In this document: positions 1-64,000 of the stretch, one piece after another | Position numbering within the stretch: position 1 is the stretch's first letter | How the letters are laid out: each line of letters starts with the position of its first letter | NCBI GenBank assembly: GCA_021783095.1 | Contig: JAJXUG010000003.1 | Location: forward strand, 1-64,000 | Source of the DNA: Chloroflexota bacterium | GTDB lineage: Bacteria; Chloroflexota; Limnocylindria; Limnocylindrales; CSP1-4 | Direction: 5' to 3' | Length of the DNA stretch: 64,000 nt | The notes under the pieces: generated by a model | Database searches by the model: none | Seen by the model: only the letters and a program-made list of their open reading frames with translations | Told to the model about the DNA's origin: nothing | Made by a program: the position numbers and the translations under genes

Positions 1-139
1 CCGGGGCCGACGAGGCCGGGGCGACCGACGCCGGGGCCGACGTGGCCGGGGCCGGGCTCGGGCTGGCGCTGCCGCCGCACGCGGCCACGACCACGGTCGC
101 CGCCGCGAGGACGGTGAGCACCCGTGACTTGATCTCCAT
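1..139 (-). CDS. Lipoprotein, N-terminal part (runs off the left edge)
   Basis: The ATG at 139 is preceded by a strong Shine-Dalgarno sequence (GGAGGAG). The first 21 residues form a classic lipoprotein signal: a charged start (MEIKSR), a hydrophobic core, then the lipobox VVAAC with the acylated Cys at residue 21, followed by GGSASPSP. The product should be an exported protein anchored by its lipidated Cys, perhaps a solute-binding protein, but the mature domain lies outside the window. After about residue 27 the frame reads an odd Gly/Pro/Val-rich run. The neighbouring frame would read a Pro/Ala/Ser/Thr linker of the kind usual after a lipobox, so a one-base error or frameshift near positions 40-60 is possible. 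Confidence 0.7.
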   Translation of the reverse strand, partial: MEIKSRVLTVLAAATVVVAACGGSASPSPAPATSAPASVAPASSAP

Positions 140-569
140 GCGCTGTCTCCTCCGTGGGGCCTTCACGCCGGCCCCGTACGATTGGCCCGAGGGCACCGAC
201 CGTGTCGGATGCCCGGAGGCCCAAGGCGATGCTCGAGGTGCGTGACTGCGCTCCTCTCGCAGCCTCGCGGGAACGGCGGCGGTGGTTGCCGCGCGCTGAC
301 CCGACGTTGCGGTGTGGATACTACGGCCCCGCCCCCGGATCTGCCCAACCGTTTCTTGTTGGCGGTGGGCAGACAAGCGCGCCGGCATCGGGCCGGCGAT
401 CCTCGGCTCGTGCGTCTGCCGTGCGTCTGCCGTGCGGCGTTGCGCGGTGTGGGCCGCCGGCCGGCGCGCGGACGCCGGAGCCGGCGTCGACCCCTCAAGG
501 CTCGCGGAACCATCGGCAGGACCCGCGCAAGACCGCCCGCACGCCCTCGGCGTACACTCGGAATCAGCC
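140..569. other. Intergenic region with a hairpin and a short tandem repeat
   Basis: I see no credible gene in these 430 bases. Positions 340-373 form a hairpin: TCTGCCCAACCG pairs with CGGTGGGCAGA (one bulged A) around an 11-nt loop. An 11-bp unit, TGCGTCTGCCG, is repeated exactly in tandem at 411-432. The region separates the divergent lipoprotein and sufU, so promoters for both must lie here. A TACACT -10-like box sits at 553-558, 11 nt before the sufU start. Confidence 0.45.
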
Positions 570-965
<396 letters not shown>

Positions 966-994
966 AGCCCGGGCCCCGAGGGAGGCATCGTCCC

Positions 995-2173
995 GTGCCC
1001 GCCACCCCGACCGATCCCCAGACTGCCCCGTCCGCTCGCGAGGTCACGACGGCCGCAGCCGACGCCCTCCGCCGAAGCGCCGCCGCGCTCCTGCTCGACG
1101 TGCGCGAGCCGTCGGAGCGCGAGGTCGTCCACATCCCGGGCTCGCTGCACATCCCGCTCGGCCAGCTGCACCAGCTGGCGGGGCTGTTCCTGCCGGACCC
1201 GGCCCGGCCCATCGTCGCGTTCTGCGCCGTGGGGGTGCGCTCGCTTCGGGCGGCCTCGACCCTGACCGCCATGGGCTATGCCGACGTCGTTTCGATGGCG
1301 GGCGGCATCGAGGCGTGGCAGCGCGAGGGCCGCGACGCGTCGGGGACCGACGGGCTGACCCCCGTCCAGCGCCAGCGGTACAGCCGCCACCTGCTGATCC
1401 CCGAGGTGGGACCGGGTGGGCAGGCGCGGCTGCTGGCGTCGCGGGTGCTGCTCGTGGGCGCGGGCGGGCTGGGCTCGCCGGCGGCGCTGTACCTCGCCGC
1501 GGCGGGCGTGGGCACGCTGGGCATCGTGGACTTCGACGTCGTCGACCTGTCCAACCTCCAGCGCCAGGTGCTCCACACCACCGACCGTGTGGGCGAGCCG
1601 AAGGTGGCGTCGGCGGCGCGGACGATCGGCGCGCTCAACCCCGACGTGCGCGTCGTGGCGCACGAGCTGCTGCTGGGTGCGGACAATGCGGCCGAGGTCA
1701 TCGCGGGCTACGACGTGGTGATCGACGGCACGGACAGCTTCGAGACCCGGTACACGCTCAACGATGCCGCGGTGGCGGCCGGGATCCCGGTCGTGCACGC
1801 CTCGGTGTACCGGTTCGAGGGCCAGCTCACGGTCTTCGTGCCCGGCGGGGGCCCCTGCTACCGGTGCCTGTACCCGTCGGCGCCGCCCCCCGAGCTCGCG
1901 CCCAACTGCTCGGCCGTGGGTGTGCTGGGCGTGGTGCCCGGGATCATGGGGCTGCTCCAGGCGAACGAGGCAATCAAGCTGCTGCTCCGCGTGGGGACGC
2001 CGCTCGTCGGCCGGCTGCTCCTGTTCGACGCGCTCGACGGCGAGTTCCGCGAGCTCGAGATCCGGCGGGACCCGGCGTGCCCGGTGTGCGCTGGGGTTCC
2101 CGGCACACCCTCTGCTGGCGCGTCAACGGCCGCGGCGCCACTGCCCGCCTCCACGCGAGCTCCGGGAGCGTGA
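995..2173 (+). CDS. Rhodanese / ThiF-MoeB-type E1 adenylyltransferase fusion
   Basis: A 392-residue fusion. Residues about 15-115 are a rhodanese domain with active loop CAVGVRS. Residues about 120-365 are a ThiF/MoeB-type E1 enzyme with nucleotide-binding GAGGLGSP, Arg finger SNLQRQ, a PNCSAVGVLG segment holding the predicted acceptor Cys, and a zinc site built from CYRC and CPVC. Such enzymes adenylate the C-terminal Gly-Gly of ubiquitin-like sulfur carriers and load sulfur on them. In MoeZ and MOCS3 the rhodanese is C-terminal; here it is N-terminal. GTG 995 has GGAGG at 981-985, 9 nt upstream. The stop overlaps the next gene's GTG by 4 bp, so the JAMM protease is translationally coupled. 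No sulfur-carrier gene is visible nearby. Confidence 0.9.
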   Translation: MPATPTDPQTAPSAREVTTAAADALRRSAAALLLDVREPSEREVVHIPGSLHIPLGQLHQLAGLFLPDPARPIVAFCAVGVRSLRAASTLTAMGYADVVSMAGGIEAWQREGRDASGTDGLTPVQRQRYSRHLLIPEVGPGGQARLLASRVLLVGAGGLGSPAALYLAAAGVGTLGIVDFDVVDLSNLQRQVLHTTDRVGEPKVASAARTIGALNPDVRVVAHELLLGADNAAEVIAGYDVVIDGTDSFETRYTLNDAAVAAGIPVVHASVYRFEGQLTVFVPGGGPCYRCLYPSAPPPELAPNCSAVGVLGVVPGIMGLLQANEAIKLLLRVGTPLVGRLLLFDALDGEFRELEIRRDPACPVCAGVPGTPSAGASTAAAPLPASTRAPGA

Positions 2174-2664
2174 GCGCGGATCCCGAGCCGCGGGTGCGCC
2201 TCCCGCGCGCCATGGCCGAGGCGATCGCCCGCCACGCCCGCGAGGCGCGCCCGAACGAGTCGTGCGGCCTCATCGTCGGGTCGGCGCTCGAGGGTGAGGG
2301 CGGCGTGGCGCTCCGCTACGTGCGCTGCCGGAACGCGGCCACCTCCCGGTCGCGGTATGTCGTGCACCGCGACGACCTGCTGGCCGTGCTCGCGGAGCTG
2401 GACCGCTCGGGCGAGGAGCTGTGGGGCGTCGTCCACTCGCACGTCCGGTCGGCTGCGATGCCGTCCGCGACCGATGTCGGCGAGGCGGCCTGGCCGTCGG
2501 CGGTGTACCTGCTCGTGTCGCTTGCCGACGATCGGGACGACCGGACCCCCGAGTCCCCCCTCCCGGACGTCCGCGCCTGGCGGATCGCGGGCGGCGCCGC
2601 GCGGGAGCTCGCGCTTGACATCCATGGCGACATCCGCGACGAGGTCCGCGAGGCGGTGCGGTGA
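2170..2664 (+). CDS. JAMM (Mov34/MPN+) metalloprotease, Mec+ type
   Basis: A 164-residue single-domain zinc peptidase of family M67. It carries the catalytic Glu in NESCGLIVG and the JAMM zinc signature H-S-H, then S and D (HSHVRSAAMPSATD). In actinobacteria the Mec+ relative clips the amino acid added to a thiocarboxylated carrier (CysO), and other relatives process carriers for molybdopterin or thiamine synthesis. Coupling to the E1-rhodanese gene by a GTGA overlap supports a sulfur-carrier role here, but the carrier itself is not seen. The start is GTG 2170. Confidence 0.88.
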   Translation: MSADPEPRVRLPRAMAEAIARHAREARPNESCGLIVGSALEGEGGVALRYVRCRNAATSRSRYVVHRDDLLAVLAELDRSGEELWGVVHSHVRSAAMPSATDVGEAAWPSAVYLLVSLADDRDDRTPESPLPDVRAWRIAGGAARELALDIHGDIRDEVREAVR

Positions 2665-3077
2665 GCGGCCGGCTGGCGTGGGTCGTGGCGGGGTTCGCGG
2701 CGATGGCGGTGGGCACGCTCGCGGGCTGGAACGCCGGGCTGTTCGAGGCGGTCGCACAGCCGCCGGCGCTCGTCCGCGCCCTGCTGGTGTCCGCGATGGT
2801 GCTGGTCGCCCTGCGCCTCCTGGCCGAGGCGATCCGGCGCATCGACGCGAGCCGCCACGTCGCCCCCGGCACCGCCGACGCCCGCGACCTCGCGGCCCTC
2901 ATCCGGGGCGTCCGGCTCGTCTTCCTCGCCGTGGCTGCGGCCTCGGCTGCGGGAGGCTGGCTCCTGGGCAGCGCGCTGCCCATCGTGACCGCGCTGCTGA
3001 TCGCGGGCGTGGACGTGGTCGAGACCGGGTTCCTCCTGATCGTTGTGTCGCTGCGCGGCGAGCGGCCGGCGGACTGA
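2661..3077 (+). CDS. Small integral membrane protein
   Basis: A 138-residue protein with about four hydrophobic segments (residues 5-25, 38-55, 82-105 and 107-130) and a short basic loop with ARDLAAL in the middle. The GTG start overlaps the stop of the JAMM gene (GTGA), so it is the last gene of the sufU-adjacent operon. I recognise no family. A membrane partner or an unrelated passenger are both possible. Confidence 0.7.
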   Translation: MSGRLAWVVAGFAAMAVGTLAGWNAGLFEAVAQPPALVRALLVSAMVLVALRLLAEAIRRIDASRHVAPGTADARDLAALIRGVRLVFLAVAAASAAGGWLLGSALPIVTALLIAGVDVVETGFLLIVVSLRGERPAD

Positions 3078-3093
3078 GCGGCGCGCTCCTGCC

Positions 3094-3117
3094 GCCGGCG
3101 GCTGCCCGCCCGCCGGC
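3094..3117. terminator. GC-rich hairpin between convergent genes
   Basis: GCCGGCGG at 3094-3101 pairs with CCGCCGGC at 3110-3117 across an 8-nt loop. It sits in the 40-bp gap between convergent genes, and its right arm touches the stop codon of the minus-strand USP gene. There is no T-run, so it could be a bidirectional, non-canonical terminator. Confidence 0.45.
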
Positions 3118-4019
3118 TACGAGGCGGCGCGGACGATCAGCACCGAGGAGCGTGCGTGGAGCAGCACGTTGCGCGCCACGCTGCCGAGGAGCAGACGCGC
3201 CAGGCCGGTGTGGCCGCGGGTCCCCATCACGATGGTGCCGGACGTGTGGGCCGCCGCGTACCGGACGATCTCGCCGGCCGGGTCGCCCTCGAGCGGCACC
3301 GCCTCCGCCTGGAGGCCCGCGTCCGCGAGGCGGCGCGCCGCAGCACGCACCTCCGCCGCGGACGAGTCGCGCGCGGCGTCGACCGACCGGGTGTAGGACT
3401 CGAGGACCTGGTCGTACAGGCCGGGCGTGAAGCCGGCGGCGACCGGCACGGCCACCTCGGCCACGTTGAGGACGTCGACCTGCGCACCCGCGAACATCGG
3501 CCAGCCGGCCAAGAGCGACTCCGCCCGGCGAGACTGCGCGGAGCCGTCGTCCGCGAACGCAACGCGGCCGATCTCCGTGCCTCGCGCAACGAGCACCGGG
3601 CACGGCGCGTGGTCGACGACCTCGGCGGCGGTGCTGCCGAGGACCATCGTGGAGATGGTGCCGTGGCCGCGGCTCCCGACGACGACGAGATCGGCGTTCA
3701 TCCCGCTCGCCTCGTCCACGATCGAGGATGCAGGACGGCCTCGGACGAGGAACCCGTCCACGATGAGGCCGTCGCGTCGGACGGCCGTCTCGGCGCGCCC
3801 GATGGCCTCGCGCAGGCGACGGGCGTCCTGCTCCTCCTCAAAGGCGAGGTTCGAGCTGGCGTCGCCGGCGGCGGCGTACGAGAGCGCGAGGGCGTCGACG
3901 AAGGGCTGGAGCACGGCCACGACGCGGACCGCGGAATCCGGGGGCAGGGTCAGCGAGGCGACGAGCGCCGTGGCCCGGTCACTGCAGACCGAGCCGTCAA
4001 CCGCGAGCAGGATGCGCAT
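3117..4019 (-). CDS. Tandem-domain universal stress protein (UspA family)
   Basis: A 300-residue cytosolic protein made of two Usp domains (about 1-140 and 150-298). Each ends in the ATP-binding signature G-2x-G-9x-(S/T): GSRGHGTISTMVLGST in the first and GTRGHTGLARLLLGS in the second. Tandem Usps bind ATP and are linked to stress and dormancy responses; no catalytic activity can be assigned. The start at 4019 (MRILLAVDGS) has GGAGG seven bases upstream. The gene stands alone between a convergent membrane gene and an upstream nucleoside hydrolase. Confidence 0.92.
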   Translation of the reverse strand: MRILLAVDGSVCSDRATALVASLTLPPDSAVRVVAVLQPFVDALALSYAAAGDASSNLAFEEEQDARRLREAIGRAETAVRRDGLIVDGFLVRGRPASSIVDEASGMNADLVVVGSRGHGTISTMVLGSTAAEVVDHAPCPVLVARGTEIGRVAFADDGSAQSRRAESLLAGWPMFAGAQVDVLNVAEVAVPVAAGFTPGLYDQVLESYTRSVDAARDSSAAEVRAAARRLADAGLQAEAVPLEGDPAGEIVRYAAAHTSGTIVMGTRGHTGLARLLLGSVARNVLLHARSSVLIVRAAS

Positions 4020-4181
4020 CGAATCCCTCCGATCTCGCTCCATCGTCGTCATGCCGGGGCGCGACAGGATCGGCCGAACGTCCCGAAAGGCGGGCCGCTT
4101 GGCGACGGCCCTTGCCGACATCGCCGCGCTGGCGCCGAGTGGCGCTGCCGGGCGCCGCTCGAGCGCGTGCTCTCTCCGCCG

Positions 4182-5192
4182 CTACCGGCTGCGCGCCGCC
4201 GCGAGCCCGCCGACGCGCTCGACCAGGCGTGCCAGGAAGACCTCGGCATCGGCCGCCACCACCACATCGGCATTCGGACGGCGCCCCGTCGTGTGCCGCC
4301 AGTCGGCGATCGTCTGGCCGTCGCCCGGGCCGTGGCTGGCGTCCACGTCGACAGACGCCGGCTCCGTCCGGACCAGGGCGGGGTCCAGGGCCGCGGCGAC
4401 GACGAACGGGTCGTGCACGAAGGCGCCGTAGAAGCCGTCGTACCGGGCGTGGAACTCGAAGTAGAAGCGCAGCGCGTCGCTGGCGAAGTCGGTGACCGGG
4501 CCACGGCCACCGGCGGCCAGCAGGTCAAGGTGCGTGGGCAGCAGCCGGGCGCCCTCGGTGACGTCGAGGCCCATGATCATCGCCCGCGGCTGCGCCTCGT
4601 CTGCGTCGACGGCCGTTTGCCACGCGCCGAGGGCGATCCGCGCCGCCTCCGGGTCGCAGTGGATGTTCCACTCGCTCACCGGCGTCGTGTTGCCGGGCAC
4701 GCGGAACGCACCCGCCATCGCGATCCAGCGGTGCAGGAGGCTGGGCAGGCGGGGCTCGGCGAGCACGGCCACGGCGAGGTTCGTCAGGGGCCCGAGCGTG
4801 ACGAGCGTGAGCTCGCCGGGGCGGCGCCGGGCCGCGTCGACCATGACGTCCGGGCCGTAGCGGGCCGACCGCTGACCCGCAGGCTCGGGCAGCGTGGCGT
4901 AGCCCAGCCCGTGCGGCCCGTGGGTCTCGGGCGTCGTCTCGAGCGGGCGCAGCAGGGGCGCGCCACGGCCTCCGGCCACCTCGACCTCGCACCCGGCGAG
5001 CTCGAGGACGGCGCGCGTGTTCCGCTCGGTGTCCTCGACCGGCGCGTTGCCGTGGAGCGCGGTGACCGCCACCAGCTCGGCTTCGGGGCTCGCGGCCGCG
5101 TACAGGAGCGCGAGGGCGTCGTCGATGCCGGTGTCGACGTCGAGCAGCAGCGGGACGCGGGGTTGCGAGCCGTCGCGACCGTCGTTGCCCAT
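4182..5192 (-). CDS. Inosine-uridine preferring nucleoside hydrolase
   Basis: A 336-residue member of the IUNH family, which hydrolyses the N-glycosidic bond of nucleosides to free base and ribose using a Ca2+ ion. The calcium-binding N-terminal motif DVDTGIDDALALL is intact, as are the NIHCDPEAA segment and the C-terminal HDPFVVAAALDP motif with the catalytic-region His. The ATG at 5192 lies 14 bp after the stop of the upstream DUF885 gene, so the two are probably co-transcribed. Substrate preference cannot be read from the sequence. Ribose from this enzyme could feed the pentose-phosphate steps of the microcompartment operon 15 kb away, but that link is speculative. Confidence 0.9.
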   Translation of the reverse strand: MGNDGRDGSQPRVPLLLDVDTGIDDALALLYAAASPEAELVAVTALHGNAPVEDTERNTRAVLELAGCEVEVAGGRGAPLLRPLETTPETHGPHGLGYATLPEPAGQRSARYGPDVMVDAARRRPGELTLVTLGPLTNLAVAVLAEPRLPSLLHRWIAMAGAFRVPGNTTPVSEWNIHCDPEAARIALGAWQTAVDADEAQPRAMIMGLDVTEGARLLPTHLDLLAAGGRGPVTDFASDALRFYFEFHARYDGFYGAFVHDPFVVAAALDPALVRTEPASVDVDASHGPGDGQTIADWRHTTGRRPNADVVVAADAEVFLARLVERVGGLAAARSR

Positions 5193-5206
5193 CGGGATGC
5201 GCGCCG

Positions 5207-6862
5207 TCAGCGCAGCGTGGCCATGACCGCGCGGTCGGCGAGGCCCAGCGGCAGCGAGCCCGACGACGCCAGCGCATCGTGGAAGCCGCGGATCTCGCCC
5301 ACCGGCACCTCCGCCGGGCTGACGCCGGCGAACCCGCGCGCCGCGAGGTACCGCTCGCGGATGGCGAGGATCTCGACGCAGCCCGTGAGGTACGAGGAGG
5401 CCTGGGTCGGCCAGGCGCAGTAGCGGCCGACCTCCGCCTTCGCGACGGGCTCGGGGAGGGCGGCCCGCTCGACCATGAACGCGACGGCCTCGTCGTGGCT
5501 CATCTCGCCCAGGTGGAGCGAGGTGTCCACCACGATCCGCGCGGCCCGGAACAGGGTGGCGTTGAGGTGCTGGAGGACGTGGAGCGGGTCCTCGAAGAAG
5601 CTGCGCTCCCGCATCACGCGCTCGGCATAGAGGGCCCAGCCCTCGTTGAAGTACGGCGTCGAGTACACGCGCCGCACCGTGGACGGGTTCCGCTTGCGCA
5701 TCACCATGTGCCAGTGGTGCCCCGGGTACGCCTCGTGGACCGCGGTGGTGGGGATGCCGCCGTAGGAGTTGTTCGAGAGGCGGGCCTGGACCTCCTCCTC
5801 GGATGCGCCGTCGGGGGCGAAGGGGACGAAGAAGTGGCCGCGCTGGCGGTCCGAGAAGGCGGGCGGCCCGATGTACGACGCCACGCCGAGGACGGGCCGC
5901 TGGAAGACGGGCGAGGGGACGACCGCGCAGTCCTCGCCATCGGGGAGCGTGACGAGGCCCGTCCCCGCCAGGAAGTCGTGCGCCTTGGCGGTCCACGCCG
6001 TGTAGGCCTCGAGCATGGCGCGCTCGGTGGGCGGGTGGTTGGCGTCGTCCTCGCGCAGGACCTCGACATAGTCGGCGTTGCCGGTGGCGTCGCGGGCCAG
6101 GGTGGCCATCTCGGCGTCGAGGCGCTCCAGCTCGGCCTGGCCGCGATCCCGGAGCGAGCGGGCGTCGTACGGGAGGACCTCTCGCTCGCGGAGCACGCGG
6201 GAGTACGCGTCCTCGCCCAGCTGCCAGCTGCCATGGGCCCGTGGGAGCAGCGCTTCGAGGTGGGCGACGTAGCGGTCGAGGTGGGGTGCTGCCTGCTCGC
6301 CGGCGGTGCGGAGCCGCTCCCGCGCGGCCGGGTCCTCCACATCGCGCCAGACGAGGTCGCGGACGTACCGGGCGCCCCCGCGCGCCGCGCCCAGCCCTCG
6401 CTCCACGATGAGCGGGTGGGCGAGGGCGGGGTCGAGGTTCGCGATCCCGGCGTCGACGACGCGCCCGACCTGCTCCAGGCGCGCAGCGGCCGCGTCCACG
6501 AGGTCCGCCTCGGGCCGGAGCCGGTGCAGGAACAGGATGAACAGGCCGCTCGTGATGGGTCCGGAGTACGTCACGGGGTCGCGCCGCCACTGCTCGAACG
6601 GCGCCACGATGAGCCGGCCGCGGAGCACCGACCGCGCGAGGTCGCGATCGATCGCCTCGTCGGGGGCGAGGCCGTCCTCGGCGATCGCGTCGAGGCGGGC
6701 CAGGAGCGCCGCGGCGGAGGCGTCGCGGGCTGCGAACGCATCGGCTGACAGGTCGTCGAGCTGCTCGTCGAACTCGGTCCTCCCGACCTGGGAGGCAGTC
6801 ACCGGCGAGGCCGCGAAATCGGCCGCGAGGAGGTCGGCGAGGGCGACGGAGAGGTCGGGCAT
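5207..6862 (-). CDS. DUF885 family metallopeptidase-like protein
   Basis: A 551-residue protein of the DUF885 family, putative zinc carboxypeptidases. The zinc motif HEAYPGHHWH (HExxxH form) sits near residue 385, with a downstream NEGWALYAERVM helix whose Glu is the likely third ligand. No signal peptide is seen when the start is set at MPDLSVALADLL (6862). An upstream in-frame extension is possible but has no family similarity. The nucleoside hydrolase follows 14 bp downstream. Substrates of this family are poorly known. Confidence 0.85.
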   Translation of the reverse strand: MPDLSVALADLLAADFAASPVTASQVGRTEFDEQLDDLSADAFAARDASAAALLARLDAIAEDGLAPDEAIDRDLARSVLRGRLIVAPFEQWRRDPVTYSGPITSGLFILFLHRLRPEADLVDAAAARLEQVGRVVDAGIANLDPALAHPLIVERGLGAARGGARYVRDLVWRDVEDPAARERLRTAGEQAAPHLDRYVAHLEALLPRAHGSWQLGEDAYSRVLREREVLPYDARSLRDRGQAELERLDAEMATLARDATGNADYVEVLREDDANHPPTERAMLEAYTAWTAKAHDFLAGTGLVTLPDGEDCAVVPSPVFQRPVLGVASYIGPPAFSDRQRGHFFVPFAPDGASEEEVQARLSNNSYGGIPTTAVHEAYPGHHWHMVMRKRNPSTVRRVYSTPYFNEGWALYAERVMRERSFFEDPLHVLQHLNATLFRAARIVVDTSLHLGEMSHDEAVAFMVERAALPEPVAKAEVGRYCAWPTQASSYLTGCVEILAIRERYLAARGFAGVSPAEVPVGEIRGFHDALASSGSLPLGLADRAVMATLR

Positions 6863-7027
6863 CGTGGCTCCGATGGCGGGGCGATCGGCCACAGCGTACG
6901 CGGAGCGAGGGTGCGCCGCTGCGCGTTCGCAGTGCGTCCCGCGACAGCTCGCCCGCTTCGCCCGTTGATGCGTGGCACGCGGCAATCGGCCCGACAGCGG
7001 GCTCGTCCGCCGGCTCAGCCGATGTGC

Positions 7028-7900
7028 TCAGGGCGCCTTGGGCGAGACCATGCGACAGCGGTCGCGGAGCGGGCAGATGTCGTGCGCCGGACGCTGCGCG
7101 TGGCAGGTCTCCCGCCCGTGGTGGATGAGCAGCACGTGGGCGGCGTACATGTGCTCGCCGTCGACGAGCTCGAGGAACAGGTCGTGCGCCTGGTCCGCCG
7201 TGGCCTTCTCGGGGATGAGCCCGATGCGCTTCGACACCCGCTCCACGTGGCGGTCGACGGCCATCACCGGCGCCCCGAAGCAGAACGCCAGCACGATCGA
7301 CGCGGTCTTCTTGCCGATCCCGTCGATGGAGGTCAGCCAATCGCGCGCCTCGAGGACCGGCAGCTCAGCGAGGAACTCGAGGTCGTACGCGCCGCGCTCC
7401 TCGCGGATCCTGGCGAGGGTTGCCTGGAGGCGGGGCGCCTTCTGCGGCGCCAGGCCGCCGGGCCGGATGACGTCGATGAGCTCCGGCAGGGGGGCGTTCT
7501 CAACGCGAGACCAGTCGGGCGGGGGCGCGGTGGACAGGCCGTCGCCGCCCCAGCCGATACCGGGGCGGTGCTCCTCCGGCGCTCGTTCGGACGGGTAGGC
7601 GGCGCGCAGCGCCTCGTACGCCTTCTCCGCGTTCACGTCGGCCGTGTTCTGGGTCAGGATCGTGAGGATCAGCTCGCTCACGGGGTCCAGCCGGCGCTCC
7701 CAGTGCTGCGGCCCGTACCGCTCGGTGAGCCCGTCGAGCACGAACGGGACGAGCCCGGGGCGATACCGGCGCAGGTACGATGCCCACTTCTTCGCGGGGT
7801 CGGGCGCGCGGCGCTTCTTCGGCGCGGGCTTTCTGGCCGCGGGCCTCGTGGGCTGCGCCGTCGTGGCCGCCTTCGGCGAAGGGGACTTCGCGGGTGTCAC
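7028..7900 (-). CDS. nth: Endonuclease III-like DNA glycosylase, cluster ligand altered
   Basis: A 290-residue HhH-GPD base-excision repair glycosylase/AP lyase. An Ala/Pro/Lys-rich tail (residues 1-38) precedes the catalytic core. The helix-hairpin-helix reads IDGIGKKTA, with the catalytic Lys, and the catalytic Asp is in AVDRHVERV. Endonuclease III normally ends in a [4Fe-4S] motif C-x6-C-x2-C-x5-C. Here it reads C-x6-H-x2-C-x5-C (CHAQRPAHDICPLRDRC), so His replaces the second Cys. The start is GTG 7900, with a GGAG upstream. Substrate range (oxidised pyrimidines or other lesions) is inferred from the family. Confidence 0.88.
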   Translation of the reverse strand: MTPAKSPSPKAATTAQPTRPAARKPAPKKRRAPDPAKKWASYLRRYRPGLVPFVLDGLTERYGPQHWERRLDPVSELILTILTQNTADVNAEKAYEALRAAYPSERAPEEHRPGIGWGGDGLSTAPPPDWSRVENAPLPELIDVIRPGGLAPQKAPRLQATLARIREERGAYDLEFLAELPVLEARDWLTSIDGIGKKTASIVLAFCFGAPVMAVDRHVERVSKRIGLIPEKATADQAHDLFLELVDGEHMYAAHVLLIHHGRETCHAQRPAHDICPLRDRCRMVSPKAP

Positions 7901-8135
7901 CAGATCGTCTCCACATCGCAGAGGCCAATGAGCAGTCGATGGTACGCCGCCGGCGATCTGACTCCCGCAAGGCTCGTTCGCGTCGGCGCAGAGGGCGGCT
8001 GTCCAACGGACGCACCGCGCGCGTGGACCCAGGCCATGACATCGCGACGATCATCCTGACGGAGTGGATGTGGGAGTCGGGCAATCCGCCGGCTATCCAT
8101 CGCGAGCTCCTGGGGGCGTCGCGCGCCGCGCTCGC

Positions 8136-9227
8136 CTAGATGCTTCGGGCCAGGCGCTCCCCGCACGCGACGAGCGGCGCTGCGCCCGCGGCGATCGCCT
8201 CGGCGAGCGAGATCGGCGGGTCCGAGGCGCCGACGGCCCGGGCGCCCACCGCCGCCAGCGCCTCGATCCCCTCCGGCGTCACGCTGCCGCCAACCGCGAT
8301 GCAGGGCACGCCTGCCGCCTTCGCCCGCCGCGCTACGCCCAGCGCCGTCTTGCCGAACGCGGTCTGGGCATCGATGCGCCCCTCGCCCGTGAGCACGAGG
8401 TCGGCCTCGGCAAGCGCGGCTTCGAACCCGGCCGCCTCCATGACGAGCTCGACGCCGGGCTGGAGCTCCAGCGAGCCCAGTCGATCGGCGAGGCACAGGA
8501 GGCCGAAGCCGACGCCACCAGCGGCACCGGCGCCCGCGGTATCGCGCTCGGCGCGGCCCGTCGCGGCCTCCAGCGCATCGGCCCAGCTCGCCAGCCGCTC
8601 GTCGAGGCGCGCCACGTCCTCCGGGGAGGCGCCCTTCTGCGGCCCATAGACGGCGGCAGCGCCGTGCGCACCGAGGAGCGGGTTGGTCACGTCGCACGCC
8701 ACGCGCAGGTGCAGCTCGGCGAGGCGCGGGTCGAGGCCGCCCAGGTCGACAGTGGCGAGGTCGTCCGACACCCGAGCGCCCAGCGCCGCCAGCAGTCCCG
8801 CAGCGCCGTCGGTCGTGGCGCTGCCGCCGATCCCGAGCACCACGTCGCGGATCCCCGCGTCGAGCGCCGCGCGCAGCAGGTCGCCCGTCCCCGCGCTCGT
8901 GGCGCGCGTCGCGTCGCGATCCTCGGCCGCCACGCGCGACAGCCCGGACGCCGCGGCCATCTCGACCACGGCGGCCGAGGCGTCATTGCGGACGAGCCAG
9001 GGTGCACAGATCGACCGGCCCAGCGGGTCGCGCACGACCGCTTCGCGTCGCTGCCAGCCGCCGGCCGCCTCGATCGCGACCAGCGTCCCCTCGCCGCCGT
9101 CGGCCAGCGGCGCCAGCCGGACCTCGTCCCCGGGCCGCGCCCGCCGCCAGCCCTCGGACAGCGCCTTCGCCACTTCCACGCTGGTGAGCGTGCCCTTGTA
9201 CGAGTCGGGAGCGATCAGGACGCGCAT
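8136..9227 (-). CDS. glxK: Glycerate kinase (GarK/GlxK family)
   Basis: A 363-residue glycerate kinase. The N-terminus MRVLIAPDSYKGTLTS, the PLADGGEGT segment, GIGGSATTDGAAG and the late LTGEGRIDAQTAFGKT motif are all family hallmarks. The enzyme phosphorylates D-glycerate, usually to 2-phosphoglycerate. It lies 34 bp downstream of the GpgS-type fusion gene on the same strand, so it is probably the last gene of that operon. That context suggests recycling of glycerate released from, or withheld from, glycerate-sugar solutes, rather than the glucarate or glyoxylate pathways. Confidence 0.92.
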   Translation of the reverse strand: MRVLIAPDSYKGTLTSVEVAKALSEGWRRARPGDEVRLAPLADGGEGTLVAIEAAGGWQRREAVVRDPLGRSICAPWLVRNDASAAVVEMAAASGLSRVAAEDRDATRATSAGTGDLLRAALDAGIRDVVLGIGGSATTDGAAGLLAALGARVSDDLATVDLGGLDPRLAELHLRVACDVTNPLLGAHGAAAVYGPQKGASPEDVARLDERLASWADALEAATGRAERDTAGAGAAGGVGFGLLCLADRLGSLELQPGVELVMEAAGFEAALAEADLVLTGEGRIDAQTAFGKTALGVARRAKAAGVPCIAVGGSVTPEGIEALAAVGARAVGASDPPISLAEAIAAGAAPLVACGERLARSI

Positions 9228-9261
9228 CGCCGCGCGCGCCTGTCCCCGGCCGGTGCTCGCC

Positions 9262-11181
9262 TCACTCCGCCGCGGCCTCGCCCGCGGCCCGCCGCCGCTC
9301 GAGGTACTCGGGGATGCGGATCATCGGCGGCCGCTCCTGGTCGGCCACCTCCTGGACCTCGAGCGAGAGCCGCCCGTGCCCGGAGCGCGGCAGCTTCATC
9401 GTGTGCCCCATCTCCGCGAACAGCCGCGCCCGCCGCCGCTCCTCAAGCCGCTTCATGACGGCCTGGAGGATCACGAACGACATCTTCGACAGCCCCTCGA
9501 GCTCCTGGTTGCGGTGTAGCCGCCGCTCGAGGTCCACCTGGCCGAGCCCCTCGATGCCCGCCCTCTCGAGCGCGTCGATGAGGTGCCCGATCTCCACCGC
9601 GTAGCCCGTGAAGAACGGGAGCTGCTCCAGCAGCGAGCGCCGACCGGCGTACTCCCCGGCAAGCGGCTGGATGAACCCGGACAGCTCCGGGAAGAACAGG
9701 TTGATCAGGGGCCGTGCCACGAGCTCGGTCACCCGTCCGCCGCCGCCCTCCTTGAGCACGCCGCCCTCGACGATGGGCCGCTGGTAGTAGCCCTTGACGT
9801 ACTGGAGCCGTGATTCGACGAGCAGCGGCCCGAGGGTCCCGTAGACCATCCGGCTGTGCCAGTTGCGCACGTCGGTGTCGGCCCAGACGACGATGTCTCC
9901 GCTCGTCTCGTAGAGCGACTTCCAGAGCGCCTCGCCCTTGCCCTTGAACGAGCCGTACCGCGGGAGCACGTCCGGGTGCTGGACCACGCGCGCCCCGGCG
10001 TCGGCAGCGATCTGGCGGGTGGCGTCCGTCGAGGCGGAGTCGATGACCAGCACCTCGTCGAGCAGCGGAACCCGCTCCTGCATCTCGCGGATGGCGCGGG
10101 TGACGATCGGCCCGATGGTCTCGGCCTCGTTGAGCGTGGGCAGCACCAGCGAGATCGTGAGGCCCTGCTTGGTCTTGAGCCCGACGAGGCGCCTGAGGTC
10201 GGCGAACTCCGCATGGTGGAAGTTGGCCTCGGCGAACCAGCGCTCGACCTTGGCCGGCACGGCCCGCGACTCCTCGGCGAGGCGGTCGGCAGCGGCGAGG
10301 GTCTCGGCCTTCTGGGCGAGGGCGTCGAAGGTGTGGCGGCCGATCGCCTCGCGGGTCTTGACCACGATGACCGACGCGCGGGCTCGCTGGGCGATGGCCT
10401 CGGGCAGGGCGCCGAACAGGGAGGTCCCGGGTTCGCCGGGCGGCGCCGAGGCGCCCATGACCACGAGGTCCGCATGCTCGGCCTCGCGCAGGATCGAGGT
10501 GCGCACATTGCGCGTCTCGCGGAGCACGGGCTCGGCGCGCGCGGTGATGTGCTGGCGAACGAACGCCGCGAGCGCCTTCTCGGCCTGGGCCCGGACCGGC
10601 TCGGTGACGCCCGCGGGCACGAAGTGGATGACCGCGACCGTGGCGTCGTGCTGGTGGGCCAGCGCATCGGCGAAGCGCAGCGCCAGCTCGGCGTGCGGGC
10701 CGCCGCGGACCGGGACGAGGATCCGCCGGATCTCGCGCGAGCCGCGCTGCTTGACCACCGCGATGTCGCAGGGCGCCTCGCGCACCACCTCGTCGATCGT
10801 GGGCGAGATGGTCGGCGCGGGGCTGCCGTCGCGCCCGGGCGCCGACTTGCCGCCCCAGCCGAAGATCAGCAGGTCCGCCTCCTGCTCCGCTGCCGCCTCC
10901 ACGATCCCGGCCGCCGCGTGTCGCCCGATGCGGACCAGCGGGTGGATCGTCGTGCCCTCGGGCACGTAGTCGAGCACGCGCTGAAGCAGGCGCCGCGCCT
11001 GGCGGGCACGGGTAGCGCCCTCGGACAGCGGCATCCCCTCGGGGACCTCCACGATCCCCAGCGCCGAGAGCTCGCCGGTGCGCGGCTCCAGCAGCGAGGC
11101 GCCGATCCGGATCAGCTCCTCGGCGGTCAGAGGGTTCGCGACCGGGATCAGGATCCGCGCCGGCAGCGGCTCCCCGCTCAC
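9262..11181 (-). CDS. gpgS: Two USP domains fused to a glucosyl-3-phosphoglycerate synthase-like glycosyltransferase
   Basis: A 639-residue three-part protein. Residues about 8-145 and 153-275 are universal-stress-protein-like domains. Residues about 320-600 are a GT-A glycosyltransferase close to GpgS (family GT81). Supporting motifs are the LPTLNEAETIG nucleotide-sugar start, DSASTD, KGKGEALWKSL, the metal-binding DTD in VWADTDVRNW, and the QPLAGEYAGRRSLLE segment typical of GpgS. GpgS joins glucose from an NDP-glucose to 3-phosphoglycerate, the first step to glucosylglycerate. The Usp domains may bind ATP and tune activity. The ATG overlaps the stop of the upstream glycosyltransferase by 4 bp. 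No dedicated phosphatase gene is seen. Confidence 0.85.
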   Translation of the reverse strand: MSGEPLPARILIPVANPLTAEELIRIGASLLEPRTGELSALGIVEVPEGMPLSEGATRARQARRLLQRVLDYVPEGTTIHPLVRIGRHAAAGIVEAAAEQEADLLIFGWGGKSAPGRDGSPAPTISPTIDEVVREAPCDIAVVKQRGSREIRRILVPVRGGPHAELALRFADALAHQHDATVAVIHFVPAGVTEPVRAQAEKALAAFVRQHITARAEPVLRETRNVRTSILREAEHADLVVMGASAPPGEPGTSLFGALPEAIAQRARASVIVVKTREAIGRHTFDALAQKAETLAAADRLAEESRAVPAKVERWFAEANFHHAEFADLRRLVGLKTKQGLTISLVLPTLNEAETIGPIVTRAIREMQERVPLLDEVLVIDSASTDATRQIAADAGARVVQHPDVLPRYGSFKGKGEALWKSLYETSGDIVVWADTDVRNWHSRMVYGTLGPLLVESRLQYVKGYYQRPIVEGGVLKEGGGGRVTELVARPLINLFFPELSGFIQPLAGEYAGRRSLLEQLPFFTGYAVEIGHLIDALERAGIEGLGQVDLERRLHRNQELEGLSKMSFVILQAVMKRLEERRRARLFAEMGHTMKLPRSGHGRLSLEVQEVADQERPPMIRIPEYLERRRAAGEAAAE

Positions 11182-12590
11182 GGGGCTGCGCCCGGGGACG
11201 GGGGTGTCCCGCCCTGCGCCGCATCGAGCACCCGCCAGCGCTCCACGAGGTACGGCTTGAGCAGCTCGAACTGGCGCGCCTGGCGCTCCACGCGCTCCTC
11301 GGCATCGGTCGTGTCGATGTGGCGGTTCTCGACGACGAACGAGCCCACCCGGCCGAAGTAGATGGGCACCAGCGCCGCCACGAGCTGCGAGAGGTCGAGC
11401 TCGGCCCGGCGCGTGGCGAGGACCAGGTCGTACACGACGCGCGCCCAGAGGTCGTCGGGGAAGTGGAAGCTGGCGAGCGCCTCGGCCATCTCGAGCGTGG
11501 ACGGGTGCGCCGTCTCGCCCTCGCCCCCGATGCCCAGCCTGCGGGCGGCGGCGTCAGCCAGCGGCCCGGCCTCGGCGGCAAGCTCGAGGACCGTGGCCGC
11601 GGTGGCCGGGTCGAGCGCTCGGCGCCACGTGTCGGCTGCGGTCAGCGAGCCGCCGTGGAACTCGGCGAGCAGCCGAATGGCGTTCACCTCGAGCGGCGGC
11701 GGGTCGATGATCCGCTCGAAGCCGTAGGCAGGGACGTCGTGGCTGCCCTTGACGTCCAGCCAGGCGTCGGGGCGCGCGACCGCGAGCCGCAGGATCGTGC
11801 CCACGACCTGACGGAACATCGGGCCCAGGTCCGCGCCCGGGTCCTTGGGGTCGTGCACCTTCGCGCCCAGGCGCGCCTGGCAGACGGCGAAGCCCCCGGT
11901 CAGCGCGGTCGTGGTCATCCAGATGTCGATGCCGAACTTGCTGATGTCGGGCGTCCAGTCGTCCTGGGCCAGGTAGTGCCGGACGAGGTCCCCGCTGACG
12001 CCGAAGTCGCCGCCGATCGGCTGCCGGATGCGGTGCCCGTACAGCGCGCGGGTGAGCGGGTAGGTGACGGTGTTCGTGATCGTTCCGTCGTACTTGTAGC
12101 GGGCGTAGAGCGGGGCGACGAAGTCGTAGCCGCCCTTGAGGATGGGCCCGGCGAGGAGCTCGATCCACTCCGGGAGGATGCTGCGCAGGTCGCTGTCGAC
12201 CACGACGAGCGCCTGGACGTCGAGCGCGGCCGCGATCTCGAAGATCGCCCGCAGGGCGGCGCCCTTGCCGCCGGTGCCGTCGATCTCGGGGTAGGTGAGC
12301 GTGACGCGGTCGAGCTTGTTGGTGGGCCGGACGAGCAGGATCGACTCGACGTAGGCGGGCGGCTCGGTCTCGATCACGACGCGCTGCGTGCCGTCGGGCG
12401 ACCCGGCGTCCGAGTTGACGAGGACCGGCTTCAGGTCCGGGAAGTACTGGACCAGCCCGGCATGCGCCGCGCGGACCACGTAGCCGATGGTCGCGGCGTT
12501 CTTGAAGCTCGGGATGCCGACCATGATGTCGGCACGGCCGAGCCGGGCGATCTCGTCCCGGATGGCGGGCGTCAGCGTCGTCGGGGGCAC
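11178..12590 (-). CDS. GT-A glycosyltransferase resembling mannosylglycerate synthase (GT78-like)
   Basis: A 470-residue cytosolic glycosyltransferase. It has a GT-A start (MVGIPSFKNAATIG), GKGAALR for phosphate contact, the DxD-type motif VVDSDLRS, QPIGGDFGVSG and FGIDIWMTT. The last three align by eye with the EQPLGGE and WGIDTLYTF blocks of Rhodothermus mannosylglycerate synthase, which moves mannose from GDP-mannose to D-glycerate. The sugar and acceptor here are unproven. A C-terminal helical region of about 150 residues follows. It is the first gene of an operon with the USP-GpgS fusion and the glycerate kinase. The GTG start lies 6 nt after a TAGGGT box, so the message looks leaderless. 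Confidence 0.75.
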   Translation of the reverse strand: MPPTTLTPAIRDEIARLGRADIMVGIPSFKNAATIGYVVRAAHAGLVQYFPDLKPVLVNSDAGSPDGTQRVVIETEPPAYVESILLVRPTNKLDRVTLTYPEIDGTGGKGAALRAIFEIAAALDVQALVVVDSDLRSILPEWIELLAGPILKGGYDFVAPLYARYKYDGTITNTVTYPLTRALYGHRIRQPIGGDFGVSGDLVRHYLAQDDWTPDISKFGIDIWMTTTALTGGFAVCQARLGAKVHDPKDPGADLGPMFRQVVGTILRLAVARPDAWLDVKGSHDVPAYGFERIIDPPPLEVNAIRLLAEFHGGSLTAADTWRRALDPATAATVLELAAEAGPLADAAARRLGIGGEGETAHPSTLEMAEALASFHFPDDLWARVVYDLVLATRRAELDLSQLVAALVPIYFGRVGSFVVENRHIDTTDAEERVERQARQFELLKPYLVERWRVLDAAQGGTPPSPGAAP

Positions 12591-12596
12591 CGTTTC

Positions 12597-12602
12597 ACCC
12601 TA
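12597..12602 (-). promoter_or_regulatory. -10 box for the glycosyltransferase operon (leaderless)
   Basis: Read on the minus strand, TAGGGT is followed by six bases (gaaacg) and then the GTG start at 12590. The expected transcription start coincides with the start codon, and there is no Shine-Dalgarno sequence. Confidence 0.5.
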
Positions 12603-12673
12603 CCACCCTGCGGCCAATACTGGGCGATACGCTCCGTCGGCCGTTGCGCGGTGCGGTCGCGGGCTCCGGGCCG

Positions 12674-12842
12674 CCGGCGCCGCGGTCAGTTGGCCGAGCG
12701 CCACCAAATCGCGGGCCCACGGCCCCCGGCGCCGCCGTCCGTTGGCCCACCGCCACCGTTCGCGTCCGCATGGTGGCCCACCGCCACCGATTCGGCCGGG
12801 GCCGCCGGGCCGGGGCGGGATTTGGTGGCCCACCGCCACCAA
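12674..12842. repeat. Cluster A of a dispersed palindromic motif
   Basis: Four related units sit in the 401-bp gap 12591-12991: 12689-12711, 12741-12762, 12771-12795 and 12819-12844. The best is a perfect hairpin, TTGGTGGC (12822-12829), loop CCACC, GCCACCAA (12835-12842). A longer 22-bp segment holding the GTTGGCC end is also repeated directly at 12674-12695 and 12726-12747 (20 of 22 bases alike). The same motif reappears at 58.0-58.2 kb. The rest of the gap holds only the promoter of the downstream MFS gene. Confidence 0.65.
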
Positions 12843-12991
12843 CGCCACCACTGCCGCCCCACGCACGGTCGGCAGGTCGGCGCGTTGCCCTGCGGATCGG
12901 GCCGATGCCGGGCCTGGCGCCGCCACTATGATCCGCCGAGGCCGGCCCGCGCGGGCCGCGCCGTCTGCGCCGCCCGCGCACGAGGAGTCGC

Positions 12992-14251
12992 ATGACTGCC
13001 GCAATCGCCGCGACAACCGAGCTGACCGAGCTCGACCGCCACAACCACCGGAAGGTCTCCCGAGGTGGCTGGGCGCTCTACGACTTCGCGGACACGATCT
13101 GGTCGTACGCGATCTTCTCGCGCGCGATCTCGCTGTTCCTCGTGGACAAGCTCGGCGACAGCAACGGCAACCTCTGGCTGGGCCTGTCGGTGGCGCTGTC
13201 GGTGGGCATCAACGCGCTGGTGTCGCCGTTCCTGGGCGCCGTCTCCGACCGCTACGGGCGGCGCCTGCCGTTCCTGTTCGCGTTCACCGTGGGCGCCTGC
13301 CTGCCCGCCATGGCCATCCCGTTCGTGCCCGTGCCGCTGGGCATCGTGCTGTTCTGCCTCGCCATGTTCTCGTACCAGTCCTGCCTCATCTACTTCGACG
13401 CCACCCTCCAGCTGGTCAGCACGCCCGAGAACCGCGGGCGCATCGCGAGCCTATCCACCGGCATCGGCTACATGGGCACCGTGTTCATCGCGATCCTGCT
13501 GCTCCTCACCGATCTCTCGGTCGAGATGACGTTCGTGGTCGCGCCGATCCTGTTCCTGGTGCTGTCGGCGCCGACGTTCATCCTCCTCAAGGAGGACGGC
13601 AGCCGGCGGAAGGTCGACGCCGACCCGCTCGGCGCGGCATGGTCGCAGACGCTGCGCACCATCCGCTCGCTGGACCAGTACCCGGGCCTGGGGCGCTTCC
13701 TCGCCTCGCGGTTCTTCTACACGGACGCGCTCAACACCAGCGTCACGATCATGACGATCTTCTCGGTCAAGGCGGTCGGCTTCACGGAGTCCGAGGCCAA
13801 CGTGGTGCTGCTGGTGCTGACCCTGTCCGCGATCGTCTCGGCCTTCATCTGGGGGCGCCTCGTGGACAGGTTCGGGCCCAAGCGGACGCTGTTCTCGGTG
13901 CTGGCGCTGTGGGCGGTGGCCCTGGCCGTCGGCGCGACCCTGATCGCGAAGGGCCCGTTCCTGGTGGCCGGGCTCGCGATCGGCGCCGGGTTCGCCGGCC
14001 TCCACGTGTCGGACCGCGTCCTGATGTACCGCCTCAGCCCGCCGGACCGCCTCGGCGAGTTCTACGGCCTGTACGGCCTGGTGGGCAAGGGCTCGCAGGT
14101 CATCGGCAACCTGTTCTGGGGCCTGGTCCTGTTCCTGACCTTCGACACGCTGGGCAAGACCGCGTACCAGGTCGGCATCTTCACCCTGCTGATCGCGATG
14201 CTGATCGGCCTGTTCCTGCTGTGGCCCGTGCCGGAGAAGCGCGAGGGCTGA
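12992..14251 (+). CDS. MFS transporter, UMF1/Atg22-like
   Basis: A 419-residue, roughly 12-helix transporter. The opening RGGWALYDFADTIWSYAIFS is typical of the UMF1 (Atg22-like) branch of the major facilitator superfamily, and the cytoplasmic loop after helix 2 has SDRYGRRLPF. Substrates of this branch in bacteria are largely unknown. ATG 12992 has a GAGGAG ribosome site, and a TATGAT -10-like box lies at 12927-12932, giving a leader of about 50 nt. It is divergent from the solute glycosyltransferase operon, so a link to solute efflux is conceivable but unproven. Confidence 0.85.
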   Translation: MTAAIAATTELTELDRHNHRKVSRGGWALYDFADTIWSYAIFSRAISLFLVDKLGDSNGNLWLGLSVALSVGINALVSPFLGAVSDRYGRRLPFLFAFTVGACLPAMAIPFVPVPLGIVLFCLAMFSYQSCLIYFDATLQLVSTPENRGRIASLSTGIGYMGTVFIAILLLLTDLSVEMTFVVAPILFLVLSAPTFILLKEDGSRRKVDADPLGAAWSQTLRTIRSLDQYPGLGRFLASRFFYTDALNTSVTIMTIFSVKAVGFTESEANVVLLVLTLSAIVSAFIWGRLVDRFGPKRTLFSVLALWAVALAVGATLIAKGPFLVAGLAIGAGFAGLHVSDRVLMYRLSPPDRLGEFYGLYGLVGKGSQVIGNLFWGLVLFLTFDTLGKTAYQVGIFTLLIAMLIGLFLLWPVPEKREG

Positions 14252-14277
14252 GGGAGGTCAGGACGCGATGCCGCTGC

Positions 14278-14388
14278 TCAGGGCACCAGCAGGTGAACCG
14301 GGTAGCCCGAGACCGACACCTGCCAGGTCGTGGTGTCGTTGCCGCCCGAGGTCACGACGTCCTGGATCTGCCACCATCCTGCTGCGAG
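14278..14388 (-). pseudogene. Possible C-terminal remnant of a secreted-type protein
   Basis: In the 305-bp gap between the MFS gene and galE, the last 36 codons of a minus-strand frame read like genuine protein: WWQIQDVVTSGGNDTTTW, then QVSVSGYPVHLLVP and a stop. This composition (Gln, Asn, Thr, Trp) is unlike the Arg/Ala/Pro-rich translations of shadow frames here. Upstream of it the frame degrades into Arg/Pro/His-rich nonsense, with no proper start. I read it as the tail of a decayed gene; family unknown. Confidence 0.3.
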
Positions 14389-14556
14389 GCGGTCGGCGGG
14401 CCGCCGGTGCATGGGAACGGCGGGATTGGGGCATGGCCAATGCGGCCGGTGTCGCCGGCGAGTATCGGGTGGCCCCATGACGCGAGCCATGAACTCACCC
14501 GGTGGACGCGACCCGAATTCGCCGACCGGACATCGCCCCTGGGCTGCGACCCTCGT

Positions 14557-15570
14557 TCAGTCGCCGTAGCCCTCGGGGTGCGCCCGCCGCCAGGCCCAGG
14601 CGGAGCCGATCATCTCGGCCAGGGTCGACCGTCCCGCCGCCCAGCCGAAGACCTCCCGGGCTCGCCCGTTCGAGGCCACGAGCACCGGCGGATCGCCCGC
14701 GCGGCGGGGTCCCACCGTATGCGGGATCGGCCTGCCGACCACGGCTTCGGCCTCGCGCAGCACGTCCTTGACCGAGAAGCCGGTCGAAGTCCCCAGATTG
14801 GCGATGACAGGCTCGGTCGGGCCACCGCCAACCGGACCGGTCCGGGCGTCCGCCGAGTCCGTGGCCACGAGCGCGGCCACATGCGCATCGGCCAGGTCCG
14901 CGACGTGGATGTAGTCGCGGATCGGGGTGCCGTCGGGGGTCGGGTAGTCCTCGCCGAACAGCGTGAGCGCGCGACCGCCGCTGGCCGCGATCAGCGCGTT
15001 CGGGATGAGGTGCGTCTCGGGTCGGTGGACCTCGCCCAGGCGGTCCGTGGCGCCCGCCACGTTGAAGTAGCGCAGGATCACGCTCCGCAGCCCGTAGGCC
15101 ACGCCGTACCACCGCAGCGCCCCCTCGAACGCGCGCTTCGACTCGCCGTAGGGATTGATGGGCCGGAGCGGCGCCTGTTCCGTGATGGGGGTCTCGTCCG
15201 GCACCCCGTACGTGGACGCGGACGATGAGAAGACCACCCGCAGAACCCCCGCCGCGCGGGCCGCCTCCAGCAGCGCCACGCCCCCAACCACGTTCTCGCG
15301 GTAGTACTTCGCCGGGTTGGCCATGCTCTCGCCCACCAGCGAGCGGGCTGCGCAGTGCAGGATGGCGTCGACGCCCTCGCTCTTGAGGAGCTCGCGCGTG
15401 GCGGTCTCGTCCGCGTAGGTGCCGACGACGAGCCGGGCGGCTGGGTGGACGATCGCCGCGTGGCCCGTGGACAGGTCGTCGAGCACCACCACCTCGTGGC
15501 CGGCTGCCAGGAGCGCATCAACCGAGACGCCGCCGACGTAGCCCGCACCACCCGTGACCAGGACCTTCAC
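14557..15570 (-). CDS. galE: UDP-glucose 4-epimerase
   Basis: A 337-residue extended short-chain dehydrogenase. The NAD-binding motif is TGGAGYVGG (normally GYIGS), the catalytic SSSAS(T) and Tyr-x3-Lys (YGESK) are intact, and NPYGESKR and YFNVAGA blocks match GalE. It interconverts UDP-glucose and UDP-galactose. ATG 15570 overlaps the stop of the upstream TPR gene by 4 bp, so galE is the third gene of the cca-TPR-galE unit. Confidence 0.92.
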   Translation of the reverse strand: MKVLVTGGAGYVGGVSVDALLAAGHEVVVLDDLSTGHAAIVHPAARLVVGTYADETATRELLKSEGVDAILHCAARSLVGESMANPAKYYRENVVGGVALLEAARAAGVLRVVFSSSASTYGVPDETPITEQAPLRPINPYGESKRAFEGALRWYGVAYGLRSVILRYFNVAGATDRLGEVHRPETHLIPNALIAASGGRALTLFGEDYPTPDGTPIRDYIHVADLADAHVAALVATDSADARTGPVGGGPTEPVIANLGTSTGFSVKDVLREAEAVVGRPIPHTVGPRRAGDPPVLVASNGRAREVFGWAAGRSTLAEMIGSAWAWRRAHPEGYGD

Positions 15571-15857
15571 GCATCACCCTCCCGGTTCGGCAGGGCCTCG
15601 CCCCGCGTCGTCAGCACTTCCTCGAGACGCGCGGCCAGCCGGACTGCTGCGGCGTTCTCGGAATCGATCGCCAGCGCCCGCCACGCGAGGCGCAGCGCCC
15701 CGGCGTCGTCCGCGCGCTCGAGCGCCACGCGCGCCAGCCCCACGACCGCGATCGAATTGCGGGGGTCCGCCTCGAGCGTCTGGCGGTACAGGCGCTCCGC
15801 CTGGTCCACCAGCCCCGCGGCCAGGGCACGCTCCGCCTGGAGCAGCACCTCGATCAC
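15567..15857 (-). CDS. Small TPR-like helical protein
   Basis: A 96-residue protein with two tetratricopeptide-like helix pairs. LVDQAERLYRQTLEADPRN and DDAGALRLAWRALAIDSEN each end in the TPR-typical Asp-Pro/Ser-(x)-Asn turn. It starts with GTG 15857, overlapping the cca stop by 4 bp, and ends overlapping the galE start by 4 bp. The role is unknown; tight coupling suggests it is expressed with both neighbours. Confidence 0.75.
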   Translation of the reverse strand: MIEVLLQAERALAAGLVDQAERLYRQTLEADPRNSIAVVGLARVALERADDAGALRLAWRALAIDSENAAAVRLAARLEEVLTTRGEALPNREGDA

Positions 15858-17341
15858 GGGGTGTCCACGCTGTCGGCGTACATGTCCGCAAGGATGCCCT
15901 GTGCGAGCAGGAGGAGCGAGCCGCGCTCGTTGAGGCCCGGGTCGGCGATGACGCGGTCGAGCAGCTCGTCGATGACGCGACCGAGGCGCGGTCCGGGCGC
16001 GAGGCCCAGCTCGGCCATCAGGTCGTCGCCGTCCACCGCGAGCGCTGTGCGATCCAGCGGGTGGGCGGCGTGGAGCTCGCGCTCGATCCTCGCTCGGAAC
16101 GCCACAGTGGCGCGGTCGTCGGGCGACAACCCGCTGCCGATGTCGTCGGCGCGCCGGAGCGCGAACAGCGCGTCGAGGTGGTCGGCGCCGACCCGCTTGA
16201 TGAACCGGCGCAGCGCCGCGTCGGTGGCGTCGGGGTCGACGTGGAACATGTGGTGCCGGACGAGGTGGACCACCGTCTCCGCGGGAGTCCGCGGGTAGCG
16301 GAGGCGACGGAGCAGGGCGTCCGCGAGCTCGGCGCCGACGGTCTCGTGGTGCGGGAAGCGGCCATCGCTGATGGTGGCCGGCTTGCCGATGTCGTGGACG
16401 AGGGCCGCCAGGCGGACGACGGGGCGCTCGGCGGGGGCGGCGTCGACCGTGCGCAGCGTGTGGTCCCAGAGGTCCTCGCCCGGCACCTTGTTCTGCGCGA
16501 TGCCCTGCTGGGCGGCCAGCTCTGGCGAGAGGACCGCGAGCAGGCCGGTGCGCTGGGCGAGGGCGAGGCCGATCGACGGCCTGGGCGAGGCGAGCAGCTT
16601 CTCCAGCTCCGCGCCGATGCGCTCGCCCGAGAGGTGGCGCGCGAGGTGGGCGTTCGCCGTGATCGCCGCCAGCGTGGCCGGCTCGACATCGAACCCCAGC
16701 GCCGCCGCCAGCCGGACGGCGCGGATCATCCGCAGCGCGTCCTCGCGGAAGCGGGCGTCGGGGTCCCCGACGGCGCGGAGCGTTCGGAGCGCCAGGTCGT
16801 GGCGCCCGCCGAAGGGGTCGACGAGGTGGTTGGTGTCGACAGGCCCGGGGGCTTCGGGCATCGGCGCCCCGCCCTTGGGCCCGCGGCCCCACGCGATCGC
16901 GTTGACCGTGAAGTCGCGGCGGGCCAGGTCGGCGACGATATCGTCTCCGAACTCGAGGCGGTGGGGCCGGCGGAAGTCCGCGTACTCGTGCTCGAGGCGG
17001 AAGGTCGTGACCTCGAACACGTCGTGCTCGCGCCGCACGGCCACGGTCCCGAACTTGTTCTCGTAGACCGAGCCCGGGAACAGGGTGACCAGGCGGTCCG
17101 GGCGCGCGTCCGTGGCGAGGTCCCAGTCCGCCGGGGCGCGACCCAGCAGCGCGTCGCGCAGCGACCCGCCGACGATGTACGCGGCGTGGCCGGCGGCGAC
17201 GAGCCGGTCGATCAGCGCCGTGACGGCCGGCGGCACGAGCGCGGCGAGATCAGCCGGGTCGCCCGGGTCGGCGGGGCGGGACGGTCCAGACGCCCGCGCA
17301 GGAAGCGTCCGTGGCGCGACCGGATCGGGCTCGGGCGTCAT
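15854..17341 (-). CDS. cca: CCA tRNA nucleotidyltransferase with HD domain
   Basis: A 495-residue class II nucleotidyltransferase. After a Pro-rich tail it has YIVGGSLRDALLGR, the metal-binding DWDLATDARP (DxD), RRDFTVNAIAW and RFREDALRMIRAVRLA, the nucleotide-selecting helix region. A C-terminal HD phosphohydrolase domain follows (LVHDIGKP, then HHETVGAELA and HHMFHVDPD). The enzyme adds or repairs the 3' CCA of tRNA. Poly(A) polymerases share the fold, but the HD-bearing form and the EDxxR motif favour CCA addition. The start ATG is at 17341. It is the first gene of the cca-TPR-galE operon. Confidence 0.9.
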   Translation of the reverse strand: MTPEPDPVAPRTLPARASGPSRPADPGDPADLAALVPPAVTALIDRLVAAGHAAYIVGGSLRDALLGRAPADWDLATDARPDRLVTLFPGSVYENKFGTVAVRREHDVFEVTTFRLEHEYADFRRPHRLEFGDDIVADLARRDFTVNAIAWGRGPKGGAPMPEAPGPVDTNHLVDPFGGRHDLALRTLRAVGDPDARFREDALRMIRAVRLAAALGFDVEPATLAAITANAHLARHLSGERIGAELEKLLASPRPSIGLALAQRTGLLAVLSPELAAQQGIAQNKVPGEDLWDHTLRTVDAAPAERPVVRLAALVHDIGKPATISDGRFPHHETVGAELADALLRRLRYPRTPAETVVHLVRHHMFHVDPDATDAALRRFIKRVGADHLDALFALRRADDIGSGLSPDDRATVAFRARIERELHAAHPLDRTALAVDGDDLMAELGLAPGPRLGRVIDELLDRVIADPGLNERGSLLLLAQGILADMYADSVDTP

Positions 17342-17357
17342 GGGGCCCCTGCCGCGC

Positions 17358-17873
17358 CTAGTTCTTGCCGAGGAACAGGTAGTCGCGCCAGGCCTCGTTG
17401 CGGGTGTCCTCGAGATACGGGGAGAACAGCGAGTAGAGGTCGCTCCGCGGCTCGTACGGCTGGCGGAGCAGGCGCAGCCGCGCCTCCTCGGGGGTGTGCC
17501 CGCCCTTGCGGTGGTTGCACGGCCGGCAGGCCGCGACGAGGTTCTCCCACGTGTGCTGGCCGCCGCGATGGCGGGGCAGGACATGGTCGAGCGTGAGGTC
17601 GTTGCCCGTCCTGCCGCAGTACTGGCAGGTGTTGTGGTCGCGCGCGAAGATCTCGCGCCGGGTCAGCTTCACTCGCGGCCGCGGCCGGCGGATGTGGTGC
17701 TGGAGGCGGATGACGCTCGGCGCGCGGTAGACCGCGCGGATCGAGCGGATCTCCTGGTGGTCGTACTCGATCACTTCGGCCTTCGAGCCGAACAGAAGCC
17801 GGAACGCCCGCGGGAGGTTGCAGACGTTCAGGGGCTCGTAGTTCTGGTTCAGTACGAGTACAACCCCGTCCAC
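17358..17873 (-). CDS. HNH endonuclease family protein
   Basis: A 171-residue protein. The N-terminal half has the VLVLNQNYEPLNVCNLPRA signature of the common actinobacterial/chloroflexal HNH family. The C-terminal half has zinc Cys pairs (CQYCG and CRPCN) around LTLDHVLPRHRGGQHTWENL, a complete HNH motif with the catalytic DH. The GTG start lies 6 nt after TATGGT on the minus strand. The function in vivo is unknown; these genes are chromosomal housekeeping-like rather than mobile-element linked. Confidence 0.88.
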   Translation of the reverse strand: MDGVVLVLNQNYEPLNVCNLPRAFRLLFGSKAEVIEYDHQEIRSIRAVYRAPSVIRLQHHIRRPRPRVKLTRREIFARDHNTCQYCGRTGNDLTLDHVLPRHRGGQHTWENLVAACRPCNHRKGGHTPEEARLRLLRQPYEPRSDLYSLFSPYLEDTRNEAWRDYLFLGKN

Positions 17874-17879
17874 GCTGGA

Positions 17880-17885
17880 ACCATA
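17880..17885 (-). promoter_or_regulatory. -10 box for the HNH gene (leaderless)
   Basis: Minus-strand TATGGT, six bases, then GTG at 17873. No Shine-Dalgarno sequence is present. Confidence 0.5.
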
Positions 17886-17974
17886 GCAGCGCCGGGCATC
17901 CCGCGTCTGAGCGCAATCGGAACCGGGCCCGTTGCCGCTCTGGTCACGAGCCTCCGGCGACGCGGGTGCGGGCG

Positions 17975-18169
17975 TCACATGCGCGGCGGCGTCATCTCCC
18001 TCTCGACTCGCGCGATCTCCACCTCGATCCGGCCCACCTCGGCCGTGGCCTGCTCCCACTCGTGGCTGCCGGGCTCGGCGGCCGAGCGGCGGTGGCGCGC
18101 CTCGCGGTGCAGCACCAGGAGTTCCTCGCGGGTGGAGGGCAGCGGGGTGGTCGGCAGGTTGGTGCTCAT
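17975..18169 (-). CDS. Small coiled-coil protein of unknown function
   Basis: A 64-residue charged, helical protein (ELLVLHREARHRR, then EWEQATAEVGRIEVEIARVE), likely one or two amphipathic helices. ATG 18169 is preceded by GGAGG seven bases upstream, which supports it as a real gene despite its size. I recognise no family. Confidence 0.65.
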   Translation of the reverse strand: MSTNLPTTPLPSTREELLVLHREARHRRSAAEPGSHEWEQATAEVGRIEVEIARVEREMTPPRM

Positions 18170-18375
18170 CGATCCTCCGTCTTGTTGGCGCAAGGGTAGC
18201 GCGCACGGCGCCTGGGATCCTGACCGGCGCCTCGGACTCGCTCGGCTCGCCTCCGCGCCGACTGCGCCCCGCCGTGCGGGCGCGGCGTCGGAACTGCCGG
18301 CTACCCACCCGAGACGTGGCACCGGGGTGTGCGATCGCCGCGCGGCCGCGGCCCTCGTCTTCGCCAGATGCGCGA

Positions 18376-18501
18376 AGCACGACTACGGAAGCGCCCTGAC
18401 CGGCACGTGCGGGCGAGAGTTGGCCGTCTCGGACCGGAATCGCCGCCAGCGAGTCATCAGCCGCGTGTTCTGCCGATTCCGCCCGTCAGCGTAGTCGTGC
18501 T
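18376..18501. repeat. 126-bp segment bounded by a perfect 12-bp inverted repeat
   Basis: AGCACGACTACG (18376-18387) and its exact reverse complement (18490-18501) bound a GC-rich segment. The right arm lies within the last 15 codons of the methyltransferase-MOSC gene. It may be a long terminator or a small non-autonomous insertion that rewrote the gene's tail. Confidence 0.5.
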
Positions 18502-19797
18502 CTGACTACGTGGCGGAACGCGGTCCGGTCGCGCCGCGGCGTGCTCCACCCGCACCGGCATCCCGGGCCGCACCTCGCCGTCGCGCAGGACCCGGGCGCA
18601 CCAGCGGGTGTCGGCGGGGTTGACCTTGGCGCTGATCCGCGCGATCCGCCGCTCGATGAACCAGTGGGCGATCGTCTGGCAGGGCGTCGTCGGCTTCGTA
18701 AACTCCAGCTCGAGCGCGCCCTCGCCCTCGCCGATGACGAGGCGGTCGCCTTCGCCCAGTGCCGCCCATTCGATCCCGATGAGCGTGAGGTTCTCGCCGA
18801 ACGCGCCCGGGAACGCGGCATGGCCGTCGGCGCGGACCCGCTCGATGGCCTCCTGCGCGTACAGGCACACGGCCTGGTCCGGGCCGCCGTGGACGGGCAC
18901 GGGCTCCGTGTGCGCGTCGTTGTCCAGGCCGACGGGGCCGACGCGGGCCGAATCGACCGGTGCCTTCGGCACCCCGCCCGCGTTGGCATTGACCGAGGCC
19001 ACGATGCCGAGGCTGCCCGGGTTGATGGTCCGGCGCTCGGCCCACAGCAGCTCCGTTTCGTAGGGGAGTTCGACCTCGGGCCGCCCGGCCGTCGTCGGAT
19101 CGTCTCGCAGCGCGGCCGCGACCTCATCCAGCACGGAGGCGCGAACGTCGGCCGGGGCGGCCGCGACGAAACTCACCGACGCGGCACGCTCGAGAACGCC
19201 CTCCGGCGTCAGGACCTGCGCGTGCCGGAACGACGCCGTCTGCCATGGGCCGAACAGCGCGCTCCGCCCGAGGCTGGCGCGCCATGAGCTGTCCCACACT
19301 TGCGGCTCGCCGGACGAAATCCGTCGGACCGCCTCGCCCAGCGCAAGGACCCACGCGACCGACTCATCGCGCATGTTGAACACCAGGGCCACGCGGCCCC
19401 CCGGCCGCAGCACGCGATGCAGCTCGGAGAGCGCACGTGCGGCATCGAACCAGTGGAACGCCTGCGCGATGACGACGGCATCGACCGAGGCGTTCGGCAG
19501 CCCGATCGACTCTGCCGTCCCGCTCACCATCTCCACGCCGGGAACCACGTCCAGCAACTTCAGCCGCATCGCCTCGACCGGCTCCACGGCGAGGATCCGC
19601 GCTCCCGACGGCGCAATCAGGCGTGTCAGCTTGCCGGTGCCCGCGCCCAGCTCGAGCAGCGTGCGCCCGGGCGCCAGGCCCAGTGTCTCGACGATGGCGC
19701 CCACCGCATCCGGCGGGTACGTGGGACGGGCCCGCTCGTAGGCATCGACTCCGGCGGTGAAGCCCTGGGCAGCGGCGGCGTGGATGGGTTCGGTCAT
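18457..19797 (-). CDS. Class I methyltransferase fused to a MOSC domain
   Basis: A 446-residue fusion. Residues 1-260 are a SAM-dependent methyltransferase: GFTAGVDAYERARPTYP, the SAM loop LLELGAGTGKLT, and HWFDAARALSELHRVLRPGG. Residues about 265-420 are a complete MOSC domain: VASVNANAGGVPKAPV, GGPDQAVCLYAQEA, FPGAFGENLTL and TKPTTPCQTI with the conserved Cys. MOSC domains carry sulfur or molybdenum-cofactor-linked chemistry. Both halves are usually separate proteins. The junction is in frame with no stop, and both domains look full length. The last 25 residues are low-complexity and overlap an inverted repeat. A TACAGT box ends 7 nt before the ATG. Confidence 0.82.
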   Translation of the reverse strand: MTEPIHAAAAQGFTAGVDAYERARPTYPPDAVGAIVETLGLAPGRTLLELGAGTGKLTRLIAPSGARILAVEPVEAMRLKLLDVVPGVEMVSGTAESIGLPNASVDAVVIAQAFHWFDAARALSELHRVLRPGGRVALVFNMRDESVAWVLALGEAVRRISSGEPQVWDSSWRASLGRSALFGPWQTASFRHAQVLTPEGVLERAASVSFVAAAPADVRASVLDEVAAALRDDPTTAGRPEVELPYETELLWAERRTINPGSLGIVASVNANAGGVPKAPVDSARVGPVGLDNDAHTEPVPVHGGPDQAVCLYAQEAIERVRADGHAAFPGAFGENLTLIGIEWAALGEGDRLVIGEGEGALELEFTKPTTPCQTIAHWFIERRIARISAKVNPADTRWCARVLRDGEVRPGMPVRVEHAAARPDRVPPRSQSTTTLTGGIGRTRG

Positions 19798-19804
19798 GGC
19801 CGCG

Positions 19805-19810
19805 ACTGTA
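19805..19810 (-). promoter_or_regulatory. -10 box for the methyltransferase-MOSC gene (leaderless)
   Basis: Minus-strand TACAGT is followed by seven bases and ATG at 19797. This makes the gene independent of the microcompartment operon ending 46 bp upstream. Confidence 0.5.
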
Positions 19811-19843
19811 GACCACTCCCCACGGGCGTGGCCGGACCGGCGG

Positions 19844-20185
19844 TCAGCCCGCGGTCGTGCTGCGCTTGCGCGGGGGCCTCGATGTCCTCGACCCGGCCGA
19901 GGTAGCCGCGGCAGCGGCAGGTCCCTCGACAGCGTCCACGATCCCCACGACCACCGCTCGCAGCGGGCCGTACGCCGCCCCGACGATCTGGCGCGCGCTG
20001 GAGCCCTCGTCGAGCACGAGCACGGTCTCGCCGGCGCCGGCGCCCACCGTGTCGACCGCGATCAGGTAGCCGCCAGCCTCGCGCCCGTCGGGCTCGAGCA
20101 GGTCCACCAGCAGCAGGGTCCGGCCGTCGAAGATCGGCGAGGCAATCGTGGAGACGACGGTGCCGACGACCTTCGCGAGCTTCAT
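19844..20185 (-). CDS. Microcompartment pentameric vertex protein (BMC-P, EutN/CcmL) 3
   Basis: A 113-residue EutN/CcmL-fold protein that caps shell vertices as a pentamer. MKLAKVVGTVVSTIASP, LLLVDLLEPDGREAGGYLIA, VDTVGAGAGETVLV and GSSARQ are the family landmarks, and it ends the fold at VVGIVDAVEG. An unusual 20-odd residue Ala/Ser/Arg tail follows. It is the last gene of the operon, overlapping the previous vertex gene by 4 bp. Confidence 0.93.
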   Translation of the reverse strand: MKLAKVVGTVVSTIASPIFDGRTLLLVDLLEPDGREAGGYLIAVDTVGAGAGETVLVLDEGSSARQIVGAAYGPLRAVVVGIVDAVEGPAAAAATSAGSRTSRPPRKRSTTAG

Positions 20186-20457
20186 CGCCCCAGCCCCTCG
20201 ACCGCGTCCACGATCCCGACGATCGCATGGTCCACGGGCACGAACCGGTTCGGCATCGCCTCGGCCGCCTCGCGGGCGCCGACGATGTAGACGAGCTGCC
20301 CGGGGCCGGCCGTCTCCAGCGCATCCGCAGCGACCACCGGCTGGCCGGTGGGCTCGAGCTTGCGCGTCAGCGGCTGGACGATGAGCAGGCGCACGCCCTC
20401 CATGTTGGGCGCCTTGATCGTGGCCACGACCGTCCCGGTCACGCGCGCGAGCTGCAC
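20182..20457 (-). CDS. Microcompartment pentameric vertex protein (BMC-P) 2
   Basis: A 91-residue EutN/CcmL-fold protein (MQLARVTGTVVATIKAP, LLIVQPLTRKLEPTG, VVAADALETAGPGQLVYIV, ending AIVGIVDAVEGLGR). It lacks the VDTVGAG..GSSAR form seen in its two paralogues (ALETAGPG and AREAA instead), so it may fill a distinct vertex position. It lies 2 bp after the BMC-T gene and overlaps the next vertex gene by 4 bp. Confidence 0.92.
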   Translation of the reverse strand: MQLARVTGTVVATIKAPNMEGVRLLIVQPLTRKLEPTGQPVVAADALETAGPGQLVYIVGAREAAEAMPNRFVPVDHAIVGIVDAVEGLGR

Positions 20458-20459
20458 CG

Positions 20460-21098
20460 CTACGCCTCCCGCCCCACCCGGTCCGCGAACCGCGGCGCCG
20501 CCTCGAGCTCCGCGCGCATCCCGGGGTGGAGCTGCGCGATCACGCGCGCCACCGGCGACCGCCCGCCCGGCACCGCGCCCGCTCCCGCCAGCCCGTCCTC
20601 GACCCGCTCGACCGCGATGGCGACCGCGGCCTCCACGTCGGCCACCGTCCCGTCGAACAGCAGGTAGCCCCTGCCGCCGAGGCCGTCTCCGAGCCGCAGC
20701 TCCAGGAGCTCGACGCTCGCGCCCTTCACCCCGGCGTCGGCAGCCTGGATCGTCGCCGCGACGGTCACCGTCTCCACGATGCCCAGCGCCTCGCCGGCTC
20801 CGCCACGCCGCACGCCGCGCAGCGCCGCCACCACCTGGCCGTGCACGTGGGGCAGGAACACCGAGTCCACGAGAGACGGCTCGCCGACCGCGAGCCCGGC
20901 CGCCAGCGCCTCCTCGACGTCGGCGACCTCGCCCGTGACGAGGACCAGGTACTTGCCCGGGTGGATCGTGCCGGCGCGCAGCACCTCGACGGGCGCGCGC
21001 TTGACCATCGCGTCGCCCGCCTCGATGCCGACGGCGATCGACGCGAGCTCAATCAGGGCCAGCGCCGGCTGGAACGAGGGCCGGGGTGACTCGGTCAC
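20460..21098 (-). CDS. Microcompartment trimeric shell protein (tandem BMC, BMC-T) 2
   Basis: A 212-residue protein with two fused BMC domains. The first is residues about 10-95 (ALIELASIAVGIEAGDAMVK, LVTGEVADVEEALAAG). The second is about 105-185 (EALGIVETVTVAATIQAADAG, LFDGTVADVEAAVAIA). Trimers tile as pseudohexamers in the shell and often carry a wide or gated pore. I set the start at GTG 21098, two bases after the aldehyde dehydrogenase stop; the upstream frame is antisense-type noise. A roughly 30-residue Pro/Arg-rich C-terminal tail follows the fold. Confidence 0.9.
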   Translation of the reverse strand: MTESPRPSFQPALALIELASIAVGIEAGDAMVKRAPVEVLRAGTIHPGKYLVLVTGEVADVEEALAAGLAVGEPSLVDSVFLPHVHGQVVAALRGVRRGGAGEALGIVETVTVAATIQAADAGVKGASVELLELRLGDGLGGRGYLLFDGTVADVEAAVAIAVERVEDGLAGAGAVPGGRSPVARVIAQLHPGMRAELEAAPRFADRVGREA

Positions 21099-21100
21099 GG

Positions 21101-22552
21101 TCAGACGATCCGCAGCGCGCCCACGACGGTGATCCGCCGCTCGCGCGAGAAGGTCCGCGGCCTGGTCATTCCGTCGCCAGAGGGGGAGGCGATCGACATC
21201 GTGGCGAAGCCCTCGCCGCCCTCGCCGAGGCCGCTGTAGTTGGGCCCGTTGGCCACGAAGATCGAGCAGTTCATCGCCCGCGCCATGCGGGTGATCGTCT
21301 CGACGTTCGTCGAGTGGATGGACGCCGTGTGCCGGAAGCCGTGCTCGGAGCGGACCGCCAGGTCGATCGCCGCGGCCACGTCGGGGACGCGGACCACCGG
21401 GAGCACCGGCATCATCTGCTCGGTCCACACGAGGCTGTGCTCGACCGGGACCTCGGCCACGAGCAGCCGCGGCTCGACGGACGGCCGCACGCCGATCTCC
21501 GCGAGGATGCGCGCCGCATCGCGCCCCACCCAGGCCGTGTTGACGTGGCCGGGCTTCCCCGGCGCCCCGAGCTCGCTGAAGATCACGCGCTCCAGGCGCC
21601 GCAGCTCGTGCTCGGCGAGCACATAGGCGCCGTTGGCCGCCATCGCCCGCACCAGCCGGTCGGCGATCGAGGCGACCGCGATCGCGGTCTTCTCGTCGGT
21701 GCACACGATGTTGTTGTCGAACGAGGCGCCCCGGACGATGTCGGCGCCCGCCTTCTCGACGTCGGCGGTCTCGTCGACCACCGCCGGCGGGTTGCCGGGG
21801 CCGGCCGTGATGGCGCGCTTGTCCGTCTTGAGGGCCTCGCGGACGACGCCCGGGCCCCCGGTCACCAGCAGCACCCGCACGTCGGGGTGCGCCATGAGCG
21901 CTCGGGCGCTCTCGATCGTCGGCTCCGCGACCGACGTGACGTAGTTCGCCGGGCCGCCGGCGCGCACGATCGCGCGGTTGATGAGCCGGACGACCGCGTT
22001 CGAGGTCCGCCGCGCGGACGGGTGCGCGTTGAACACGACGGCGTTGCCGGCCGACACGATCGAGATGGTGTTGTTGATGATCGTCGCGGCCGGGTTGGTG
22101 ACCGGCGTGATCGACCCGACGACGCCGAACGGCGCCCACTCGGTGATCATCATCCCGTTGCGCCCCGAGACCGCGAGCACCTCGAGGTCCTCGGGGCCGG
22201 CCGTCTTCGCCGCCACGAGCCGGTTCTTCACGATCTTGTCGTCGACGCGCCCGAGGCCCGTCTCCTCGACGGCGAGCCGCGCCAGCGGCTCCGCCTGCTC
22301 GAGCGCCGCGCGTCGCACGGCCTCGATGAGCACCTTGCGCCGGTCGGGGTCGAGCCGGTGGTCGCGGAACGCATTCCGGGCCGCGGCGACGGCCTCGTTC
22401 AGGGTGGCGAACACGCCGTCGCCCACCTGCGCCGCTGCCGGCGCGGCCAGCTCCTGCTGCACCGCCATGCGGCGGGCCAGCTGCGGCCCGGGCTCGCCGA
22501 CCCGACGGCGGACCCGCTCGATGATGTCGGTGACTTCGCGTTCGTCGACCAC
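21101..22552 (-). CDS. Acylating (CoA-dependent) aldehyde dehydrogenase, PduP/EutE-like, microcompartment cargo
   Basis: A 483-residue aldehyde dehydrogenase that converts an aldehyde, NAD+ and CoA to acyl-CoA. The NIVCTDEK segment holds the catalytic Cys, and the NPAATIINNT and GGPGVVREAL blocks match the EutE/PduP branch, which uses CoA instead of water. The first 20 residues (MVDEREVTDIIERVRRRVGE) form an amphipathic helix followed by a Pro/Ala-rich spacer, the layout of an encapsulation peptide. In this operon its likely substrate is the acetaldehyde released by DeoC. It starts one base after the BMC-P 1 stop. Confidence 0.92.
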   Translation of the reverse strand: MVDEREVTDIIERVRRRVGEPGPQLARRMAVQQELAAPAAAQVGDGVFATLNEAVAAARNAFRDHRLDPDRRKVLIEAVRRAALEQAEPLARLAVEETGLGRVDDKIVKNRLVAAKTAGPEDLEVLAVSGRNGMMITEWAPFGVVGSITPVTNPAATIINNTISIVSAGNAVVFNAHPSARRTSNAVVRLINRAIVRAGGPANYVTSVAEPTIESARALMAHPDVRVLLVTGGPGVVREALKTDKRAITAGPGNPPAVVDETADVEKAGADIVRGASFDNNIVCTDEKTAIAVASIADRLVRAMAANGAYVLAEHELRRLERVIFSELGAPGKPGHVNTAWVGRDAARILAEIGVRPSVEPRLLVAEVPVEHSLVWTEQMMPVLPVVRVPDVAAAIDLAVRSEHGFRHTASIHSTNVETITRMARAMNCSIFVANGPNYSGLGEGGEGFATMSIASPSGDGMTRPRTFSRERRITVVGALRIV

Positions 22553-22553
22553 G

Positions 22554-22841
22554 TTACTTGTGATAGACCTCCGAGCCGCCGACTTCCCAGGTGTCGACGA
22601 TGGCCATGATCACCGCGTCGCACGGGCGGTCCCGCGTGACCTCGGTCTGGCGCGCCGAGCTGCCGCTCGCGTAGAGCACGATCTCGCCGACGCCGGCGCC
22701 CACCGTGTCCACGCCCACGACATAGCCGCCCGTGGGCTTGTTGTCGACGCCCAGCTGCTGCACGACGAGCAGCCGCCACCCCTCCATGAGGGGCTCCTTG
22801 CGGCTTGCGACGACGGTCCCCGCGATCCGTCCCAGAAGCAT
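22554..22841 (-). CDS. Microcompartment pentameric vertex protein (BMC-P) 1
   Basis: A 95-residue EutN/CcmL-fold protein: [51 protein letters not shown] and [12 protein letters not shown], ending IVDTWEVGG. It is followed one base later by the aldehyde dehydrogenase and preceded by an 85-bp gap after the BMC-H gene. It is the most canonical of the three vertex paralogues. Confidence 0.94.
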
Positions 22842-22926
22842 GGTTCACTCCCGCCGGGCCGGGAGCGGTCCGCGGCCGGTCGCCCGGCCGAGCCGCCCCC
22901 GGAGGGGTCCTGCTGGCAGCCTCGCG

Positions 22927-23232
<306 letters not shown>

Positions 23233-23302
23233 CGGACCCTCTCCGTGTGCTGCGTGCTCCGGCCGGCCGGGTGGCCGCCGGGTGGATGTGCTGGTGTGTC
23301 GT

Positions 23303-23918
23303 CTACGCCTTGGCGTCGCGGCCCTCGATCGCCTCGATGGCGGCCACGGCGGCCCGCCAGGCGACGTCGATGTCGGCCTCCTCGCCGCCCAGGTAGACCC
23401 GGCCCATCGAGCCGAATGACCGGACCTCGAGGATGTTGATCCTCGCTGCCTTCTCCGCCTCATTGGCGGCCAGCGGCGCGTAGGCCGCCGGCTCCATCTC
23501 GAGGACGTAGAGCGTCTGGCCGCCGATGATCATCTGGCCGTGCCGCGTCCGGTTGATCAGCTGGGCCTGGTGGTCGTCGATGCGCCGGATGATCTGGCTC
23601 GAGAGGATGCGCGGCTTGATGCGCGCGGTCTCCTCCACGCCCAGCTCGGCGAGGATGGCGGCGCCCGCCGCCCGCACCTCCGCCTGCGAGGGCGAGTGGA
23701 TCTCGAGCAGGCCGAAGTAGCGCTCGATGATCTGCATCCCGGGCTTCACCGAGGTGCTCTTGAGCGCGATGTCGGTGAGGCGGTTGATCTCGATCCCCGG
23801 GGACACCTCGATGTACAGCGAGGCGTCGCCCGGCAGCGGCAGGAAGCCCTGCGCGACGGTGCCGAGGAACGCGGCGTACTGCGCCTGGAGGCTGTCCAGG
23901 AAGCAGTAGGCCCGCAGG

Positions 23919-23932
<14 letters not shown>
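23303..23932 (-). CDS. Microcompartment trimeric shell protein (permuted tandem BMC, BMC-T) 1
   Basis: A 209-residue protein with two BMC-like repeats. One lies around residues 38-97 ([37 protein letters not shown]). The other lies around 143-205 ([35 protein letters not shown]). Each repeat is preceded by a strand-helix segment that usually comes last, which suggests circular permutation. I recognise this type from actinobacterial and SPU-class loci. The GTG start at 23932 has GGGAGG upstream. It overlaps the deoC 3' end by 14 bp. Confidence 0.85.
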
Positions 23933-24796
<864 letters not shown>

Positions 24797-24800
<4 letters not shown>

Positions 24801-25441
24801 CGCTTGGGGTCCTCTGCCGATGGGCTGCGGTACTGCTGCTCGATCTGGGTGATCTTGGCGACGCGCCGGCCGTGCCGTTCCGCGCCCCACGGGGTGGCGA
24901 GGAACGTGTCGACGATCTCGAGGGCCAGGCCCTCGCCGATCATCCGCGCGCCGAGGGTCAGCACGTTGGCGTAGTTGTGCTCGCGCGCGTTGCGCGCCAT
25001 CGAGGTGTCGTGGGCGTTGGCCGCGCGCACGCCGGGGACCTTGTTCGCGGCCATGGCGGAGCCGATGCCGGCGCCGTCGATGACGATCCCCGTCGCGCAG
25101 GCGCCGGTCGAGACGAGGCGCGCGACGACGTGGGCGAAGTCGGGGTAGTCGACCGCCTCCGTCCGGTTCGTGCCGCAGTCGGTCACGCCGAACCCCTGCT
25201 CGGTGAGGTGCTTCACGATGACCGCCTTGAGGGCCACGCCGCCGTGGTCGGCGCCGATCGCGATGGTCTTGGCGTCACCGGCGGGCGCGACGGGCGCCGG
25301 CGCGGGCGTCCCGGCCGGCGCCGCCGGCACGCTTCCCGTGCTCGGCGCGGCGACCGCCTGGCCCCCGGCCTCGACGGCCTCGAGCGCGCGCTCGACCAGC
25401 TGCCGGATCACGGCGGGATCGGGGGTGTGGGACTCAGCCAT
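24797..25441 (-). CDS. rpiB: RpiB/LacAB-type sugar-phosphate isomerase, microcompartment cargo
   Basis: A 214-residue protein. Residues 8-26 ([19 protein letters not shown]) form a predicted encapsulation helix, followed by an Ala/Pro linker to about residue 57, then a full RpiB fold ([41 protein letters not shown]). RpiB interconverts ribose-5- and ribulose-5-phosphate. The active-site Cys of E. coli RpiB (ILICGTGVG) aligns with Asp here (IVIDGAGIG), while both His (ADHGG and EHNYAN) remain. So the substrate or mechanism may differ. It is the first enzyme gene after the regulator, overlapping it by 8 bp. Confidence 0.9.
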
Positions 25442-26405
25442 GGACGAGCACCCATTCGGCGGTGGACTCGTCGCAGGCGATGACGCTCAAGATGCCCGCC
25501 CTGATCGCGGCGAGCGCGATCGGACCGCGCCCCGCGCCCGCGGCGATGCCCATCCGGAGCGGCTTCTGTGCGAGGTCGGCGAGCGACAGGCCGACTGTGC
25601 GGGCGTCGAGCTCGGGCCAGACGATGACCCCGTTGTCGTCGAGGAACCGGCCGATCACGTCTCCAGCCGCACCCATGCTGCGCAACCGGGCCTGCTCAGC
25701 TTCGTCGACGAAGCCGGACGCGAGATGCGGGCTGTCCGCGGCGGGGATGCCGAGCCCGAAGACCGCGCTGGTCGCCGAGCGAGCGAGGTCGATGGTCTCG
25801 CGGATCGCGGGGTCGTTCACGAGCGCGTCCCGGAGGGCAGCGCTGCCCACGATCGCAGGTGCCGCGATGCCGTGGAACGAGGCGCCAGACGTGCTGGCGA
25901 AGCGCTCCAGGATCTCGCCCACGCGGGTGGGCTGATTCGAGCGGGACGCCGCCCCGTTGAGCTGCACGACCGCGGCGGCCGACGTCCAGCCCTGCGGCAG
26001 CCGCCGCGCGACGGCGAGCATCGTCCGGCCCCAGGACACGCCGATGACACCCGTGGGGCGCCGCTGCGCGAGGAAATCCGCGGCGAGTTCCGCAACAGCG
26101 TCACGAGCGAGGTCGTCCGCTGCCTCGCTGGACGCGGCGGCGGGCACATCCGCCACGAGGGCTGCGGCGAGCCCGAAGCGCTCGACCAGGCGGTCCTCGA
26201 GATCAACGAGGCGAGCGGCGGGATGCACGACCTCGATGCGGACGATCGACTCGTCCAGCGCGCGGTCCAGCAGCCGGCCCACGGCAAAGCGGCTGAGCCC
26301 GAGCTGTTCCCCGATCTGCGCCTGACTGAGATGCATCCGGTAGTAGAGCTGCGCGATCCGCACCAGCAGCCGCACGTCTCCGGGGCTGCCGCGCTTGGCG
26401 ACCAC
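25434..26405 (-). CDS. SorC/DeoR-type sugar-phosphate-responsive regulator of the microcompartment operon
   Basis: A 323-residue regulator with an N-terminal helix-turn-helix (YYRMHLSQAQIGEQLGLSRF, AVGRLLDRALDE) and a SorC-type sugar-binding domain (GVSWGRTMLAVARRLP, VFGLGIPAAD, and GIAAGAGRGPIALAAIRAGI near the C-terminus, which binds the phosphate). Members bind sugar phosphates such as deoxyribose-5-phosphate and usually repress their own operon. I chose GTG 26405, which follows GGAGG; an upstream GTG at 26429 would add eight residues. It lies at the head of the operon, directly behind the promoter and paired half-sites. Confidence 0.87.
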   Translation of the reverse strand: MVAKRGSPGDVRLLVRIAQLYYRMHLSQAQIGEQLGLSRFAVGRLLDRALDESIVRIEVVHPAARLVDLEDRLVERFGLAAALVADVPAAASSEAADDLARDAVAELAADFLAQRRPTGVIGVSWGRTMLAVARRLPQGWTSAAAVVQLNGAASRSNQPTRVGEILERFASTSGASFHGIAAPAIVGSAALRDALVNDPAIRETIDLARSATSAVFGLGIPAADSPHLASGFVDEAEQARLRSMGAAGDVIGRFLDDNGVIVWPELDARTVGLSLADLAQKPLRMGIAAGAGRGPIALAAIRAGILSVIACDESTAEWVLVHG

Positions 26406-26428
26406 GCATCCTCCGCTTCGAGAGCGCA

Positions 26429-26457
26429 CATATGAGCGTTCGCATACTCATATGAGC
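26429..26457. promoter_or_regulatory. Paired operator half-sites for the SorC-type regulator
   Basis: CATATGAGC occurs at 26429-26437 and again at 26449-26457, exactly 20 bp apart (two helical turns). The second copy lies in a perfect 10-bp palindrome, CTCATATGAG (26447-26456). The first is a one-mismatch version (CACATATGAG). These AT-rich sites stand out in very GC-rich surroundings and sit just downstream of the predicted transcription start, a typical repressor position. Confidence 0.65.
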
Positions 26458-26467
26458 ACCTCGATAG

Positions 26468-26496
26468 ACAGTAGGGCTCTGGACGCCGTGTGTCAA
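26468..26496 (-). promoter_or_regulatory. Promoter of the microcompartment operon
   Basis: On the minus strand a perfect TTGACA -35 (26496-26491) is followed by 17 bases and TACTGT (26473-26468) as a weak -10. Transcription would begin near 26461 and run through the operator pair into the regulator gene. Confidence 0.6.
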
Positions 26497-26582
26497 GAGG
26501 GCAACTGGATGGAAGGCAGTCCGTCGCGTGATCTTGCGGACCGCCCCTCTGTGCAGTCGGCGTCGGTCCGCCGCTCCCGACG

Positions 26583-27062
26583 CTACTCGAGAGCCCTCTT
26601 GATCACGGCTGCGTTCGCCGCCAGCTCATCGAAGGCGGGCGCTGGTCGCTGCCAGGCCGGCGAGTCGAGACTGAAGCCATCGCCGACGGTCCTCGCGAAC
26701 ACGTGAAGGTGCGCGTGGAAGACCTCCTGGAATGCCGCCTCACCGTCTGCGTAGAACAGGTTGATGCCTTCGCAAGGCAGGCCCGACGAGCGCAGGGCGC
26801 CCGCGAGCCGCTGGGCGACGACGAACACGTGCGCCGCGAGGTCTGGCGGAACCTCGCCCAGGAACGCGTGGTGCTCGTTCGGGATCACGAGGAGGTGGCC
26901 CGGCGTGACCGGCTCGCGCACCAGGAACGCCATCACGCGCTCGTCCCGATACACGGCCGCCGCCCGGGCCTCGCCCGCCACGATCTGGCAGAAGACGCAC
27001 TCGGTCGCGGCGCGGTCCTCGCTCGTGGTCCCATCCGTCGGGACAACCGGCTCGCTCGCCAC
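26583..27062 (-). CDS. HIT family nucleotide hydrolase/transferase
   Basis: A 159-residue histidine-triad protein. The triad reads HAHLHVFAR, with the nucleophilic His second. CVFCQIVAGE gives the Cys pair of the Hint-like zinc site. PGHLLVIPNEHH is the usual phosphate-side motif. HIT proteins hydrolyse AMP-linked substrates, but the natural substrate is not readable here. The GTG start is at 27062. It lies upstream of the microcompartment promoter on the same strand with a 150-bp gap, so it is probably a separate unit. Confidence 0.9.
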   Translation of the reverse strand: MASEPVVPTDGTTSEDRAATECVFCQIVAGEARAAAVYRDERVMAFLVREPVTPGHLLVIPNEHHAFLGEVPPDLAAHVFVVAQRLAGALRSSGLPCEGINLFYADGEAAFQEVFHAHLHVFARTVGDGFSLDSPAWQRPAPAFDELAANAAVIKRALE

Positions 27063-27487
27063 GCCTCGACCCCCCGTTCGCAGTGGTGCGACCTCATCGG
27101 GCGGGCCGCCACCTCTCCACTATCGGTGGAGGACCGGGCCCGCGCAAGTGCTCGCGAGCGGGAACGTCGAAGGACCGCCTCCTGGTCACGACCGTCCCGC
27201 CCTTGTGGCGCAGCCTGGGCTCGGAATCAACCGTCTGTCCGGCCTTGTTGGCGGACTGGCAAACCTCGGGGGTTCTTTCCATGTGGAGCGGTTGGGCGGT
27301 CGACTGGGCACCCGCGCTCTGAGGTGGGGCGATGGGCGGCAACCGCGTCGCACCGGGGGCTGGCTTGCAGTCGGCGCCGGCTTCGGACGAGCCCGTCCGA
27401 CCGGGGCTTGACGCGACGCGCCGCAGGGATACTCTAACGGCGTTCGACTCTGAACAGGTTAGAGTCTAAGTCTTCTGGAGTCGACAG
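27063..27487. other. Intergenic region between divergent HIT and AAA genes
   Basis: No coding sequence can be supported here. The right-hand 60 bases turn AT-rich and hold the AAA gene's promoter and inverted repeats. The left 360 bases show nothing I can name beyond GC-rich, non-repetitive sequence. Confidence 0.4.
27427..27471 (+). promoter_or_regulatory. AAA-gene promoter overlapped by inverted repeats
   Basis: A possible -10, TACTCT (27432-27437), overlaps ACTCTAAC (27433-27440), which pairs with GTTAGAGT (27460-27467). A second palindrome, TTAGA-G-TCTAA, lies at 27461-27471. A TTGACG -35-like element is about 16 bases upstream. This layout suits an autoregulatory operator or a 5' leader hairpin. 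GGAG lies just before the start codon. Confidence 0.5.
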
Positions 27488-28939
27488 ATGCCGAGGTTCG
27501 TTGGGCGGGGCAGGGAGCTCCGCGCCCTCCAGTCCGAGCTCGACGAGTGCCGGCAGACCGGCGAGGGGCGACTGGTCACCATTCGCGGTCGCAGGCAGGT
27601 CGGCAAGAGTGCGCTCGCCGAGCGATGGCTCGAGGGATACGACGGCCCGAGCGTGTTCTTCGAGGCCCACGGCTACACCGAGACGCGAGAACTCGGGCGG
27701 TTCCGCGACGCCCTGGCAGCCTCCTCGCTGCCGTCGGCCGCACAGGCATCGGGCGTGACGTTCAGCGATTGGCAGGCCGCACTGGTGACAGCGGCGGCGA
27801 ACGCGACTCGGGAGCGGCCCTCCGTCATCGTCCTCGACGAGTTCCCGGATCTCTGCGACAAGGTTCGGGACGATGCCGGCAACCCGGCGCCGAGCCCGCA
27901 GGAGGGCGCTGTCCGGGAGGCCTGGCGCGAGCTGCGGAAGCTTCCGGTGATCGTGGTCCTCATCGGGTCGGACCTCTCGATGATGACCCGACTCACGACG
28001 TACGGCTTCCCGCTCTTCCAGAGGCCTACGCGCCAGCTCGTCGTCGAGCCGCTCTCCCCGCTCGAGGTCTCCCAGATCACGGGCTGGGGCGGCGACGCTG
28101 CGATCGACGCGTACCTCGTCACCGGCGGCTTCCCGAAGATCGTCGACCTCTGGCGCGCTGGGAGCCTCGAGTCGCTCCTGCGCCGGGAGCTCGCTGATCC
28201 CAGCTCGGAGTTCGTCACCGCGGCCGCGCGCATCCTCGACGGCGAACTGCCCGCCGCCACCGCCGCCCGTACCGTCCTGTCCGTCATCGGCGCCGGCGAG
28301 CGGACGCACAAGGGCATCGTCGTCGGGACGGGCATCGAGGGGAAGAACCTCGGGTATTCCCTGCGCGCGCTCGCCGACAAGGGGATGGTCGCCTCGGCGC
28401 TCCCGCTCTCGACCGCCGGGTCCGACGCACGCCGCTACCGGGTCGCAGACCCGTACCTGCGCTTCTGGCTCCGCTTCATCGAGCCGATCCGCGGCGAGAT
28501 CGGTCGCGGCATTGGGGCGACGAGCGCCGGGCGCATTGCGCGCGCGTTCCAGGACTACTCCGGCATCGCCGTAGAGCCGATCGTCCGGTCTGCACTCGAG
28601 CGAATGGCCGCGGCGGGCGATGACCGCCTCAACGGGGCGAGGACCTTCGGGGGATTCTGGACCAGGGACAATCAGGTCGAGATCGACCTCGTGGGCGCCG
28701 ATCGCGAAGAGCCCGGCGACAAGGTGCAGATCGCCTGCGTGGGGACGATCAAGTGGCGCTCGGCAAAGCCTCTCGACGGGTCGGACATCGCCGCGCTCGA
28801 GGCGTCGACGCTGCGCATGGCTGGTGCCGATCTCCACACGCCAGTCGTCGCCGTGTCGAGGCGCGGTTTCGGGCGCATTGCGCGCCCTGTCGCAGAGGTC
28901 ACCGCCGAGGAGATCCTGTCCGCCTTCCCCGCAGACTGA
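27488..28939 (+). CDS. Archaeal-type AAA ATPase with DUF234 nuclease-like C-terminus
   Basis: A 483-residue protein. It starts with the family's FVGRGRELRALQSEL, then Walker A (RRQVGKSAL), Walker B (VIVLDEFPDL) and a sensor segment VVLIGSDLSMM. A winged-helix section (HKGIVVGTGIEGKNLGYSLR) leads to a C-terminal DUF234 domain with a PD-(D/E)xK-like arrangement (QVEIDLVGAD, then a Lys in IKWRSAK). These proteins are widespread in archaea and scattered in bacteria, often gained by transfer. Their role is unknown, with defence or toxin-like functions proposed. ATG 27488 has GGAG upstream. It is a single-gene unit. Confidence 0.88.
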   Translation: MPRFVGRGRELRALQSELDECRQTGEGRLVTIRGRRQVGKSALAERWLEGYDGPSVFFEAHGYTETRELGRFRDALAASSLPSAAQASGVTFSDWQAALVTAAANATRERPSVIVLDEFPDLCDKVRDDAGNPAPSPQEGAVREAWRELRKLPVIVVLIGSDLSMMTRLTTYGFPLFQRPTRQLVVEPLSPLEVSQITGWGGDAAIDAYLVTGGFPKIVDLWRAGSLESLLRRELADPSSEFVTAAARILDGELPAATAARTVLSVIGAGERTHKGIVVGTGIEGKNLGYSLRALADKGMVASALPLSTAGSDARRYRVADPYLRFWLRFIEPIRGEIGRGIGATSAGRIARAFQDYSGIAVEPIVRSALERMAAAGDDRLNGARTFGGFWTRDNQVEIDLVGADREEPGDKVQIACVGTIKWRSAKPLDGSDIAALEASTLRMAGADLHTPVVAVSRRGFGRIARPVAEVTAEEILSAFPAD

Positions 28940-29226
28940 GGGGCAACTGCGCAGGGGCGGTCCACGAGTCCGCGCGTCAGGCCCAGTCCTCGAGGCGGGG
29001 ACGCGGGTCCGGTCGGGACGGTTGTGCCCGGACTCCTTGATGCACAAGCAAACCTTGCGTTCGTCGAGCGGGCGCCGCTTCGCTGCTCGTGGGTCCGGCG
29101 ATCGGCCACCCGCCCGGTGACGTGGCGGCGGGCCGGGCGGCCCCGAACGGAGCTGAAGACGAGACCGACGACCTCCAGCGACGGCCGTGCGCCATGCTCG
29201 TCTCTGGCTCCCCGTCTCCCGGGGTG

Positions 29227-30315
29227 TCAGCGCGCCGCCGCGTAGACCGAGAACAGGGTCTCGTCGATCAGGGCCGACGGCATGCCCCACGAGGCGCTGA
29301 GGTAGGCCACCACGAGGTCGCGCTCGGGGTCGATCCAGAGCCGGGTGCCGGACGCGCCGCCATGCCCGAACGCTCGGGCCGACCCCGGGTGCCCGTGGCC
29401 GCGCGTCCCCCAGCCCAGCGCGTAGTGCTCGTCCTCGAGGCGGTCGGAGGCTCGGCCCAACCCGTCGATCGTGACCTCGCGCGTCGCCAGGTCCACAAAG
29501 GCCGGCGACAGGATCCGCGCCCCCTCGAGCTCGCCGCCGCCGAGCATCGCCTGCCCGAACCGCAGCAGGTCCGCGGCCGTGCTCCACAGCCCGCCGCCCG
29601 CCAGGCGCAGCGCGGTGTAGCGGTCCCGCATCGCGGCGGCGACGAGCGGGTTCTCGCGCGACCGCAGACGGGTGCCGTCCCACGCGCCCATGGAGACCGG
29701 GGCCATCCGGTCGGCGCGCTCCTGGCGAGGGTCGAAGACCGTGTCGACCATGCCCAGCGGGTCGAGCACAAGCTCCTTGAGCAGTTCGGGGAGGAGGCGG
29801 CCGGTCGCGCGCTCCATGGCGAGGGCCAAGAGCTCGAACGTGAACGTGGCGTAGCGGAAGGCGCTGCCCGGGGCTGTGACCAGGGGCCGAGCCAGGGTCC
29901 GTGCCAGGAGTTCGCCGCGGTCGATGCCCTCCCGGACCGGAGCCTCGAGCTCCTCGTCGTCGAGGCCCGTCGTGTGGGAGAGCACGTGCCAGGCCGTGAT
30001 CCGCTCGCGGCCGTCGCCGGTCGCGAGCTCGGGAAGCCAGTCGGCGAGCGGCGCCTTGAGCCCGAGCCGCCCCTCCTCGACGAGGCGCAGTGCCGCCGTC
30101 GCCACGATTGGCTTGGTGATCGACGCCAGGAGGCACACAGCGTCACTGCCGATGCGGCGGTCGCCTGTGGGGGCGGTCGCCGCCTCGACGCGGATCGTGC
30201 CCGCGGCATTGGCGACACCGAGGATGACGAACGGCAAATCGCATGATTCGGCTCGACGCGCCGCAACGGTGAACGCATGGTCGAGCGCGACGGGGTCAAG
30301 TCGGTGGGCCGGCAT
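29227..30315 (-). CDS. Serine hydrolase, beta-lactamase class C/esterase-like
   Basis: A 362-residue penicillin-binding-protein-like hydrolase. The catalytic Ser-x2-Lys is SITK near residue 73. The usual Tyr-x-Asn appears as FRYATFTFE (Tyr-Ala-Thr), and the third motif is GHGGASG. The loss of Asn favours an esterase or peptidase over a true beta-lactamase. No signal peptide is seen, so it is probably cytosolic. ATG 30315 lies 6 nt after TACTCT. The 287-bp gap before the AAA gene's end holds no gene I can support. Confidence 0.85.
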   Translation of the reverse strand: MPAHRLDPVALDHAFTVAARRAESCDLPFVILGVANAAGTIRVEAATAPTGDRRIGSDAVCLLASITKPIVATAALRLVEEGRLGLKAPLADWLPELATGDGRERITAWHVLSHTTGLDDEELEAPVREGIDRGELLARTLARPLVTAPGSAFRYATFTFELLALAMERATGRLLPELLKELVLDPLGMVDTVFDPRQERADRMAPVSMGAWDGTRLRSRENPLVAAAMRDRYTALRLAGGGLWSTAADLLRFGQAMLGGGELEGARILSPAFVDLATREVTIDGLGRASDRLEDEHYALGWGTRGHGHPGSARAFGHGGASGTRLWIDPERDLVVAYLSASWGMPSALIDETLFSVYAAAR

Positions 30316-30321
30316 GGATCG

Positions 30322-30327
30322 AGAGTA
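30322..30327 (-). promoter_or_regulatory. -10 box for the serine hydrolase (leaderless)
   Basis: Minus-strand TACTCT, six bases, then ATG at 30315; no ribosome binding site. Confidence 0.5.
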
Positions 30328-30456
30328 ACGCCGCGGCATCGGTCCGGCATCGGCCGAGTGTCTCGAGTCTCGGGTGGGGGGCACTTGGGCCTCCCCGACC
30401 CGTCCAGGCCCGAAATCGGCTATCGCGAACTCGCACGTTCCGCGGCGGCCTCGGAG

Positions 30457-30462
30457 TAGGAT
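30457..30462 (+). promoter_or_regulatory. -10 box for the GbsR-like gene (leaderless)
   Basis: TAGGAT is followed by six bases (tcgtgc) and the GTG start at 30469. Confidence 0.5.
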
Positions 30463-30468
30463 TCGTGC

Positions 30469-31218
30469 GTGACCACCGCCCCGGCCCTTCATGTCGTCGC
30501 TGCCCCGGAACGCCCGGGAAGCCCCATCGCCGAGGAGATCCGGCTGCGCCTGGCCGACGCATGGGGCGACATGGGCGCGGCATGGGGCGTGGCCCCGGCG
30601 ATCGCCCGCGTCCACGCCTACCTCATGTCCCGCCAGGAACCGCTCACCGAGCGCGAGGTCCGCGAGGCGCTGGGTCTCTCGCATCGCGCCGCGAGCCTCG
30701 CACTTGCCGAAGCCGAGGCGTGGGGCCTCGTCGAGAAGGTCGCGGAGCCGCGCCGCGTCGGCCGCCGTGGGCCCGCGGGCACCGCGTACCAGGCGATCGG
30801 CGACCACTGGCGCTGGTTCGGCCGGGTGGTGGCCGAGCGCAAGCTCCGCGAGGGCGACCCGATCATCGAGGTCCTCGAGCGGACCCTAGCCGACACGACC
30901 GCCGCCCTCGAGCGCGCCCCGGCCGACCGCGACCTCGTGCGCATGCGCGAGTGGCTGGCCACGTTCCTCGTGTTCGTCCGGCTGTTCGACCGGGCCGTCG
31001 GGCTGGTGTCGCGGCTCGAGCCCACCGAGCTCGCGCGCGCGCTGCGTCTGCTCGGCGAAGTCCCCGACGATGCGATCCTGCGGCTGATCTCGCTGCTCGA
31101 CGGGCTGCCCGACCAGGACGTCCTGGGCCTGGTGGAGGCGCTCTCCCGGCTCTCGCCCACAAGCGCTCGCCGCGCCACGACCCTGATGTCGGGGGTGGTC
31201 CGCACGCTGGTGCGCTGA
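30469..31218 (+). CDS. GbsR/MarR-like transcriptional regulator
   Basis: A 249-residue regulator with an N-terminal winged helix (VAPAIARVHAYLMSRQEPLT, EREVREALGLSHRAASLALA, EAEAWGLVEKV), which matches the GbsR subgroup of MarR proteins. A long helical C-terminal domain (residues 120-249) probably serves for dimer formation and ligand sensing. GbsR relatives control glycine-betaine or choline uptake and osmotic responses. No such target gene is adjacent, so the regulon is unknown. It is convergent with the anti-sigma gene. Confidence 0.8.
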   Translation: MTTAPALHVVAAPERPGSPIAEEIRLRLADAWGDMGAAWGVAPAIARVHAYLMSRQEPLTEREVREALGLSHRAASLALAEAEAWGLVEKVAEPRRVGRRGPAGTAYQAIGDHWRWFGRVVAERKLREGDPIIEVLERTLADTTAALERAPADRDLVRMREWLATFLVFVRLFDRAVGLVSRLEPTELARALRLLGEVPDDAILRLISLLDGLPDQDVLGLVEALSRLSPTSARRATTLMSGVVRTLVR

Positions 31219-31244
31219 TCGGCCAGTCCGCCCAACCGCCGCCA

Positions 31245-31389
31245 AGCCGCCCAGCGGTTCCTGGGGCGCCCCGCCGAGCACGTCGACCGCCCGGCGCATT
31301 CGTCGCCCGCGGAGGCCGCGGCAGTCGTCGCGCGCACCGGCGGGCGGCCCAAACGCAGGGCCGGGCGTCGCGGCGACCGCTGGGCGGCT
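31245..31389. repeat. 145-bp element with perfect 14-bp terminal inverted repeats
   Basis: AGCCGCCCAGCGGT (31245-31258) has an exact reverse complement at 31376-31389. The element fills nearly the whole 183-bp gap between two convergent genes. It could be a transcript end structure shared by both, or a miniature inverted-repeat element. No target-site duplication is evident. Confidence 0.6.
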
Positions 31390-31401
31390 CGCGCAGGCGG
31401 C

Positions 31402-33114
31402 TCACCCGGAGGCGACGACCGTGACCAGGCCCGTCGCCTTGTCGACGTCGATCGTCATCTTGGCCGGGTCCAAAGTGGCCGTGTCGAGTTTGGCGTCGAG
31501 CACTGAGCCGGTGATGACGAGCCGCCAGGCGTCGCCTCGATCCTCGGTGGTCACCAAGTCGGCGACCTCGTCGGGACCCCGGATGGACTCGAAGGCGGCA
31601 ACCGCGATCCGGCTGGCAAGATCCTCGTCCACGCCCGCCCAGCCGCTCGCGGACTGGCCGAACAGCACCGAAGGCGTGATGGCGCCCACACGGGTTTGGA
31701 CCATGGCGGCAACGATCGGCCCGGAGACCAGGAGCCGCCCGTCGCTCCCCGCCAGCCAGTCGGGAACGCCCAGGATCGGCACCGCCCGCCCCGTGGCCCA
31801 GCCGGGGTGCCACGCATTCACGTTGGCGAGCCGGTTGCCGAGCGGATCCACCGTCGCGGCGACCCAGGCCACCCCGTTCCCGACCAGTGCGAGCGTAGCG
31901 GGGACCGCCACGACGTCGGTGGCGCCGCTCGACTTGGCCGACACGACGTCCACGCGCGACTGGTCGGCGAGCGAGACGAGGTGCACGCGCGAGCCCGTCC
32001 AGTCGGTCGAGAGCCAGGCGATCCGGTCGTCGCCCGCGATCCCGCCGTCGCCGATGACTGCCGTCGCGACGTGGTCCTCGACGACCTGCGGGTGGGCGCC
32101 GTCGGCCTGCACCAGGTACAGCGACGCGTCCGACGGGTCAGCCGATCCCTGCTCGCCGGTGCCCCCCGCCTCGCGGAACAACAGTGCCTGGCCCCAGACG
32201 CCGAGCTGCGGGACGTAGCCGTCGCGATCCAGACGGCTGGTGACGCGGTTGTCGGGCAGCGAGCGCACGACGATCGTGCTCGCGTCGGCATGCCCGGGAT
32301 CCTTCGGCCGGGGGACGGCGTACGCGACGCGAGCACCGCTCGCCGCCATCGCCGGCGCCCGGGCGCTCGACCCGACCCCGTCGTACTGCCAGCCGGTGTC
32401 CACACCGTGGTCGAGCCTGGTGGTCTTGCCCCCGAAGGTCGTCAGGTTCAGTGCCCAGGAGATCGGCTGCCCCGCGTAGGCCCCGCACCCCGTCTGCCCG
32501 GTGCAGTCGATCGGCGGTCGCGTGTACCAGGTCTCCATCCACACGATGCCGGCGTCGGTCAGCTGGGGCGACACGATCTGGTGGCCGTTCTCGAGCATGT
32601 CCACGATGCGGACCGAGTAGGCGGGATCATTCGACGGATTCGTCGGATCTGTGCCGATGATGAACGGCCAGCCGACTGTGTCGGCGAAGCGGAGGGCGTA
32701 CTGGAGGTGGCCCTTCAGCGCGAACGTGCCGTCGAAGACCTCGGTCAACTGCGACGGGTCGAGGACGACGACGTCCTCGACCGGGGACGGGGTCGCCGCC
32801 ACTGTCGGCTGGGGCGAGGCGAACACAGGACTCGCGGGTGCGCTCGGCGCAACGGCAGGCCGACTCGTCGCAACGGGCGTTCCCCACCGCACGGCGCCGC
32901 TCGTCGCGACAGCCACGGCCACGGCCGCGGCGACGACCAACGCCGGCACGAGCAGTCGGCTGCGGTGCCCGTGCCATCCCCGAGCAGCGACCACCGAGGC
33001 CGCCACGTCCGGAACCATTGCCATGCGGGCGCGAAGCCGAACCGGGACCGCGCCCGGGTCGTCGGCGAGGAGCGCGTTGCGGATCGCATCGTCGATGTGC
33101 TGCTCGTCGGTCAC
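31402..33114 (-). CDS. Membrane-anchored anti-sigma-like protein with large extracytoplasmic domain
   Basis: A 570-residue protein. A short cytoplasmic part (residues 1-52, MTDEQHIDDAIRNALLADDP) is followed by one membrane helix (LLVPALVVAAAVAVAVAT, about 53-75). Then come a Ser/Pro/Ala linker and a roughly 440-residue outer domain with repeated beta-propeller-like strands (DASTIVVRSLPDNRV, VYLVQADG-type blocks). The GTG start overlaps the stop of the sigma factor gene by 4 bp, the usual sigma/anti-sigma pairing. It probably holds the sigma factor at the membrane. The cytoplasmic part is too short for a clear zinc anti-sigma motif, so the role is inferred from context. Confidence 0.78.
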   Translation of the reverse strand: MTDEQHIDDAIRNALLADDPGAVPVRLRARMAMVPDVAASVVAARGWHGHRSRLLVPALVVAAAVAVAVATSGAVRWGTPVATSRPAVAPSAPASPVFASPQPTVAATPSPVEDVVVLDPSQLTEVFDGTFALKGHLQYALRFADTVGWPFIIGTDPTNPSNDPAYSVRIVDMLENGHQIVSPQLTDAGIVWMETWYTRPPIDCTGQTGCGAYAGQPISWALNLTTFGGKTTRLDHGVDTGWQYDGVGSSARAPAMAASGARVAYAVPRPKDPGHADASTIVVRSLPDNRVTSRLDRDGYVPQLGVWGQALLFREAGGTGEQGSADPSDASLYLVQADGAHPQVVEDHVATAVIGDGGIAGDDRIAWLSTDWTGSRVHLVSLADQSRVDVVSAKSSGATDVVAVPATLALVGNGVAWVAATVDPLGNRLANVNAWHPGWATGRAVPILGVPDWLAGSDGRLLVSGPIVAAMVQTRVGAITPSVLFGQSASGWAGVDEDLASRIAVAAFESIRGPDEVADLVTTEDRGDAWRLVITGSVLDAKLDTATLDPAKMTIDVDKATGLVTVVASG

Positions 33115-33668
33115 GATCGGCCTCCCGGCAGGCGCTCGCCCGCCTCGAGCGACGCCCGCAGCTCGCGCAGCGCGTAGTGGAGCCGGGACTTCACCGTGCC
33201 CTCGCGCGTCCCGGTGCGCTCGGCGATCTCGGCCGGCGTCAGCCCCTCGAGGTGGCGCAGGACGACGGCGATCCGGTGGTCGGGGTCGAGTCTCGCCAGG
33301 GCCTCGTGGAGCGCGTCGCGCTCCACGACAGCCGCGCAGACGTCCGGATCCTCGCCGTCCGGCGACTGGGCGAGGTTGAGGGGGAAGACGCGTCGGCGCC
33401 GAAGCCTTGCCCGGCACTCGTTGACGATGATCCGGTCGAACCAGGCGTCGGCGCGGGTCTCGTCGCGCAGGTCCGACCAGTGAATCCACGCCTGGACACC
33501 CGCGTCGTGCACCGCGTCCTCGGCCTCAACCGGGTCGCGCAGGATCACGGCTGCCAGCCGGTGGGCGCGGGCAAGCCGTGCCTCGGTGAAGGTGAAGAAG
33601 GCCGCGCGGCGAGCCGCATCGGCGTCGGCCCGCTCCAGCCCCCTACTCGCCACGCGCCCCACCCCCAC
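33111..33668 (-). CDS. ECF-type RNA polymerase sigma factor
   Basis: A 185-residue sigma-70 family protein with only regions 2 and 4. Region 2 is DPVEAEDAVHDAGVQAWIHW followed by ARADAWFDRIIVNECR. Region 4 is DPDHRIAVVLRHLEGLTPAE followed by IAERTGTREGTVKSRLHYAL. Three GTG codons could start it. I prefer 33668, since GGGAGG lies 7 nt upstream. The anti-sigma gene is translationally coupled downstream, which suggests co-expression and membrane sequestration until a signal arrives. Confidence 0.9.
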   Translation of the reverse strand: MGVGRVASRGLERADADAARRAAFFTFTEARLARAHRLAAVILRDPVEAEDAVHDAGVQAWIHWSDLRDETRADAWFDRIIVNECRARLRRRRVFPLNLAQSPDGEDPDVCAAVVERDALHEALARLDPDHRIAVVLRHLEGLTPAEIAERTGTREGTVKSRLHYALRELRASLEAGERLPGGRS

Positions 33669-33806
33669 GACCCGACCTCCCGCGATCACAGCCACCAGAT
33701 GCGCCCATCCGGTGTCCGGTTCAATCCTGCCTGATCGATGTCGGCCCCGGACGCCCCCCATGCCTGCGCGCCGCTCCCGCGCCGCGGCGACTGCGCGCGG
33801 CCCCGT

Positions 33807-33963
33807 ATGCAGCCAGCGGCTCCACCGTGCACTAACGGCACGCCTCAGACGCGCGCGACATGGGATGTGCGTCGGACGTGGCGTATCGGCTTCGTGACGG
33901 CACGGCTCAGCCTCCACGGGTATGAATCGTGCGGGGAGCGCACGGTGGACCCGCTGGCTGCAT
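33807..33963. repeat. 157-bp MITE-like element with 24-bp terminal inverted repeats
   Basis: Positions 33807-33830 and 33940-33963 are reverse complements at 23 of 24 bases, starting ATGCAGCCAGCGG. The 109 bases between them encode nothing. It lies in the 513-bp gap between the sigma gene and pdxS. Short arms, small size and lack of coding capacity fit a non-autonomous insertion element. Confidence 0.6.
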
Positions 33964-34000
33964 CAGCGCAGGGCTGGCTGCATCAGCGAAGCGAGCCAGC
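33953..34000. repeat. Direct repeat plus hairpin beside the MITE-like element
   Basis: GCTGGCTGCATCAGCG occurs at 33953-33968 and 33973-33988, exactly 20 bp apart. The second copy is followed by AGCCAGC (33994-34000), which pairs with its start to form a hairpin. The first copy overlaps the right arm of the element at 33807-33963, so this may be a duplicated element end. Confidence 0.55.
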
Positions 34001-34079
34001 CGGACGCCCGGGCCCTCCGCAGAGGCCGCCGTCATGTCGGCGCGGGGAACGCGGGCGCGGGCGAATCGCGGGCCCGTGC

Positions 34080-34085
34080 CATAAT
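34080..34085 (+). promoter_or_regulatory. Possible -10 box for pdxS
   Basis: CATAAT is the best -10 match upstream of pdxS and would give a leader of about 90 nt ending in a GGAGAG ribosome site. No good -35 is visible. Confidence 0.35.
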
Positions 34086-34181
34086 CGACGTCTAACGCCG
34101 GACCGAACCGGTTCGAACGGGCGAAGACCCCGGGGCCAGTCGGACGGCCGGCGCGCGTCCTCCCGGAGAGCCCAACCAATC

Positions 34182-35066
34182 ATGACCGACACCTCCACCT
34201 GGGCCACCAAGAAGGGTCTCGCCCAGATGCTCAAGGGCGGCGTCATCATGGACGTCGTCACCGCCGAGCACGCCAGGATCGCCGAGGATGCGGGCGCCGT
34301 CGCCGTCATGGCGCTCGAGCGCGTCCCGTCCGACATCCGCGCCGCCGGCGGCGTCGCGCGCATGTCCGACCCGACCATGATCGAGGGGATCATGAGCGCG
34401 GTCTCGATCCCGGTGATGGCCAAGGCGCGCATCGGCCACTTCGTCGAGGCGCAGATCCTCGAGGCCCTGGGCGTGGACTACATCGACGAGTCCGAGGTCC
34501 TCACCCCGGCCGACGAGCGCAACCACATCGACAAGCACGCCTTCAAGGTCCCGTTCGTGTGCGGCTGCCGGAACGTCGGCGAGGCGCTGCGCCGGGTCAG
34601 CGAGGGCGCGGCGATGATCCGGACCAAGGGCGAGGCCGGCACCGGCAACATCGTCGAGGCGGTCCGCCAGCTGCGCGACGTGCTGGCCGAGATCCGCCGC
34701 CTGCAGGGCATGCGCGAGGACGAGCTGTTCGTCGCGGCCAAGGAGCTGGGCGCCCCGTACGAGCTGGTCAGGCAGGTCGCGGCCGAGGGCAGGCTCCCGG
34801 TCGTGAACTTCGTGGCCGGCGGGATCTCGACCCCAGCCGACGCCGCGCTCGTGATGCAGCTGGGCGCCGAGGGCGTGTTCGTGGGCTCCGGGATCTTCAA
34901 GAGCGAGGACCCGGCCCGCATGGCGAACGCCATCGTCCAGGCCACCACGCACTTCACCGACGCCAAGATCCTCGCCGAGGTCAGCAAGGGCCTGGGCGCG
35001 CCGATGCGGGGGATCGCGCTCGAGTCCATCCCGGACCAGGAGCGGATGGCGGTCCGCGGCTGGTAG
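34182..35066 (+). CDS. pdxS: Pyridoxal 5'-phosphate synthase, synthase subunit
   Basis: A 294-residue TIM barrel that makes pyridoxal 5'-phosphate from ribose-5-phosphate, glyceraldehyde-3-phosphate and ammonia, the last supplied by PdxT. Near-consensus throughout: [40 protein letters not shown], the catalytic Lys in [22 protein letters not shown] and the phosphate loop [10 protein letters not shown]. PdxS works as a dodecamer with PdxT. pdxT follows 28 bp later. The ATG has a modest GGAGAG ribosome site. Confidence 0.97.
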
Positions 35067-35094
35067 GCCGGACCGGTCGGCGGGAGCCGGCGCG

Positions 35095-35739
35095 ATGACG
35101 ATGCGGATCGGAGTCCTGGCCCTCCAGGGGGCCTTCGCTGAACATGTGGCCACGCTGCGCGCCATCGGCGCGGAGCCGGTGGAGGTGCGCCTGCCGAGCC
35201 ATCTCGACGACGTGGAGGGCCTCATCATCCCGGGCGGGGAGAGCACGACGATCCGTCGGCTCATCGCCCGCTGGGGCCTGGCCCAGCCCATCCTCGACCT
35301 GGCGTCGAGCGGCGCGCCCATCTTCGGCACGTGCGCCGGGATGATCGTGCTGTCGCGCGAGATCGTCGGCGGCGAGGCGCCCGTCCTGCCGCTGCTCGAC
35401 GTGACCGTGGAGCGCAACGCCTTCGGGCGCCAGCTGGACTCGTTCGAGACCGAGCTCGACGTTCCCGTGCTGGGCGACACGCCCGTCCACGCGGTGTTCA
35501 TCCGCGCCCCGGTCATCTCGGGCGTGGGACCGGGCGTGGACGTGATGGCCAGCCTGCCCGACGGGCGGATCGTCGCGGTTCGCCAGCGCAATGTCATCGC
35601 GACGTCGTTCCACCCGGAGCTCGCCGGCGAGACGCGCTTCCACCGCCTCCTCGTCACGATGGCCTCGGAGCACGCGGACCCGGGCGAGGGCGTCGGGCGG
35701 CGCCAGTACCCGACCCGCCGCTCGCAGCATGGACGGTGA
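35095..35739 (+). CDS. pdxT: Pyridoxal 5'-phosphate synthase, glutaminase subunit
   Basis: A 214-residue class I glutamine amidotransferase that frees ammonia from glutamine for PdxS. Key blocks are LALQGAFAEH, LIIPGGESTTI, the nucleophile in GTCAGMIVL, and the His-Glu pair in ATSFHPEL. The last 20 residues are an Arg/Gln-rich extension. Its 3' end overlaps the next gene by 11 bp if that gene starts at 35729. Confidence 0.96.
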   Translation: MTMRIGVLALQGAFAEHVATLRAIGAEPVEVRLPSHLDDVEGLIIPGGESTTIRRLIARWGLAQPILDLASSGAPIFGTCAGMIVLSREIVGGEAPVLPLLDVTVERNAFGRQLDSFETELDVPVLGDTPVHAVFIRAPVISGVGPGVDVMASLPDGRIVAVRQRNVIATSFHPELAGETRFHRLLVTMASEHADPGEGVGRRQYPTRRSQHGR

Positions 35740-36793
35740 TCCGATCGTGGCCCGCAGCACCAGCAAGGTTCGGTCGGCGCGCCTGACCGACTTGGCGGCG
35801 CTCGGCGAGCTCTCCCGCCTCGCTCAGGGCGGGGCCGATGCGACGCGCTCCCTGGGGCTGCCCGTGAGCGGCCCGCCGATCGGCGTGTTCAGCCTGTTCC
35901 GTCTGCCCCTGGGCGCCTTCCAGCCCCACGACGCGCTGTACGTCTTCGAGCGCGACAGCCACATCGCGGGGCTCCTGCGCGTGGAGCGCGATTCGGGTCG
36001 CGACGAGTGGACCGTCGTGGAGCTCGACGCGGTCGGCGGGCCTGACGCCGGCGACGTGCGGTTCCGGCTGGTGCAGCACCTCCTGCGCGACGGGGCCAAG
36101 CGCGGGGCCACGCGCTTCCACGTCGCCTGCGCGGACGCAGACGACAACGTGGAGCTGTTCATGCAGGCGGGCTTCGTGCGCTTCGGCGACGAGCGGATCC
36201 TGTTCCGCCAGCCCTCGGTCGCGCTGCCCGCGCCGTGGACCGACGCCCAGGCCCGAGCGGCCCGCATCCGACCCACGACCCCGCTCGACGCGGTCGCGCT
36301 GTCGCGCCTGTACGCGGCCGTGACCCCCGGCCCGGTCCAGCGGCTCGAGTGCGTGCGCCTCCCGGACTTCGAGCGCCAGGGCCGCGACTGGCGGGTTCCG
36401 CGCAGCTCGCTGGTCCCGATCCTGCGCTTCGCCGACGTCTACACGTACGCGCTCGAGGCGCCGGGAGGCGGCCGCGACGGCACGCAGCTCGACGCCTTCC
36501 TCCAGGTCGGCGTGGCCAAGGAGGACCAGCCGCACTACCTCAAGCTCATCGCCCGACCGGAGGCGGACGTAGCGCCTATGACGCGCTTCGCGCTGGGCGT
36601 CATCGCGGAGCGGGCCGACAAGGGAGCGCTTCGCCGGGAGGGGGTCATCGCACCCGTGCGCACCTATGAATCGCCGCTGGACCGCCGGCTGGAGGAGGAG
36701 GGTTTCGAGGACGTCGCGACTGTCACGCTCCTCATGAAGGAGACCCTGGTCCGTGTCGCCGAGCCGCGCCTCGTGCCGGCCGGCGTCCGGTGA
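35729..36793 (+). CDS. GNAT-like acyltransferase, two-domain
   Basis: A 354-residue protein. The N-terminal half resembles a GNAT fold ([76 protein letters not shown]). The second half looks like a degenerate repeat ([20 protein letters not shown]). The substrate is unknown. ATG 35729 overlaps the end of pdxT; GTG 35747 is an alternative start just before the family-like VRSARLTDL. It ends overlapping the R3H ATPase gene by 4 bp, so it belongs to the pdxS-pdxT-GNAT-ATPase unit. Confidence 0.72.
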
Positions 36794-38934
36794 GCGCGAA
36801 CGCAGGAGGTCCGAACGTGGGAGACCAGGCTCGCCACCGCGAAGCGACCGACGACCTCGCCGTCCTGCTGGCGGCGCTGCCCCCGGAGATCGTGACCGCC
36901 CTCAACGCGCTGCCCGACCGGGAGACCCTCATCGAGGTCGTCCTCGACCTGGGACGGCGGCCCGAGGCCCGCTACCCGGGCTCCGAGGTGACGCTGCTCG
37001 ATCGCGAGATCACCGACAAGGACATCGCCTTCGTCGTCGAGCACATCGGCAGCTTCGGCGACGACAACCGGGCGGGGATCGAGCGCACGCTCCACCGGAT
37101 CAGCGCGATCCGCAACCGCAACGGCAAGATCGTCGGGCTCACCTGCCGTATCGGCCGCGCCGTCTACGGGACGATCGAGATCATCGCGGACTTCGTGGAG
37201 AGCGGGAAGTCGATCCTCATCATGGGCCGCCCGGGCATCGGCAAGACCACGATGCTCCGCGAGGCCGCCCGCGTGCTGGCCGACGAGCAGCGCAAGCGCG
37301 TGGTCGTGGTGGACACGTCGAACGAGATCGCGGGCGACGGCGACATCCCGCACCCCGCCATCGGCAAGGCGCGGCGGATGCAGGTCCGGACCCCCTCGCT
37401 CCAGCACGAGGTCATGATCGAGGCGGTGGAGAACCACATGCCCGAGGTCATCGTCATCGACGAGATCGGCACCGAGCTCGAGGCGCAGGCGGCCCGCACG
37501 ATCGCCGAGCGCGGCGTGCAGCTGATCGGCACCGCGCACGGCAACAACCTCGACAACCTGATGCTCAACCCCACCCTGTCGGACCTGATCGGCGGGATCC
37601 AGAGCGTCACCCTGGGCGACGAGGAGGCCCGCCGCCGCCGTTCCCAGAAGTCGGTCCTCGAGCGCAAGGCGCCGCCCACGTTCGACGTGATCGTGGAGAT
37701 CCAGGACCGCGAGCGGGTGCTGGCCCACAGCGACGTCGCCGAGACGGTCGACGCGATGCTGCTGGGTGACCCGGTGGCGCCCGAGCTGCGCTGGCGAGAC
37801 GAGGAGGGCGTGCACCGCTCGCAGTCTCGGCCCAGGCCCACGGCGCGCGATGTCGCGCCCGGCGACCGCTTCAGCGGGTTGACCGGCGCGGGTGCCAGCG
37901 CCTGGGGTCGCGACCCCGGCTGGCGCGGCGCGTCCACATACCGCACCGGTTTCCCGGGCGGCGAGGAGCGGCTGCCCGCACGACCCGGGTTCCGGCCCGG
38001 GCAGTCGGGCGGCTGGCGCGCGAACCGCGGCGCGTCCGGCGGCGAGCGGGGATCCGAACGCGGGGCCCGCGGCCCGGAGGGCGACCGACCGGGTCTGACG
38101 GTCCTGCCCGGGGAGCACTTCGCGGTGCAGCCCGGGGCTGCGTTCGTGGCGGGCGAGATCGCCGACCGCGGGCCCGTCGAGCGCTCCGAGGCCGGCGCCA
38201 TCGCCCCCGCGCCTGTGCCCGACGTCCGGGCCCGCGACGCCCGGGAGCTCGAGCGCCAGCGCGCCTGGCGGGCGGAGGCGGCGCACGCTCTCAACGCCCT
38301 CCACGAGGACGAGGGCACGCGGCCGGTCAACGCCGCGGAGCTCGAGACCAAGGAGGAGGAGCGGATCGCGCGCATGGTGCCGGGCGAAGTGGGCTGGGAC
38401 GGCGAGGAGGGCGAGGACTCCACACTCGGCTCCGCCGCGGCCGCGGCGGAGCTTGGCCCGCTGCCCACGCTGCGCGTGTTCCCGCACGGCATCAGCCGCC
38501 GCCGACTCGAGCAGGCGATCAAGGACCTCGAGCTGCCGGTCGTCATCGCGCGCGATCCCGAGGAGGCCGACGTGGTGATGACGCTCCGCTCGGAGTACCG
38601 CCAGAAGCCCGCCGCCGTCCGGGACGCCGAGGATCGGGGCCTTCCCATCTACGTGCTCAAGGCCAACACGATCGCGCAGATGCAGGCCAGCCTGACGTCT
38701 GTGTTCGCGCTGGAGATCGACCCGCGCGAGGCCGCCCTGCGCGAGACCGAGCAGGCCATCACGCAGGTGATCAAGCAGCAGGAGCCGATCGAGCTGGCGC
38801 CCCAGAACGCGTACGTCCGCCGGCTGCAGCACCAGATGGCCGAGCGCGCGAACCTGGTGTCGCGCTCACGCGGCCGCGAGCCGTACCGGCGGGTACGCCT
38901 CTACCCGGACGTGGCGCGTCCCGCCTGGCGGTAG
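36790..38934 (+). CDS. SpoIIIAA/Ycf45-type AAA ATPase with C-terminal R3H domain
   Basis: A 714-residue protein. Residues about 20-350 are a RecA-like ATPase: [20 protein letters not shown], Walker [23 protein letters not shown], Walker [20 protein letters not shown]. It resembles SpoIIIAA and the R3H single-strand nucleic-acid-binding proteins of cyanobacteria, actinobacteria and chloroflexi. A long disordered Gly/Arg/Pro linker follows (370-480). After a tail domain ([18 protein letters not shown]) comes an R3H-like motif RRLQH. It likely binds RNA or single-stranded DNA. The GTG start overlaps the previous stop by 4 bp. Confidence 0.88.
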
Positions 38935-38935
38935 C

Positions 38936-38972
38936 GGGCGCCTCCCTGGCACCAGTCGGTCAGGAGGCGCCC
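38936..38972 (+). terminator. Hairpin after the R3H ATPase gene
   Basis: GGGCGCCTCC (38936-38945) and GGAGGCGCCC (38963-38972) form a perfect 10-bp stem with a 17-nt loop directly after the stop codon. No T-run follows. Confidence 0.55.
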
Positions 38973-38998
38973 ATCCCGTACGCGGCCACGAGCTCTTC

Positions 38999-39200
38999 GT
39001 GCCGCCGCCGGCGCCGAGGCTGAGCGCGGACGAGGCGGCCGCGGCCGCCCGCGCGGAGGAGGCGGACGCGGGAGCGACGGTGACCTCGACGGACCTCGCG
39101 ATCGATGTACGAGCTGGACCTGACCCGCACGGACGGCTTCTACGTGAAGGTCGAGGTGGACGCGCTGAGCGGCGCGGTCACCGTGGTGGGCCGCGGCTGA
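38999..39200 (+). pseudogene. PepSY-domain remnant with a frameshift
   Basis: Two adjacent frames together spell a PepSY domain. One reads LSADEAAAAARAEEADAGAT followed by VTSTDLAID up to about 39103. The next frame continues from about 39105 with YELDLTRTDGFYVKVEVDA and LSGAVTVVGRG, then a TGA at 39198-39200. PepSY domains have exactly this pattern (tADEAxxiA..pGatvts..L, then YElelt..dG..v.V.vda.tG.V). A one-base change near 39100-39107 breaks the frame, and no signal peptide or convincing start remains. I read it as a decayed gene, although a sequencing error would look the same. Confidence 0.6.
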
Positions 39201-39242
39201 CAGGCCGGGCAACGCCGCGCCCGGCCGCACGTCTCCTCCGCG

Positions 39243-39248
39243 TATGCT
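39243..39248 (+). promoter_or_regulatory. -10 box for the P-type ATPase
   Basis: TATGCT lies nine bases before the ATG at 39258, giving a leader of only a few bases or none; there is no ribosome site. Confidence 0.4.
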
Positions 39249-39257
39249 CGCCGCGCC

Positions 39258-41831
39258 ATGACCACCGCCGCGCCGCTCCACCCGGGCACGCTCGCCGCGC
39301 ACGCGGACCTGCCCGCCACGCCAGCGACCGGCCTCTCCGAAGGCGAAGCCTCGCGACGCCGCGCCGCGGGCCTGGGCAACGTGGCGCTGCCGCCCACCAC
39401 GCGCACCTACCGCCAGATCCTCTACGAGAACACGTTCACCTTCGTCAACAACATCCTGTTCCTGCTCGGGATCGCGCTGGTGCTCGTCGGCCGGCCCACC
39501 GACGCCGTGGTGTCCCTGGCGGTCATCTCGGTCAACATCGTCGTCGGCATCGTCCAGGAGATCCGCGCGAAGCGGACGCTCGACCGGATCGCGCTGCTGA
39601 CCCGGCCCACGGCCACCACGATCCGCGACGGCGCCCCGATCGAGCTGCCGCCCGACGACCTGGTCCTGGGCGACCTCGTGGAGCTGCGAGCGGGCGACCA
39701 GGTGGTGCTCGACGGGCGGCTCGCGAGCGGCGGCGTGGGCGTGGACGAGTCGCAGCTCACGGGCGAGAGCGACGTGGTCGCCAAGCGCCCGGGCGACGAG
39801 GTGTTCAGCGGCAGCTTCGCGACCACCGGCACCGGGCGGTACGTCGTCGAGAAGGTGGCCAGCGCGAGCTTCGCCAACCAGATCACCGCCGGCGCACGCT
39901 CCTTCCGGCGGATCGTGACGCCGCTCCAGGGCGAGGTCAATCTGGTCGTGCGCGTCGTCCTGGGGATGGTCGTGTACCTCGAGGTCCTGCTGGTCATGCG
40001 GGGCCTGGTCCAGGCGACCCACCCCGGGGAAGTCGTCGCGGACGCGACCCTGCTGGCCGGCCTCGTCCCGAACGGCCTGTTCGTCTCGATCGCCGTGGCG
40101 TACGCGCTGGGCGCGATCCGGATCCTTCGCTTCGGGGCCCTGGTGCAGCAGGCGAACGCCATCGAGAGCCTCTCGCACGTGGACGTGCTGTGCCTCGACA
40201 AGACCGGGACCCTGACGGCGAACCGGCTCCAGGTCGATCGCGTGGTGCCCTTGGACGATGCCAGCGAGGCTGAGGTGCTCGACGCGGCGGCGGCGCTGGC
40301 GGCATCGGCGACGGCCGGCAACACGACGAGCGACGCGATCGCGGCTCGCTGGCCGGCCGCGCCCCGTCCCCTGTCGGGCGAGGTGCCGTTCTCGCCCACG
40401 CGCAAGTGGAGCGCCGTGGCGTTCGCGGACGTGGGCGCGGGCGATGGGCGGGGGCCGGGGATCGTGGCGCTGGGCGCGCCCCAGTTCCTGCGCCAGTACC
40501 TCGCCGGCGGAGGAGCGGCGCACGCGGGGCCCTCGGGAGAGGCCGACCAGGCGGTCTGGGACACGATCCGCGCGGAGCTCTCGACGCTGACCGCCCGGGG
40601 CCTGCGCGTCCTGCTGGTCGCGACGCACCCGGACGCCTCGGCCCTCCCCCCGGACTCGGGCGACGCCTCCGCCACGCTCCCCGCGGGGATGCGGGCGCTC
40701 GGGCTGGTGGCCCTGCGCGACGAGCTGCGCGACGAGGCCGCGGCGACCCTCGCCTCGTTCCGGGCGAACGGCGTCGGGGTCAAGATCATCTCGGGCGACG
40801 ATCCCGAGACCGTGGTGGCGCTCGCGCGGCAGGCGGGGATCGAGGATGCGGCGTTCGTGTCGGGCGCCGACCTGGACGTGCTCGACGACGTGCGGCTGGG
40901 CGCGGTCGCCGAGGAGACGACCGTGTTCGGCCGCATCACGCCGGCCCAGAAGGAGCGCCTCGTCGACGCGCTCCGCGCCCGCGGCCACTACGTCGCCATG
41001 ATCGGCGACGGGGTGAATGACGTCCTCTCGCTCAAGAAGGCGAACCTCGCGATCGCGATGGGCAGCGGCACCCAGGCCACCCGAGGCGTCGCCGACATCG
41101 TCCTCATGCAGGACTCGTTCGCGGCCGTCGCCCAGGCGGTTGAGGAGGGGCAGCGGATCCTCAACGGGATGCAGGACATCCTCAAGCTGTTCCTGACCCG
41201 CATCGCGACCGTCGCCCTCGCGGTGATCTCGTCGCTCGTGGTGGTCGCGTTCCCGATCGAGCTGCGCAACGCCTCGGCGCTCACCATCTTCACGGTGGGC
41301 ATCCCGAGCGTGCTGCTCGCGTTCTGGGCGGCGCCCGGTCGTCGCCTCCGCGCCTCGCTGACCCGCACTCTGGCCACGTTCGTGGGGCCGGCGGCCATCG
41401 TCTCGAGCCTCATCGGGCTCCTCGTCCTGAACGGCTCGCTGTTCCTCGCCGGCGCCTCGGGCCCCAACGGCCAGGGCTTCATCGTGGCGCTCGACAACGC
41501 TCGGACGGCGCTGACGGCGTTCCTGGTGTTCGCAGGGCTCCTGCTGATCCTGTTCGTGGAGCCGCCGACGGCGTGGTTCGCGGTCGCCGAGCCGCTGACC
41601 GCCGATCGCCGCCCGGCCATCCTCGCGATCGTCCTCGCGGTCACGTTCATCGCGACGATGGTGTCGGGGACCGCGCGCGACTTCTTCTCGTTCGGGCTGC
41701 CGACGCCGCGCGACGTGGCGCTGGTGGTGGCGGCGGTGGTCGTCTGGACGCTGCTGGTGCGCGAGGCCTGGCGCCGACAGCTCGTGGAGCGGTTCCTGGG
41801 CATCGCGGACGGTGGAACGCGCGCACATTGA
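39258..41831 (+). CDS. P-type cation ATPase, CtpE-like
   Basis: An 857-residue pump of the HAD-type P-ATPase family. The actuator loop has TGES, the phosphorylation site is DKTGTLT, the hinge is MIGDGVNDVLSLKKANLAIA, and about ten membrane segments flank these. The membrane motif LLAGLVPNGLFVSIAVAYA and the following LVQQANAIESLSHVDVLCLD resemble mycobacterial CtpE, reported to take up calcium. No N-terminal heavy-metal domain and no CPC/CPH motif are present, so this is not a copper or zinc exporter. Ion specificity is inferred. ATG 39258 has no ribosome site. Confidence 0.9.
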   Translation: MTTAAPLHPGTLAAHADLPATPATGLSEGEASRRRAAGLGNVALPPTTRTYRQILYENTFTFVNNILFLLGIALVLVGRPTDAVVSLAVISVNIVVGIVQEIRAKRTLDRIALLTRPTATTIRDGAPIELPPDDLVLGDLVELRAGDQVVLDGRLASGGVGVDESQLTGESDVVAKRPGDEVFSGSFATTGTGRYVVEKVASASFANQITAGARSFRRIVTPLQGEVNLVVRVVLGMVVYLEVLLVMRGLVQATHPGEVVADATLLAGLVPNGLFVSIAVAYALGAIRILRFGALVQQANAIESLSHVDVLCLDKTGTLTANRLQVDRVVPLDDASEAEVLDAAAALAASATAGNTTSDAIAARWPAAPRPLSGEVPFSPTRKWSAVAFADVGAGDGRGPGIVALGAPQFLRQYLAGGGAAHAGPSGEADQAVWDTIRAELSTLTARGLRVLLVATHPDASALPPDSGDASATLPAGMRALGLVALRDELRDEAAATLASFRANGVGVKIISGDDPETVVALARQAGIEDAAFVSGADLDVLDDVRLGAVAEETTVFGRITPAQKERLVDALRARGHYVAMIGDGVNDVLSLKKANLAIAMGSGTQATRGVADIVLMQDSFAAVAQAVEEGQRILNGMQDILKLFLTRIATVALAVISSLVVVAFPIELRNASALTIFTVGIPSVLLAFWAAPGRRLRASLTRTLATFVGPAAIVSSLIGLLVLNGSLFLAGASGPNGQGFIVALDNARTALTAFLVFAGLLLILFVEPPTAWFAVAEPLTADRRPAILAIVLAVTFIATMVSGTARDFFSFGLPTPRDVALVVAAVVVWTLLVREAWRRQLVERFLGIADGGTRAH

Positions 41832-41853
41832 CGCGGCGCGGGCGGCTGAGGGG

Positions 41854-42144
41854 CTACGCCTCGCGCAGCACCCGGATGCCCCGCTGCTCGGCCATCGCCT
41901 GGACCCAGCCCGCAGCGTTCATGCCTGGATCGCTCTCGCGATACGGCGCGTCGTCGCCGTCGTCGGCCCGACCGCTCCCGCCGACCAGCGTCAGCGTGCC
42001 GCCGTCGGCCGCGAGGTTGTCGAGCAGCCGCTCGAGGTCGTCCTCGCCAACCATGACGAACCGCGACCCGACGTCAACCGACACCGAGCCGTCGTCGCCC
42101 GCCATGACCGTGAGGTCGCCGCTCCGCTTCTCGCCGATCCCCAC
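41854..42144 (-). CDS. Small acidic protein of unknown function
   Basis: A 96-residue acidic protein (TVMAGDDGSVSVDVGSRFVM, EDDLERLLDNLAADGG, GWVQAMAEQRGIRVL). It has two short beta-rich blocks and a C-terminal helix. I chose GTG 42144, which has GGAGG seven bases upstream, over the longer frame from 42183. It is convergent with the P-type ATPase and follows tldE on the same strand by 43 bp, so it may be co-transcribed with tldD-tldE. Family not recognised. Confidence 0.65.
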   Translation of the reverse strand: MGIGEKRSGDLTVMAGDDGSVSVDVGSRFVMVGEDDLERLLDNLAADGGTLTLVGGSGRADDGDDAPYRESDPGMNAAGWVQAMAEQRGIRVLREA

Positions 42145-42187
42145 GTCTCGTCCTCCGTCGGGGGCCGCACCCGGCCCAGCCAAGAGG

Positions 42188-43573
42188 CTACTCGGCGCGC
42201 GTGGCGCCCGTGAAGCTGAACGACGACAGCCGCACCGCCGGCACCACGCTCCCGCCCAGGAGCCCGCGCAGGCACCGCCGGTCGCGGCTGATCGCCTCGA
42301 CGCCTCCGAGCGCGTCGAGGTACGACATCGTGAACCGCAGGTTCCTCACCGGGCCCACGATCCTGCCGCCCTCGACGAGGAACGTGCCGTCGCGGGTCAT
42401 GCCCGTGATCACCACGCGCTTGGGGTACACCGGGTTGGTGTAGTGGAAGCGGGTGACCAGCAAGCCGCGCTCCAGCCCGCCAATCAGCTCGTCCGTGGTG
42501 GCCTCGCCGGGCGCCATCGCCATGTTGGTCGGGAACGGGCCGTAGGGGTTGGGCGCCGGCAGGCCGTGGCCAGTGGAGTGGTGGCCGGCGCGCGACGCGG
42601 TCTGGGCGTCGAACGCGAGGTCGCGGCAGATGCCGCGGTCCAGCAGCGACAGGCGCTGCTTGGCGACGCCCTCCGCGTCGAAGCCCATGGGCAGCCCGGC
42701 TGGGTCACGGCCGTCGTCGGTGATCGTCACCAGCGGCGACGCGACCTGCTTGCCGGCCTCCCAGAAGGAGCGGTCCTCGGCCACCGCCAGCGCGGAGAAG
42801 CCGAGGTAGCCCAGCATGTCGAGCAGGTCCACGACCGCGTAGTGGTTGAGCACGACCGGGTAGTCGCCGGGCTCGATGTCCACCGGGCTGGCCGATGCTC
42901 GCGCCCGCTCGGCCGCCTCGCGACCCAGGGCCGCGCCGTCGATGGCGGTGGCGTCCACGGAGCAGTCCTCCGCGTAGCCGGTCCCGTTGTCGGGGCCCAT
43001 CGCCACGGTGAGCAGCTGGCTCGTCGTCCGGCGCTCGGCCGCCCGCACGCCCTTCGAGTTGGCGACGGCGAACGCCTCGGCGTCGGTCGAGAACGAGCCG
43101 AACGCCATCACGCCCTCCGCGTCGGCCGCGGCGATCACGGCGCGGGCGCCGTCGGCGCGGAGCTCCGGCGTGGCGCCGCCCGTGCCGTCGGACCAGGCCG
43201 CCTCGACCGGTTCGGCGTTCGTTGCGCCGGGCTCGGGCAGGCCCGCCCAGTCCTCCAGCTCCTCGACGTAGGCGGCAATCGCCGCGGCTCGCTCGACCAG
43301 GGCCCGCAGGCCCTCGGCATCCGTGCGGCCCGACGAGGCCACGGCGACGCGGCGGCCCCTGGCAACCCGCAGGTTCACGGACGCCTCGGACGAGGCCACG
43401 TTCTGGTGGACCTCGGAGTTGGCGAACCGCGTGAGCGCCGACTCGCCGGACACCACCAGCGCCTCGGCCTCGGTGACACCGGCCTGCTTCGCCAGGCGCA
43501 CGACCTCCTCGGCGATGCGGAGCGCAGACTCCGGATCGGCGGCGGCACCCTGGGTTCGCTGCATGCCGCTCAC
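42188..43573 (-). CDS. tldE: TldE/PmbA-type metalloprotease subunit
   Basis: A 461-residue protein of the TldD/PmbA family, without the metal-binding His motif of TldD, as expected for TldE. Typical blocks are RFANSEVHQNVASSEASVNL, RVAVASSGRTDAEGL, DIEPGDYPVVLNHYAVVDLL and VVITGMTRDGTFLVEGG. TldD and TldE form a heterodimer that digests unfolded peptides and matures some ribosomal peptides. The GTG start at 43573 overlaps the tldD stop by 4 bp; ATG 43564 is an alternative. Confidence 0.9.
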   Translation of the reverse strand: MSGMQRTQGAAADPESALRIAEEVVRLAKQAGVTEAEALVVSGESALTRFANSEVHQNVASSEASVNLRVARGRRVAVASSGRTDAEGLRALVERAAAIAAYVEELEDWAGLPEPGATNAEPVEAAWSDGTGGATPELRADGARAVIAAADAEGVMAFGSFSTDAEAFAVANSKGVRAAERRTTSQLLTVAMGPDNGTGYAEDCSVDATAIDGAALGREAAERARASASPVDIEPGDYPVVLNHYAVVDLLDMLGYLGFSALAVAEDRSFWEAGKQVASPLVTITDDGRDPAGLPMGFDAEGVAKQRLSLLDRGICRDLAFDAQTASRAGHHSTGHGLPAPNPYGPFPTNMAMAPGEATTDELIGGLERGLLVTRFHYTNPVYPKRVVITGMTRDGTFLVEGGRIVGPVRNLRFTMSYLDALGGVEAISRDRRCLRGLLGGSVVPAVRLSSFSFTGATRAE

Positions 43574-45012
43574 GACATCACCCCCACCCGCACATTGCGG
43601 AACCGGGCCCCCGAGACGCCGTGGCCCACGTGACCGGTCTGGGTGGGCTCGCCCTTGCCGCAGTTCGGGGTGCCCCACATGCGCCACGAGCTCGCGTCGC
43701 CCACGGCGTCCATTGAGCGCCACAGCTCGTAGGTGATGCCGGTGTACGTGCCGTTGCGGAACAGCCGGCCGACCCTGCCGTTCCTGACCTCGCGGACAAC
43801 CTCGGTCCCGAACTGGAAGTTGAGGCGCCGGTCATCGATGGACCAGGACCGGTTGGTCTCGAACAGGAGCCCGTCGTCGGTGTCGGCCACGATGTCGTCG
43901 AAGCTCATGCCCGGCTTCGGCAGCAGGTTGACGTTGGTCATGCGGATGAGCGGGATGCGGTTCCAGCCGTCCGCCCGCATCGCCCCGCCTGACTGCCGCC
44001 CGATCCGCGGCGCCGTCTCACGGGACGAGAGGTACCCGACGAAGATGCCCTCCTTGATGAGCGGCACCTGCTGCGCCGCGACGCCCTCGTCGTCCCAGCC
44101 GAACGTGCCGAGCCCGCCCGGGGCGGTGGCGTCGGCAACGATGTCGCACAGGTCCGAGCCGTACCTGAAGTTGTCGAGCATGCCCGGCATCAGGAAGCTC
44201 GTGCCGGCGTAGCTGGCCTCGGTGCCGAAGGCGCGGTCGAGCTCGCTCGGGTGGCCGCAGCTCTCGTGGACCTGCATGTAGAGCTGGCTCGGGTGGAGCA
44301 GGATCGTGCGCATGCCCGAGGGGAGGGGCGGGGCGCTCAACAGCTCCACCGCCTCGTGCGCCACGCGCTCCGCGTTGCCCGCGAGGTCCATCGCGCGGAT
44401 GAACTCGTAGCCCGCCGAGCCCCACAGCCCACCGTTGTCGGGGTAGCTCCGCCGCTGGTGCTCGTCACCGTCGATCGCGTTGGCCTCCAGGCCGCTGCCG
44501 ACGTGGGTGATGCGCTGCTCGGTGTAGCTGCCGTCGGACGCGGCGAAGGTCTTCTCCTCGCGCTGCGCCGAGTACATGGACTCGGTCCAGGCGATGCCCT
44601 TCACGGCGTTCATCGCCCGGTCGGCGTCGAGGAGCGCACCGATCTTGCGGTCGAGCGGGACGGCGAAGGGGTCCTCCGCGACGGGCGTCTCGTAGCGGCC
44701 GCGGGCCGGCGGTCGGTCGTCGAGCACCACCCGGTTGCGGATGGTGGTCGCGCTCGCCCGGGCGATCCGGACAGCCTCCGCTGCCACCCGGTCCGCCTCG
44801 GCGGCGCTCAGGTCGTGGCTGGCCGCGAAGCCCCACGCGCCATCCACCAGGACGCGGACGCCGAAGCCCTCGGTCTCGCCGGCCGAGACGCCCTCGACCC
44901 GCGTGGACTTGACGGTGATGGATTCCTCGAGGCGCCGGACCACGCGCACGTCGGCGTACGTGGCCCCCCGCGCGGTTGCCGTGTCGAGGGCGCGGCTGGT
45001 CAGGTCTCGCAT
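43570..45012 (-). CDS. tldD: TldD-type metalloprotease, catalytic subunit
   Basis: A 480-residue zinc protease of the TldD/PmbA family. The metal motif HExxxH appears as HESCGHPSELDRAFG near residue 255, followed by the GYLSSRETAPRIG and TPNCGKGEPTQTGHVGHG blocks that complete the active site region. It acts with TldE, encoded directly downstream. ATG 45012 lies 8 nt after a TACCCT box (45021-45026, minus strand), so the leader is nearly absent. Confidence 0.93.
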   Translation of the reverse strand: MRDLTSRALDTATARGATYADVRVVRRLEESITVKSTRVEGVSAGETEGFGVRVLVDGAWGFAASHDLSAAEADRVAAEAVRIARASATTIRNRVVLDDRPPARGRYETPVAEDPFAVPLDRKIGALLDADRAMNAVKGIAWTESMYSAQREEKTFAASDGSYTEQRITHVGSGLEANAIDGDEHQRRSYPDNGGLWGSAGYEFIRAMDLAGNAERVAHEAVELLSAPPLPSGMRTILLHPSQLYMQVHESCGHPSELDRAFGTEASYAGTSFLMPGMLDNFRYGSDLCDIVADATAPGGLGTFGWDDEGVAAQQVPLIKEGIFVGYLSSRETAPRIGRQSGGAMRADGWNRIPLIRMTNVNLLPKPGMSFDDIVADTDDGLLFETNRSWSIDDRRLNFQFGTEVVREVRNGRVGRLFRNGTYTGITYELWRSMDAVGDASSWRMWGTPNCGKGEPTQTGHVGHGVSGARFRNVRVGVMS

Positions 45013-45320
45013 TGCGGCCGAGGGTACCGTGGCGCAGCGGAGTCGTCGCTGAGGCGAACGGCGTATCCGACGCTGTATCGACCGCGCAACTGCCATGAAT
45101 CTCGGTCGCCGAGCTTCCGCTGCGGTCCGTTCGGCCCCCCTACGGACACCAAGCGGCCCTGTGGTGGAGGGTCAATCCTCCCGACCCTTTCTCCATCCGA
45201 CGACCGTGGCCGCTGACGATCCGCTCTGATCGCCGACTCCCCGGCCGTCGTGCGCGTGTCAAGCGCGGGACGGGCATGCCGAGCGCCCGCCCAACGCCAA
45301 CGAGGGCTGGAGGAGTTGAG
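45013..45320. promoter_or_regulatory. Divergent promoter region between tldD and the hydrogenase operon
   Basis: This 308-bp gap holds the tldD -10 (TACCCT, 45026-45021 minus). The hydrogenase side has no clear -10 but has a good GGAGGAG ribosome site before ATG 45321. A short hairpin, GGGTC...GACCC, lies at 45169-45187. No gene is seen. Regulation of the hydrogenase operon must act here. Confidence 0.45.
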
Positions 45321-46553
45321 ATGGGCGATGCCGGCGGGCTTGTGACGAGCCCCGATCTGCTCTCGGTTGCGGGGGCCGCGCCGCCCGAGCCGACCACCGA
45401 GAACCACTGGCTGCAGGTCGCGCTGGCCCACAAGGGCATCAGCCGCCGGCGGTTCCTCGGGTTCGCGTCGGCGATGACCGCACTGCTCGCGCTGCCGGCG
45501 GCGATGACCCCGCAGATCGTCAACGCGCTCGAGACCAAGAAGAAGCCCGTCGTCGTCTGGCTCGAGTTCCAGGACTGCGCTGGCAACACGGAGTCCATGC
45601 TCCGCAGCTCCAACCCGCCCATCGCCGACATCGTCCTCGACGCGCTCTCGCTCGAGTACCACGAGACGATCATGGCCGGCGCCGGTGCGGCCGCCGAGAA
45701 GGTCCTCAGCGATCACGTCGCGGCAGGCGACATCGACATCCTCATCGTCGAGGGCTCGATCCCGACGGCCGACGGCGGCGTCTACTGCACGATCGCCGGC
45801 AAGACCGCGCTCCAGCACCTGCAGGAGGCAGCTGCCGCCTCGAAGCTCGTGATCGCCGTCGGCGCGTGCGCCTGGGACGGCGGCTTCCCGCGGCTCGGGC
45901 CCACGGGCGCGGTGGGCGTGGGCGACGTCATCGGCAACAAGCCGCTCATCAACCTCGGCGGCTGCCCGCACAACGTGGCCAACACCACGGCCACCATCGT
46001 CCACTACCTGACCTTCAACTCCGCCCCCGCGCTGGACCAGTACAACCGCCCGCTGTTCGCCTACGGCCACCTCATCCACGACCAGTGCGAGCGCCGCGCC
46101 AACTTCGACGCAGGCCGCTTCGTGGAGGCCTGGGGCGACGAGGGCCACCGCAACGGCTGGTGCCTGTACAAGATGGGCTGCAAGGGGCCGCAGGCCACCT
46201 ACAACTGCCCGATCGTGCGCTGGAACAGCGGCACGAGCTGGCCGATCGGCGCCGGCCACGGCTGCATCGCCTGCGCCTCCCCACGCTTCTGGGAGCGGAT
46301 GACCCCCTTCTACGGCCGGCTGCCCGACGTGAAGATGTTCGGCGTCGACGCGAATGCCCAGACGATCGGCCTGGGCGCGATCGGCGTCGTGTCGGTCGCC
46401 ACCGCGGTGCACGCCGGCTCGGTCATCGCTCGCAAGGCGAGAGGGCGTCGCAAGGCGGCTGTCGCGCCCGACGGCACCGTGCACCCCACGCCCGAGCCCA
46501 CCCCTGAGCCCATCCCCGCCGCGCCGTCCGACGGCACCGGCACCAGCGCGTAG
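45321..46553 (+). CDS. [NiFe]-hydrogenase small subunit (group 1), Tat-exported
   Basis: A 410-residue electron-transfer subunit. A Tat signal (SRRRFLGFASAMTALLAL, residues 42-59) marks it for folded export with the large subunit. Cluster ligands: proximal Cys in EFQDCAGN, GACAWDG and NLGGCPHN; distal His/Cys in HLIHDQCERR, WCLYKMGCKG and YNCP; medial Cys in GHGCIACASP. The second proximal ligand, normally Cys (CAGC), is Asn here. A C-terminal membrane helix (IGLGAIGVVSVATAVHAGSV) anchors it. ATG 45321 follows GGAGGAG. It is the first gene of the operon. Confidence 0.93.
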   Translation: MGDAGGLVTSPDLLSVAGAAPPEPTTENHWLQVALAHKGISRRRFLGFASAMTALLALPAAMTPQIVNALETKKKPVVVWLEFQDCAGNTESMLRSSNPPIADIVLDALSLEYHETIMAGAGAAAEKVLSDHVAAGDIDILIVEGSIPTADGGVYCTIAGKTALQHLQEAAAASKLVIAVGACAWDGGFPRLGPTGAVGVGDVIGNKPLINLGGCPHNVANTTATIVHYLTFNSAPALDQYNRPLFAYGHLIHDQCERRANFDAGRFVEAWGDEGHRNGWCLYKMGCKGPQATYNCPIVRWNSGTSWPIGAGHGCIACASPRFWERMTPFYGRLPDVKMFGVDANAQTIGLGAIGVVSVATAVHAGSVIARKARGRRKAAVAPDGTVHPTPEPTPEPIPAAPSDGTGTSA

Positions 46554-46562
46554 GAGCGGACG

Positions 46563-48278
46563 ATGGCGAACGTTGTCATCGATCCTGTCACCAGGATCGA
46601 GGGTCACCTCCGGATCGAGGCCCAGGTTGACGGGGGCAAGGTCTCGAAGGCATGGTCATCAGGGACCATGTTCCGGGGCATGGAGCTCATCCTCCAGGGC
46701 CGCGACCCCCGCGAGGCCTGGATCTGGGCGCAGCGCATCTGTGGCGTCTGCACCACTGTCCACGCGCACACCTCGGTGTACGCGGTGGAGAACGCGCTGG
46801 GCATCGAGATCCCGCCCAACGCCCGGCTGATCCGCAACCTGATCGCGGGCGCGCAGCACATCCAGGACCACGTCATCCACTTCTACCACCTGCACGCGCT
46901 CGACTGGGTGGACGTGACCGGCGCCCTCAAGGCAGACCCGGCCGCGACCGCCAAGCTCGCACAGTCGATCTCGACCTACGGCCGCAGCTCCGAGACGCAG
47001 TTCGCCGCCGTGAAGGCCCGCGTCCAGAAGCTCGTGGACTCGGGCCAGCTCAGCCTCATGGCGAGCGGCTACTGGGGCCACCCGGCCTACCTGCTGCCGC
47101 CCGAAGTCGACCTGCTCGCCGTGTCGCACTACCTCGACGCGCTCGAGTGGCAGCGCGAGGTCATCAAGATCCACTCGGTCCTCGGCGGCAAGAACCCGCA
47201 CCTGCAGACGTACCTCGTCGGCGGCATGGCGTCCGCCGTCGACCCCAACTCGCCCAACGTCATCAACTGGGAGCGGCTGGCGTTCATCCAGGAGCGCATC
47301 AAGATGATGCGTGCCTTCGTGACGGACGTGTACAAGCCGGACGTCCTCGCGATCGCACCGCTGTACAAGGACTGGTTCGGCATCGGCGCCGGGCACAAGA
47401 ACTACCTCTCGTACGGCGCCCTCCAGGACGGGCTCCAGAACGACCAGGCCAAGTTCGGGTTCCAGCGCGGCATCATCGCCAACGGCGACCTGACCAAGGT
47501 CCTGCCCTTCGACCAGCAGAAGGTCACCGAGGCGATCGCCCACTCCTACTACACCTACACGGGCAGCGACACGGCCCTCCACCCGTACGACGGCCAGACC
47601 AACCCCAAGTACACGGGCCCGACGCCGCCGTACGAGAGCCTCAACCTTGGCGACAGCGACCAGTACAGCTGGCTCAAGGCGCCGCGCTACGACGGCATGC
47701 CGATGGAGGTCGGTCCCCTGGCCCGGATGCTGGTCGCCTACGGCTCCGGCAACACCGCCGTCAAGGGGCTGGTCGATGGCGCGCTCCACGCACTGGGCGA
47801 CGTGCCCGCGGCCGCTCTGTTCTCGACCCTCGGCCGGGTCGCCGCCCGCATGCTCGAGACGGTCTACCTGCTCGACCTCATGGACGGCTGGCTCGCCCAG
47901 CTGATGACGAACATGGAGAACGGCGACCTCACGATCCACGACGGCTCGAAATGGGATCCCTCCACCTGGCCGGCCGAGGCCGAGGGCTGGGGCTTCCACG
48001 AGGCGCCGCGCGGGGCGCTCGGCCACTGGGTCAAGATCAAGGACCAGAAGATCGTCAACTACCAGGCGGTCGTCCCGTCCACGTGGAACGCCGGGCCCCG
48101 GGACGAGAAGGGCCAGACCGGGCCGTACGAGGCGTCCCTCGAGGGCACGCCGGTCGCGGATCCCACCAGGCCGCTCGAGCTGCTGCGGACGATCCACTCG
48201 TTCGACCCGTGCCTTGCGTGCGCGGTCCACGTGGTGGATGCCAAGGGGCAAGAGCGGGTGCGCGTGGAGGTGCGGTGA
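46563..48278 (+). CDS. [NiFe]-hydrogenase large subunit (group 1)
   Basis: A 571-residue catalytic subunit carrying the Ni-Fe(CN)2CO site. The N-terminal ligand pair is in RICGVCTTVHAHTSV (L1) and the C-terminal pair in DPCLACAVHV (L2), after which a 15-residue extension ending VRVEVR would be cut off by the maturation protease. The FRGMELILQGRDPREAW and MASGYWGHPAYLLPPEVD blocks match group 1 uptake enzymes. The subgroup (for example 1f, 1h or 1l) cannot be settled by eye. It lies 9 bp after the small subunit and overlaps the cytochrome b start by one base. Confidence 0.95.
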   Translation: MANVVIDPVTRIEGHLRIEAQVDGGKVSKAWSSGTMFRGMELILQGRDPREAWIWAQRICGVCTTVHAHTSVYAVENALGIEIPPNARLIRNLIAGAQHIQDHVIHFYHLHALDWVDVTGALKADPAATAKLAQSISTYGRSSETQFAAVKARVQKLVDSGQLSLMASGYWGHPAYLLPPEVDLLAVSHYLDALEWQREVIKIHSVLGGKNPHLQTYLVGGMASAVDPNSPNVINWERLAFIQERIKMMRAFVTDVYKPDVLAIAPLYKDWFGIGAGHKNYLSYGALQDGLQNDQAKFGFQRGIIANGDLTKVLPFDQQKVTEAIAHSYYTYTGSDTALHPYDGQTNPKYTGPTPPYESLNLGDSDQYSWLKAPRYDGMPMEVGPLARMLVAYGSGNTAVKGLVDGALHALGDVPAAALFSTLGRVAARMLETVYLLDLMDGWLAQLMTNMENGDLTIHDGSKWDPSTWPAEAEGWGFHEAPRGALGHWVKIKDQKIVNYQAVVPSTWNAGPRDEKGQTGPYEASLEGTPVADPTRPLELLRTIHSFDPCLACAVHVVDAKGQERVRVEVR

Positions 48279-49063
48279 TGGCCGCCGTCCAGGTCGTCGC
48301 CCGCGTCCCGGCCGACGACGAGACCATCGGCTCCGAGCCGATCTACGTCTGGGAGCTCCCCGTCCGCGTGACGCACTGGCTGATCGTCATCTCGATCATG
48401 GCGCTCGCGGCCACGGGGCTGTACATCCACGGACCGTATCTGGTGCCGTCGAGCCCGATCGAGGCGTCCTCGCGGATGGCCGACGTCAGGTTCTGGCACG
48501 AGATCTTCGCGATCGTGTTCAGCCTCTCGGTGGCTGTCCGGTTCTACTGGGGCTTCGTGGGCAACAGCTTCTCGAGCTGGCGCCAGATCATCCCCCACCG
48601 GCGCGAGCAGTTCTACTGGATGAAGGAGATGGCCCGGTACTACGCCGGCCTCCGGAAGCATCCCGTGCCCTACGCGGGGCACAACCACCTCGCGGGCCTG
48701 GCCTACACGATCCTGTCGGCGGGCCTGTTCGCGCAGGTGCTGTCGGGGCTGCTGCTGTTCGGCTGGATCATGCCCACCGGCCCGCTCCACCTGCTGTTCG
48801 GCTGGGGCAACTCGGTTCCCCTGGGCGGGATCCAGACCGTCCGGCTGCTGCACAACATCCTGACGTACCTGTTCCTCGCGTTCATGATCCACCACGTCTA
48901 CTCGGCGATCCTGATCGACATCGAGGAGCGCAATGGCGTGCTCTCGTCGATGTTCTCGGGCTACAAGAACATCCGGCTGGGGCGCACGGTCGAGGCGCTG
49001 GGCCTCGTCGGCCGGTCGCCGGAGGAGCAGGCTCGCGAGGGGGACGAGACCGCCGATGCATGA
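48278..49063 (+). CDS. Hydrogenase-linked cytochrome b (membrane anchor)
   Basis: A 261-residue di-haem cytochrome b of the HupC/Isp1 kind. It has four to five membrane helices with haem-ligand candidates in VRVTHWLIV, VRFWHEIF, GHNHLAGLAY and VRLLHNILT/MIHHVYS. The C-terminal EERNGVLSSMFSGYKNI block is the family signature. It passes electrons from hydrogen to the quinone pool. Its presence in the operon argues for a respiratory uptake role. It overlaps the large-subunit stop (TGATG) and overlaps hypA by 8 bp. Confidence 0.92.
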   Translation: MAAVQVVARVPADDETIGSEPIYVWELPVRVTHWLIVISIMALAATGLYIHGPYLVPSSPIEASSRMADVRFWHEIFAIVFSLSVAVRFYWGFVGNSFSSWRQIIPHRREQFYWMKEMARYYAGLRKHPVPYAGHNHLAGLAYTILSAGLFAQVLSGLLLFGWIMPTGPLHLLFGWGNSVPLGGIQTVRLLHNILTYLFLAFMIHHVYSAILIDIEERNGVLSSMFSGYKNIRLGRTVEALGLVGRSPEEQAREGDETADA

Positions 49064-49415
49064 AGCCGGGCTCCTCGCCGCCGCCATCGCCGATGCGCTG
49101 GCGGCGCCCGGGCCCGACGAGGCCGCGGGCCCCGGGGCGGCCGGGGCCCGTCGGCCGGTCGCCGTCGCGATCCGAGTCCTCGACCCGATCCACGTCGGCG
49201 TCGAATCCGCCCGCATGCACGCCGAGCTCGCGCTGCGGGCGCGGGGCCTCGAGGGCGTGCCGATCGAAGTCACCGCGGACCCCGTGGTGTGCCCGATGTG
49301 CGACGTGGCCAACGAGGTCCACGCCGACCACCCGTTCTGCGAGGCGTGCGGCTGGCCGCTGCCCGACCGGGGCGGCCACCAGGTCGAGGCGGTCGTCCGC
49401 TGGACAGCGGCGTGA
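49056..49415 (+). CDS. hypA: Hydrogenase nickel-insertion protein HypA
   Basis: A 119-residue HypA. The nickel-binding MHE start is exact (MHEAGLLAAAIADAL). The structural zinc site is two CxxC pairs, CPMC and CEAC. An unusual 15-residue Pro/Ala/Gly insert follows the first helix. It hands nickel, with HypB, to the large subunit. HypB, C, D, E and F are not in this window. ATG 49056 overlaps the cytochrome gene by 8 bp. Confidence 0.9.
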   Translation: MHEAGLLAAAIADALAAPGPDEAAGPGAAGARRPVAVAIRVLDPIHVGVESARMHAELALRARGLEGVPIEVTADPVVCPMCDVANEVHADHPFCEACGWPLPDRGGHQVEAVVRWTAA

Positions 49416-49455
49416 CGGGGGCTCGGATTCGTTCGGCGGCCCCTGCGGTGCTTGC

Positions 49456-49947
49456 GTGAGCGGCCGCTACGCGGTGCTCGGGCTGGGCAACCGGCTCGAG
49501 TCCGACGAGGCGCTCGGCGGGCTGGTCGTGGAGCGGTTGAGCGGCGACCCGTCCATCCTGGCCGGGCTGCCTGACGTCGACGCCGTGGAGCTCATCGACG
49601 GCGGCACCGTCGGCCTCGGGCTCATCCCGTACCTCACCGGGCTCGATGGCCTGGTGGTGGTGGACGTGATCGCGGCGGGCGAAGCCCCGGGCACGCTGCT
49701 CGACCTCGAGGGCGAGTCGCTCATCCGCAAGGACATCGTCATGAGCGTCCACGACCTCGGCGCGGGCGAGCTGCTCGGCGCGCTGCACGTCATGGACGCC
49801 TGGCCGCGGCGCGTGCGCGTCGTGGGGCTCGAGCCGCTGGCGATCGAGCTGGGGCTTGAGCTCACGCCGCCCGTGGCGGCTGGCGTGCCCGGGCTCCTCG
49901 ACCGCATCGTCGAGCACCTGGGCACCTGGCAGCGCGAGGACCTGTAG
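49456..49947 (+). CDS. Hydrogenase maturation protease (HyaD/HycI family)
   Basis: A 163-residue nickel-dependent endopeptidase that trims the large-subunit C-terminus after nickel insertion. Motif GLGNRLESDEALGG carries the metal-binding Glu and Asp, VVDVIAAG the next Asp, and MSVHDLGAGELL the His. The start is GTG 49456, 40 bp after hypA. It is the last gene of the hydrogenase operon, and its 3' end abuts a truncated minus-strand gene. Confidence 0.9.
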   Translation: MSGRYAVLGLGNRLESDEALGGLVVERLSGDPSILAGLPDVDAVELIDGGTVGLGLIPYLTGLDGLVVVDVIAAGEAPGTLLDLEGESLIRKDIVMSVHDLGAGELLGALHVMDAWPRRVRVVGLEPLAIELGLELTPPVAAGVPGLLDRIVEHLGTWQREDL

Positions 49948-50090
49948 TCCGCTGACGGCGTGCCCGTGGCCTCCCGCGCCTCGACGGCGTCGGCGACGAG
50001 CGCTCGGATCTCGGGCGCCAACTCGTCGCGCTGGCGGGCTGGGACAGCGCGCAGCACGGCCCACACATAGGGGTCGGTCAGGGGTGTCAT
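49948..50090 (-). pseudogene. Truncated HAAS/permease-prefix gene
   Basis: The frame opens with TDPYVWAVLRAVPARQRDEL, then APEIRALVADAVEAREATGT. This is the start of the helical HAAS-type domain commonly found right after PadR genes, before a membrane part. It overlaps the padR stop by 4 bp (ATGA) in the usual arrangement. After about 43 residues similarity ends exactly where the hydrogenase maturation protease begins on the other strand; the rest of the open frame is its antisense shadow. I infer loss of the remainder by rearrangement. Confidence 0.6.
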
Positions 50091-50431
50091 CGGGTTCGGC
50101 CTCCTTGGCCAAGGCTGCGGACCGCAGCGTCGATCCGCCCCCAGTCGGCGAGCAGCCCTGCGGCGAGGCGCTCGCCGTCCGGGCTGGTCCGGTAGAACTT
50201 CCGGGGCCGCGTCTCCTGGGTGTTCCACTCGCTCACGAGCATTCCCTGGCCCTCCAGGCGACGCAGGAGCGGGTACAGGGTGTTCGCGTCGACGGTGAAG
50301 CCCCGGTCGCGCAGCTGCTCCATGAGGGCGTAGCCGTACCCGGGCTCATGCAGCAGGAGCAGGCAGGCAAGGACCACGGTGCCGCGTCGCAGCTCCTGCT
50401 GGCTGCCGCTGAGGATCTCGTCGAAGCTCAT
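50087..50431 (-). CDS. PadR family transcriptional repressor
   Basis: A 114-residue winged-helix regulator: LRRGTVVLACLLLLHEPGYG, YALMEQLRDRGFTVDANTLY, PLLRRLEGQGMLVSEW and RPRKFYRTSPDGERL. The start MSFDEILSG at 50431 lies 7 nt after the -10 box. It normally represses itself and a downstream membrane protein; that partner is truncated here. The ligand is unknown. Confidence 0.92.
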   Translation of the reverse strand: MSFDEILSGSQQELRRGTVVLACLLLLHEPGYGYALMEQLRDRGFTVDANTLYPLLRRLEGQGMLVSEWNTQETRPRKFYRTSPDGERLAAGLLADWGRIDAAVRSLGQGGRTR

Positions 50432-50438
50432 GTCTCGC

Positions 50439-50467
50439 ACGATAGTGTGCAGCACACACTATGTCAC
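50439..50467 (-). promoter_or_regulatory. padR promoter with an operator in the spacer
   Basis: On the minus strand GTGACA (50467-50462), 17 bases, then TATCGT (50444-50439), and 7 bases later the ATG. A perfect inverted repeat, ATAGTGTG (50442-50449) and CACACTAT (50455-50462), fills the spacer and overlaps the -10. This suits autorepression by the PadR product and a leaderless message. Confidence 0.65.
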
Positions 50468-50549
50468 ACTGACACCGCTGGGCGTGTCGATACGCCCGCC
50501 GCGCCCACCGCGTGACCAGCGGCGCGTTCCCGACCCCGGCTCGGGGCCA

Positions 50550-50555
50550 TACACT
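50550..50555 (+). promoter_or_regulatory. -10 box for tmk (leaderless)
   Basis: TACACT, six bases (cggggc), then GTG at 50562; no ribosome site. Confidence 0.55.
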
Positions 50556-50561
50556 CGGGGC

Positions 50562-51224
50562 GTGGTCACTCCGTCATCGCCGCCGCGCGGACCGTTCATC
50601 ACCATCGAGGGGCCTGACGGCTCGGGCAAGTCCAGCCTGCTGCCGCGGCTTGCGGCGACGCTGCGCGCCCGTGGGCTGGAGGTCGTGACGACGCGCGAGC
50701 CCGGGAGCACGCCGCTTGGCGAGCGGATCCGCTCGATCGTGCTCGACACCGAGCCCAAGATCGACCGCACCGGTCGCGCCGACGCGCTGCTGTTCGCCGC
50801 CGCCCGGACGCAGCACGTGGACGAGGTGATCCGTCCGGCGATCGCCCGTGGGGCCATCGTCCTGTGCGACCGCTACGCGGACTCCTCGATGGCCTACCAG
50901 GGCGCCGGCTCGGAGATCCCGTTGGCCGAGATCCGCGCGCTCCAGCAGTTCGCGACCGGCGGGCTGTGGCCGGACCTGACGATCCTGCTGGACCTTCCCG
51001 TCGAGGTGGGTCTGGCGCGCAAGGGCGACGAGATCACGCGCTTCGAGGCGTATCACGACCGCGCCTACCACGAGCGGGTGCGAGCGGCGTTCCTGGGGTT
51101 CGCGGCCGAGGAGCCGGGCCGCTACGCCATCGTCGATGCGACCGCGGGTCCCGACGCGGTGCTCGAGGCCGCGGAGGCCGCCCTGGGACGACTGGGGGCT
51201 CGCTGGCCGGAGCTGCGTCGCTAA
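50562..51224 (+). CDS. tmk: Thymidylate kinase
   Basis: A 220-residue dTMP kinase. The P-loop is EGPDGSGKSSLL; the substrate-binding TTREPGSTPLGERIRSIVL and the DRYADSSMAYQGAGS (DR-Y/H motif) are intact. It makes dTDP for DNA synthesis. The start is GTG 50562. The darA gene, a common neighbour of tmk in Firmicutes, lies 1.6 kb downstream beyond a GGDEF gene on the opposite strand. Confidence 0.95.
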   Translation: MVTPSSPPRGPFITIEGPDGSGKSSLLPRLAATLRARGLEVVTTREPGSTPLGERIRSIVLDTEPKIDRTGRADALLFAAARTQHVDEVIRPAIARGAIVLCDRYADSSMAYQGAGSEIPLAEIRALQQFATGGLWPDLTILLDLPVEVGLARKGDEITRFEAYHDRAYHERVRAAFLGFAAEEPGRYAIVDATAGPDAVLEAAEAALGRLGARWPELRR

Positions 51225-51598
51225 GGACGCGGCTTGCCGCTGCCGGCGGAAACGCTTCGTCGGGAGGCTGCGGGCGTCGGTGCGCACCTCCGCCGGCCCG
51301 CTGCCCGGCCCTCGCGCGCGTCCGCCCGGCTGCTGCCCGCCCGGCGGGCGTAAGGGCAGCCGCCACTGCAGAATGCTCGGCTGGTGGGCAGCACGACGCT
51401 CCGTTCGTGCGAGGTCGGCCCCTCACTGCCCTGCCAGCGGGCATCGCGCACGCACACCGGTCGGAGTGCCCGCTGGGCGGCCACGCGCCACGGCGGGTCG
51501 GCTCGCGGGGGCTGCATCAGGGGGGCGAACCCGCGCGGGTATCTCGGAGGGAGGCTGGCGCTGCTGGCCCCGCCCCTTGAGCCCTCGGTGTCGGCCGA
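51225..51598. other. Intergenic region with a 10-bp inverted repeat
   Basis: No gene is supported between the convergent tmk and GGDEF genes. CCAGCGGGCA (51434-51443) pairs exactly with TGCCCGCTGG (51467-51476) across 23 bases, and a smaller GCACGA...TCGTGC hairpin lies just upstream. These may serve as transcript ends. Confidence 0.45.
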
Positions 51599-52621
51599 CT
51601 AGGAGGCCGCGCCCTCCGCCTCGGCGATCGACGACGGGCTCGCCACGCCGTCGAGCGCCGACCGCGCCGCGGTGAGCAGCGTGTCCGCATCGGTGCCGTC
51701 GGCCGGGAAGCGTGCGACGCCGGCGCTCACCGAGACCGCGTAGCCCTCGACCGGGTCGAGCTTCGTGATGCCGTCCATGATCCGCTTCGCCACCGTCACG
51801 CCAGCAGAGCCAGGCGCGACCAGCACGAACTCGTCGGCGCCCACGCGCCCGATCGTGTCCACGAGGCGCACGCTCTCGGCCAGGATCGACGCCACCTGGC
51901 GCAGGACCAGATCGCCCGCTCGCGAGCCCGCATCGGCGTTCAGGCGCTTGAAGTCGTCCACGTCGAACACGGCGACCGACACGTCGCTCCCCTGGCGCTG
52001 CGCCCGCGCGACCTCGAGCTCGAGCACGCGGCGCACGGTGCGGGCGTTGGCGAGGCCGGTCAGGGCATCGGTGTGGGAAACGCGCTCATACCACTCGGCG
52101 CGCTCCGTGACGAGCGAGGAGAGCCGGAACATCGCCAGGGCCGTGGCAGCAAGGTCGGCGATCCCGACCAGCAGCGTCTCCTCGGTGGTGCTCACGACGT
52201 GCTCGCCGGTCCAGCCCAGCGTCAGGACGCCGACGCAGTCCTCGACGCCGCCGCCGGACGCCACGACGAGCGGCAGGTCCACGCCGGTCCACGACGCCCC
52301 GTCTGGCCCCGTGACCGCACGGCCCAGCGTGCCGGTGCGGTCAAGCGCTGCCACGGCGATCGGGTGGTCGGGGTTGCCGGCGACCTCGGCCGCGAACGTC
52401 ACCACTCGGTCGTCCGCCATGCCCAGCGTCATCAGCAGCTCGACACCCTCGCGCTCGGGATCCTGCCCGAAGACCGCAGCGACCGTGGCCCCCGTGGCGG
52501 CCACTCCGGCCTCCACGATCACGGCCAGCGCGGTGTCCAGGTCCACGGCTCGGGCGAGCGCGGCGGCTCCCGTCGAGAGGACGCCGAGCGATCCGGTGGC
52601 GACGCCGGGAGTGTCGGACAC
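51599..52621 (-). CDS. GAF-GGDEF protein (probable diguanylate cyclase)
   Basis: A 340-residue cytosolic protein. Residues about 10-165 look like a GAF sensor (LSTGAAALARAVDLDTALAV, GVEDCVGVLTLGWTGEHV). Residues 175-330 are a GGDEF domain (SHTDALTGLANARTVRRVLE, VAVFDVDDFKRLNADAG). The active loop reads GADEF instead of GGDEF. An inhibitory-site RLVD lies five residues before it. The Asp metal ligand in VFDVDDFK is present, so c-di-GMP synthesis is plausible but not certain. The start is GTG 52621. Confidence 0.85.
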   Translation of the reverse strand: MSDTPGVATGSLGVLSTGAAALARAVDLDTALAVIVEAGVAATGATVAAVFGQDPEREGVELLMTLGMADDRVVTFAAEVAGNPDHPIAVAALDRTGTLGRAVTGPDGASWTGVDLPLVVASGGGVEDCVGVLTLGWTGEHVVSTTEETLLVGIADLAATALAMFRLSSLVTERAEWYERVSHTDALTGLANARTVRRVLELEVARAQRQGSDVSVAVFDVDDFKRLNADAGSRAGDLVLRQVASILAESVRLVDTIGRVGADEFVLVAPGSAGVTVAKRIMDGITKLDPVEGYAVSVSAGVARFPADGTDADTLLTAARSALDGVASPSSIAEAEGAAS

Positions 52622-52778
52622 GAGACCCCTCCGTGTGTGCTCGGGTAGCGGGCCGCTTCCCCCGCCGGACGGCCTCCTCGCGCGCGCCCGTGCGTGCCAG
52701 TGGCGGGGCGCCATCCTACACCCACCCCCGACCCGGGCCGCATCGCCGTTCGTGCACGTGGCGAGGCGCGCGGTCGGC

Positions 52779-52784
52779 TAGACT
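52779..52784 (+). promoter_or_regulatory. -10 box for darA (leaderless)
   Basis: TAGACT, six bases (ccgccc), then GTG at 52791. Confidence 0.55.
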
Positions 52785-52790
52785 CCGCCC

Positions 52791-53120
52791 GTGAAGCTCG
52801 TCGTCGCCATCGTGCACAACGAAGACGCAGGGGCGCTCGTGGACGCGCTCCTCGCCCGGGAGTACCGCGCCACGCGCCTCCACTCGTCGGGCGGGTTCCT
52901 CAAGCAGTCGAACACGACGGTCATGGTGGGCGTCGACGACGAGCAGGTCGACCTCGTCCTCGGTCTCGTCAACGAGACCTGCCACCCGCGCACCCAGATC
53001 GTCAACCCGATGCCGCCGATCATGGAGCCGGGCGAGTTCTTCATGCCCTACCCGCTCGAGGTCGAGGTGGGCGGGGCCACGGTCTTCGTCCTCCCCGTGG
53101 AGCGCTTCGAACGCCTGTGA
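52791..53120 (+). CDS. darA: Cyclic-di-AMP receptor, DarA/PstA (PII-like)
   Basis: A 109-residue protein of the DarA/PstA/YaaQ family: VVAIVHNEDAGALVDALLAR, then the nucleotide-binding HSSGGFLKQSNTTVMVGVDD and PLEVEVGGATVFVLPVERF. In Firmicutes such proteins bind c-di-AMP as trimers; the downstream target is unknown. The neighbourhood with tmk is conserved in other phyla. The next gene overlaps it by 4 bp. Confidence 0.92.
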   Translation: MKLVVAIVHNEDAGALVDALLAREYRATRLHSSGGFLKQSNTTVMVGVDDEQVDLVLGLVNETCHPRTQIVNPMPPIMEPGEFFMPYPLEVEVGGATVFVLPVERFERL

Positions 53121-54046
53121 ACCGACTGCTGCGCAGGCTTCTGCTCTGGTGCGCCCGGAACGACTGGATGCGCGAGCACCTGCCCAACCTGCCGTTCATG
53201 AAGCGGGCCGTCCACCGGTTCATGCCAGGCGACACCATCGATGACGCCCTCGGCGCGGCCGTCACGCTCCAAGTGCTCGACATCGCGACGATCTACACCA
53301 AGCTCGGCGAGGCGCTCACCGAGCTGCCGCAGGCGCAGGAGGTGGCCGACCACTACCTCGAGCTGCTGAGCCGGATCAAGAGCTCCGAGATCGACGGCGA
53401 GATCAGCGTCAAGCCCACGCAGCTGGGCCTCGACCTCGACGAGGACGCCTGCTTCGCGCACCTGCGGACGCTTGCCGCCGCCGCGGAGGCGCAGGGCTCG
53501 TACCTGTGGATCGACATGGAGGACAGTGCCTACGTCGACCGGACTTTGGACCTGTTCCAGCGGCTCCGCGCCACGCACCCGCGGACCGGCGTGTGCCTCC
53601 AGGCCTATCTGCGCCGCACGGCGAAGGACGTCGAGCGGCTGCTGCCGATCAACCCCGCTATCCGCCTGGTGAAGGGCGCCTACGACGAGCCCAAGGCGAT
53701 CGCCTTCCAGGACCGGGGCGAGGTCGACGCGAACTACCTGGGCATCGCGGTGACGCTGCTGCGCGAGTCCCGAACCCGGCCGCTTCGGATCGGCCTGGGC
53801 ACGCACGATGTCGAGCTCGTCCAGCAGATCGCGACCCACGCGGGCGCCGCCGGGATCCCGAAGGAGGCGTTCGAGGTGCAGATGCTGTACGGCATCCGGG
53901 CGAAGGAGCAGCGGGCGCTGGTCCGGGCCGGGTTCCGCGTCCAAGTGCTGATCGCGTATGGCCCGGCCTGGTACCGCTGGTACATGCGGCGCCTGGCGGA
54001 GCGGCCCGCGAACGTCCTGTTCGCGCTGCGGCAGCTGCTGCCGTAG
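53117..54046 (+). CDS. Proline dehydrogenase (monofunctional PRODH)
   Basis: A 309-residue FAD-dependent beta/alpha barrel that oxidises proline to pyrroline-5-carboxylate and feeds electrons to quinone. It has SVKPTQLGLDLDED, WIDMEDSAYVDRTLDLF, CLQAYLRRTAKD, RLVKGAYDEPK, EVQMLYGIR and the C-terminal WYRWYMRRLAERPANV (flavin/substrate-binding RR). The GTG start overlaps the darA stop by 4 bp. The P5C dehydrogenase gene is not in this window. Confidence 0.93.
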   Translation: MNRLLRRLLLWCARNDWMREHLPNLPFMKRAVHRFMPGDTIDDALGAAVTLQVLDIATIYTKLGEALTELPQAQEVADHYLELLSRIKSSEIDGEISVKPTQLGLDLDEDACFAHLRTLAAAAEAQGSYLWIDMEDSAYVDRTLDLFQRLRATHPRTGVCLQAYLRRTAKDVERLLPINPAIRLVKGAYDEPKAIAFQDRGEVDANYLGIAVTLLRESRTRPLRIGLGTHDVELVQQIATHAGAAGIPKEAFEVQMLYGIRAKEQRALVRAGFRVQVLIAYGPAWYRWYMRRLAERPANVLFALRQLLP

Positions 54047-54159
54047 GGCACCAGCGGTCGGGCCCGTCCCAGCCCCGTGACCGCCCGAGCGGCGGGACGC
54101 AGCACAGGTGCGGCAGCGTACGGCGAACGCGCACTTCCGCGCGCCGCGGCTCGTCCCAC

Positions 54160-54165
54160 TACCCT
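54160..54165 (+). promoter_or_regulatory. -10 box for the DinB-like gene (leaderless)
   Basis: TACCCT, seven bases, then GTG at 54173. Confidence 0.5.
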
Positions 54166-54172
54166 TGCGGTC

Positions 54173-54751
54173 GTGACCTCCCGGTTCGAACTCCTGGCTG
54201 ACACCGCCCCGGACGTCATCGGGGCATGGAACGGCATCGCCGCCGGCCGTCTCATCGAGGCCCGGCGCGAGGTCCGGCGACGGGCCGGCGCGGGGTCGGC
54301 TGTGCGCATCGCCGAGCAGCTGGGAGCCGTTGCCGAAGCCCTGGCCTCTGTGATTGCGTCCCTGCCCGAGGCTGCGTACGCGATGCCCGGGGGTGAGTCC
54401 GACTGGAACGTCCCCCAGGCGCTCGGCCACACCGCCGATGCCCGAGCGCAGCTGGCACTCGCCGCGTCGCTCGCGGCCGCGGGACGCTGGCCCGCCGATG
54501 TGCCGGCTGTCGTGCCCGGGGTGCCCGGCGACGGCGCGGCCGGCCGCGTGGCGCTCCTGCGCCGGATCGCGCTCAGCCAGCGGATCATCGAGCGGTCGGT
54601 CCGGGCGATCGCCGGCCGCGAGACCGACGCCTGCCCGCTCGTGCACCCGCTCGTCGGGCGGCTTCGCTGCGGCGAGTGGCTGCTGTTCGCGGGCGTCCAC
54701 GACCTGATGCACCTCGAGCAGCTCGAGGCCCTGGAGGCAACCCTGCGATGA
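54173..54751 (+). CDS. DinB-like four-helix metal-binding protein
   Basis: A 192-residue helical protein of the DinB/YfiT superfamily. The expected metal His are in QALGHTADARAQL and in GVHDLMHLEQLEAL near the C-terminus. Family members are thiol transferases acting on mycothiol, bacillithiol or unknown thiols. Which thiol this organism uses is not shown. The NUDIX gene overlaps it by 4 bp. Confidence 0.8.
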   Translation: MTSRFELLADTAPDVIGAWNGIAAGRLIEARREVRRRAGAGSAVRIAEQLGAVAEALASVIASLPEAAYAMPGGESDWNVPQALGHTADARAQLALAASLAAAGRWPADVPAVVPGVPGDGAAGRVALLRRIALSQRIIERSVRAIAGRETDACPLVHPLVGRLRCGEWLLFAGVHDLMHLEQLEALEATLR

Positions 54752-55269
54752 GCCTGCGCCCCGACCTCGTCGAGTGCTGGGTGTTCCGCATCGGCCCGTC
54801 AGCGGGCGTCGAGATCCTGTTGATCCGCCGAGCGGCCCATCGGATCTTCCCCGGCCTGTGGCAGTGCGTCACCGGCGGCATCGAGCCCGGCGAGCGCGTG
54901 CCGGCGGCGGCTCTCCGCGAGGTTCGCGAGGAGACCGGCCTCTCCGGGACGGACATCGAGGCGTTCTACGACCTCGACCAGGTGGCGCCGTTCTACGACG
55001 AGGCCAGCGACGGTGTCGTCGTGTCGGCCATCTTCGCGGTCCGCGTGCGCCCCGACGCCAAGCCCGTCGTCTCGTGGGAGCACGACGGGCTGCGATGGGC
55101 GCCGGCGGCGGAGGTGCCCGCGGCCGTCGTCTGGCCCTCCTACGCCGAATCCGTGCGGCGCGTGGCGGAGGTCCTCACAGACCCGGACCGCGAGCGGTGG
55201 TTCCGCCTCGACGCCGAGGGCCGGCGGACCGCGCGACGGCCCACGGCGCGGCCCGACGAGGGTCAGTAG
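54748..55269 (+). CDS. NUDIX hydrolase
   Basis: A 173-residue nucleotide pyrophosphohydrolase. The Nudix box GGIEPGERVPAAALREV continuing REETGL carries the REx2EE metal residues. The N-terminal ILLIRRAAHRIFPGLWQCVT and WEHDGLRWAPAAEV blocks resemble dihydroneopterin triphosphatase-like enzymes, but specificity is unproven. ATG 54748 overlaps the DinB gene (ATGA). Its 3' end overlaps the convergent PPK2 gene by 7 bp. Confidence 0.88.
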   Translation: MSLRPDLVECWVFRIGPSAGVEILLIRRAAHRIFPGLWQCVTGGIEPGERVPAAALREVREETGLSGTDIEAFYDLDQVAPFYDEASDGVVVSAIFAVRVRPDAKPVVSWEHDGLRWAPAAEVPAAVVWPSYAESVRRVAEVLTDPDRERWFRLDAEGRRTARRPTARPDEGQ

Positions 55270-56132
55270 ACGTCGGGCACGAACGTCTGCTCGTCCATCG
55301 GCGGCCGGACGTAGCCGCGGTCGGGCTCCCTCGGCGGCAGCACGATCGGCTCCGGCGTCAGGTCCTCGTACGGGATCAGCGACAGCAGGTGGTGGATCAC
55401 GTTGAGGCGGGCGCGCTTCTTGTCGTCGCCGCTGACCACGTACCAGGGCGCCTGCTTGATGTCCGTGTGCCGGAACATCTGGTCCTTCGCGATCGAGTAC
55501 TCCACCCACCGGCTCCGTGACTGGAGGTCCATCGGCGAGAGCTTCCAGCGCTTGGTGGGGTCGGCGATGCGCGCCTGGAACCGGCGCTCCTGCTCGGCGT
55601 CGCTGACGCTGAACCAGTACTTGACCAGGATGATCCCCGAGCGCACGAGCATCCGCTCGAACTCCGGGCAGGAGCGGTAGAACTCCTCGACCTCGTCCAT
55701 GGTGGCGAAGCCCATGACCCGCTCCACGCCGGCCCGGTTGTACCAGGAGCGGTCGAACAGGACGATCTCTCCAGCCGCGGGAAGGTGCGACGCATAGCGC
55801 TGGAAGTACCACTGGGTCTTCTCGCGCTCGGTGGGTGCCGGCAGCGCCGCGATGCGCGCGATGCGCGGGTTCAGGCCCAGCGTGATGGTCTTGATCGCGC
55901 CCCCCTTCCCGGCTGCGTCGCGGCCCTCGAAGATGACGACGACCTTGAGGCCGTTCGCGCGCACCCACTCCTGGAGCTTGGACAGCTCGAGCTGGAGCTT
56001 GGGCAGCTCCTCGTAGTACTGCTTCTTCGACATCGGCCTGCGGGCGTCGAGCTCCGCCTCGTCGGGCTCGATCGCGACCAGGCCCTCGTCGGGCGCCGCC
56101 TGCTTCTCGGCTCTGTCCTTGCGCTTGGGCAT
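55263..56132 (-). CDS. ppk2: Polyphosphate kinase 2 family protein
   Basis: A 289-residue P-loop enzyme. Walker A is EGRDAAGKGGAIKTI, the lid module is LFDRSWYNRAGVERVMGF, and RRFQARIADPTKRWKLSPMD and YSIAKDQMFRHTD are family blocks. PPK2 uses polyphosphate to phosphorylate nucleoside di- or monophosphates. Its single domain suggests class I (NDP to NTP), though this is not certain. ATG 56132 has GGAGG nine bases upstream. An acidic/Lys-rich tail of 35 residues precedes the fold. Confidence 0.93.
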   Translation of the reverse strand: MPKRKDRAEKQAAPDEGLVAIEPDEAELDARRPMSKKQYYEELPKLQLELSKLQEWVRANGLKVVVIFEGRDAAGKGGAIKTITLGLNPRIARIAALPAPTEREKTQWYFQRYASHLPAAGEIVLFDRSWYNRAGVERVMGFATMDEVEEFYRSCPEFERMLVRSGIILVKYWFSVSDAEQERRFQARIADPTKRWKLSPMDLQSRSRWVEYSIAKDQMFRHTDIKQAPWYVVSGDDKKRARLNVIHHLLSLIPYEDLTPEPIVLPPREPDRGYVRPPMDEQTFVPDVY

Positions 56133-56202
56133 CGCGCCACCTCCGGGTCCGAGTGAAGACACCGAGCATGCCCTTCCAGTATGGCGTCGGCCGCGTGCCG
56201 GG

Positions 56203-56208
56203 TAGACT
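56203..56208 (+). promoter_or_regulatory. -10 box upstream of guaB3
   Basis: TAGACT lies 49 nt before the ATG at 56258, so this transcript should have a leader of about 40 nt. Confidence 0.4.
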
Positions 56209-56257
56209 GTCGGGAACCGACGGAGGACCTACAGACATTGCGGGCGAGGGCGAAGCG

Positions 56258-57424
56258 ATGACCGAGACGCTGGCGAACCGGCGTGTCTTCCGATCGAAGG
56301 TGGACTCGATCCGGCCGACGTACGGGTTCGAGGACGTGTCGCTCGCCCCCGGCACCGACACGGTTGACCCCGCCGACGTGGTCCTCGCCCAGGCGTTCTG
56401 CGGCATCGAGCTCGGCATCCCGGTCGTCGCGGCAGCCATGGACGCCGTGGCGGACGTCCAGCTGTCGGGCGAGCTGGCCCGCCTCGGCGGGCTCTCGGTC
56501 CTTAACCTCGAGGGCGTCCAGTTCCGCTACGACGACCCCACCGAGGTCCTCGACCGGATCATCGCCGCCCCGGACGACCGGATCCAGGACGTGCTGGCCG
56601 ACGCGTACCTCGCCCCGATCCGCGAGGCCCTGATCGCCCGGCGCATCGAGGAGCTCCACGCCGCGGGCTCGAAGGCCGCCTTCTCGGCCACGCCCGGCGT
56701 CGCCCTCCGTTTCGGCGAGATCTGCGCCGAGGCCGGCGCGGACCTGTTCCTCGTCCAGAGCCAGGTGTCGTCCGCGCGCCACGTCGCCTCTGGCTACAGC
56801 CCCCTGTCGCTCGAGGAGTTCACCCGACGCATGCCGATCCCGGTCGCGGTGGGCAACACGACCAACGCCGAGGCTGCCTACCAGCTCATGGTGCAGGGTG
56901 CGGCGGCGATCTTCGTGGGCGTGGGGCCGGGCGCCGCGTGCACCACGCGCGAGGTGCTGGGCATCGGCATCCCGCAGGTCACCGCCGTCTGCGACGTGGC
57001 GGCCGCCCGCGACGCCTACCTCGCCGAGACGGGGCGGTACGTGCCGGTGGTGGCCGACGGCGGCATGAAGCGCGGCGGCGACATCGCCAAGGCGATCGCC
57101 TCGGGCGCGGACGTGGTCATGCTGGGCTCGCCGCTCGCGCGCGCCGCCGAGGCGCCGGGCCGCGGCACCAACTGGGGCATGGCCGCCCCGTCGCCCGTCC
57201 TGCCGCGCGGCACGCGGATCAAGGTGGGGACCGTCGGGCCGCTCGACCAGATCCTCAACGGCCCCTCGCACGTCACCGACGGCACGCAGAACCTGATGGG
57301 CGCCCTGCGCCAGTCGATGGCGGCGCTCGGCGCCCGGACGCTGGCCGACATGCACGCGGTCGAGATCGTCTACGCCCCCTCGGTCGTCACCGAGGGCAAG
57401 TCCTGGCAGCTGCGCGGGAAGTAG
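56258..57424 (+). CDS. guaB3: GuaB3 family IMP dehydrogenase-related protein
   Basis: A 388-residue TIM barrel without the CBS domains of ordinary IMP dehydrogenase. It has SIRPTYGFEDVSLAPGTDTV, AAAMDAVADVQLSGELARLG, GVGPGAACTTREVLGIGIPQ with the catalytic Cys, and VVADGGMKRGGDIAKAIASG. This is the GuaB3 subgroup of actinobacteria, cyanobacteria and chloroflexi, for which IMP dehydrogenase activity has been reported in a few cases. It lies in the same direction as guaA, about 0.9 kb away, which fits GMP synthesis. Confidence 0.9.
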   Translation: MTETLANRRVFRSKVDSIRPTYGFEDVSLAPGTDTVDPADVVLAQAFCGIELGIPVVAAAMDAVADVQLSGELARLGGLSVLNLEGVQFRYDDPTEVLDRIIAAPDDRIQDVLADAYLAPIREALIARRIEELHAAGSKAAFSATPGVALRFGEICAEAGADLFLVQSQVSSARHVASGYSPLSLEEFTRRMPIPVAVGNTTNAEAAYQLMVQGAAAIFVGVGPGAACTTREVLGIGIPQVTAVCDVAAARDAYLAETGRYVPVVADGGMKRGGDIAKAIASGADVVMLGSPLARAAEAPGRGTNWGMAAPSPVLPRGTRIKVGTVGPLDQILNGPSHVTDGTQNLMGALRQSMAALGARTLADMHAVEIVYAPSVVTEGKSWQLRGK

Positions 57425-57456
57425 GCTCAGCCCGCCGCCCGCGGGAAGGGGGACCG

Positions 57457-57699
57457 ATGGGACTTCGCGACGCACTCCGCGGCCACCGGGCGGAGCGGCC
57501 GGCCGATCCGAACCATCCCCACACCTTCAGGGCGCCCAGCGAGAACTGGCTGGGCCGCGGGGTGCCGCCGAGCGGGACGATCAACAGCTCCGGCGGCAAC
57601 GCGAGCGTTACCGGTACGGCATTCCAGTTCACTGACCGCCACTGCGTGGTGTGCCGTCGCGAGGCCTCGGACCCGATCCACTTCCCGATCCAGGACTGA
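57457..57699 (+). CDS. Small zinc-ribbon-like protein of unknown function
   Basis: An 80-residue protein starting at ATG 57457 with a GGAAGGGGGA ribosome-site-like run upstream. It has a Pro/His-rich N-terminal half, a Gly/Ser/Asn-rich middle (TINSSGGNASVTGTAFQF) and one Cys pair, HCVVCRREASDPIH, that could bind metal in a dimer. It follows guaB3 by 32 bp and may be co-transcribed. Family not recognised. Confidence 0.6.
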   Translation: MGLRDALRGHRAERPADPNHPHTFRAPSENWLGRGVPPSGTINSSGGNASVTGTAFQFTDRHCVVCRREASDPIHFPIQD

Positions 57700-58019
57700 C
57701 CGCGCCTGGACTGCCTCGGCCCGCCCGCGCTCGCCGGTCTCCGCTCGCCCTGGGGCAGTCCCGTGAGCTTGTTTGACCCCGGCCGCGATGACCGCCTGAG
57801 CGAGCGCCCGCGCGCCCTCGCGGAGGCGATCGCCTCGCTCACCGTGTCGAGCAGGGCTATCCCGTCCTCGGCCACCGCGGCGTTCTCCGTGTCATCGGCT
57901 GCTCAGTCCCATGACGCGCGGGTGGCGCGGTGGCGCATCCGTGCAAGGCCCAGCGCGTGGCACCGCGTCTGGGGACAGGGCCGGCGTGTCGGCCGGAGAT
58001 CCGGGGTTGACCCCGAGGT

Positions 58020-58227
58020 GGCGTTGGCGCAGGACCACCAGATCGGCGGCCGTTGCGGCCCGGACGCCCCGTTGCGTTGGTGCCTTGCCAGCACGTGCGG
58101 GCAATGGTGGCGGCACGCCACCAATCAGAGGACGTGAGGGCGCGCGGGCGCCGATTTGGTGGTCCTGCGCCAACGCCGCAGCAGGAGCAGGGCGAGCTGC
58201 CGGGCATTTGGTGGCGCCGCGCCAACG
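58020..58227. repeat. Cluster B of the dispersed palindromic motif
   Basis: Positions 58020-58049 and 58148-58177 are reverse complements at 28 of 30 bases. Between them, TGGTGGCG (58105-58112) and CGCCACCA (58116-58123) form a tight hairpin with a 3-base centre. A fourth copy starts ATTTGGTGGC at 58206-58227. The shared core CGTTGGC-N6-CCACCAAATCG also builds the cluster at 12.7 kb. Confidence 0.7.
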
Positions 58228-58295
58228 CGGCCGAAGGCTGCGGAGCACCGGTCAGCTCCCGCCCGGGGACATCGAACCGCAACCGTTCGGGCCGG

Positions 58296-58301
58296 TAGAC
58301 T
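58296..58301 (+). promoter_or_regulatory. -10 box for guaA
   Basis: TAGACT lies 37 nt before the TTG start. A GGGAGGGG ribosome site in the leader is consistent with a leadered message. Confidence 0.45.
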
Positions 58302-58338
58302 TGCGCGACACGATCGCAGCGCACCGCGGGAGGGGTCA

Positions 58339-60141
58339 TTGACCGAGTTGGGCGAGGACCAGGAGTCGGAGCCGGGGGCCGCGGTCAGCGCGGCCGAGGC
58401 CATCGGGGCCGCAAGCACAACGGATCGCGGCAAGACGGTCCACGGCGAGGCCGCCAATGCGGGCCATCGCGTCCTCGCGCCCGACGATGCCGAAGTGGAG
58501 GCGTATCTCGAGGTCGCGCTCGACGCACCGGCACCGGAGCGCGCTCCCACGGACCCCCCGCTCGCCGCCCTCGAGCCGGAGCCTGGCGTCGTCGCCGTCC
58601 TCGACTTCGGCAGCCAGTTCGCCCAGCTCATCGCGCGCCGCGTCCGCGAGCTCAACGTCTACTCCGAGCTCCTCCCGCACGACACGCCCCTCGCCGAGCT
58701 GGAGCGCCGCGGCGTCCGCGCGATCATCCTGTCCGGCGGCCCCAACTCGGTCTACGACGAGGGCGCCCCGAAGGCCGATGCGTCCATCTGGAGCGGCCGC
58801 ATCCCGGTGCTGGGCATCTGCTACGGCGCCCAGCTGATGGCCCTGGAGCTGGGCGGCGACGTGATGCCGGCCTCGCGCCGAGAGTACGGCCCGGCGAGCG
58901 TCCAGATCACCAGCGATGACGCCCTGTTCGACGGGCTCGACCGCGAGCAGCCCGTCTGGATGAGCCACGGCGACTCGATCACGCGCCTGCCGGAGGGGTT
59001 CGTCTCCACGGCGCAGACGGACTCGACCCCGTTCGCCGGCCTGGTGGCCCCGGCCCGCAACCTCTACGGCATCCAGTTCCACCCCGAGGTTGCCCACACG
59101 CCGCGCGGCAAGCAGGTGCTGCGCAACTTCGTGACGGGCATCGCCAAGGTCCTGCCCGCCTGGACCCCCGCCAACTTCATCGAGACCACGGTCAACGGCA
59201 TCCGCGAGCGCGTGGACAAGCACGCCCGCGAGACCGGTTCTGACGGCAAGGTGATCTGCGCGCTGTCAGGCGGCGTGGATTCGGCGGTGGCGGCCGCGCT
59301 CGTCCACCGCGCGGTGGGGGATCGGCTGACCTGCATCTACGTCGACCACGGGCTGATGCGCAAGAAGGAGTCAGAGCTCCTGCGCGTCACGTTCGAGGCC
59401 AACCTCGGCATGCGCCTGGTCATGGTCGACGCCCGGGAGCGGTTCCTCGCCCGCCTCGCCGGCGTGACCGACCCCGAGGAGAAGCGGCGGATCATCGGCG
59501 ACGAGTTCATCCGGGTGTTCGAGGAGGAGGCGGCCAAGCTGGGCCGCATCAACTTCCTCACCCAGGGGACGCTCTACCCGGACGTCATCGAGAGCACCGC
59601 GCCCGAGACCAAGACCGCCCAGAAGATCAAGACCCACCACAACGTCGGCGGGCTGCCGGCCGATCTCCGCTTCCAGCTGATCGAGCCGCTGCGCTACCTG
59701 TTCAAGGACGAGGTCCGCCTGGTGGGCACCGAGCTCGGGCTGCCCGAGGCGATGGTCCAGCGCCAGCCGTTCCCGGGCCCGGGCCTGGCCATCCGGATCA
59801 TCGGCGAGGTCACGGCCGAGCGGCTGGACACGCTGCGCGACGCCGACTGGATCGTCATCGACGAGATCAAGGCGGCGGGCCTGTACCGGAGCGTGTGGCA
59901 GTCGTTCGCGATCCTGACGCCGGTCCGGAGCGTGGGCGTGATGGGCGACGGGCGGACGTACGCGAACGTGGTGGCGATCCGCGCCGTGACGTCGGAGGAC
60001 GGCATGACGGCCGACTGGGCGAAGCTGCCGTACGACGTGCTGGGCAAGATCAGCTCGCGCATCGTCAACGAGGTGCCCGGCGTCAACCGCGTCGTGTACG
60101 ACATCAGCAGCAAGCCGCCGGCGACGATCGAATGGGAGTGA
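58339..60141 (+). CDS. guaA: GMP synthase (glutamine-hydrolysing)
   Basis: A 600-residue enzyme that aminates XMP to GMP. A glutaminase domain ([20 protein letters not shown], nucleophile in [10 protein letters not shown], His-Glu in QFHPEVAHT) is followed by the ATP-pyrophosphatase domain (PP-loop [15 protein letters not shown]) and the dimerisation domain ([19 protein letters not shown]). The TTG start at 58339 follows GGGAGGGG. It gives an 80-residue N-terminal extension of Ala/Glu/Asp-rich sequence that standard GuaA (about 520 residues) lacks. No later start with a ribosome site is obvious. Confidence 0.95.
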
Positions 60142-60195
60142 CGTACCAGCCAAGTCAGGGGTGAAATCCATCCCTCGGGGGTTCACAATGCGCGC

Positions 60196-60738
60196 ATGCC
60201 CGAGCCGATGAGCACGTCCGAGACCCGCTGCCCCTGGTGCTCTGCCGTCCTGCCCGACGCAACGGCCGAGAAGTGCCCCTCCTGCGGCGCCCAGTTGACC
60301 CGCGCATCCGGGTCCGAGCCCAACGTGCCCGGCGTCACCGCCCTCGACCCGGAGGCCATCCTCCGCGCCCGCTCCGAAGCCGGTCGCTCGCGCGGCGGGC
60401 TGCTCGGGTTCCTGACCGGTCGGGACCTGCCGGAGAGCACCGGCGCCGAGTCGGCCGCCTCGCTGGCGCCGCCTGACGGCAACGTGCGCCGCGAGATGCT
60501 GCGCCTCCGGCGGCAAGCCGAGCAGGCAGACGCCGTCGCCGAGAGCGTGGCCCTGCGCTCGGACGTGCTGGCGGAGCGGGGCATCCACCTCGACCAGCTC
60601 AACGAGCTCGAGGAGCAGGCCGAGGCGGCCTACGAGTCCGAGGTGGAGGGTCGCGAGGTCGACCCCGAGGACCCGCTCTCGCCGACCGCGCCCACGAAGG
60701 CGCCTGCCGAGCCGGACGCGGGTCCGTCGAAGGCCTGA
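60196..60738 (+). CDS. Zinc-ribbon protein with helical C-terminal part
   Basis: A 180-residue protein. The N-terminus has two CxxC pairs (RCPWCSAVL and KCPSCGAQL) that make a zinc ribbon. A variable middle (GLLGFLTGRDLP) leads to a charged helical stretch (NVRREMLRLRRQAEQADAVA) and an acidic Pro-rich tail. The ATG at 60196 lies six bases after CACAAT, a weak -10, so it may be leaderless. Function unknown; zinc ribbons often bind nucleic acid or protein. Confidence 0.72.
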   Translation: MPEPMSTSETRCPWCSAVLPDATAEKCPSCGAQLTRASGSEPNVPGVTALDPEAILRARSEAGRSRGGLLGFLTGRDLPESTGAESAASLAPPDGNVRREMLRLRRQAEQADAVAESVALRSDVLAERGIHLDQLNELEEQAEAAYESEVEGREVDPEDPLSPTAPTKAPAEPDAGPSKA

Positions 60739-60813
60739 CGGTTCGGGATCGACTGGAAGCGGGCCCATCGCCTGGCCGGCACTTGGTTCGTTCCGGCCTA
60801 ACGCCGCGCCCCT

Positions 60814-60924
60814 GAGTCGTCGCAGACTCGTTCTGGGCGCCGCCGTGCGGGCGCCGCGGCGCAAGACCGGGTCTTGCTCGATGAGGCGTGCTCGGAGGAC
60901 CGCGGTTTGAGTCGGTGCCGACTC
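60814..60924. repeat. Three small palindromes upstream of the MFS gene
   Basis: GAGTC...GACTC (60814-60829), GCAAGACC-G-GGTCTTGC (60861-60877, perfect 8-bp arms) and GAGTCGG-TG-CCGACTC (60909-60924) lie in one 229-bp gap. The first and third share the GAGTC arm. They could be operators for the MFS gene or ends of the zinc-ribbon transcript. Confidence 0.5.
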
Positions 60925-60954
60925 GCGGGGCCGGGTCCGGGCCGCCAGCGGGCA

Positions 60955-60960
60955 TAGACT
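60955..60960 (+). promoter_or_regulatory. -10 box for the MFS transporter (leaderless)
   Basis: TAGACT, seven bases (gaggcag), then ATG at 60968. Confidence 0.5.
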
Positions 60961-60967
60961 GAGGCAG

Positions 60968-62233
60968 ATGCTGCAGACCGCGTTCGGCCCCACGCTCGGC
61001 CCGCTGCGCGAGGGGCCCTTCTTCCGCTACTTCACTGCGGTCACCATCTCGTCCGCGGGCAGCTACGCGAGCAGCATCGCCCTCGCGTTCGGCGTCCTGG
61101 ACGCGGCCGGCCCGGCGCAGCTCGCGCTGATCTTCCTCGCCCGCGAGATCCCGATCGTCGCCCTGGTCCTCGCCGGTGGCGTGTTCGCCGATCGGTTCCC
61201 GCGCCACTTGGTCCTCGCCGGCAGCAACCTCGCGCAGGCCGCCACCCAGCTGGGCGGCGCTGCCGTCCTCCTGGCTGGCCAGTCGTCCGGCCACGTGAGC
61301 ACGGAGCTCCTGGCGCTGCTGGCGATCCTGAACGGGATCGCCGGAGCGTTCGGCAGGCCGGCCGTCGCCGGCTTCGTCCCGCAGATCGTCTCGCGGCCCA
61401 ACCTCCAGTCGGCGAACGCGCTGCTGGGGATGACGCGGAACATCGTGGGCATCGCGGGGTCGGTGCTCGGGGCCGGCCTGATCGAGGCGATGGGCGCCGG
61501 CTGGGCGCTGGCCTTCGATTCGGCGACCTTCGTGGTCGCTGCGCTCCTGATGCTGACGCTCGCGCGCGGCGTGACCCGCGCCACGCGGACGGCCAGCCCG
61601 CTGGCCGACTTCGTCGAGGGGTTCCGCGAGGTCAAGGCGCGGCGGTGGCTGTGGGTGACCATCGCCTCGTTCGGCGTGTTCCAGATGGCGTACTTCCCGG
61701 CCGTGCTGGTGCTGGGCCCGGAGGTTGCCCGCGAGCACCTGGGCGGGCCGGCCGGCTGGGCGACGATCCTCTCCCTGGAGCTGGTCGGCGGGCTGGCGGG
61801 AGGCCTCGTGGCGACGCACCTCCGGGCCACGAGGCCGCTGGTCCTGATCTACCTCGCGGTCGCGCCAACGGCGGTGATGCTGGCCGCGCTCGCCCTGGCG
61901 CTCCCGCTGCCCGCCGTCGCGCTGATCGGCGCGCTCAACGGCGTGGGCTTCGCGCTGTCCGACGCGGTCTGGTTCACCACCCTCCAGCGGAACATCCCCG
62001 CCGACGCCCTGAGCCGCGTGTCGAGCTTCGACTGGCTCGGGTCGATCGCGCTCAACCCGCTGGGCTACGCGATCATCGCGCCGCTCTCGGCGGCGGTCGG
62101 CGAGCAGGCGACGCTGGCCGGGGCGGCCGTCCTCCTCGCGCTGACGATCACCCTCCCCCTTGCGTTGGCAGAGGTGCGCGCCCTGCGGTTGCCTGGGTTG
62201 GACGAGGAGCCGGAGGAGGCGGCAGCCGCCTGA
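60968..62233 (+). CDS. MFS transporter, EntS-like exporter
   Basis: A 421-residue transporter with about 12 membrane helices. FFRYFTAVTISSAGSYASSI, GGVFADRFPRHLVLAGSN and GVGFALSDAVWFTTLQRNIP are typical of the MFS_3 (EntS-like) group of exporters. Substrates range from siderophores to drugs, and none can be chosen here. The three palindromes upstream suggest regulation. The C-terminal tail is acidic and Ala-rich. Confidence 0.87.
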   Translation: MLQTAFGPTLGPLREGPFFRYFTAVTISSAGSYASSIALAFGVLDAAGPAQLALIFLAREIPIVALVLAGGVFADRFPRHLVLAGSNLAQAATQLGGAAVLLAGQSSGHVSTELLALLAILNGIAGAFGRPAVAGFVPQIVSRPNLQSANALLGMTRNIVGIAGSVLGAGLIEAMGAGWALAFDSATFVVAALLMLTLARGVTRATRTASPLADFVEGFREVKARRWLWVTIASFGVFQMAYFPAVLVLGPEVAREHLGGPAGWATILSLELVGGLAGGLVATHLRATRPLVLIYLAVAPTAVMLAALALALPLPAVALIGALNGVGFALSDAVWFTTLQRNIPADALSRVSSFDWLGSIALNPLGYAIIAPLSAAVGEQATLAGAAVLLALTITLPLALAEVRALRLPGLDEEPEEAAAA

Positions 62234-62292
62234 GACGGGCACACCCGAGGAGCACACGGGGGCACTCCAGCAGCCGGAGCCGATGCCGACGG

Positions 62293-62298
62293 TATCCT
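62293..62298 (+). promoter_or_regulatory. -10 box for the 152-residue protein (leaderless)
   Basis: TATCCT, six bases (cggtcc), then GTG at 62305. Confidence 0.5.
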
Positions 62299-62304
62299 CG
62301 GTCC

Positions 62305-62763
62305 GTGCCCGAACGCCTGCCCCTCCCCGGCCCCTCCTACATCCGCGAGCACGAGGTCCGCATCGGCGACCGACGCCTGGTCGCGGGCATGAACCGCCCC
62401 GTGGACGGCCCCGACGACTGGTGGCTGGCCGTGCTGTGGGTCACCGACGGCGAGGGCGTCGTCAGCTTCCGCGAGGTGGCGCCCGAGGCCGGCCCGCCCC
62501 CAGAGCCGCCGCTCCAGCACCTCGGGCCGTCACTGGCGGGGAACCTGTCGGGCCTGATCCGCGAGGTGGACGGGCGCTGGTCCATCCGCCTGGCGCCGCT
62601 CTACCCGCCCGAGGATGATGCGCGCCCCTGGCGCTGCCCCCTGGTCATCCGGGCGGCCCTCCAGTTCGAGCCGGCGCTCGCCGCCACGCTGGGCCCCAAC
62701 CAGCTCGCCGACCGCGTGCTCGCCGCATTCCGGCGCTCCGTGGAGTCGCTGCGCGGCTGCTGA
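62305..62763 (+). CDS. Conserved-looking protein of unknown function
   Basis: A 152-residue soluble protein with alternating beta-type segments (REHEVRIGDRRLVAGMNRPV, DDWWLAVLWVTDGEGVVSFR) and a C-terminal helix (LADRVLAAFRRSVESL). GTG 62305 fits the leaderless pattern. I do not recognise a family. Confidence 0.6.
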   Translation: MPERLPLPGPSYIREHEVRIGDRRLVAGMNRPVDGPDDWWLAVLWVTDGEGVVSFREVAPEAGPPPEPPLQHLGPSLAGNLSGLIREVDGRWSIRLAPLYPPEDDARPWRCPLVIRAALQFEPALAATLGPNQLADRVLAAFRRSVESLRGC

Positions 62764-62844
62764 TCGAGGGACGCGCCTCGACGACGCCGCGGGGCCTCTG
62801 GACGCCCGACGTGCCGGCGGGCGCCCGGCGCACCCCGGCAGGAA

Positions 62845-62850
62845 TAGACT
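62845..62850 (+). promoter_or_regulatory. -10 box for the UPF0182 gene (leaderless)
   Basis: TAGACT, seven bases (cctcggc), then ATG at 62858. Confidence 0.5.
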
Positions 62851-62857
62851 CCTCGGC

Positions 62858-64000
62858 ATGGGCGACCTGTTCGACGAGTTCAAGCGCGAGCTGGAGCGGC
62901 GGCGCGCCGAGGCTGAGGGACGAAGCGTGGACGACGGACACGGGCATCCCGGCGATGAGGACGCCCGCGACACGGACGCCGATGATGCCGACGGCAGCGA
63001 CCAGGACGACGCCGCGGAGCCCGCCGACCAAGCCGAGGACGCGCCGCGCGTCCGCGGGCGCAATCAGGATCCCGTCCCGCTCCGGCGGCGTCGTCCGGCC
63101 GCAGGCGGAGCGCATGGCGGCGCCGGTGGCGGCGGGGGCCGACCCCGGCAGCCCGTCGGCGGCCCCGACGACGGCGCCGAGCCCCCGTCGATCCGCACCC
63201 TGATCCGGCGCGCCGGCCTCGTCATCGTCGTCGCCGCGATCCTGGCGTTCCTCTTCCTTGCGGGCAGCGTGGTCAACCTCTGGACCGACGTCGCCTGGTA
63301 CAAGAGCGTGGGCTTCGACGCCGTGTTCTGGACGCGCCTCGGGTCGCAGGCCGGGCTGTTCGCCCTGGGCCTCGCGGCCACGCTGGTGTTCCTGCTCGCC
63401 AACCTGTGGGTCGCCGGGCGCCTGCTCCCGCCGCCCGACCCCAGCCGGCCCGGTCGGCTGCGCGAGATGGCCGACCGCTTCACCGAGGCGCAGCGCCGCG
63501 CCGAGCACAACGCCCGCCTGCGCGGCGAGAGCCCCATGAGCGGCAGCCCGTTCGGCGGAGGCGGCCCGTTCGGGCCCGGGATCCGCGTCGCGACCGGCTT
63601 CGAGCCCGGCGAGATGCCCGACATGACGCCGCTCGCCCGCTGGGCGATCGTGGGCGTCGCCCTGCTCGTGGCGCTCGGCGTCGGCGGGACGATGGCGAGT
63701 GCGTGGGACACGATCTCGCTGTGGGTGCACCGCGTCCCGTTCTCCCCGACGAGCACCGTGGTCGACCCCATCTTCCACAGGGACATCAGCTTCTTCCTGT
63801 TCGAGCTGCCGTTCTGGCGCCTGCTCCAGTCGGCCCTCGTCGGCGTGCTGATCGCCGCGCTGCTCGTGGCGGGGGCGAGGTACCTCGTCACCGCCCTCCA
63901 GGGCAGCGCGGTGTTCGTCACCCGCGTCCGCGTCCACCTCGCGCTGCTCGGCGGACTGCTCCTGCTGACGATCGCCTTCGGCTACCAGCTCGACAAGTAC
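62858..64000 (+). CDS. UPF0182 family membrane protein, N-terminal part (runs off the right edge)
   Basis: The first 381 residues of a large membrane protein. A charged, Asp/Glu then Arg/Gly-rich cytoplasmic tail (1-110) precedes the UPF0182 pattern of membrane helices: LIRRAGLVIVVAAILAFLFL, the family motif WTDVAWYKSVGFDAVFWTRL, further helices near residues 155-185 and 250-275, and HRVPFSPTSTVVDPIFHRDI followed by SFFLFELPFW. UPF0182 proteins occur in actinobacteria, cyanobacteria, chloroflexi and firmicutes, are about 900-1000 residues long, and have no known function. The C-terminal two thirds are outside the window. Confidence 0.92.
   Translation, partial: MGDLFDEFKRELERRRAEAEGRSVDDGHGHPGDEDARDTDADDADGSDQDDAAEPADQAEDAPRVRGRNQDPVPLRRRRPAAGGAHGGAGGGGGRPRQPVGGPDDGAEPPSIRTLIRRAGLVIVVAAILAFLFLAGSVVNLWTDVAWYKSVGFDAVFWTRLGSQAGLFALGLAATLVFLLANLWVAGRLLPPPDPSRPGRLREMADRFTEAQRRAEHNARLRGESPMSGSPFGGGGPFGPGIRVATGFEPGEMPDMTPLARWAIVGVALLVALGVGGTMASAWDTISLWVHRVPFSPTSTVVDPIFHRDISFFLFELPFWRLLQSALVGVLIAALLVAGARYLVTALQGSAVFVTRVRVHLALLGGLLLLTIAFGYQLDKY

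Follow-up and report, generated by a model that had tools for sequence, protein, structure and literature searches.

A [NiFe]-hydrogenase encoded in the 64,000-nucleotide stretch of Chloroflexota DNA analysed here (the window) carries asparagine in the position of the second cysteine ligand of its proximal Fe-S cluster. The Asn is confirmed as a real feature of the small subunit and is the normal state of a whole, already described lineage, group 1f. In the HupS of mesophilic verrucomicrobial methanotrophs Asn replaces one proximal Cys, a comparable substitution, by Asn or by Asp, occurs in the group 1f enzymes of Roseiflexus, Geobacter and Frankia, and Asn is present in group 2a too (PMC5364354, 2016); Nostoc punctiforme HupS had already been listed with Asn at proximal position 2 (PMC4070099, 2014, Table 1). 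With Asn in groups 1f and 2a thus in print, the window enzyme is an ordinary member of a known lineage, and as a discovery it adds little because residue and group have both been published. Its value is that of a well-sampled case, in which one residue is fixed over a large clade and switches several times to Asp, so that the effect of Asn on the choice between [3Fe-4S] and [4Fe-4S], on H2 affinity and on O2 tolerance is directly testable in group 1f.

The small-subunit gene and the four proximal-cluster positions, the latter placed by alignment, are as follows.

45321..46553, + strand: [NiFe]-hydrogenase small subunit with Tat signal and C-terminal hydrophobic helix (TIGR00391, TIGR01409, PF14720, PF01058, hydropathy)
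45576..45578, + strand: proximal-cluster ligand 1, Cys86, the Cys of DC
45585..45587, + strand: Asn89 (AAC), aligned with proximal-cluster ligand 2
45867..45869, + strand: proximal-cluster ligand 3, Cys183 (GACAWDGG)
45963..45965, + strand: proximal-cluster ligand 4, Cys215 (GGCPHN)

The 410-aa reading frame, on the + strand, opens with the ATG at 45321 and ends with the stop codon at 46553, and a GGAGGAG resembling a ribosome-binding site stands directly 5' of the ATG. The first-pass annotation had the coordinates and start codon right, and an alternative start at the ATG at 45276 is less likely. The protein scores 390 bits against TIGR00391 (cut-off 179.5), its Tat signal reads SRRRFLGF (TIGR01409 match), its Pfam matches are PF14720 and PF01058, and hydropathy places the C-terminal helix at approximately residues 346-371. 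The sequence at the proximal motif is WLEFQDCAGNTES and the stretch around the Asn site is VVVWLEFQDCAGNTESMLR. Gap-free local alignment to E. coli Hyd-1 and other hydrogenases matches the N of DCAGN to the second Cys of ECTGC/ECTCC, just as the first-pass annotation had read the altered CxxC. This column is occupied by Cys in the majority of hydrogenases, by Asp in the Ralstonia actinobacterial-type enzyme and by Asn in Huc. The remaining three proximal Cys are intact, and the distal (His-Cys-Cys-Cys) and medial (Cys-Pro-Cys-Cys) ligands are standard. The two extra proximal Cys of six-Cys enzymes are absent from the window protein, in which the alignment shows Gly at both positions, which rules out the six-Cys [4Fe-3S] proximal cluster of the O2-tolerant group 1d.

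Four further genes follow downstream.

46563..48278, + strand: [NiFe]-hydrogenase large subunit (3myr match, L1/L2 motifs)
48278..49063, + strand: hydrogenase b-type cytochrome subunit (TIGR02125, 134.8 bits, above its cut-off; PF01292)
49056..49415, + strand: short protein (open reading frame) with CPMC...FCEACG, resembling HypA only in its position and Cys motif
49456..49947, + strand: hydrogenase maturation protease, HyaD/HybD/HupD-like, with a GTG start (TIGR00072, 106 bits, above its cut-off)

The best solved relative of the large subunit is 3myr (694 bits), and its L1 (RICGVCTTVH) and L2 (DPCLACAVH) motifs are intact, with a cleavable tail after L2. The short protein at 49056-49415 gave no match in Pfam or NCBIfam. 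HypD and HypF are encoded on another contig, and the genome also codes for two haem-copper oxidase subunits I. Judged by operon content, HypD/HypF and the haem-copper oxidases, the enzyme appears to be a full respiratory uptake hydrogenase, and its host appears to have what it needs to respire aerobically. Beside the operon and divergent from it, at 42188-45096 on the - strand, lie two adjoining TldD/PmbA-like metalloprotease genes.

The notion that the Asn is a sequencing or assembly error, or that the gene is a decaying pseudogene, can be given practically no credence. No point in its favour was found, the Asn is common to more than 90 distinct sequences, and the intact hydrogenase operon argues against pseudogene decay. 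Cys (TGC) and Asn (AAC) are two bases apart, so a single miscall cannot produce the change. Whereas Cys in all close homologues was to have been the sign of an error, every close relative (92, 87, 86, 79 and 77% identical, from separately assembled genomes) has CAGN, and sequence error is ruled out.

The extent of conservation was gauged from 163 small-subunit frames, giving 139 distinct rows, which had been fetched with six peptide patterns. None of these spanned the Asn position, but the pattern ACAWDGGF may have biased the set toward xDGG sequences. At proximal ligand 2 these rows have Asn in 103 cases, Asp in 19 and Cys in 17. In a tree from an IQ-TREE quick search, made without Geobacter Hya, Frankia and group 1l references, the window gene falls in a clade of 112 rows (SH-aLRT 81; 91 and 95 at the forks immediately within it) that draws on Chloroflexota, Acidobacteriota, Nitrospirota and Actinomycetota and comprises 98 Asn, 13 Asp and 1 Cys, so that the question raised in the first-pass annotation, whether Asn is fixed in the clade, is answered in the affirmative. 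The adjoining fork outside it consists of Cys rows (L067, L113 and L114). When the trait column is dropped along with the longest branches, nine changes of the residue label still suffice on the tree, against about 30 in shuffles. Asn has switched to Asp several times within the clade, and nine of the 13 Asp rows form a single derived sub-branch, to which a second hydrogenase of the same genome (L002, CGGD) belongs. The only clear Cys (CAGC) in the Asn clade belongs to a Bryobacterales sequence (L034, 4001-5023) and is either a reversion or a local transfer. Five Chloroflexota rows of group 2a type (L150-L153 and L158) also have Asn, but stand on a separate, very long branch (length 5.39), and Asn was thus most simply gained twice, in the group 1f-type clade and in the group 2a lineage. 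These five lie near HucS (L150 matches the HucS structure 7utd with 632 bits) and have Asn, distal Gln and medial Lys in common. Membership of group 2a (Huc/HupSL) is ruled out for the window gene by the separate branch of the 2a-type rows.

Judged by its sequence, the window enzyme is a group-1f-type [NiFe]-hydrogenase, a label that rests on its nesting with Roseiflexus: the Roseiflexus rows fall inside its clade at approximately 59% identity to the window protein, and the Roseiflexus hydrogenase has been assigned to group 1f (PMC6776052) and is treated as such elsewhere (PMC5364354). The tree groups the gene with both Roseiflexus and Acidobacteriota rows, and CAGN supplies the Asn or Asp that marks the group at proximal ligand 2. 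With group 1f (Roseiflexus, Acidobacteriota, Geobacter, Frankia) it has in common the Tat signal, this Asn/Asp, and standard medial and distal clusters; lineage alone sets it apart, its Chloroflexota branch being the sister of the Acidobacteriota rows. The Tat export signal, membrane-anchor helix and cytochrome b partner, all of which are present, are general features of group 1.

The first-pass annotation had likened the protein to the Ralstonia actinobacterial-type enzyme, recalling an Asp at this position there, and the small subunit encoded on plasmid pHG1, with the same sequence as chain A of PDB 5aa5, does indeed read GLGCDGDS. This group 1h enzyme from Ralstonia (Cupriavidus necator) likewise has a non-Cys residue in the Asn89 column, but the residue is Asp, there is no Tat signal, the medial Pro is replaced by Cys and the match to the window protein is only 81 bits. 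Group 1h is further distinguished by its L1 TSRICGICGDNH and L2 SFDPCLPCGVH (PMC5364354), whereas the window enzyme has a Tat signal, RICGVCTTVH and DPCLACAVH, and the 1h rows lie across the deepest split of the tree. Membership of group 1h is therefore ruled out by an Asn that is not Asp and by a deep branch separate from the 5aa5 row. Of the related non-standard cluster that had been proposed, the non-standard part stands; the closeness to 1h does not (deepest tree split, Tat signal, cytochrome b), group 2a being the nearer match and the tree placing the small subunit with Roseiflexus group 1f. In passing, the Ralstonia gene (L143, 3963-5018; pHG1 59962-61017) was found to be misannotated in the plasmid record as 'hydrogenase expression protein HypE'. 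A made-up 50-residue probe gave no match to the plasmid and, being invented, has no evidential value.

Huc, the group 2a enzyme of Mycobacterium smegmatis (PDB 7utd, 7uus, 7uur, 8dqv), likewise combines Asn (CSGN) with three proximal Cys, HucS reading GGACSGNTMSF (7utd, 7uur) with its Asn in the column of Asn89. It is very distant in sequence from the window protein (about 89 bits) and has the HucM stalk and internal menaquinone reduction where the window enzyme has cytochrome b, and group 2a rows have distal Gln for His and medial Lys for Pro where the window enzyme is standard. Cyanobacterial HupSL (Nostoc punctiforme, group 2a) likewise has the Asn (PMC4070099, Table 1) but belongs to the other group, with distal Gln and medial Lys, and its cluster is reported as [4Fe-4S]. 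From these comparisons Huc is the best structural analogue of the window enzyme, ahead of the Ralstonia 1h enzyme.

The explanation that we consider probable is that of a group-1f-type, membrane-bound respiratory H2-uptake enzyme with a proximal cluster of three Cys and Asn; the analysis demonstrates its sequence, alignment, conservation and operon, while cluster type, potential and physiological direction are inferred. On the outside of the membrane the large subunit would split H2, and electrons would pass from the proximal to the medial and distal clusters, then to cytochrome b and quinone. The proximal cluster, held by three Cys with Asn at the fourth place, would have been fixed in the lineage ancestor and retained thereafter. 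To judge by Huc, the Asn corner probably lacks its Fe, giving a high-potential [3Fe-4S] cluster; an alternative within the same scheme would be a [4Fe-4S] cluster on which Asn or water forms a weak cap. Either type would raise the potential of the relay and bias the enzyme toward H2 oxidation, as general redox chemistry and the Huc study (PMC10017518) suggest. The intact ligands of the active site and of the medial and distal clusters speak for this explanation, as do the operon, the HypD, HypF and oxidase genes, the nesting of Roseiflexus in the clade and the conservation of Asn in 98 of its 112 members, which span four phyla or more.

A proximal cluster held by three Cys is to be expected by analogy, and the Huc precedent makes [3Fe-4S] somewhat the better bet: Huc has [3Fe-4S] at all three sites, as judged from density, the fourth coordinating residue and EPR (PMC10017518), and no other solved structure with Asn there was found. 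That precedent weighs against a full [4Fe-4S] cluster with Asn as fourth ligand, as in HupS and analogous to the 3Cys-1Asp cluster of Ralstonia, yet this reading is a serious contender with not quite an even chance. PMC4070099 and PMC6616624 report N. punctiforme HupS, with Asn at the same position, as [4Fe-4S], and PMC7174314 describes the Ralstonia enzyme, with Asp at the site, as having [4Fe-4S]. In the A. macleodii hydrogenase Asp substitutions are generally tolerated and database-type substitutions are active, natural-type substitutions leaving the model enzyme active (PMC4070099). The Asn/Asp switching in the clade (13 Asp rows) also suggests a ligand role open to either residue. Against this, Asn is a poor ligand of Fe, and [3Fe-4S] appears slightly more likely than an Asn-ligated [4Fe-4S]. 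A search of the open-access literature, with subscription papers outside its scope, found no structure or spectrum of a group 1f enzyme. That some other nearby side chain stands in for the Cys, such as the xDGG Asp (GACAWDGG) or Asp85 before Cys86, is improbable. The xDGG motif occurs in 80 of the 103 Asn rows and in one of the 17 Cys rows, a suggestive count, but the association is not independent on the tree (0-2 informative pairs) and its support is gone once relatedness is considered; moreover xDGG is missing from 23 Asn rows, and Asp85 is found in Cys rows as well.

The first-pass annotation tied the substitution to activity in air. O2 tolerance is unlikely to be the main function of the Asn. 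Carriers in groups 1f and 2a do oxidise H2 in air (PMC6776052, PMC7174314) and Huc is O2-insensitive, but the resistance of Huc has been put down partly to narrow gas channels (PMC10017518). In preliminary tests a Methylacidimicrobium strain whose hydrogenase belongs to the type reported to carry this Asn proved O2-sensitive, the enzyme being inactivated above approximately 0.01% dissolved O2 (PMC5364354). Because of these two cases the Asn by itself does not imply O2 tolerance; the inference is a weak one, and the proposed tie is not safe.

It is conceivable, if rather doubtful, that groups 1f and 2a gained Asn independently and that in both it makes the proximal cluster a high-potential [3Fe-4S]. 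In both groups some members oxidise H2 down to concentrations below that of the atmosphere (PMC6776052, PMC7174314), and if the idea were true the Asn would represent a convergent switch for life on trace H2, a solution different from those of the six-Cys and 3Cys-1Asp enzymes.

The second small subunit of the same genome (L002, 1495-2778; G000:C28:56788-57897) is 43% identical, with Asp at the same site (CGGD), and has Asn in place of the medial-cluster Pro (ISWNVRAGHGC). The pairing of a non-Pro residue (Asn) at the medial site with proximal Asp or Asn, a combination of which we know of no description, recurs in the relatives L104, L109, L110 and L111.
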